NCBI GenBank assembly: GCA_025929465.1
Contig: JAICMC010000007.1
Span: 1 to 32,016, forward strand
From: Nostocoides sp.
GTDB taxonomy: Bacteria > Actinomycetota > Actinomycetes > Actinomycetales > Dermatophilaceae
Reading direction: 5' to 3'
Length of the DNA stretch: 32,016 nt
The stretch's first letter is position 1. Each line of letters opens with the position of its first letter. Position numbers and translations under genes: made by a program. The notes below the pieces were generated by a model, which worked only from the letters and a program-made list of their open reading frames with translations, was not told the DNA's origin and did no database searches. Below, one piece after another: positions 1 to 32,016 of this stretch.

Positions 1-637
1 CCTCCAGGCCTGACGAGGACCCGGGGCCGGCCCGCCACGCCGGTGAGTCCCATGGCCACGCCTCGGCGCAGGCGCCCAGGGCGGGAGCGTGGTTCCACCG
101 GTATGCGACCGGTCCGACCCCACGCCGCCGGGGCTGCGGGAGTCGGGCCGGTCTTGGTAACCGCGCGTGGCCCGGCTGTTTGAGCGGCTGGGGCTACCCG
201 AAGGCCCGTACCCGTCCAGGGTGGTGCCCAACCCGACCGCGCTACGGCGGGTGTTCGGACGACCGGGACCGAGTCGACCTGGTCACCCAGGGGATGACGA
301 CGATGGCATCAGGTGCGCGCCATCGTTCCGAATCGTCGAGCTACGACACCCGCGCGGATCCGCCGCGGCCCACGACCCGGAGAGACCAACCCCTGGTCCG
401 CTGGACGCCACCGCCATCGGCAGCAACCAGCCGGCATACCCGTCGGTCATCGTGTCCTGGTGCCGCAAGGGCAGGGCCCGGACCCGGGCCGCGCAGAAAC
501 CGTCGAGGTCGACAGACCAAGGCCACCAGCCAGGACCATCACCAGGTCGACCCGGCCGGTCCTACTGAGACCGAGACCGAGGTCGAGGCCCGGCCACCGA
601 GGGTGCACGTCCTGCCCGGGACGCCGGACCGGCACCC

Positions 638-1537
638 TCAGCGGGGAGACGCCGCCTCCCGACGGGCTGACCATCGCCGGCCGTCGGCGTCCGGTTCGGC
701 CAGGCCGAGGCGCTCGAACTCCTGCAGCCAGCCACCCATCGGGAACCAGCCCCACCGCCGACGGAAGATGTTGGCGTTGCGCAGGATGGCTGCCAGGTGC
801 TCGACCGGCGGACTGCTCGACGGATGGTACTGGTGGTAGGCCTCGGCGCCCCCGACCCAGCGCAACGTCCCGCCCGCCGCGGCGACCCGTTGGCCGAAGT
901 CGGTGTCCTCTCCGCCGTATCCCACGTACTCCTCGCAGAACCCGCCCACCGCGCGCCAGTGTCGGGCGGTCATGGCGAAGGACAAGGACCAGAACAGGTC
1001 GAACCGGTCGCTGTCCAGGACCGTGCCGTGGGCAGGTGTGGGCCTGGCCGGATGAGCCCGGGCGAGGGCCCGCAGGTCGCCGCTGGGCAGTGCCGCCGGG
1101 TCGGCGCCGGGCGGCAGGTAGCCGACCTCGCCGCACAACACGACCGGAGTGGGGACGGCGGCCGCCTCCCGCGCCGCCTCTGCGTACCGGGCGACCAGGC
1201 TGGGGCTCGGGATGCAGTCCACGTCCAGAAAGACCAGCACGTCGGCACCGGCACAGATGGCCGTCTCGGCTCCGAGGTTCCGGGCTTCGGAGAGGGGCAG
1301 GTCGGCTCCCGGACTGCCCGTGGCCGCCAGCTCACGAACGAGAACCCGACCGGCCGGCGGGCGTTCGCCATGGAGGACGGTGACCAGGCCGGGGTCGCCC
1401 ATGGCGACGAGGACGAAGTGCCCGGGTCTTTGCCCGGCCGCGAGGCCGCGGAGCTGATGCCGCAGGTGCTCGTGGCGCCCGTGCGCGATGGTCACCACGG
1501 CGACCCCGTCCAGGGCCGCCGTGGCGGCAGCGGTCAC
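638..1537 (-). CDS. Family 2 glycosyltransferase with galactosyltransferase-like C-terminal region
   Basis: 299-aa ORF; N-terminal VAVVTIAHGRHEHLRHQLRGL, DxD-like FLDVDC, and GYGGEDTDFGQRVAAAGGTLRWVGGAEAYHQYH typical of Glyco_transf_7C-type GT2 enzymes; start overlaps the upstream stop. Confidence 0.85.
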   Translation of the reverse strand: MTAAATAALDGVAVVTIAHGRHEHLRHQLRGLAAGQRPGHFVLVAMGDPGLVTVLHGERPPAGRVLVRELAATGSPGADLPLSEARNLGAETAICAGADVLVFLDVDCIPSPSLVARYAEAAREAAAVPTPVVLCGEVGYLPPGADPAALPSGDLRALARAHPARPTPAHGTVLDSDRFDLFWSLSFAMTARHWRAVGGFCEEYVGYGGEDTDFGQRVAAAGGTLRWVGGAEAYHQYHPSSSPPVEHLAAILRNANIFRRRWGWFPMGGWLQEFERLGLAEPDADGRRWSARREAASPR

Positions 1538-2553
1538 GCCGCCCCCGCGCGGTCGGTGAGGTGCTGGTCGAGGAGTCGGGCGGCATGCGCCGCGCCCCCG
1601 GCGTGCCAGCCGGTCCAGTCCCCGCCGCGTCTGACTGCCTGGGCCAGGAGGACCGGCCAGGCACCCGGGTCGGGCCAGTGCGACAGCCCGACCGCCAGGC
1701 CCAGCCGGTCCACGGCGGCCGCGGTGGCGAGCTGTTCCTCATGTGGTCTGGGTTGCGCCACCACGACCGCCGGGCGCCCCGCCGCGGCAACCTCGGCCAC
1801 AGCGTTCTGTCCCGCGTGGGTGACCACGACGGTGGCCGCGCACAGGTCCTCCCAGATGTCGTCCATCGTCGCTTCAGGGCCGACGGTTCGCCAGGTCCAG
1901 TCAGCCGAGGCCTGCGCAGCCGCCCGGACGTCGTCCGCCGTCACGGATCGGCCGCCCTGACCCCAGAGCACAAGGACCGAGGGGGGTGCGGCGGCTCGTA
2001 GCCGGTGGGTTCGGGCGCGACCGTCGAAGCGGGAGAGGCCGCCGACATGCCACGTCTTGTCGAGCCAGGCCTGCGGCCAGCCGCCGTCGTGGGCACCGTC
2101 GGGCCACGGGGCCAGCAGATGGTCGGCGAGGTCGTATGCCGTGGCGTGGGCCCGGTCGCGGCGGTCTCCGGGCATCGCGACCACGACGACCGGCACCCCG
2201 CACAGACGCGCCGTCAGCGCGACCTCGACCGACACGTCGACGACGAGCAGCTCCGGGCGGGCCGCGGCGACCCAGGCGACGACGGCAGCCGTGCGGGCGC
2301 GCAAGCCGTCATCGTGTTCGGGTACCCAGTGCAGCGTGCCCCCTGCGGTCGGGTCGCGAACCGACGCGGGCCGCCGGGCGTCGTCGCGGGCCAACCGCAC
2401 CCAGTCGCCTGTCCAGCCCTCCGGCCGTGGCAGTGAGCTCAGCCCGGTCACGTCCGTGCGCAGATGTGCGGCGATGGCCCGGGCGCGCGTCAGGTGCCCG
2501 GCTCCGACGTGGTGCACGTACCAGCCGATCACGCGGCACCGTCCAGCCCGCAC
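1534..2553 (-). CDS. GT-B fold glycosyltransferase (MurG/GT28-like)
   Basis: GWYVHHVGAGHLTRARAIAAHL N-terminus and VVTHAGQNAVAEVAAAGRPAVVVAQPRPHEEQ C-terminal donor-binding motif. Confidence 0.85.
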   Translation of the reverse strand: MRAGRCRVIGWYVHHVGAGHLTRARAIAAHLRTDVTGLSSLPRPEGWTGDWVRLARDDARRPASVRDPTAGGTLHWVPEHDDGLRARTAAVVAWVAAARPELLVVDVSVEVALTARLCGVPVVVVAMPGDRRDRAHATAYDLADHLLAPWPDGAHDGGWPQAWLDKTWHVGGLSRFDGRARTHRLRAAAPPSVLVLWGQGGRSVTADDVRAAAQASADWTWRTVGPEATMDDIWEDLCAATVVVTHAGQNAVAEVAAAGRPAVVVAQPRPHEEQLATAAAVDRLGLAVGLSHWPDPGAWPVLLAQAVRRGGDWTGWHAGGAAHAARLLDQHLTDRAGAA

Positions 2554-3611
2554 AGGGTGGGCGAGGCCAGTTCCTCGTACAACGCCAGGTAGCGGTCGAG
2601 CATCGCCTCGACCGAGCAGTGTGCCACGGCGTGCGCCCGGGCATCCTGGCGCGACAGCCTGACGACCGAGCCGAGCTGGTCTGCGGCAGCGTCGAGGTCG
2701 GCGGCATCCACCAGCGCTCCGGTCCCTGGGCCGATCACCTCTGGTAGACCGCCGCGGCCGAAGGCCAGGACGGGGGTCCCGCAGGCCAGGGACTCGGCCG
2801 CCACCAGGCCGTAGGGCTCGTCCCAGTCCGGGGTGACCAGGGTCGCGGCACTATGGCCGACCAGGTCGGCCAGGTCCCGCTGACCGAGGTGGCCGACATA
2901 GCTCGCGCTACCGTCCCGGAGGCGTGGGGCAATGTGCTCCGCGACGTAGGCCGGGTCCGATGGTGGTCCGGCCAGGCGCAGGTGCCGCCCTGCCCGCCGG
3001 GCGATCTCGATCGCCAGGTGCGGGGCCTTCTCCGGAACCAGCCGGCCGAACCAGACCAGGTCCTGACCGCCCGGTCCGACATGCCAGGTCTGGGTGTCCA
3101 CGCCGTTCGGGACGACCGTGGCCTGGGTGACGTGCGCCCAGGACCGGGCCGTATGCCGGCTGACGGCGGCGAACCGGGCGCGGCCGCAGTCCATCATCGC
3201 TATGGCCGACTCCAGCCACGGGGTGGGGGGCGTGTGCAAGGTTGTGAGCAACGGTGCCGGCAGCAGGGAGGCCATGGCAACGGGTAGGTGGTGAAGGCTG
3301 TTGTTGTGGACGAGGTCGATGTCCGCGCGTCCGTTCAGCCGGAGCATCAGCTGCAGGTAGGCGTGGTGCTCCCGCATCCAGGCCTCGGCTGGCATCGAGA
3401 TGTCCGCCCGGGCCGTGTCGGAGAGGTCCAGCTCTCCCACATCCAGCAGCTGGGCGCCGAGGACCGGGTCGCTTCCCGGGCCGGCGAAGATGGTGACCCT
3501 GACACCGCGCTGGCTCAAACCCTGGACGAGCCGCCAGGTCAGCGCCTCCAGGCCGCCGGCGAACGGCTCACGCAGCGGATGGCGGGCAGCGGCCACCAGG
3601 ACGACGTGCAT
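2529..3611 (-). CDS. GT4-family glycosyltransferase
   Basis: Start taken at MHVVLVAAARHPLREPFAGGLE, sharing TGATG with the upstream stop; VWFGRLVPEKAPHLAIEIARRAG and DEPYGLVAAESLACGTPVLAFGRGGLPEVI motifs. Confidence 0.88.
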   Translation of the reverse strand: MHVVLVAAARHPLREPFAGGLEALTWRLVQGLSQRGVRVTIFAGPGSDPVLGAQLLDVGELDLSDTARADISMPAEAWMREHHAYLQLMLRLNGRADIDLVHNNSLHHLPVAMASLLPAPLLTTLHTPPTPWLESAIAMMDCGRARFAAVSRHTARSWAHVTQATVVPNGVDTQTWHVGPGGQDLVWFGRLVPEKAPHLAIEIARRAGRHLRLAGPPSDPAYVAEHIAPRLRDGSASYVGHLGQRDLADLVGHSAATLVTPDWDEPYGLVAAESLACGTPVLAFGRGGLPEVIGPGTGALVDAADLDAAADQLGSVVRLSRQDARAHAVAHCSVEAMLDRYLALYEELASPTLCGLDGAA

Positions 3612-4675
3612 CAGGCGGCCTCCAGCGCGGCGCGGTAGATACGGGTGTGCTCGGCGGCCAGCCAGCGTCGTTCGGCCGCTCGCTGGGCCGGGTCCGCTCG
3701 CCAGGCCGGACGCTCGGCATACGCCTGCCTGACGGCGGCGACCACTCCGGAGACGTCGGGCGAGCCGTCCGGACCCAGTGGGTAGACCAGGCACGGTCGC
3801 TGCTCAGGGTAGAAGCCGCAGTCCGGTACGAGCACCGTCGTGCCGAGGTCGTAGCAGGCCTCGAGCCAGCCCGAGTGGGTCCCGAACCGGTAGGGCAGGA
3901 CGGACAGGTCCAGGGAGTGCAGGTACGCCCACAGCTCATCGTCGGAGTAGTAGTCGTGGACGTGCAGGTCCAAGGCTCCGCGGGACTGCAGGCCGCGTAG
4001 GTGGTCGGCCACGTCCGAGGCGAACCGAGGGCTGCCCGACGTCATGATGTCGGTGTGCGCGTCGACGACCAGGCGGGCATCGGGCAGGTGAGTCACCGCC
4101 CGAACCAACGCGTCGACGACGGGGACCGGGTCGATGCTGGCCCTCAGGCTCTTGGCGTGCAGGCCGATGACGAACTCCCGACGCGGTGGGCGGGGCCGGG
4201 TCATCCAGGCCGGACCGACCACATGGGGGTGAGGCAGCACGTGGGCCTCCCGTCCCCAGCGCGACCGGATCTGCGCGGCAGCGCCGGACGTCAGCGTGAT
4301 CAGCTGCGCCGCGGCGGGCACCAGCACGTCGAGCTGGGCATCATGCAGGCCCGCCTCGGCGTGATGGGGGTTGCGCAGGTCATGCACGGTCATCACCAGA
4401 GGACGCCCGTGGCGGCGCAGCGCCTCGGTCAACCGGCTCAGGTCCTCAGGCGAGCGGGCGTCGAACCCGAAATGGATGTGCATGACGTCGAAGGTTGCCG
4501 ACTGCGCCTCGACCCACGCCGGGTCCAGCATCCGTGGTGGCCACCAGGGCTCGACGGCGGACCCGTCCTGGGGTGGCGGGTCCGGCAGACGGACGACGTC
4601 GGCGGTCCCCTCCGACGACGCCACATGGCGCACGTACACGTGACCAGCAGGCACCGAAGCGACAACAATAGGCAC
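3611..4675 (-). CDS. Glycosyltransferase family 1/4-like protein
   Basis: GTG start at 4675 preceded by AAGGAGCT; VMHIHFGFDARSPEDLSRLTEALRRHGRPLVMTVHDLRNPH; overlaps the next gene as TGATG. Confidence 0.75.
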   Translation of the reverse strand: MPIVVASVPAGHVYVRHVASSEGTADVVRLPDPPPQDGSAVEPWWPPRMLDPAWVEAQSATFDVMHIHFGFDARSPEDLSRLTEALRRHGRPLVMTVHDLRNPHHAEAGLHDAQLDVLVPAAAQLITLTSGAAAQIRSRWGREAHVLPHPHVVGPAWMTRPRPPRREFVIGLHAKSLRASIDPVPVVDALVRAVTHLPDARLVVDAHTDIMTSGSPRFASDVADHLRGLQSRGALDLHVHDYYSDDELWAYLHSLDLSVLPYRFGTHSGWLEACYDLGTTVLVPDCGFYPEQRPCLVYPLGPDGSPDVSGVVAAVRQAYAERPAWRADPAQRAAERRWLAAEHTRIYRAALEAA

Positions 4676-4715
4676 CAAGCAGCTCCTTATCGACTGGAGT
4701 CGGCGCCGCTGCCTC

Positions 4716-4747
4716 CTCATAGCGGGGCACACCGTGTGCCCCGTCAA
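4716..4747 (-). promoter_or_regulatory. Putative promoter with palindromic operator inside an extended spacer, upstream of the glycosyltransferase operon
   Basis: Minus strand TTGACG (4747-4742), 20-nt spacer, TATGAG (4721-4716); perfect inverted repeat GGGGCACAC-N1-GTGTGCCCC at 4724-4742 fills the spacer. Confidence 0.5.
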
Positions 4748-5201
4748 ACTGCCTACTACCCGATGGCGCCAACAGTATGCACTGGGCCGGCGACCTGAGG
4801 TTGACCCGGCGGGGTGGACAGCCCGTACTGCTCGCCCGTTTGGCCGGGCACGAGAGGGTGCCCCGGACGGGTGGCTGGGGTCGTGTCGTATGCGGTCGCA
4901 GCGCCGGGAGCGGCCCCCCTTGAGGGACTCAATCACGTTGATCCTGAACCTGACTCGGCATACCTCGAGGGCGTGCAGGCCGGCCGCGGGGGAGGCCGCT
5001 GGGAGCGTCCCGCGCCGGTCCCGGATGCTGGTCGTCGGCACGCGGTCGTCGACGTGCGCGGGTCACCGGCCTCTGTCGGGACTCAGAGGGGGGCTATGGT
5101 CATAGGTGTTAGGGACCGTCTCGCTCGTTCCCGACGCTCAAACAGTGGGCGCGCCCACCGTGCGAGTGTTGGTCCGACGTTCGAGCTTGAGGACATCACC
5201 C

Positions 5202-6011
5202 ATGTCAGACATCAGCAACCGCGAGGTCGTCGACCCCCGGAGCACGCCCGAAGTGCCGGCCGCGGCGGGGCGGGCGCCATCGGCCACCCCGTCCCACGGG
5301 TATCCCGCGTCCTCGCCGGCATCGACCAAGGATGTGGCCGCCGACGAGGCCCGCAGCGTGGCTCAGGACGCCAAGTCCGGTGCAGGTCAGGTCGCCGACA
5401 CCGCCAAGCAGCAGGCTGGGGACGTGGTCCAGGAGGCCAGGACCCAGGCTCGTGAGGTCTACTCGCAGGCCAAGCAGGAGCTGGCCAGCCACGCGGCCGA
5501 CCAGCACCGCAGGGCCGGCGCTGGCCTGCACTCCCTTGCCGAGGAGCTCCACGGCATGGTCGACCGGAGCGACGAGGGCGGGATCGCCACTGACGCGGCC
5601 CGCCAAGCCGCCGCTTCGGTGTCCAGCTTGGCCGGCTGGTTCGACAGCCACGAGCCGGGCGACGCCCTGCAGGAGCTGCGCGGGTTCGCCCGCCGCCGCC
5701 CAGGCGCCTTTCGGGCCGGCGCCGCGGTCGTCGGTCTGCTCGCCGGTCGCCTGACCCGCGGCGGCGTGGAGGAGGCACGTGACAACGCGTCCGACTCGCC
5801 GTCCGACAGCTCTTCGCGCACCGGCTCGACCGACCGGCCGGCGCACACGTCCGTGACGTTTGTCGAGCCCGGCCTGACCGAACCGATGGGTGCGTACGGC
5901 ACGACCGGCACCTCGAGCCTCGCGGAGCCAACGGTTCTGTCCCCCACGACATCGGCCCCTGTCGAGGGCCCGTTCGACGCGCTGCCCTCTGAGCCGGGAC
6001 GGCTCTCATGA
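5202..6011 (+). CDS. LEA-like / coiled-coil stress protein with C-terminal membrane-anchor-like segment
   Basis: MSDISNREV start after GAGG; Ala/Gln/Lys-rich amphipathic repeats (AKQQAGDVVQEARTQAREVYSQAKQEL); RRRPGAFRAGAAVVGLLAGRLTRG. Confidence 0.7.
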   Translation: MSDISNREVVDPRSTPEVPAAAGRAPSATPSHGYPASSPASTKDVAADEARSVAQDAKSGAGQVADTAKQQAGDVVQEARTQAREVYSQAKQELASHAADQHRRAGAGLHSLAEELHGMVDRSDEGGIATDAARQAAASVSSLAGWFDSHEPGDALQELRGFARRRPGAFRAGAAVVGLLAGRLTRGGVEEARDNASDSPSDSSSRTGSTDRPAHTSVTFVEPGLTEPMGAYGTTGTSSLAEPTVLSPTTSAPVEGPFDALPSEPGRLS

Positions 6012-6535
6012 CGGCGGATCCCCAGCACGACGCGGTCCCGGCGTCCGAGCGGCGCGGTGAGACCGGGCCGGATGGCCGTTTCGAGACGGTCCACGACGCC
6101 ATCCCCGAGGCCGAGCCGCTCCAGGGTTCGCACGGCACCTACGCCAAGGGCGAGGTCTCCTCGATCGGTGAGCTGATCGGGGACATCACCACCGACCTGT
6201 CCACGCTGCTGCGGCAGGAGGTCGCCTTGGCCAAGGCCGAGGTCACCGACAACGCCCGCAAGGGCGGCAAGGGCGCTGGACTGCTCGGCGGTGGCGGCGT
6301 CGCCGCCCACCTCGGGGTGCTGTTCCTGTCCCTGGCCCTGGCCGCCGCGCTGGCCGCCTGGTGGGACAGCCCGGGATGGGGCGCCTTCGCCGTCGGCGTG
6401 CTCTGGCTCGTGATCGGAGCCATTCTGATCGCGGTGGGCCGCGCCCAGCTCAAACAGATGACAGGCATGGAACGCACGGTGGACTCGGCCAAGCGAGTTC
6501 CCGAAGCACTCAAGGGAAATGAGGCTCGACGATGA
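6008..6535 (+). CDS. Phage-holin-like (DUF1469 / putative holin superfamily) membrane protein
   Basis: ATGA overlap with previous gene; SIGELIGDITTDLSTLLRQEVALAKAEVTDNARKGGKGAG followed by two hydrophobic helices. Confidence 0.85.
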   Translation: MTADPQHDAVPASERRGETGPDGRFETVHDAIPEAEPLQGSHGTYAKGEVSSIGELIGDITTDLSTLLRQEVALAKAEVTDNARKGGKGAGLLGGGGVAAHLGVLFLSLALAAALAAWWDSPGWGAFAVGVLWLVIGAILIAVGRAQLKQMTGMERTVDSAKRVPEALKGNEARR

Positions 6536-7143
6536 CCACCAGCACCAACGACCCAGACCAGATCCGCGCGGAGATCGCCACCACGCGAGGCAATCTCAGC
6601 GACAACGTCAACGCGCTCGGCGAAGCCGTGACTCCGGGCAACATCGCCCGCCGGCAGGCCGAGAAGGTCCAGGGCGCCGCCATCGGGGTCAAGGACCGGA
6701 TCATGGGCACCGGCGAAGACACCGTGGCCGGCGTCCAGGACACCATGACCTCCGCCGGGGACACGGTGGCCGGCGCGCCGCAGGCGGCGCGGCGCAGGAC
6801 CCGGGGCAACCCGCTCGCCGCGGGGCTCATCGCCCTGGGCGCGGGATGGCTGGTCGGGTCCTTGCTGCCCGCGACCCAGAAGGAGCGCGAGCTTGCCGTG
6901 CAGGCCAAGGAGAAGGCCGCACCGCTGGTGCAGGAGGCCCAGGCCATGGCCAAGGAGGTCGGCGAGAGCCTCGGGCAGCCTGCCGCGGACGCCGCGCAGT
7001 CGGTCAAGCAGACGGCGAAGGACGCGGCGGACAACGTCAAGGCCGAGGCCCAGTCCGCCAAGGACGACGTCCAGTCCAGTGCGCAGGAGTCGCGCGACCA
7101 CGTGCAGGAACACCAGTCGCGCGAGGACACCTCGCTGACGTGA
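6532..7143 (+). CDS. DUF3618 family protein
   Basis: DPDQIRAEIATTRGNLSDNVNALGEAVTPGNIARRQ motif; ATGA overlap; one TM helix. Confidence 0.85.
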   Translation: MTTSTNDPDQIRAEIATTRGNLSDNVNALGEAVTPGNIARRQAEKVQGAAIGVKDRIMGTGEDTVAGVQDTMTSAGDTVAGAPQAARRRTRGNPLAAGLIALGAGWLVGSLLPATQKERELAVQAKEKAAPLVQEAQAMAKEVGESLGQPAADAAQSVKQTAKDAADNVKAEAQSAKDDVQSSAQESRDHVQEHQSREDTSLT

Positions 7144-7168
7144 CCTCCCGCGGATGACGACGCAGTCG

Positions 7169-7194
7169 GCCGGCCCCAGAACGGGTCGGCCGGC
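7169..7194 (+). terminator. Terminator-like hairpin after DUF3618 gene
   Basis: GCCGGCC (7169-7175) pairs with GGCCGGC (7188-7194); no U-tract, as is common in high-GC genomes. Confidence 0.4.
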
Positions 7195-7311
7195 TGTGCG
7201 CGGAACCGCCCCACCCCCCAACGACCAGAGGAGTACGCCACGCCAGTAGCACCTCTGTCGGATGCTGTCTTGACCGGGGTGACGCGAACTCCCGGAAAGC
7301 CGCCGACGTGG

Positions 7312-8199
7312 TCAGCTCCCGGGCTGCCGCTGCGGGACTGAGCCAGCTACCCGTCGGATGAGCTCGCGGGCCACGGCGGCCGGCTCCAGCTCTGGCAGCC
7401 AATGGCCCGCGTCGAGCTCCACGAACCGGTACTCGCCGTGGACGTACTCCTTGCTCCGGTAGGCCGCCGCTCGGCCCAACGCCGGGTCGCGGCGCCCCCA
7501 CACGTAGGTGGTCGGGACCGTCACGATGTCGGAATCGATGGTCGTCCACGCCGCTCGCCATGAGTGGCGCGCGGCGGCGCGGTACCAGTTCAGCGGGCCC
7601 TGCAGCGCGGACGCGGTGGCCAACCGGCCGGCATACGCATCGGCTGTCTGCAGGGGAAGCCCCGAGAGCCGAAGAGCCGGTGCCAGGGTTGCACTCAGTA
7701 TCCGTTCGGGCAGGACCGGGACCTGGACGGCCGCGGCATACCAGCTGCGCAGCCCCTGGTCCGACCTCAGCAGAGACCACGCGAACGCCCGGGGATGCGG
7801 CGTCGACAGGACGGTCAGGCTGGCCACCCGGTCGGCGTGATGCGCCGCCAGGTGCCAGGCCAGGACACCGCCCCAGTCGTGCCCGGCCACGTGGGCGCGC
7901 TCCGTCCCGGCCCGGTCCAGCAGCCTCAGCACGTCCCCCGCGAGCGCTTCGACCCGGTACGCCGAGACGTCGGTCGGCGACGCATCGGCGGAGTACCCGC
8001 GCTGGTCCGGTGCCAGCGTGCGCAGGCCCGCCTGGTGCAGGGACGGAACCACGGCGTCCCAGCACCGGGAGTCCTGCGGGAACCCGTGGAGCAGCACGAC
8101 GACCTCACCGTCCCGGGGTCCGGTGTCGCGCACGTCCAGGCGCAGGCCTTGCCGGTCCGGCACGTCGACGTGCTTGACCCGGCTGGCGGGTCGGGTCAT
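7312..8199 (-). CDS. Alpha/beta hydrolase (epoxide hydrolase-like)
   Basis: VVLLHGFPQDSRCWDAVVPSL, AHVAGHDWGGVLAWHLA nucleophile elbow and C-terminal DAGHWLPELEP. Confidence 0.9.
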   Translation of the reverse strand: MTRPASRVKHVDVPDRQGLRLDVRDTGPRDGEVVVLLHGFPQDSRCWDAVVPSLHQAGLRTLAPDQRGYSADASPTDVSAYRVEALAGDVLRLLDRAGTERAHVAGHDWGGVLAWHLAAHHADRVASLTVLSTPHPRAFAWSLLRSDQGLRSWYAAAVQVPVLPERILSATLAPALRLSGLPLQTADAYAGRLATASALQGPLNWYRAAARHSWRAAWTTIDSDIVTVPTTYVWGRRDPALGRAAAYRSKEYVHGEYRFVELDAGHWLPELEPAAVARELIRRVAGSVPQRQPGS

Positions 8200-8248
8200 C
8201 GCCGGCCTCCCGCCACGGCGAGTCCGCGACGGCAGGCCAGACCCCGGG

Positions 8249-8431
8249 TCACCGCGGGGGCCTCGGGGGTCGGTAGTCGTGGGCCGGGGACGGCGGGTTC
8301 ACCGGCTCCTGCTCGGGTGGGCCGTCGGCGCCGCCTGACTGGGTGTCCCCAGCACTGCCCTCCTCGTCCTCCCGCGGTGTGCCACCTTGCGGCGACATCG
8401 TCGGGTCCTGGTCATCGGGCGTTCTGGTCAT
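8249..8431 (-). CDS. Small acidic/proline-rich hypothetical protein
   Basis: 60-aa ORF MTRTPDDQDPTMSPQGGTPREDEEG; low complexity; similarity to DUF6480-type short proteins recalled, not verified. Confidence 0.4.
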   Translation of the reverse strand: MTRTPDDQDPTMSPQGGTPREDEEGSAGDTQSGGADGPPEQEPVNPPSPAHDYRPPRPPR

Positions 8432-8530
8432 ATCGCGTGCCTCTCATTCCGCCTCGTCCTCACGTGCATCATGAGCTGTCTACCCACCGCGCCGCCCTTC
8501 AAGCATCCAGCCCGCAACCTGGCGGCCCGC

Positions 8531-9829
8531 TCACGAGGGGAGCCGCTGGCGGGAGCCCTCCAGCCAGGCCATCGCCGGGGTGGCCGTCACGCCGTGCACG
8601 ATGACGGACAGGACGATGGTGAACCCCACCGTCGACCACAGCGAGCGTTCCTCGGCGAACGGGGTGCGTCCGGCGGCATACGCGAGGTAGTAGATGGACC
8701 CGATGCCGCGGACGCCGAAGAACGCGGTCGCGGCCGCCTCCTTGGCGGTCAGCCCGCCGGGAGTGTCGGCCGCGCGGCGCCGGACGCGCAGCGCGAGGTA
8801 GCCGGCGGCGGGCCGCACGACGAAGACGAGCGCAAGGCCCGTCGTCACGCCGCGCCAGTCGAGCCGGGCCAGCAGCCCGTGGGAGGTCGCGACGCCGAGG
8901 GCGAGCAGGACGAGCAGGGTGAGCAGCCGCTCGAGCCGCTCGACGACGCCGTGCATCGCCTCGTGGTAGCCGTGCGAGCGGTCGGCGGCGCGGACCGTCA
9001 TCGCACAGGTGAACACGGCGAGGAAGCCATACCCTCCGACGACCTCGCTCGCGCCGTATGCCGTGAGCAGGGCGGCGAGGGCGAGGAGCGGGTCGCCGTG
9101 CTCGGCGACCCGCAGCGAGACCCGGGGAGCGCGGAAGGCGCCGGCGGCCAGCAGGCGGCCGACGACCAGCCCGGCGAGCACGCCGATGACGACCTTGCCG
9201 ACCAGGTCCCAGCCGAGCCAGCGCAGGCCCCAGCCCGACACCGCACCGGATCCGGCCAGGAGCACGGCGGCCATGACGAACGGGAAGGCCAGGCCGTCGT
9301 TGAGGCCGGCCTCGGAGGTGAGCGCGAAGCGGACCTCGTCCTCCTCGTCGATCTCCTCGTCCGTCCCCACGCGAGGCCCTTCGACCTGGACGTCGGAGGC
9401 CAGGACGGGGTCGGTGGGAGCCAGGACCGCACCGGTGAGGAGTGCGGCCGCGGGAGCGACGCCGAGCAGTCCCCACCCGATCAGCGCGACGCCGGCGATG
9501 GTCAGCGGCATCGCGAGGAGCAGCAGCCGCCAGGTCGGGCTCCACCGCCGCCAGGAGCCGCGGTCGCGTGGGGTCAGCGGTCGGTCGAGGGCCAGGCCGA
9601 CGCCCATGAGCGCCACCAGGATGGTCACCTCGGTGAAGTGCTCGATGACCGTGCGGTGCACCACCGGGTCGGCGTCGAGGCCGTTCGTGAGCGGGGTGAG
9701 CCCGATCAGGATGCCCACCCCGACGAGCACCATCGGTGCCGACACCGGGAATCGGGTCAGCGACGTGGGCAGCACCACCGCGAGGAGCAGGCAGAGGCCG
9801 ACGACGAGGTATGCCGTGCTGACCGACAC
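8531..9829 (-). CDS. Cation:proton antiporter (CPA1 / NhaP-like)
   Basis: VSVSTAYLVVGLCLLLAVVLPTSL start (GTG at 9829); VLAPTDPVLASDVQVEGP and EAGLNDGLAFPFV antiporter motifs. Confidence 0.88.
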   Translation of the reverse strand: MSVSTAYLVVGLCLLLAVVLPTSLTRFPVSAPMVLVGVGILIGLTPLTNGLDADPVVHRTVIEHFTEVTILVALMGVGLALDRPLTPRDRGSWRRWSPTWRLLLLAMPLTIAGVALIGWGLLGVAPAAALLTGAVLAPTDPVLASDVQVEGPRVGTDEEIDEEDEVRFALTSEAGLNDGLAFPFVMAAVLLAGSGAVSGWGLRWLGWDLVGKVVIGVLAGLVVGRLLAAGAFRAPRVSLRVAEHGDPLLALAALLTAYGASEVVGGYGFLAVFTCAMTVRAADRSHGYHEAMHGVVERLERLLTLLVLLALGVATSHGLLARLDWRGVTTGLALVFVVRPAAGYLALRVRRRAADTPGGLTAKEAAATAFFGVRGIGSIYYLAYAAGRTPFAEERSLWSTVGFTIVLSVIVHGVTATPAMAWLEGSRQRLPS

Positions 9830-9972
9830 GATCCTGCCTTTCGTCGTCGCTTCCGTGCCGGCGGCGGTGGCCGGCTCCGGAACCTTATCCGGGTGAGGTC
9901 GGGCACGGTGTCCCGTCGCCGACCAGGGGTGACAATGGCCGCAGGTAACCAGGAACGGTGGGAGGGCGCGGC

Positions 9973-11772
9973 ATGCGGGTCGAGGTCGACGCCGACTTCG
10001 CGGCCTGGGCGAGCGCCCGGGAGCGGCCGTTCCTGTGCGCGGCATACCTCATCCGCGGTGACCGCCGTGAGGCCGAGGCGGTCGTCGTCGGCGTCCTGGC
10101 CTCGGTCGCGCCGCGCTGGGACCGGCTGCGTCAGGACGACCCCGACGCAGAGGCGCGACGCCTGCTCCACCGCGACGCGCTGGCGTGCCACCGCGACGCG
10201 CTGGCGCACCACCGGCGCCGGGGCGACCTGGGCGAGGACCCGGACCGGATCGCGCAGGACTGCGCGGACCTCGGGTCGGAGGCGTCGCGCGCGCTGCGGG
10301 CCATCACCCCCCGGCAGCGGGCCGTCCTCGTCCTGCGCGGCCTGGAGGACCGGTCCCCGCGCGAGACGGCGGACGCCCTCGGCAGCACGCTGGGGGCGGT
10401 CGAGAGCGAGCTGGCCGTCGGCCTCGCCCGGATCGAGCAGGTCCTGCCGTGGGTCGACGGGCTGGCCGCCGTGGCGGCGCTCCTGGACCGGGCGACGGAG
10501 CGTCTGCCCGACGTCGACCTCGCCGACCGGGCCTGGGCGACCGCCACCCAGCGCGGCCGGCGGAGGCGACGGTCGCTGGCGGTCACCACGGCGGCCGTGC
10601 TTTTGGGCGCAGGGGTCAGCCTCGCCACGTCGCAGGGCTCGCGCCACGACACTGTCCCCGGGCCCACCAGCGCGGTGACGGCCCGACCCACGACCGCAGC
10701 CCCGTCCTCCGGCGTCGCCGCCGACGGCACCCGGCTCTTCCTCGCCCCGTCGAGCGATGCCATCGCCGACCTGCCGAGCACGCGGGTGGGAGCCCCGTCC
10801 GAGGTCAGCTGGGACCCGCGTGCCGCGCCGCAGCCGCTGGCCCAGATCGTCACCGACCATGCGGGCTCCTCGGGGCGGGCCAACCTGCGCATCGTGTATG
10901 CCGTCCTCTCGGGCCGGGCGGTCGACCGGTGGGTCCCCGTGCTGCTGGTCCGGGACGACCGCGACGGCAGCCTCAACTACGCCTCGGTCGACGTGACGCT
11001 GGGCCCGATGGGGACCGACGGGGAGACCGGCGCCCCCCTCGGCGCCCGGGCCATCGACCCGACGGGCACCGAGGCGATCTTCCTCCAGCCGCGCGGGGTC
11101 ACCGTGGTCGACGTGACGAGCGGACGGACCAGGACCTCGGCGATGCCGGGCGAGGGGGTTCGACCGTCCGGCCCGCTCGTGGACGGCGGCTTCAGCGACA
11201 CCGGCAGGATCCTCGTCCGGGCCGGCGACGGCTCCGCCTGGTCGCTGGACCCGGTGACCCTGGCGTGGACGCCCGTACCCACGGGCTCCGGTCCGGAGGA
11301 CCTGCGCATCGTCACCACGGCCGGCGCCTCCCGGCTGGACACCCCCACCCCTGAAGGCGCACCAGGGTCCTTCGTCCCGGTGCGGCTCCCGATGGCCCGG
11401 TCCTGGGGCGGGACGGTCGTTGCCGGCGACTGGGTGGCCACCGGCGGCACCGTCGAGGACGCGGCGGTCCCCGAGCAGTTCCGGGTCCCCAACGCCCTGT
11501 TCCTCGTCTCGCGCAGCCACCCCTCCACCCGGGAGGCCCTCCTCCTGGGTGCGAGCTCGCCCGGCGAGGTCACCGGCGGCGTCCGTGCCATCGGGGTCGC
11601 GGGGCGGGTGGTGCTCTTCCAGTACTCCGTGGCCGGCCGGACACTGGTCCTCGGCGTGGACCCCACGACCGGGCTGATGAGCCGCGTGGCCGAAGTCTGG
11701 TCGCCGGTCGACGGCGTCGGCACGGGAGGTCCGGTCATCGCCCTGTCCCCCTGGGCCATATCGCATCGCTGA
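9973..11772 (+). CDS. Sigma-70-like (ECF/SigE-type) N-terminus fused to TM helix and large C-terminal extracytoplasmic domain
   Basis: Region-4-like ALRAITPRQRAVLVLRGLEDRSPRETADALGSTLGAVESELAVGLARI; then RRRRSLAVTTAAVLLGAGVSLATS helix; then ~370-aa domain resembling propeller-type repeats. Confidence 0.75.
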   Translation: MRVEVDADFAAWASARERPFLCAAYLIRGDRREAEAVVVGVLASVAPRWDRLRQDDPDAEARRLLHRDALACHRDALAHHRRRGDLGEDPDRIAQDCADLGSEASRALRAITPRQRAVLVLRGLEDRSPRETADALGSTLGAVESELAVGLARIEQVLPWVDGLAAVAALLDRATERLPDVDLADRAWATATQRGRRRRRSLAVTTAAVLLGAGVSLATSQGSRHDTVPGPTSAVTARPTTAAPSSGVAADGTRLFLAPSSDAIADLPSTRVGAPSEVSWDPRAAPQPLAQIVTDHAGSSGRANLRIVYAVLSGRAVDRWVPVLLVRDDRDGSLNYASVDVTLGPMGTDGETGAPLGARAIDPTGTEAIFLQPRGVTVVDVTSGRTRTSAMPGEGVRPSGPLVDGGFSDTGRILVRAGDGSAWSLDPVTLAWTPVPTGSGPEDLRIVTTAGASRLDTPTPEGAPGSFVPVRLPMARSWGGTVVAGDWVATGGTVEDAAVPEQFRVPNALFLVSRSHPSTREALLLGASSPGEVTGGVRAIGVAGRVVLFQYSVAGRTLVLGVDPTTGLMSRVAEVWSPVDGVGTGGPVIALSPWAISHR

Positions 11773-11827
11773 GGACGCAGGTACCCTGCGAGGAAGGCGG
11801 CGCAGGGAGGCGCCGCAGGGAGGTGCC

Positions 11828-13051
11828 ATGACCGGACGGGTGTGGGTGCTCGGGGGGTACCAGAGCGACTTCGCGCGCAACCTGGCCCGGGAGGACGCCG
11901 GGTTCGACGCCCTCGTCCGTGAGGTCATGGAGCAGACGTTGGCGGACGCCTCCGCCGCGGCAGCGCAGGTCGAGGTCATCCACGTCGGCAACGCGTTCGG
12001 CCAGCTGTTCACCGGTCAGGGCCACCTCGGGGCGATGCCGGCCACCGTCCTGCCCGAGCTGAGCGGGGTCCCGGCCAGCCGCCACGAAGCCGCCTGCGCC
12101 TCGGGCAGCATCGCCGTCCTCTGTGCCATGGCCGACCTGCGCTCGGGCGCCTACGACTGCGCCCTCGTCCTCGGCGTCGAGATCGAGAAGTCGGTGCCGG
12201 GAGCCGATGCGGCGCGCCTGCTCGGCGCGGCGGCCTGGGTGGGGCACGAGGCCGTCGGCGCGACCTACGTCTGGCCCGGCCAGTTCGACACGGTCGCCGA
12301 GACGTATGCCGCGCGCTACGGCCTCGACGAGGCGCACCTGCACCGGATCGCCGAGGTCAACCTGGCCAACGCGCGTGACAACGCCAACGCCCAGACCCGC
12401 GGCTGGGTGGTCCCGACCGACCTCGACGACCCGGTCGCCAACCCGGTCGTCGCCGGACGGGTGCGCCGGTTCGACTGCAGCCAGGTCACCGACGGCGGGG
12501 CGGGCGTCGTCCTGGTCACCGACGGGTGGCTGCGGGACCATCTCGATGCCCGGCCGCTGGCCGTCATAGAGGGCTGGGGGCACCACACCGTGGGCCTGCC
12601 GCTCGCCGCCAAGCTCGAGGCCTCGCAGGGCAACCCCTACGTCATGCCGCACGTCCGCGACACGGTGCTTGACGCGTTCGGACGGGCAGGGGTCACCCTC
12701 GAGGCGATGGACGGGTTCGAGGTCCACGACTGCTTCACACCGAGCGAGTACCTGGCCATCGACCACATCGGGCTGACCGGCCCGGGGGAGGCCTGGAAGG
12801 CGATCGAGAACGGCGACATCGAGCGCGGCGGGTCGATGCCGGTCAACCCCAGCGGCGGACTGATCGGTGGCGGCCATCCGGTCGGCGCGACGGGGGTCCG
12901 GATGCTCCTCGACGCCGCGCGCCAGGTGAGCGACACCGCGGGGGCCACCCAGGTCGACGGCGCCCGCCGGTTCGGCACCCTCAACATCGGCGGCAGCACC
13001 GCCACCACGGTGAGCCTCGTCGTCGGCGCGGCCCCTGACCAGGCCGGGTAG
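11828..13051 (+). CDS. Thiolase / acetyl-CoA acetyltransferase-like (lipid-transfer thiolase type)
   Basis: HEAACASGSIAVLCAMADLRSGAYDCALVLGVE active-site Cys context; VHDCFTPSEYLAIDHIG; NPSGGLIGGGHPVGATGVRM C-terminal motif. Confidence 0.9.
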   Translation: MTGRVWVLGGYQSDFARNLAREDAGFDALVREVMEQTLADASAAAAQVEVIHVGNAFGQLFTGQGHLGAMPATVLPELSGVPASRHEAACASGSIAVLCAMADLRSGAYDCALVLGVEIEKSVPGADAARLLGAAAWVGHEAVGATYVWPGQFDTVAETYAARYGLDEAHLHRIAEVNLANARDNANAQTRGWVVPTDLDDPVANPVVAGRVRRFDCSQVTDGGAGVVLVTDGWLRDHLDARPLAVIEGWGHHTVGLPLAAKLEASQGNPYVMPHVRDTVLDAFGRAGVTLEAMDGFEVHDCFTPSEYLAIDHIGLTGPGEAWKAIENGDIERGGSMPVNPSGGLIGGGHPVGATGVRMLLDAARQVSDTAGATQVDGARRFGTLNIGGSTATTVSLVVGAAPDQAG

Positions 13052-13081
13052 CCGGCATACGCACGAAAGAGACTGGGACAC

Positions 13082-14596
13082 ATGGACATCGAGCTCGTCG
13101 GACGGATGATCTCCACGCTGCCCGACGACGACGACCACCCGTACCGGACGGGCGCGTGGCGGCCGCAGACGGCGGAGTGGGTCGCCGACGACCTCGACGT
13201 CGTCCGGGGCGCGATCCCGGCTGACCTCGACGGCATCTACCTGCGCAACACCGAGAACCCGCTGCACCCGGCCATCGCCGCCTACCACCCGTTCGACGGC
13301 GACGGGATGGTGCACGTCGTCGGCTTCCGCGACGGGACGGCGTTCTACCGCAACAGGTTCGTGCGCACCGACGGGCTCGCGGCCGAGACGGAGGCGCAGA
13401 TGTCGCTCTGGGCCGGCGTCTCCGAGCCGCCGAGCATCGCCATCCGGCAGGACGGGTGGGGGGCCCGCGGGGCGATGAAGGACGCGAGCTCGACCGACGT
13501 CGTCGTCCACCGCGGCAGGGCACTGACCAGCTTCTACCAGTGCGGCGACCTGTACCGGCTCGACCCCCGGACGGCGTGCACCCTGGGCAAGGAGGACTTC
13601 GCCGGCGCGTTCCCCGCCGAGGGAGTCTCGGCGCACCCCAAGGTCGACCCACGGACCGGCGAGCTGCTCTTCTTCAACTACTCCCGCGAGGCGCCGTACC
13701 TCCACTACGGCGTCGTCGACGAGGCCGGAGAGCTCGTGCACTACATCGACGTCCCGCTGCCCGGCCCGCGGATGCCGCACGACATGACCTACACCGAGCA
13801 CTACGCGGTCTTCGGCGACTTCCCGCTGTACTGGGACGTCGCGCCGATGGCGCAGGGCATCTTCGTCCCGCGCTTCCACCGCGACGTGCCGACCCGGTTC
13901 GGGGTCGTCCCGCGCCGCGGCAGTACGAGCGAGGTCCGCTGGTTCGAGAGCTCACCGACCTACGTCCTGCACTTCGTCAACGCCTACGAGGACGGCGACA
14001 CGATCGTCATCGACGGCTTCCACCAGGGCCAGCCCGAGCCGTCGGGGGTGGGCATCGGTGACAAGTGGCTGCGCGCGTTCCGCTACCTGTCACTGGACAA
14101 GATGCAGACCCGGCTGCACCGCTGGCGGCTCGACCTGCGCACCGGCGCCGTGACCGAGGAGCGGCTCAGCGAGACGTTCACCGAGTTCGGGATGCTCAAC
14201 CCCGACATCGTGACGACGCAGCACCGATACGCGTATGCCGCCTCAGCCGTCCCGGGCCGCTTCCTGTTCGACGGGCTGGTCAAGCACGACGTGCTCACCG
14301 GCGCACAGGAGCGAGTCGCCTACGGCGACGGGGTGTTCGGCAGCGAGACCACGATGGCCCCGCGGATCGGGAGCCCCGGTGAGGACGACGGGTACCTGAT
14401 CACCCTCGTGAGCGACCTCAACGCCGACGCCTCGTTCTGTCACGTGTATGCCGCGCAGGACCCGACCGCCGGGCCGGTCTGCGTCCTACGGCTGCCGGAG
14501 CGAGTCAGCAGCGGGACCCACTCGACCTGGGTCAGCGGTGCCGAGCTGGCGCGCTGGGACAAAACCGACACCGCGGCCCAGGCCGTCGGGCTCTGA
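13082..14596 (+). CDS. Carotenoid oxygenase (RPE65/CCD/lignostilbene dioxygenase family)
   Basis: IPADLDGIYLRNTENPLHPAIAAYHPFDGDGMVHVVGFRDGTAFYRNRFVRT; MPHDMTYTEHYAVFGDFPL; terminal SGTHSTWV with predicted iron-ligand histidines. Confidence 0.92.
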   Translation: MDIELVGRMISTLPDDDDHPYRTGAWRPQTAEWVADDLDVVRGAIPADLDGIYLRNTENPLHPAIAAYHPFDGDGMVHVVGFRDGTAFYRNRFVRTDGLAAETEAQMSLWAGVSEPPSIAIRQDGWGARGAMKDASSTDVVVHRGRALTSFYQCGDLYRLDPRTACTLGKEDFAGAFPAEGVSAHPKVDPRTGELLFFNYSREAPYLHYGVVDEAGELVHYIDVPLPGPRMPHDMTYTEHYAVFGDFPLYWDVAPMAQGIFVPRFHRDVPTRFGVVPRRGSTSEVRWFESSPTYVLHFVNAYEDGDTIVIDGFHQGQPEPSGVGIGDKWLRAFRYLSLDKMQTRLHRWRLDLRTGAVTEERLSETFTEFGMLNPDIVTTQHRYAYAASAVPGRFLFDGLVKHDVLTGAQERVAYGDGVFGSETTMAPRIGSPGEDDGYLITLVSDLNADASFCHVYAAQDPTAGPVCVLRLPERVSSGTHSTWVSGAELARWDKTDTAAQAVGL

Positions 14597-14627
14597 GCAC
14601 CCGCGAACGACAGGCGAAACGGCAGAC

Positions 14628-16361
14628 ATGGCAAGGGTTCTCGGCTTGCACGACCCCGCCAAGGTCGAGGACTACGTCGCCCGTGGCTGGTGGACCCGAG
14701 AGACCGTCGATGAGGTCTTCCGGGACCGGGTCGCCGAGCGTGGCGACGCCCTGGCCCTCGTCGACCCCGCGAACAAGGCCGCGCTCGTGGGCACGGGACC
14801 GCGTCGGCTCACCTGGACCGAGCTCGCCGCGGAGGTCGACCATCTTGCGGCTGGGCTCCACGCGCTGGGTCTCGGCCAGGGCGACGTCCTCGGCGTCCAG
14901 CTGCCCAACACCGTCGAGCTCGTCGAGGTGTACCTCGCCGCCTGGCAGCTCGGCATCACCGTCTCGCCGATGGCCGTGCAGTACCGCGAGCACGAGCTCG
15001 TCGAGATGGCCCGGCAGGCCGGGTTCGGGGCATACGTCGGTGCCCATCGCTTCCTCGACCGCGACCTGCTTGCCGAGGCTCTCGCGGTCCGCGACCGGCT
15101 CCCCGGCCGGATGCGGCTGGTCCGGTATGCCGCACCGGACGACCCGACCAGCGCCCCCCAGGAAGCGGTCGACCTGCGCGCCGGAGCCGCCACCGACGCC
15201 GAGCGTGGGCTTGTCGAGCGGCTGTCCCGCGAGGCGCCGAACGACCCGAACGACGCGATGACGATCTGCTGGACCTCGGGCACCGAGGCCCAGCCCAAGG
15301 GCGTCCCGCGGACTCATCTGGAGTGGCTGTCGATGGCCTGGGCGGGCGTCGACGCCCCGGTCATCGTCGCCGACGACGTTATCCTCAACCCCTTCCCGAT
15401 GGTCAACATGGCGGCCTTCGTCGGCCTGCTGCTGCCGTGGCTGCGGACGGGTTGCGTTCTGGTGCAACACCATCCGTTCGACCTGCCGACCTACCTCGGC
15501 CAGATCGCGGCCGAGCAGGTGACCTACACCCTGGCCCCGCCCGCCCTGCTGACCATGCTCCTGCACAACGAGCCCCTGCTCGCCCGGACCGACCTGTCCA
15601 GCCTGACCCGGATCGGGTCCGGGTCGGCGCCGCTCCCGCCGCCGATGGTGATCGGCTGGCAGGAGCGCCACGGCATCAGCGTGATCAACTTCTTCGGCTC
15701 CAACGAGGGGATCGGCCTGCTGTCCAGCCCGGCCGACTTCCCCGACGCCGCGGCCCGAGCGCTGTACTTCCCCAACTACGCGGCGCGCAACCACGCCTGG
15801 GCGTCCCGCGTCGCCGACTGGATCCAGCTGCGCCTCGTCGACCTCGCGGACGAGTCGCTCGTCACCGAGCCGGGCCGGGTCGGCGAGCTGCGGATCGACG
15901 GGCCCACCGTGTTCCCCGGCTACCTGGCCGAGTCCGGCGTCGAGGCTCCGTTCGACGACCAGGGCTACCTGCGCTCGGGTGACCTGTTCGAGATCGCCGG
16001 CGACGAGGGGCAGTGGCTGCGCTACGTCGATCGGGCCAACGACATCGTCATCCGCGGCGGCATGAACATCGCCCCCGCCGAGGTCGAGGGGCTCATCGCG
16101 TCACATCCCGCGGTCGCCGAGGTGGCGGTCATCGGAGACCCGGACGACGTCCTCGGCGAGCGGCTCGCCGCGGTGGTGGCCCTGCGACCTGGTGCGTCCC
16201 TGGACCTGGCCGAGCTGACGGCATACCTCCGCGACCAGCAGGTGGCGCACTACAAGATCCCCGAGCGTCTCGCCGTCGTGGACGCCCTGCCGCGCAACCC
16301 GGTCGGCAAGGTACTCAAGCGCGACCTGCGCGGGAAGGGCGAGGGCAGCGCGGGGCGATGA
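14628..16361 (+). CDS. AMP-binding acyl-CoA synthetase / ligase
   Basis: MTICWTSGTEAQPKGVPRTHLEW P-loop; NFFGSNEGIG; YLRSGDLFEI; IRGGMNIAPAEVEGLI; NPVGKVLKRDLR C-terminal Lys. Confidence 0.92.
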   Translation: MARVLGLHDPAKVEDYVARGWWTRETVDEVFRDRVAERGDALALVDPANKAALVGTGPRRLTWTELAAEVDHLAAGLHALGLGQGDVLGVQLPNTVELVEVYLAAWQLGITVSPMAVQYREHELVEMARQAGFGAYVGAHRFLDRDLLAEALAVRDRLPGRMRLVRYAAPDDPTSAPQEAVDLRAGAATDAERGLVERLSREAPNDPNDAMTICWTSGTEAQPKGVPRTHLEWLSMAWAGVDAPVIVADDVILNPFPMVNMAAFVGLLLPWLRTGCVLVQHHPFDLPTYLGQIAAEQVTYTLAPPALLTMLLHNEPLLARTDLSSLTRIGSGSAPLPPPMVIGWQERHGISVINFFGSNEGIGLLSSPADFPDAAARALYFPNYAARNHAWASRVADWIQLRLVDLADESLVTEPGRVGELRIDGPTVFPGYLAESGVEAPFDDQGYLRSGDLFEIAGDEGQWLRYVDRANDIVIRGGMNIAPAEVEGLIASHPAVAEVAVIGDPDDVLGERLAAVVALRPGASLDLAELTAYLRDQQVAHYKIPERLAVVDALPRNPVGKVLKRDLRGKGEGSAGR

Positions 16362-16368
16362 GCAGATC

Positions 16369-17874
16369 GTGACCGCGCCGCTTGCCACGTCGCCTCGCCG
16401 TGCACCTCGCCGGCTTCCGGTCCCGTGGCCGGTGCTGCTCGTGGCGGGCCTCATGCTGGTCCTGCTGCTTGCCGTGTCCGGCGCGTACGGCTTCCACGGA
16501 GACGAGATGTACTACGTCGTCGCCGGACGACACCCGGCCTTCGGTTACGTCGACCAGCCGCCGCTCACCCCCCTCCTCTCCGCCGGGTCGGTCGCCGTCC
16601 TCGGCGTGACAGCCACAGCGGTGCGCGTACTGCCCGCCCTGGAGATGGCGGTCATCGTCGTTCTCGTCGGGCTCACGGCTGGTGACCTCGGCGGCTCCCG
16701 CCGGGCCCAGGTGCTGGCCGCCGTCACCGCCGCCCTGTCCGGCTACCTCGGCGCCGGTCACCTGGACACCACCACCGACGCCGACCTGCTCGCGTGGGCG
16801 GTCATCGTCTGGCTCGTCGTGAAGCTGCTTGCCGGCGGTGACCGGCGGCTGTGGCTGGCCGTCGGCGGCACCGCGGGGATCGGGTTGGAGAACAAGGACA
16901 CGCTGCTCTTCCTCGCCGCGGGCCTGGCCGTCGGGCTGGTCGTCTCCCGTCGGTGGGACGTCATCGGCTCCCCCTGGGCGTGGGCTGCGCCGGCCATCGC
17001 GCTCCTCCTCTGGGCCCCCAACCTCGTCTGGGAGCAGCGCAACGGGTGGCCGCAGCTCATCATGGCAGCCCAGATCGCCGGGTATGCCGCCGACAACCGC
17101 GCGCAGATCCTGCCCCTGCTCTGGCTGTTCACCGGCCCGCTCCTCTTCCCGGTCAGCGCCGCGGGGCTGGTCTGGGTGCTGTGCTCGAAGGCGGCCAGGC
17201 CGTGGCGTCCGATCGGGGTGGCCAGCGTCGTCGCGCTGGCGCTGGTCGTCGTCACCGGCGGCAAGGCCTACTACGCGATCGGTACCGCCCCGCTCCTCAT
17301 GGCGGCCGGGGCGACCGTGACGGACCGATGGCTGGCGCGGGGACATCGCCGCATCAGGCTCGCAGGGTTCGGCACAGCCGCGGTGCTCTCCGGCATCGTC
17401 GTCACGTTCCTCACCCTGCCGATCCTCCCGCTCGCGGCCTACGCACGCAGCGGCCTCCCCGCCGCGGTGCCGGACACCGCCGACCAGGTCGGCTGGCCGC
17501 AGTTCGTCGCCACCGTGACACGTGTGGTCACCGCCCTGCCCCCGTCCGAGCGAGACCGGGCGGTGATCCTCGGCGATGACTACAGCGAGGCCAGCCCGCT
17601 CGTCCTCCTGGACGCGGGCCTTCCGCCGGTCTACTCGGGACACAACGCCTACTGGGACTGGGGACCTCCGCCCACCTCTCGGACGGTCGTCGTGCACGTC
17701 GGGGACTGGCGACCGACCGACTGGTCCCGGTTCTTCGTCGGCTGCCACGACGTGGCCCACATCGACAACGGGTTCGGGATCGACAACGCCGAGCAGGGCA
17801 AGGCCATCTCGGTCTGCACCGGCCTGCGCGAGCCGTGGCGCGCGATCTGGCCGGCGCTTCGCACGATCAGCTGA
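16369..17874 (+). CDS. GT39/ArnT-like membrane glycosyltransferase
   Basis: GTG start 7 nt after previous stop; GAYGFHGDEMYYVVAGRHPAFGYVDQPPLTPLLS motif (acidic residue after first TM) and many TM helices. Confidence 0.85.
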   Translation: MTAPLATSPRRAPRRLPVPWPVLLVAGLMLVLLLAVSGAYGFHGDEMYYVVAGRHPAFGYVDQPPLTPLLSAGSVAVLGVTATAVRVLPALEMAVIVVLVGLTAGDLGGSRRAQVLAAVTAALSGYLGAGHLDTTTDADLLAWAVIVWLVVKLLAGGDRRLWLAVGGTAGIGLENKDTLLFLAAGLAVGLVVSRRWDVIGSPWAWAAPAIALLLWAPNLVWEQRNGWPQLIMAAQIAGYAADNRAQILPLLWLFTGPLLFPVSAAGLVWVLCSKAARPWRPIGVASVVALALVVVTGGKAYYAIGTAPLLMAAGATVTDRWLARGHRRIRLAGFGTAAVLSGIVVTFLTLPILPLAAYARSGLPAAVPDTADQVGWPQFVATVTRVVTALPPSERDRAVILGDDYSEASPLVLLDAGLPPVYSGHNAYWDWGPPPTSRTVVVHVGDWRPTDWSRFFVGCHDVAHIDNGFGIDNAEQGKAISVCTGLREPWRAIWPALRTIS

Positions 17875-17878
17875 GACC

Positions 17879-17975
17879 GGCCGCTACCGGCGGCTTCCGG
17901 AGCCCACCCACCTGACCGAGCCGGGAGGCCGCTACCGCCCGGCCTCCCGAGCCCACCCACCTGACCGAGCCGGGA
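17879..17975 (+). repeat. Two ~48-bp imperfect direct repeats
   Basis: GGCCGCTACCGgcggcttccGGAGCCCACCCACCTGACCGAGCCGGGA (17879-) and GGCCGCTACCGcccggcctcCCGAGCCCACCCACCTGACCGAGCCGGGA (17927-17975). Confidence 0.9.
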
Positions 17976-18127
17976 CTGAACACCCGACACGCGGCATACG
18001 GCGGGGTGCCGTTTCGCGAAATGCCGCGTGTCGGGTGTTCAGTCGGCCGGGCGGGGCGCGGGTGCCGCATGTCGGGTGTTCAGTCGCCCGGGCGGGGTGC
18101 GGGATGCCGCGTGTCGGGTGTTCAGTC
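17974..18127. repeat. 24-bp repeat unit in one inverted and three direct copies (41-42-bp period)
   Basis: GACTGAACACCCGACACGCGGCAT at 17974-17997; reverse complement ATGCCGCGTGTCGGGTGTTCAGTC at 18021-18044 and 18104-18127 (perfect) and 18062-18085 (two mismatches); the intervening ~17-bp GGCCGGGCGGGGTGCGG blocks are nearly identical to each other. Confidence 0.95.
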
Positions 18128-18148
18128 GGCCGGGCGGGGTGCGGATCC

Positions 18149-18180
18149 CGTATGCCGGGGTGCGGGGGATGCGGCATACG
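18149..18180. repeat. Inverted pair CGTATGCCG ... CGGCATACG just upstream of gabT
   Basis: 9-bp perfect arms at 18149-18157 and 18172-18180, 14-nt loop. Confidence 0.85.
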
Positions 18181-18182
18181 CT
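18177..18182 (+). promoter_or_regulatory. Candidate -10 element (TACGCT) for leaderless gabT
   Basis: TANNNT hexamer 7 nt before ATG at 18190; no Shine-Dalgarno visible. Confidence 0.45.
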
Positions 18183-18189
18183 CTGCACC

Positions 18190-19533
18190 ATGAGCAGCAT
18201 CGAGCAGAAGCGCGTCCTGGCCACCGCGATCCCCGGCCCGAAGAGCCAGGCCCTCCACGAGCGCAAGGTGGCAGCGGTGTCCGCGGGTGTCGGTGTGGGC
18301 CTGCCCGTCTACGTCGAGCGGGCCGGCGGCGGCATCCTCGTCGACGTCGACGGCAACCAGCTCATCGACTTCGGCTCCGGGATCGCCGTCACCACCGTCG
18401 GCAACGCCGCGCCCCGGGTCGTCGAGCGGGTGCAGCAGCAGGTGGCCGACTTCACCCACACCTGCTTCATGGTCACGCCGTATGCCGAGTACCTCCAGGT
18501 CGCGGAGGCACTCAACGAGCTGACCCCCGGCGACCACGAGAAGCGCAGCGCCCTGTTCAACTCCGGCGCGGAGGCGGTCGAGAACGCCGTCAAGATCGCG
18601 CGCTACTTCACCGGCCGGCAGGCGGTCGTCGCGTTCGACCACGCCTACCACGGGCGGACCAACCTGACGATGGGCCTCACCGCCAAGAACATGCCGTACA
18701 AGCACAAGTTCGGCCCCTTCGCGGGGGAGATCTACCGGGCCCCCATGAGCTATCCGTTCCGCTGGCCGGGCGGGCCGGCCGACTGCGCCAAGGAGTCCTT
18801 CGACGTCTTCACCTCGATGGTCCATGCGCAGGTCGGCGAGGACAACGTGGCGGCCGTCATCATCGAGCCGATCCAGGGCGAGGGCGGCTTCATCGTCCCC
18901 GCCCCCGGCTTCCTCGCCCAGGTGAGCGAGTGGTGCACGGCCCACGGGATCCTGCTCATCGCCGACGAGGTCCAGACGGGGTTCTGCCGCACGGGGGACT
19001 GGTTCGCGTGCGACTTCGAGCAGGTCGTCCCCGACCTGATCACGACGGCCAAGGGGATGGCCGGCGGCCTGCCGCTCGCCGGGGTCACCGGGCGCGCCGA
19101 GGTCATGGACGCCGTCCACGGCAGCGGCCTCGGCGGCACCTACGGGGGCAACCCGGTCGCCTGCGCTGCCGCGGTGGGCGCCATCGAGACGATGAGGGAG
19201 GAGGACCTGTGTGCCCGGGCCAAGCAGGTCGAGTCCCTGTTCCTCGGTCGGCTGCACGCCCTCGCGGACCGGTTCCCCCAGATCGGCGACATCCGCGGAC
19301 GCGGAGCGATGTTGGCCATCGAGCTGGTCAACGGTGCCGGGGACCTCACCCCCAACGCGGCGCTGACCGCGGCGGTCAACACGGCGTGCCACGCCCAGGG
19401 CCTGGTCACCCTCACCTGCGGCACCTACGGCAACGTGTTCCGGTTCCTCCCGCCGCTGGTCGCGTCCGACGAGCTGCTGACCGAGGGGCTGGACCTCTTC
19501 GAGGCGGAGTTCGTCCGGGCCGCCTCAGCGTGA
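18190..19533 (+). CDS. gabT: 4-aminobutyrate aminotransferase (class III PLP aminotransferase)
   Basis: MSSIEQKRVLATAIPGPKSQALHERK; LIDFGSGIAVTTVGN; LLIADEVQTGFCRTGDWFACDF; TTAKGMAGGLPLAGVTGRAE PLP lysine motif. Confidence 0.93.
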   Translation: MSSIEQKRVLATAIPGPKSQALHERKVAAVSAGVGVGLPVYVERAGGGILVDVDGNQLIDFGSGIAVTTVGNAAPRVVERVQQQVADFTHTCFMVTPYAEYLQVAEALNELTPGDHEKRSALFNSGAEAVENAVKIARYFTGRQAVVAFDHAYHGRTNLTMGLTAKNMPYKHKFGPFAGEIYRAPMSYPFRWPGGPADCAKESFDVFTSMVHAQVGEDNVAAVIIEPIQGEGGFIVPAPGFLAQVSEWCTAHGILLIADEVQTGFCRTGDWFACDFEQVVPDLITTAKGMAGGLPLAGVTGRAEVMDAVHGSGLGGTYGGNPVACAAAVGAIETMREEDLCARAKQVESLFLGRLHALADRFPQIGDIRGRGAMLAIELVNGAGDLTPNAALTAAVNTACHAQGLVTLTCGTYGNVFRFLPPLVASDELLTEGLDLFEAEFVRAASA

Positions 19534-19549
19534 CCTCAGCCGACCGGCA

Positions 19550-19555
19550 TACGGT
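19550..19555 (+). promoter_or_regulatory. Candidate -10 element (TACGGT) for leaderless DedA gene
   Basis: GGCATACGGT with TANNNT 6 nt before ATG at 19562; no Shine-Dalgarno. Confidence 0.4.
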
Positions 19556-19561
19556 CCAGCC

Positions 19562-20215
19562 ATGGTGAGCTGGATCGTCGACCACGTCCTCGGCGCGCAG
19601 CCGTGGGTGGTCTACGTGCTCGTCGGGCTCGTCGTGTTCGCCGAGGACGCCCTGTTCCTCGGGTTCGTCCTCCCTGGTGAGACCCTCGCCGTCATCGGCG
19701 GGGTGAGCGCCAGCCTCGGCCACACCGACGTCTGGGTCGTCGGCGTGGTCGTCGTCGTGGCGGCGGTCGCCGGCGACTCGGTCGGCTACGAGATCGGCCG
19801 GGTCTGGGGCACCCGGCTGGTCGGACACCGCTTCCTGGACAGCCGTCGCGAGCAGCTGGACAAGGCCCAGGACTTCCTGTGTCGCAAGGGTGGTTCGGCG
19901 GTCCTGCTCGGCCGGTGGACCGCCTTCTTCCGGGCCGTGATGCCGGCCCTGGCCGGAACGAGCCGGATGCCGTACCCGACGTTCCTCGCCTGGAACGCCG
20001 CCGGGGGGATCGCCTGGGGGGTGACGATGGTGGCGATCGGCTATCTCGCGGGCCAGTCGTACCACCGGATCGAGACGTGGGTCGGGACCGGCGGTGCGGT
20101 CGTCGTGGCGCTGGTGGTCGTCGCTGGCGTCGTCGTCTGGCAGGTCCGCCGGCATCGGGCCCAGCGTGCCGGCGGTCCTGCCGGCGCGGAGCACACCGCC
20201 GACGAGCGGCCCTGA
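19562..20215 (+). CDS. DedA family (SNARE-associated/VTT domain) membrane protein
   Basis: FAEDALFLGFVLPGETLAVIGG; GRWTAFFRAVMPALAGTSRMPYPTFLAWNAAGGIAWG. Confidence 0.93.
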   Translation: MVSWIVDHVLGAQPWVVYVLVGLVVFAEDALFLGFVLPGETLAVIGGVSASLGHTDVWVVGVVVVVAAVAGDSVGYEIGRVWGTRLVGHRFLDSRREQLDKAQDFLCRKGGSAVLLGRWTAFFRAVMPALAGTSRMPYPTFLAWNAAGGIAWGVTMVAIGYLAGQSYHRIETWVGTGGAVVVALVVVAGVVVWQVRRHRAQRAGGPAGAEHTADERP

Positions 20216-20220
20216 GCGGG

Positions 20221-20811
20221 CTACCTCGTCGTCGTCGGGACGAGGCTCGGCTTCTTGGCCGGGGTGGCCCTCGGGGTGGTCCTCGGGGTCGCCGTCGGGG
20301 TGCACGCGGGAAGCGTGGAGGTCGGGGTCGGGATGGGCGCCAGGGCCTTGAACCCGTTGCCGATGACCAGGTCGACCGACGCGTCCTTGCGGCTGTCGGC
20401 GAGCTTGACAGGCCTGGCGACGAGCGCGAGCACGGACTGGACGGCCGCCTTCCCGGACGTGCCGTAGCGGACCTCGGCGGCGGCCGTGATCTTCCGCTTC
20501 AGCGGGTCGTTGGCCACGGCGCCGATGACGAAGCCGCGCTTCTTCAGCTCCGCGGCGGTCGAGGCCGCCAGGCCGTTCCGGCTGGTCGCGTTGTAGACGT
20601 TCAGCCGGCTTGGTCTGGTGAGCGCCTTGACGGTCGTGCAGGTCGGTGTCGAGCCTGCCGTGGCAGGCTCGGGGGGTTTCTTCCAGTAGGACCAGGCGAA
20701 CCAGAACGCGCCGAAGAGGGCCAGGACGACGACAAGGAGGGTGACCAGTGCCCGGCGTCGCCGGGCGCGGGCGCGGGCCGACGCGCCCGCCTCCACCATG
20801 TAGTCGCTCAC
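20221..20811 (-). CDS. LytR C-terminal-domain (LytR_C) membrane-anchored protein
   Basis: N-terminal TM then RLNVYNATSRNGLAASTAAELKKRGFVIGAVANDP. Confidence 0.85.
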   Translation of the reverse strand: MSDYMVEAGASARARARRRRALVTLLVVVLALFGAFWFAWSYWKKPPEPATAGSTPTCTTVKALTRPSRLNVYNATSRNGLAASTAAELKKRGFVIGAVANDPLKRKITAAAEVRYGTSGKAAVQSVLALVARPVKLADSRKDASVDLVIGNGFKALAPIPTPTSTLPACTPTATPRTTPRATPAKKPSLVPTTTR

Positions 20812-20859
20812 TGACGTCCTCCGGGCCGGCGGTCGACCGTGCCGGCGACCATCTCGGAG

Positions 20860-21156
20860 TCAGTCAAGCACGAGGACCCGGGCATGCAGGGTAGGTCGCT
20901 GGTGCAACGCCGCGCGGAGCGCGCGATGCAGGCCGTCCTCGAGGTAGAGGGTGCCCTCGAAGTCCACGACGTGGGCGAACAGGTCGCCGTAGAACGTCGA
21001 GTCGTCGGCGAGCAGCTGGCCCAGGTCCAGGGTGCGCTTGGTCGTGACGAGCTCGTCGAGCCGGACCAGCCGGGGCGGCACCGCCACCCAGTCCTTGGTG
21101 GACGTCCGGCCGTGCTCCGGGTAGGGGCGGGTGTCGCCGACGGCCTTGAAGATCAC
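20860..21156 (-). CDS. Conserved actinobacterial ~98-aa protein (often labelled VapB-like antitoxin)
   Basis: MIFKAVGDTRPYPEHGRTSTKDWVAVPPRLVRLDELVTTKRTLDLGQLLADDSTFYGDLFAHVVDFEGTLYLEDGLHRALRAAL. Confidence 0.8.
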   Translation of the reverse strand: MIFKAVGDTRPYPEHGRTSTKDWVAVPPRLVRLDELVTTKRTLDLGQLLADDSTFYGDLFAHVVDFEGTLYLEDGLHRALRAALHQRPTLHARVLVLD

Positions 21157-21162
21157 CTCGCC

Positions 21163-21168
21163 AATGTA
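21163..21168 (-). promoter_or_regulatory. Candidate -10 element (TACATT) for leaderless 20860-21156 gene
   Basis: Minus strand GGCATACATT, TANNNT 6 nt before GTG at 21156. Confidence 0.4.
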
Positions 21169-21296
21169 TGCCGTGTGCCGCCCACCCGCCTTCGCGTCGG
21201 CCCGCCGTCAGCGGACCGTTAGCGGTGTGTTACCAACTGCACGGGCGACGCACGGGAACCCCGCCCGGTACTCCGATGCTGCCCTCGACGCCGCAT

Positions 21297-21302
21297 TAGA
21301 GT
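21297..21302 (+). promoter_or_regulatory. Candidate -10 element (TAGAGT) for leaderless DUF853 gene
   Basis: TAGAGT 7 nt before GTG at 21310; no Shine-Dalgarno. Confidence 0.4.
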
Positions 21303-21309
21303 CGGCACC

Positions 21310-22893
21310 GTGACTGACAACTCAACGGGGCCCGCCTCCTCGGGCAACACCCAGATCGACGAGATCACCAAGGGCTACGCCTTCGAGGGGGCGGCGCTGG
21401 AGTTCGGGGCGGCCGTCGTGGACAAGACGGCATACCCCTCCGCCACGGTGCGGATCCCGCTGGAGGTGCTCAACCGGCACGGGCTGGTGGCCGGCGCCAC
21501 CGGCACCGGCAAGACCAAGACGCTCCAGCTGATGGCCGAGCAGCTCTCGCGGGCCGGCGTCCCGACGTTCCTCGCCGACGTCAAGGGCGACCTGTCGGGC
21601 ATCGCGACGCCGGGCACGAGCAACGACAAGATCGCGGCCCGTGCCAAGGACATCGGTGAGGACTGGACCGCCTCGGCGTTCCCGACCGAGTTCTACGCCC
21701 TCGGCGGCCTCGGCAACGGCGTCCCGGTGCGCTCGACGGTCACCTCGTTCGGCCCGACCCTGCTGGCCAAGGTGCTCGGCCTCAACGACACCCAGGAGTC
21801 CTGTCTCGGCCTGGTCTTCCACTACGCCGACGCCAAGGGCCTGTCACTGCTCGACCTGAAGGACCTGCGAGCCGTCGTGCAGTACCTCACCTCCAAGGAC
21901 GGCAAGGAGGACCTGGTGGACCTCGGCGGCCTGTCCGCCGCGACGGCCGGCGTCATCCTGCGTGAGCTGGTCACGTTCTCCGACCAGGGTGCCGACGTCT
22001 TCTTCGGCGAGCCCGAGTTCGACACGAGCGCCCTGCTGCGGACCGCATCGGACGGCCGGGGCATCGTCTCCTGCCTGGAGCTGCCGGCGGTTCAGGACAA
22101 GCCGGCGCTGTTCTCGACCTTCCTCATGTGGCTGCTCGCCGACCTGTTCCACGACCTGCCCGAGGTCGGCGACCTCGACAAGCCCAAGCTCGTCTTCTTC
22201 TTCGACGAGGCGCACCTGCTCTTCGACGGCGCGTCCAAGGACTTCCTCACCGCGATCGAGCAGACCGTCCGGCTGATCCGGTCCAAGGGCGTCGGCATCT
22301 TCTTCGTCACCCAGTCGCCCAAGGACGTGCCCGGCAACGTCCTGGCCCAGCTGTCCAACCGGGTCCAGCACGCCCTGCGCGCCTTCACCCCCGACGACGC
22401 CAAGGCCCTCAAGGCGGCCGTCTCCACCTACCCGAAGTCCGGCTACGACCTGCAGGAGCTGCTCACCTCCCTCGGGATCGGGGAGGCCGTCATCACCGTG
22501 CTCTCCGAGACCGGCGCTCCGACGCCCGTGGCGTGGACCCGGATGCGCGCGCCGGAGTCGCTCATGGCGCCGTCGACCGACGACACGATCAAGGCGGTCA
22601 TCAACGCCTCCCCGCTCAACGCGACCTACGGCACGGCGGTCGACCGCGAGTCGGCATACGAGATGCTCAACGCACGGTTGAAGGCCGCACCGGCTCCGGC
22701 ACCGGCTCCGCAGGCGCCGCCTCCGCCGTCGGCCGCGCCGCGACCGTCGGGGCGGGCGCCCAAGGAGCAGCCGAGCATGGTCGAGCAGGTCGTCCAGAGC
22801 AGCGCGTTCAAGTCGATGCTCCGCTCCGCCGGGACCGTCGTCGGCCGCGAGATCACCCGGTCGATCTTCGGCACCGCCGCCCGCCGGCGCTGA
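21310..22893 (+). CDS. DUF853 / HerA-like C-terminal ATPase (YjgR family)
   Basis: HGLVAGATGTGKTKTLQLMAEQLSRAGVPTFLADVKGDLSG Walker A; KLVFFFDEAHLLF Walker B; Pro-rich linker near C-terminus. Confidence 0.93.
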   Translation: MTDNSTGPASSGNTQIDEITKGYAFEGAALEFGAAVVDKTAYPSATVRIPLEVLNRHGLVAGATGTGKTKTLQLMAEQLSRAGVPTFLADVKGDLSGIATPGTSNDKIAARAKDIGEDWTASAFPTEFYALGGLGNGVPVRSTVTSFGPTLLAKVLGLNDTQESCLGLVFHYADAKGLSLLDLKDLRAVVQYLTSKDGKEDLVDLGGLSAATAGVILRELVTFSDQGADVFFGEPEFDTSALLRTASDGRGIVSCLELPAVQDKPALFSTFLMWLLADLFHDLPEVGDLDKPKLVFFFDEAHLLFDGASKDFLTAIEQTVRLIRSKGVGIFFVTQSPKDVPGNVLAQLSNRVQHALRAFTPDDAKALKAAVSTYPKSGYDLQELLTSLGIGEAVITVLSETGAPTPVAWTRMRAPESLMAPSTDDTIKAVINASPLNATYGTAVDRESAYEMLNARLKAAPAPAPAPQAPPPPSAAPRPSGRAPKEQPSMVEQVVQSSAFKSMLRSAGTVVGREITRSIFGTAARRR

Positions 22894-22943
22894 GCCCCGC
22901 GCACCTGTTCGGGGTGGGGCGTCGGGGCCGCCCACGAGATCAG

Positions 22944-22974
22944 TTGACCCATGACAACTGTCATGCCTGTTGTC
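22944..22974 (+). promoter_or_regulatory. Candidate operator upstream of APC permease
   Basis: TTGACC followed by ATGACA-N2-TGTCAT (22951-22964) and overlapping GACAAC-N10-GTTGTC. Confidence 0.35.
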
Positions 22975-23065
22975 CATGTTCCGGGCGTAACGTCGAAGGG
23001 GCCACAGGTCCCATGCGTCTCGGGTGACACAGGTGCCCCATCGGGACCGGCAGACGGGAGACCTC

Positions 23066-24748
23066 ATGAGCGTGCACACCGGCTCGGGTACAGCGCTGGC
23101 GGAGAGCCCCTCGGACAAGCCGCATCTCAAGCGACACGTGGGCCGGATCGGGCTCCTGTTCGCCAGTGTGGGCTCGATCATCGGATCCGGGTGGCTGTTC
23201 GGTGCTCTCAACGCCGCCCAGACCGCCGGGCCGGCGGCGATCATCTCCTGGGCCCTCGGGGGGGTGATGATCCTGTTCATCGGGCTGTGCTACGCCGAGC
23301 TGGGCACGATGTTCCCGCTCTCCGGCGGCGTCGTGCGCTTCCCGCACATCGGCTTCGGCTCGTTCGCCAGCTTCGCGACCGGATGGATCACCTGGGTCGC
23401 GGCGATGAGCGTGGCCCCCATCGAGGTGGAGGGCGCCCTCCAGTACGCGACGAAGTATGCCAAGTTCACCACCGCCCACCAGGTGTCCGGGGGAGCCACC
23501 GTGCACACCCTCACCGGGCTGGGACTGGTGGTCGCCGTCCTGGCCATGGCCCTGTTCGTCGTGATCAACTACTTCGGCATCCGGTGGTTCGCCCGGATCA
23601 ACAACGTCCTGGTCTGGTGGAAGCTGTTCATCATCGTCCTGGTCGTCGTCGTCTTCCTGTTCACCGCCTTCCACGGCTCGAACTTCACGGTCAAGGGCTT
23701 CACCCCCCAGGGCTGGCACGGCGTGTTCACGGCCATCGCGACCTCGGGAATCGTGTTCTCCTACCTGGGGTTCCGCCAGGGGATCGAGCTCGCGGGCGAG
23801 ACCGACAACCCTCGGCGCAACGTACCGCTCGCCGTGATCGGCTCGGTCGTGCTGACCATGGTCATCTACATCGGTCTGCAGGTGGCCTTCATCGGCGCCC
23901 TGCGCCCCTCGGACTTCGCGGGCGGCTGGGCCAAGCTGTCCTTCACCAACGACTTCGGCCCGCTCGCCGCCCTGGCCACCATCCTCGGGCTCGGCTGGCT
24001 CGCCGTGCTGCTCTACATCGACGCCATCGTCAGCCCGTCCGACACCGGCCTGATCTACACGACGGTCACCTCACGGATCTCCTATGCGATGGCGCGCAAC
24101 GGCAACGCGCCGGCGGGCCTGGCCAAGACGACGAGCCGCGGCGCACCCATCGTCAGCCTGGTCCTCGCGTTCATCGTCGGACTGATCCTGTTCCTGCCCT
24201 TCCCGAGCTGGCAGCAGCTGGTCGGGTTCATCACCTCGGCGACCGTCCTGTCCTTCGGGTCCGGCCCGCTCGTCCTGGTGGCCCTGCGCAAGGAGATCCC
24301 CGAGCAGGAGCGGCCGTTCCGGCTGCCCGGCGGGCACGTCATCCCGCTCCTGGCCTTCTGGTCCTCGAACATGATCGTCTACTGGACCGGTTGGGAGACC
24401 GACTACAAGCTCTTCCTCGCCGTCCTGCTCGGCGCCGTCCTGCTCGGTCTGATGATGCTCGTCAACGCGCGCGGCGGCTCCTCGGTCAGCATGGACTGGC
24501 GGGCCGGGTCCTGGTACGTCCCGTGGCTGGGTGGCCTGGCGCTCGCCTCGTGGCTCGGCGACTACGGCCACGGCCGGGGCGTGCTGCACTTCGGGTCCTC
24601 GATCCCGATCCTGTTCGTCTTCTCGGTCCTGGTGTACTGGATGGCGTATGCCGTGCGGCTGCGTCGCCCGGTCGTGCTGGACAACATCGAGCTGGTCAAG
24701 GCCGAGGCGGCCGCCGAGGAGGCCGAGCTCGGCGAGCTGCCGGCCTGA
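23066..24748 (+). CDS. APC family amino acid permease
   Basis: RIGLLFASVGSIIGSGWLFGALNAAQTAGPAAIISW first TM; SYLGFRQGIELAGETDNPRRNVPLAV; 12-TM-like hydropathy. Confidence 0.92.
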   Translation: MSVHTGSGTALAESPSDKPHLKRHVGRIGLLFASVGSIIGSGWLFGALNAAQTAGPAAIISWALGGVMILFIGLCYAELGTMFPLSGGVVRFPHIGFGSFASFATGWITWVAAMSVAPIEVEGALQYATKYAKFTTAHQVSGGATVHTLTGLGLVVAVLAMALFVVINYFGIRWFARINNVLVWWKLFIIVLVVVVFLFTAFHGSNFTVKGFTPQGWHGVFTAIATSGIVFSYLGFRQGIELAGETDNPRRNVPLAVIGSVVLTMVIYIGLQVAFIGALRPSDFAGGWAKLSFTNDFGPLAALATILGLGWLAVLLYIDAIVSPSDTGLIYTTVTSRISYAMARNGNAPAGLAKTTSRGAPIVSLVLAFIVGLILFLPFPSWQQLVGFITSATVLSFGSGPLVLVALRKEIPEQERPFRLPGGHVIPLLAFWSSNMIVYWTGWETDYKLFLAVLLGAVLLGLMMLVNARGGSSVSMDWRAGSWYVPWLGGLALASWLGDYGHGRGVLHFGSSIPILFVFSVLVYWMAYAVRLRRPVVLDNIELVKAEAAAEEAELGELPA

Positions 24749-24770
24749 GCCGGGACGCGCAGCCCTTCGC

Positions 24771-25160
24771 TCAGGACGCGACGACGGCGAGCAGGGCTCG
24801 CGCGTAGGCGGTCTCGACGTCGTCATCGGAGGTCTGCGAACCGTCCGTGAGCTTCACCGTCCAGCCGGGCGCGTCGTGGTGGAGCGACGCGAGCCGGTCG
24901 CCGAGCAGCTCGCGCAGCTGGTCCTCGCGCGGCAGCCAGAGTGCCTGGTCGAGGTCGACCGAGTCCAGCGCCCACTCGGTCGTCCCGTTGAAGCCGAGGA
25001 CCGACGTGTCACCCCAGTGGTGCAGCTCGATGGTCAGCTCGCTGATCCAGAACACGTCGCCGGTCAGTGCCTCCCTGTCAATGACGAAACGGTCACCGGG
25101 CCGGGGCTGCCAGAGCACACCGGTCGCGAGGAGCTGTCGGGCCAGGGCGACGGAGATCAC
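24771..25160 (-). CDS. Hypothetical protein, conserved-looking
   Basis: 129-aa ORF MISVALARQLLATGVLWQPRPGDRFVIDREALTGDVFWISELTIELHH; intact and between annotated neighbours. Confidence 0.7.
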   Translation of the reverse strand: MISVALARQLLATGVLWQPRPGDRFVIDREALTGDVFWISELTIELHHWGDTSVLGFNGTTEWALDSVDLDQALWLPREDQLRELLGDRLASLHHDAPGWTVKLTDGSQTSDDDVETAYARALLAVVAS

Positions 25161-25248
25161 CCACCTATCCTGCCCTGAGCGGGGGCCTGCAGGTCCAGGG
25201 GCCCAGGCCCGGCCCGACGTGGCGCCTGCGCGGTGGCGGGACCAGGGC

Positions 25249-26169
25249 TCAGCCCAGGACCACGGAGATGAACAGGACGACCGGGACCGAGAGCATCGTC
25301 GTCAGCAGGATCGTGTCGCGCGCCAAGGTCGTGGCCCGGTCGTAGCGGGTCGCGTGGACGAAGATGTTCTGGGCGCTCGGCAGTGCCGCCATGACGACGA
25401 TCGCGAGCAGGGCGTGTCCGGTGACGCCGAGCAGGCGCGCCACGGCATACGCGACGAGGGGCTGTCCGAGAGCCTTGAGGGCTGTCGTGGTCGCCAGCTC
25501 GGCGCGAGGGACGTCCCCGCCGACGCCCGGCCCGAGACGCAGGGCCACCCCGTAGGCGATGAGCATGGCGGGGATGGCCAGACCGGCCACCAAGGTGACC
25601 GGGTTGCCGAGGGCGACCGGCAGCGTCAGGCCGGTCAAGGACAGGGTCAGGCCGGCCAGGGCGCCGAGGGTCAGCGGGTTGGACATCGCCGACCCGAGCA
25701 GCCGCCACACCGAGGGGCGGTGCCCGGTCCGGTCCACGTCCAGGACCGCCAGGGCGGCCGGCTGGAGGACGAGCAGCTGGAGCAGCAGGGTGGGCGCGGC
25801 ATACGCGACGTTGCCGAGGACGTAGGCCGCGATGGGCAGGCCGAGGTTGCCGGCGTTGACATAGCCGCTGGACAGGGCCCCGATCGCCGCGTCACCGGCG
25901 GACCGGTGCCAGACCAGGCACGCGCCGAGCAGGTAGACGGCGGCCACGGCCAGGGCCGACACCGCCGAGGCGAGCAGGTTGCGCGAGATGACGTCGTGGG
26001 TGGGGGTGTGGCCGATCGTCGTGAGGAGCAGCGCGGGGCTGCCGACGAAGAAGGCCAGCCGGGCCAGGAAGTGCTGCTCGGTCCAGCCGAGGAAGCCGAC
26101 GTGGGCCAGCGCGGCCCCGAGGGCGATGACCAGCCCGATCGTCGCGAAGCCCTCGACGACACCCGACAT
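25249..26169 (-). CDS. AEC family (auxin efflux carrier-like) transporter
   Basis: IGLVIALGAALAHVGFLGWTEQHFLARLAFFVGSPALLLTTI; YVNAGNLGLPIAAYVLG motif; VVMAALPSAQNIFVHATRY. Confidence 0.9.
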   Translation of the reverse strand: MSGVVEGFATIGLVIALGAALAHVGFLGWTEQHFLARLAFFVGSPALLLTTIGHTPTHDVISRNLLASAVSALAVAAVYLLGACLVWHRSAGDAAIGALSSGYVNAGNLGLPIAAYVLGNVAYAAPTLLLQLLVLQPAALAVLDVDRTGHRPSVWRLLGSAMSNPLTLGALAGLTLSLTGLTLPVALGNPVTLVAGLAIPAMLIAYGVALRLGPGVGGDVPRAELATTTALKALGQPLVAYAVARLLGVTGHALLAIVVMAALPSAQNIFVHATRYDRATTLARDTILLTTMLSVPVVLFISVVLG

Positions 26170-26178
26170 CCGGGCGGG

Positions 26179-28086
26179 TCAGCGTGCGGGTCGCAGGACC
26201 GGCCCGAGTGCCTCGAAGACCGAGGCGTCCTCGATCGTGCCCGGGATGGTCGGCGTCTTGCCGTCGGCGATCTCGCGCATCGTCTTGCGCAGGATCTTGC
26301 CCGAGCGGGTCTTGGGCAGCGCGGCGACGACATCGACCTGCCGGAGCGAGGCGACCGCCCCGACCTCGTCTCGGACCCGCTGGACCAGCTCGGCACGGAG
26401 CCGGTCGCCGTGGGCGGCGGCGTCGACACCGGCCTTGAGGACGACGAGGCCGCGGGGCACCTGGCCCTTGAGGTCGTCGGCGACCCCGATGACGGCGCAC
26501 TCGGCCACGTCGGGGTGTCCGGCGAGCGCGGCCTCGATGGATCCGGTGGACAGGCGGTGACCGGCGACGTTGAGGACGTCGTCGGTGCGGCCCATGACGA
26601 ACAGGTAGCCGTCCTCGTCGATCATCCCGCCGTCGCCGGTGAGGTAGTAGCCGTCGTATGCCGACAGGTAGCTCGCGACGTACCGCTCGTCGTCGTTCCA
26701 CAGGGTCGGCAGGGTCCCTGGCGGCATCGGCAGCCGCAGGCAGATGGCGCCCTCCTCACCCGCCGGGACCTCCTGGCCGGTCGGGGACAGGACGCGCACG
26801 GCATACCCCGGGACCGGGACGGAGGCAGACCCGGGCTTGATCGGCATGGGCTGCAGACCGCGCAGGTTCGAGGCGATCGGCCAGCCGGTCTCGGTCTGCC
26901 ACCAGTTGTCGACGACGGGCACGCCGAGCCGCTCGGTGGCCCAGGCATGGGTGTCGGGGTCGAGCCGCTCGCCCGCGAGGAACACGGTCTGCAGCGTCGA
27001 CAGGTCGTATGCCGCCATCAGCCGGCCGTCGGGGTCGTCGCGCTTGATCGCCCGGTAGGCGGTCGGGGCCGTGAACATCGCGGTGACCCGGTGCTCGGAG
27101 ACGACCCGCCAGAACGCGCTCGCGTCGGGCGTGCCGACCGGCTTGCCCTCGTAGAGCACCGAGGTCGCACCGGTGAGCAGCGGGGCGTAGACGATGTAGG
27201 AGTGGCCCACGACCCAGCCGACGTCGCTCGCCGTGAACCAGACGTCGCCGGGCCCGATGCCGAAGATGTTGCCCATCGACCAGCGCAGCGCGACGGCGTG
27301 GCCGCCGTTGTCGCGGACGATGCCCTTGGGCCGGCCCGTCGTCCCGGAGGTGTACAGGATGTAGAGCGGGTCGGTGGCCTCCACGTCGACGCAGTCGGCG
27401 GGCTCGGCGTCGGCGACGAGCTCGGCCCAGTCCAGCTCCTCCCAGTCGGTGTCGCGCTCCCCGACCGCCGCGTGGCACTGCTCGCGCTGGAGGACGATGA
27501 CCGACTCGGGCTTGTGCGTGCTGCGGTCGAGGGCGGCGTCGAGCATCGGCTTGTACTCCACGACCCGGCCCGGCTCGATCCCGCACGACGCGGCGAGGAC
27601 GACCGTGGGCTCGGCGTCCTCGATCCGGGCGGCCAGCTCGGCCGGAGCGAACCCGCCGAACACGACCGAGTGGACCGCACCGATCCGGGCGCAGGCCAGC
27701 ATCGCCACGACGGCCTCGGGGATCATCGGCAGGTAGACGACGACCCGGTCGCCCTTGCTGACGCCCAGGCTGGCCAGCGCCCCGGCGAACCTGCTCACCT
27801 GGTCCAGCAGACTGGCATACGTGATCGTCTGTGTCGTGCCGGTGACGGGGGAGTCGTGGATGATCGCGGCCTGGTCTCCGCGGCCGTCGCGGACGTGCCG
27901 GTCCAGGGCGTTGAAGCAGGTGTTCAGCCGGCCGCCGCGGAACCAGCGGTAGAACGGCGGGTGGTCGCCGTCCAGGACGCGGGTCGGCGGCGTCGACCAC
28001 TCGATCGCCTGAGCCGCCTCCGACCAGAAGCCCTCGGGGTCGTCCAGCGATCGTTCGTATGCCGTGGAGTACGCGCCGTCGCTCAT
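26179..28086 (-). CDS. prpE: Propionyl-CoA/acetyl-CoA synthetase
   Basis: AYERSLDDPEGFWSEAAQAIEW; FNALDRHV; YILYTSGTTGRPKGIVRDNGGHAVAL; WWQTETGWPI; GKILRKTMREIADG. Confidence 0.9.
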   Translation of the reverse strand: MSDGAYSTAYERSLDDPEGFWSEAAQAIEWSTPPTRVLDGDHPPFYRWFRGGRLNTCFNALDRHVRDGRGDQAAIIHDSPVTGTTQTITYASLLDQVSRFAGALASLGVSKGDRVVVYLPMIPEAVVAMLACARIGAVHSVVFGGFAPAELAARIEDAEPTVVLAASCGIEPGRVVEYKPMLDAALDRSTHKPESVIVLQREQCHAAVGERDTDWEELDWAELVADAEPADCVDVEATDPLYILYTSGTTGRPKGIVRDNGGHAVALRWSMGNIFGIGPGDVWFTASDVGWVVGHSYIVYAPLLTGATSVLYEGKPVGTPDASAFWRVVSEHRVTAMFTAPTAYRAIKRDDPDGRLMAAYDLSTLQTVFLAGERLDPDTHAWATERLGVPVVDNWWQTETGWPIASNLRGLQPMPIKPGSASVPVPGYAVRVLSPTGQEVPAGEEGAICLRLPMPPGTLPTLWNDDERYVASYLSAYDGYYLTGDGGMIDEDGYLFVMGRTDDVLNVAGHRLSTGSIEAALAGHPDVAECAVIGVADDLKGQVPRGLVVLKAGVDAAAHGDRLRAELVQRVRDEVGAVASLRQVDVVAALPKTRSGKILRKTMREIADGKTPTIPGTIEDASVFEALGPVLRPAR

Positions 28087-28178
28087 GCCCCCATGGTCGC
28101 AGGGACGAGCGCCGACGGCGGCACGAAACACGAGGCCAGCCTGCACCCGAGAGTGCAGGCCGGCCTGGCGGGCGTCGG

Positions 28179-30296
28179 TCAGGACTGGTGCAGCACGACC
28201 TGGGGGTGGCTCGCCAGATCCGGGCGTTCGGTGCGTGCCTGCAGCGTCGGAGCGTTCCGCTGGACCTGGGTCGACCGGGTCGACCCGGTCGCGGCCGGGA
28301 TACCGGGGTAGGCCTCCATCGTCCCGACCACGTCGATGACGGCGTTGGCCGTTCCGCTCGTGTTCTGGATGTTGAAGTCGTTATTGTTCCCCAGCGCCGT
28401 GAGCGTCATGTTCGACACCAGCTGGCCGGCATACGGGTTGAGGTTGGAGACCGTCGGGCGGGTCGCCGAGAAGTTGGGCCACAGGGTGAAGACGGTGTTG
28501 ACGGTGGGAGCCACCGCCGTCGTGTTGGTGACCACGTTGAAGGTGTAGTAGCCGGCGATGCTGGCGGGGACCGTGACGACCTTGACCTCGCCGCCGGGGG
28601 ACATCGTGGACATCCCCTGGCCGTTCCGGCTGTCCACGATCCGGGTGGGAGCGGTGCCTGCCTGGAAGCGGGTGGGGACCCACGTGGAGGTCACCAGGTT
28701 GTTGTCGTCGTAGAAGCCGACGATGTCGACGACCACGTGCGTGCTGCCGTAGCGGTTGAGGACACCGATCTGCGGGTAGCCGTTCTCGTCGTGGCCGACC
28801 GGCACGATCTGCATGTTCGGGACCGTGCGGCCCGGCGTGAAGTTCACCGCGGAGGTCGTCCCGATTGTCGAGGGGTCGCCGTTGAAGGTCGTGAAGAAGC
28901 CGGACGCGGTGGGTGCCACGGCCGTCACGTTGACCGCCAGGGCCCGGATGTGCGGGTTGATGTCGGTGCCGTAGTCGACCGGGATCGTGTAATACTCATC
29001 GGCGCCGAGCTTGCCGTCGGGGACGCTGCGGGAGTCCAGCAGCCGCTGGACCTGCGTGTTCTGGAAGCTGCCATAGGTGGTGCGCGTGGCGCTCGGCCCG
29101 TTGTAGTAGCCCATGACGTCAGCGGCGACGTTGATCGCGCCCGCGTGGTTGTAGAGCATCACCTTGCCGCCGGTGCCCACCCGGACGGTGACGAGGTTCG
29201 CACCGATCCAGTGGGCGTTGAAGTTGATCGAGGAGGCCGTCGGGCGGGTCGCACCGGCCGGGTAGGCGGTGAGGTAGCCGGAGGCGGTGGGCGAGATCGC
29301 GGTGACGTTGAGCACGACTGCGCTGACGTCGGTGGCAGGCACCCCGCCGCGGCCGGTCACCTGGAGGGCGATCTCCTTGTTGGCGCCGAGCGGAGCCTTG
29401 GCCGCACCGTTGCCGGACCTCGTGTCGAGGACGCGCGCGGGCGTGACGGGGGCGTACGACCCGTTGGGCGTCTCCGTGCCCTGGATGGTCAGCGAGACCT
29501 GACGGTCGTCGGTGCCGGCCGCGTTCGTGCCGGGCAGGGTGAGGAAGCCGAGGTCGTCGCCGATGAGGTTCGCCCGGGCGCCGACGACGACCTGGCAGGT
29601 CGCGCCGGCCGCCACGGTGAGGTGGCTGCAGGTGTCCGAGACGATGGAGAAGCCGGTCGACACCCCGGGCTTGGCCCCGGAGATCGCCGCGGCGCCGAAG
29701 GTCACCGGGGTGTCGCCGGCCGCGACGGTGACCGTCTGGTTGGCCGCCGAGGTGCCGCCCGCGACGACGCCGAAGCGGACGTACGGAACGGTCGAGGCGA
29801 AGCGGATCTCACCGACGTTGTCGGTGGTGCCCTGGCAGGCCATGGAGTAGGACGCCGCGAAGCCGATGAGGACGTTCGAGCCGTCGCGCGTCACCTGGGT
29901 GACGTCGATGGCCCCGCTGGTGTCAGCGCAGGGCGCCGTGCTGGTCACCGTGAGGCCGAGGGTGTCGGCGGCTGGCGTGCCGATCGCGTAGCTGCCCACG
30001 GCGAGGTCGGTGTTCGGCGCGGCCGTGACGATGGCGTTGGCCGTGGCGCCAGTTGCCGTCGTGGTGAGCTGGAGCTGCTCGCCTGTGCTGGCCGACGAGG
30101 CGGTGACGACGGGGCTGACCGTCGTCGAGACGTATGCCGTGCCGGCCGGCTGGAGCGTCGAGGACGGCGCGCCCTCGACGGTGAGCACGCTGGCGGCGGC
30201 GCTGGGAGACTGGGCGGCCTGTGCTGCCGGCAGCCCGAGCAGGGCTGAGACGACGGCTGTGGGCACGACAAATGACAAGAGAACTGGACGACGCAC
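28179..30296 (-). CDS. Secreted protein with N-terminal beta-sandwich-like region and three PARVLDTR-type repeats
   Basis: Signal peptide VRRPVLLSFVVPTAVVSALLGLPAAQA; repeat heads TPARVLDTRSGNG, QVQRLLDSRSVPDG, APTRIVDSRNGQG each ending in V.V(D/A)(V/I)(M/V)G.. Confidence 0.85.
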   Translation of the reverse strand: MRRPVLLSFVVPTAVVSALLGLPAAQAAQSPSAAASVLTVEGAPSSTLQPAGTAYVSTTVSPVVTASSASTGEQLQLTTTATGATANAIVTAAPNTDLAVGSYAIGTPAADTLGLTVTSTAPCADTSGAIDVTQVTRDGSNVLIGFAASYSMACQGTTDNVGEIRFASTVPYVRFGVVAGGTSAANQTVTVAAGDTPVTFGAAAISGAKPGVSTGFSIVSDTCSHLTVAAGATCQVVVGARANLIGDDLGFLTLPGTNAAGTDDRQVSLTIQGTETPNGSYAPVTPARVLDTRSGNGAAKAPLGANKEIALQVTGRGGVPATDVSAVVLNVTAISPTASGYLTAYPAGATRPTASSINFNAHWIGANLVTVRVGTGGKVMLYNHAGAINVAADVMGYYNGPSATRTTYGSFQNTQVQRLLDSRSVPDGKLGADEYYTIPVDYGTDINPHIRALAVNVTAVAPTASGFFTTFNGDPSTIGTTSAVNFTPGRTVPNMQIVPVGHDENGYPQIGVLNRYGSTHVVVDIVGFYDDNNLVTSTWVPTRFQAGTAPTRIVDSRNGQGMSTMSPGGEVKVVTVPASIAGYYTFNVVTNTTAVAPTVNTVFTLWPNFSATRPTVSNLNPYAGQLVSNMTLTALGNNNDFNIQNTSGTANAVIDVVGTMEAYPGIPAATGSTRSTQVQRNAPTLQARTERPDLASHPQVVLHQS

Positions 30297-30315
30297 TGAT
30301 ACCCCTCATGACGAA

Positions 30316-30339
30316 GCCCAGCCATCAGTCTGGCTGGGC
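30316..30339 (-). promoter_or_regulatory. 5'-UTR hairpin just upstream of the secreted-protein start
   Basis: GCCCAGCC (30316-30323) / GGCTGGGC (30332-30339), 8-nt loop, 20 nt before GTG at 30296. Confidence 0.45.
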
Positions 30340-30400
30340 CAGGTCAGCGTAGGCGATGGGGTCGGCCAGGTCCAGTCGACCGGCACGGCCGGCGTGGCTG

Positions 30401-30440
30401 CTCTGCCGAGCAGAGCCGGTGCTGCGCGTCACCGGCTCTG
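30401..30440 (-). terminator. Terminator-like hairpin downstream of tRNA-Ser, with overlapping alternative hairpin
   Basis: CAGAGCCGGT (30411-30420) / ACCGGCTCTG (30431-30440), 10-bp perfect stem; overlapping CTCTGC (30401-30406)/GCAGAG (30410-30415). Confidence 0.55.
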
Positions 30441-30444
30441 TCAG

Positions 30445-30532
30445 TGGCGGAGGATAGGGGATTTGAACCCCTGAGAGCTTTCACTCAACACGCTTTCCAA
30501 GCGTGCGCACTAGGCCACTATGCGAATCCTCC
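30445..30532 (-). tRNA. tRNA-Ser (anticodon GGA), CCA encoded
   Basis: Minus strand GGAGGAT acceptor, anticodon loop TTGGAAA between ACGC/GCGT, long variable arm, GGGGTTCAAATCCCC T-arm, ATCCTCCGCCA 3' end. Confidence 0.95.
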
Positions 30533-30661
30533 AACGCAGGAGGGTACCTGAGCGGTCGGTGCTCCCGGAAATCGGTGTGGCTCGAGGCCCTGGATGGTCG
30601 TGAGCGGGGCCGGTTGCGCCGCCACGGGGGCGAGTGGATCGGTCTGCTGGCTTATGCTTGG

Positions 30662-30762
30662 TATCGGCACCCGTGTGGTGGTACCTCACTGAACTCCCCC
30701 AGGGCAGGAATGCAGCAAGGGCAGGTGGGTTCTTCCAGGTACTGGAGTGTCTTCGTGTCGGG
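30662..30762 (+). ncRNA. ffs: Bacterial small signal recognition particle RNA (4.5S type)
   Basis: GAACTCCCCCAGGGCAGGAATGCAGCAAGGGCAGGTGGGTTC: domain IV with GCA-GGAA-TGC tetraloop hairpin and AGG/AGCA internal loop; flanking helices GTACCT/AGGTAC and CGGCAC/GTGTCG. Ends approximate. Confidence 0.88.
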
Positions 30763-31284
30763 GTTCGTCCAAGCGGTCACTTTCGCTGCCGGTCCGCGGA
30801 TACCGGTCGGCACTGCCGCTGTCACCGGCGCGACGAGCGTCACGGTGGGCGGCAAGGTGAGCTGGCTGTCGGTCGACCAGGGGCCGGGCACTGGCTACGG
30901 CCTCTCCCGACCGAGCACCCGCCGGTCGCGCACACGGTGACCGACGTCACGGCCGAGGTCAACCGAGATCAACGGTGCCGGGCCCCGATCTGGCTGGTCC
31001 CTGCGAACATTGCCAACATTGCGGGCAGTGACTTCGTCCTCACCGACAAGTCGTCGAGCTGGACAGTGCGGTCCCCGTCCGTCTGATCGGCCGCATTGAC
31101 GCGTCGGGGCATCGCAGCGACATCGTCCGGGAGCAGGAGGCGGCTGGCTGGAGCAACGTCTTATCCTCAATCCACCGATTGGCCGGTGTCATGAGCCTGT
31201 CGGAACGTGAGAATGCCCTTGCAGGGCAAGATAATTGGGCTTGCGAAGGTCCGATTCTGTCCCTCACGGAAGGGCATCTCGTAG

Positions 31285-31668
31285 ATGCAACTCTCTCACA
31301 CCCACCCGGTCACCACGGCGGTGTTCGATGACCCGAACCTGGTGTCGTCCGCGGGTCTGGTCCCGCTGGTCAAGCTCGCCCAGGACGCGGGCCTGACCGC
31401 GCTGGCCCAGGACCGGCTCACACTCCCCACCGACAAGGGCGCGAACGCCGGTTTGAAGGTGACCTCGCTGGTGGCCGGGATGGCCGCCGGAGCCGACAGC
31501 ATCGATGACATGGCCGTGTTGCGGCACGGCGGGATGGGCCGGGTCTTCAAGAACGCGTATGCACCCTCGACATTGGGCTCGTTCCTGCGGACGTTCACCT
31601 TCGGACACGTGCGCCAGCTCGACGCGGTCGCCTCACGGTTCCTGCTCGCGCTGGCCGGCCAGGCCCCG
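31285..31668 (+). pseudogene. Truncated IS1380-family transposase (N-terminal part)
   Basis: HPVTTAVFDDPNLVSSAGLVPLVKLAQDAGLT, LPTDKGANAGLKVTSLVAGMAAGADSIDDMAVLRHGGMGRVF, APSTLGSFLRTFTFGHVRQLDAVASRFLLALA; similarity lost after LAGQAP and the catalytic C-terminus is absent. Confidence 0.8.
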
Positions 31669-31969
31669 CCCTCACTACCGGGAGTTCCGTTGCTTCATCC
31701 CCGCGACACGCCGACCAACGCGCCACACTGGCAACACCAGCAACAGCACTAACTGCGCGGCATTGCCTCTATTGCCCGGGCCATGGTCTCAACGCTGGTC
31801 TCATCCGAGGCCGTTCGCCGTCGTCCGTGACGATGTGCAGCGCCCTTCGTCGTGCTCACACGCCGCCCGCGAACCCCTCCGGACGCGGCTTCGACGACTT
31901 GGAAAGCGTGTTAAGGACACGCGCATAAATTAATCAGTCACTGGGCTGCTGCGGGTTACGCTGCTGTGC

Positions 31970-32016
31970 GTGGCGGTGGTCGAGCAGCTCGCTCAGAAGT
32001 ACGAGTCATTGGCGCC
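31970..32016 (+). mobile_element. Possible start of an ISAzo13-like transposase, cut by window edge
   Basis: Open frame VAVVEQLAQKYESLA resembles the remembered N-terminus of ISAzo13 transposases; only 15 residues visible. Confidence 0.3.

Follow-up and report, generated by a model that had tools for sequence, protein, structure and literature searches.

Between the gene for a GT39-like glycosyltransferase and a gabT-like gene, the window (the whole stretch of Nostocoides sp. DNA analysed, 32,016 nucleotides) carries an island of direct and inverted repeats. Its presence raises the question of what kind of element the island represents, whether it recurs elsewhere, and which protein is associated with it.

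The repeat island upstream of gabT

The island starts 5 nt past the stop codon of the GT39-like gene and, with its two neighbours, comprises the following features:

16369-17874, plus strand: GT39/PMT_2-like glycosyltransferase gene, the upstream neighbour (ORF; Pfam PMT_2, E=6e-18)
17879-17975, plus strand: two 49-bp direct repeats, duplicated flanking DNA beside the palindrome (TRF period 49, 2.0 copies, 91% matches)
17974-18044, no strand: 71-bp palindrome with perfect 24-bp arms and a 23-nt loop, an intact unit of a dispersed family (repeat search; covariance-model matches on both strands, E about 1e-16)
18063-18085, plus strand: additional forward half-site (arm) in an array of 41-42-bp period (repeat search and TRF)
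18105-18127, plus strand: additional forward half-site (arm) in the same 41-42-bp period array (repeat search and TRF)
18150-18180 (18150-18158 / 18172-18180), no strand: 9-bp inverted pair CGTATGCCG...CGGCATACG, about 10 nt upstream of the gabT ATG (sequence)
18178-18183, plus strand: TACGCT, candidate -10 element, overlapping the last inverted pair (sequence)
18190-19533, plus strand: gabT-like class-III aminotransferase gene, the downstream neighbour (Aminotran_3, E=3e-126)

The direct repeats are 94% identical across a 36-nt core; an earlier note on this DNA had placed and counted them correctly, their length being 49 bp instead of the about 48 bp that it gave. The perfect 24-bp inverted repeat described there, with its 23-nt loop, is borne out by arms (17974-17997 / 18021-18044) that are 100% complementary, and the two further forward copies are found at 18063 and 18105, with spacings of 41 and 42 bp. 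The island is not a CRISPR array, as the same note had argued: the blocks between units are conserved, and near-identical units recur with a 41/42-bp period. The island is no chance feature: only two palindromes in the 32-kb window score >=12, that of the island being far stronger. Blastn of the window region against plasmids gave no match. Elsewhere in the window, at 13082-14596, a gene resembling RPE65-family carotenoid oxygenases adjoins a gene for an AMP-binding enzyme.

The inverted pair CGTATGCCG/CGGCATACG, also rightly located beside the gabT start by the first reading, resembles the inner stem of the family (inner-arm consensus GGCATAC/GTATGCC) and, judging from this likeness, is probably a decayed family unit. 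The gabT-like ORF is open from 18028 and its likely start is the ATG at 18190. The actinobacterial -10 consensus is TANNNT; with the candidate element TACGCT, transcription would begin at the gabT ATG itself, making gabT a candidate leaderless gene. Within 18150-18190, this candidate -10 is overlapped by the last inverted pair, and the edge of the array may thus affect gabT expression.

A dispersed family of 71-bp palindromes

The MAG that contains the window comprises 2.5 Mb and is 73% complete. The 16-nt core of the unit occurs in it at 43 places with <=2 mismatches, against 0 for a reversed control pattern, and the covariance model identifies some 34 different 71-bp dyads, distributed over about 18 contigs; this count is a minimum, because several copies lie at contig ends. 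Copy number and location, on which the earlier note had made its reading depend, thus come out in its favour: the locus is not single-copy, most loci of the family are intergenic, and related hairpins occur in other genera. The recurring unit is the 71-bp dyad with a 48-bp arm spacing, rather than the 24-mer; all listed pairs of the MAG show this spacing but two, one of 47 bp and one of 55 bp at L074, the latter an overlapping second call. The copies have their arms in common, while the 25-nt loop is variable; alternating -48/+35 arrays are found at L070, L076 and L078, and the window has direct arrays of 41 bp. With its many extragenic, palindromic copies, often set in arrays of alternating orientation, the family is of the non-autonomous REP/BIME-like type that had been proposed.

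The arms of the MAG family are less complementary to each other than shuffled arms, which indicates stem pairing without clear selection in this MAG; sequence-specific half-sites are here favoured over a conserved stem. A mini-hairpin inside the half-site (arm positions 12/20) was rejected, as no covariation supports it. No consistent GTAG or CGTC tag is present at the unit foot in the family alignments; Rfam RNA families gave sub-threshold hairpin matches only, mainly to microRNA precursors, and a search for the exact 16-mer in 257 Gb of other genomes (GTDB contigs) returned 35 single, chance-like matches.

Neither the 16-mer nor the covariance model matches two genomes of the same genus. Other genera of the Dermatophilaceae possess 71-bp hairpins with the common ends GACCGRACAC...GTGTYCGGTC; these 10-bp ends are common across genera, whereas the inner stems are genome-specific. 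The 100%-complete genome G063 contains 26 copies of the hairpin, and in their alignment 103 two-sided compensatory cells are observed versus 43 in shuffles (0/500 shuffles). The stems of G063 stay paired through compensatory change.

The hairpins are extragenic, intergenic at most loci, and mostly downstream of genes, usually 4-50 bp from the stop codon and in many cases between convergent genes. In 0.8 Mb, 8 are convergent, 12 co-directional and 0 divergent, against a background in which 157/755 gene gaps are divergent. These positions, and the maintenance of the G063 stems by compensatory change, would fit bidirectional terminators kept against read-through, their likeness in sequence arising through local duplication. 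Termination, on the other hand, needs no common 10-bp end motif, fixed 71-bp span or genome-specific families; moreover, no T-tracts were seen and the window copy sits ahead of a co-directional gene, and this explanation is considered unlikely. As for traces of movement, no empty/filled site pair was found, the 0.4 Mb compared in the same-genus genome G001 holding no informative locus, and transposases are absent from the top recurrent Pfam families of the flanking genes.

The gene bracketed by palindromes

A partner gene was first spotted by reading the genes that flank palindromes in G063 and G066. It is bracketed by hairpins in these two genomes, in G080, in G106 and in the present MAG, where it is located as follows:

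Contig C1, 492-1490, minus strand: AbiEi-nuclease-like gene with hairpins on both sides (homologue)

Arrays of the hairpin family found in the window enclose this gene at a distance of about 80-120 bp. The N-terminal half of the protein is AbiEi-like, with a winged helix and an AbiEi region (PADLOC AbiEi models to E=1.6e-18; Pfam AbiEi_4). The C-terminus gives weak matches to Pfam DUF559 (E 7e-4 to 0.08) and a marginal match to PDB 3HRL (E=0.015); the alignment of homologues displays invariant D235, E246xD248G..K252 and E268 (D / ExDG..K / E), and this part is weakly predicted to be a DUF559/PD-(D/E)XK-like nuclease domain. The palindromes lie about 0.1 kb from each end of the gene, thus leaving no room between them for an AbiEii toxin gene.

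The bracketed genes of G063 and G066 occupy the same orthologous locus, their neighbours being orthologous; thus, the two cases represent one inherited event, and separate insertions of the partner into each genome are ruled out. At L169 and L109/L163, in two genera, the same orthologous neighbours flank the partner, one encoding a holin-like membrane protein and the other a PaaN-like aldehyde dehydrogenase (names by eye); this conserved setting indicates that both palindromes persisted while their inner stems changed.

Two more AbiEi-nuclease homologues are present in the MAG, L198 (G000:C170, match 1501-1935) and G000:C154:3621-4580, the former with a different palindrome, TCTCTTGCGTTTATCGGG..., on one side. 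G063 possesses a second gene/family pair, whose palindrome CTTTGCGCAAG is both gene-bracketing and dispersed. Stretches of G063:C3 and C2 (L258-L277) contain more dispersed palindrome families, CCGCCGAGAGGGACGTT... and CCGAGYGGGACGTT..., which may belong to other AbiEi-nuclease paralogues, and palindromes with GTTTCACGTGAAAC at G063:C3:20915-20944 and 21864-21953 (L259) are parS-like sites.

Among 29 homologues in 11 genomes, palindromes flank both sides of 16, and in 14/16 the two partners are best matches. A homologue search throughout the Actinomycetota added 30 loci; overall, 23/54 homologue genes have similar palindromes on both sides versus 0/2161 control segments, and a recognisable similar two-sided pair is absent in the other 31/54. 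Similarity within pairs is 19-72, whereas the mean between loci is 7-9 for most of them; these palindrome comparisons refer to the sampled genomes and to a simple palindrome score. Only one protein clade (support 96/90; 1 change vs 4.6 shuffled) has the end motif CCGRACAC, the G106 pair having slightly different ends (variant TTCCRAACAC), and protein similarity shows a modest correlation with palindrome similarity (Mantel r=0.24, P=0.002). The relationship extends to the dispersed copies, since in five genomes 35/46 have their best match, by inner stem alone, in the gene-bracketing palindromes of their own genome. An unbiased scan of 1.2 Mb retrieved only three pairs of similar palindromes 0.5-2 kb apart: two of these have a homologue inside, and the third is parS-like. 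Of the two, one lies at the G063 locus described above, and the second surrounds a gene of G586 that was among the matches of the phylum search, its flanks being first examined through the scan. Palindrome families are homologue-specific, and the end motif tracks the protein clade. Terminators that merely insulate the partner gene on both sides would need neither matched pairs around one protein family nor such a clade-tracking motif.

A regulatory role has also to be weighed. Both AbiEi and Rv2827c bind their own promoters at paired inverted repeats of 23 bp (PMC7319586), the family arms measure about 23 bp, and one palindrome is usually upstream of the partner gene; the palindromes could then be operator sites of an AbiEi-like autoregulator, and the dispersed copies its regulon. 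However, the downstream copy of each pair and the dispersed copies at 3' or convergent positions misfit promoter operators, and the arms are spaced 48 bp apart where AbiEi repeats have a 3-bp gap; this possibility is regarded as quite improbable.

Matched palindromes at both gene ends, and single dispersed copies of equal size, would also be expected if the palindromes were the ends of an IS-like unit carrying the AbiEi-nuclease gene and the dispersed copies its internally deleted, MITE-like remnants. Conversely, one gene per palindrome family was observed, syntenic between two genera; no target-site duplication is evident in flanks read by eye, and limited searches found no partner homologue on plasmids, phages or viral contigs. 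Such an origin is regarded as very unlikely.

Still less probable is a classical REP/BIME system whose mobilising RAYT happens to fall outside the incomplete MAG. The form is alike (extragenic and palindromic units, alternating arrays, hairpin dimers), and the MAG is only 73% complete; yet Y1_Tnp is absent both from this MAG (G000) and from the complete genomes G063, G043, G125 and G159, the units bear no consistent GTAG/CGTC tag, and the palindromes bracket a different gene. In particular, the reading is weakened by G063, which is complete and palindrome-rich and lacks Y1_Tnp. The association with a REP-associated tyrosine transposase envisaged in the earlier note is therefore not seen, neither in the MAG nor in G063 with its 26 copies.

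Proposed mechanism and relation to known systems

The island appears, with fair likelihood, to be one locus of a REPIN-like dispersed family of 71-bp palindromes tied to a non-RAYT partner gene. This reading joins the family and its fixed geometry, the compensatory pairing in G063, the gene bracketing, the match within pairs and the tracking of the protein clade by the end motif to binding, cutting and mobility that would be due to the partner system. The AbiEi-like part would recognise the inverted arrangement of the two conserved arms (10-23 bp), which is plausible given the binding of AbiEi proteins to paired 23-bp inverted repeats (PMC7319586). The substrate of the nuclease-like part would be the palindrome, in paired or extruded form, or a target; repair would then copy palindromes into intergenic sites, followed by local amplification into arrays. 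The tolerated sites would be those where the palindromes are observed, downstream of genes and often between convergent genes, and hairpins at these sites may double as two-way terminators or mRNA-end structures.

More tentatively, and with a chance somewhat short of even, a phylum-wide palindrome-nuclease class may exist, in which each AbiEi-PD-(D/E)XK fusion would recognise and propagate its own palindromes of roughly 45-80 bp, with several orthogonal families per genome (at least two in G063). No description of this palindrome/AbiEi-nuclease pairing was found in the open PMC literature, absence there not being proof.

REP-like palindromes occur in many genomes that have no recognisable RAYT, which raises the question of how they spread. 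Should AbiEi-nuclease fusions prove to be the partner in Actinomycetota, REP-like spread becomes testable with one protein and its own palindrome; a role would also be provided for genes that are currently taken for orphan AbiEi antitoxins and that phage-defence models match, and the arrangement of a hairpin plus a bracketed low-copy gene would have arisen more than once. If the phylum-wide class is real, it would constitute a RAYT-independent route to REP-like repeats, or else a homing-like or chromosome-marking system.

Several known systems share features with the one described here. MITEs and IS-derived miniature elements are likewise short, inverted-repeat, non-autonomous and multi-copy, but for the present family no transposase parent and no target-site duplication were recognised (flanks read by eye). 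AbiE type IV toxin-antitoxin systems are bicistronic operons with a DUF1814 AbiEii toxin. The N-terminal half of the partner matches their antitoxin AbiEi; differently from AbiE, the partner has an extra C-terminal nuclease-like domain, there is no space for the toxin gene inside the palindromes, and these occur on both sides of the gene as well as scattered elsewhere. With the DUF559 / REase_MTES_1575 Vsr-like endonucleases (PDB 3HRL) the C-terminal domain has in common the invariant D, ExDG..K and E, although the profile similarity is weak and the domain is fused to an AbiEi-like part.

The closest resemblance is to REP/REPIN-BIME sequences and their RAYT (TnpA-REP, PF01797): both consist of dispersed extragenic palindromes, hairpin-forming inverted doublets and alternating arrays, positioned 3' of genes and between convergent genes. 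RAYT genes are low-copy and bracketed by REPs (PMC2817692, PMC3733652); similarly, a low-copy, apparently inherited gene is here flanked by a pair of its own palindromes, which also occur in many free copies at other sites. The difference lies in the partner, AbiEi plus a DUF559/PD-(D/E)XK-like domain instead of an HUH tyrosine transposase, and in the unit, a fixed 71-bp dyad with no consistent GTAG/CGTC tag, in a setting where complete G063 has no Y1_Tnp. Thus, the form is REP/BIME-like, while partner and tag place the family outside the RAYT-REP systems, and it looks like a second kind of system made of a REP palindrome plus a partner enzyme.
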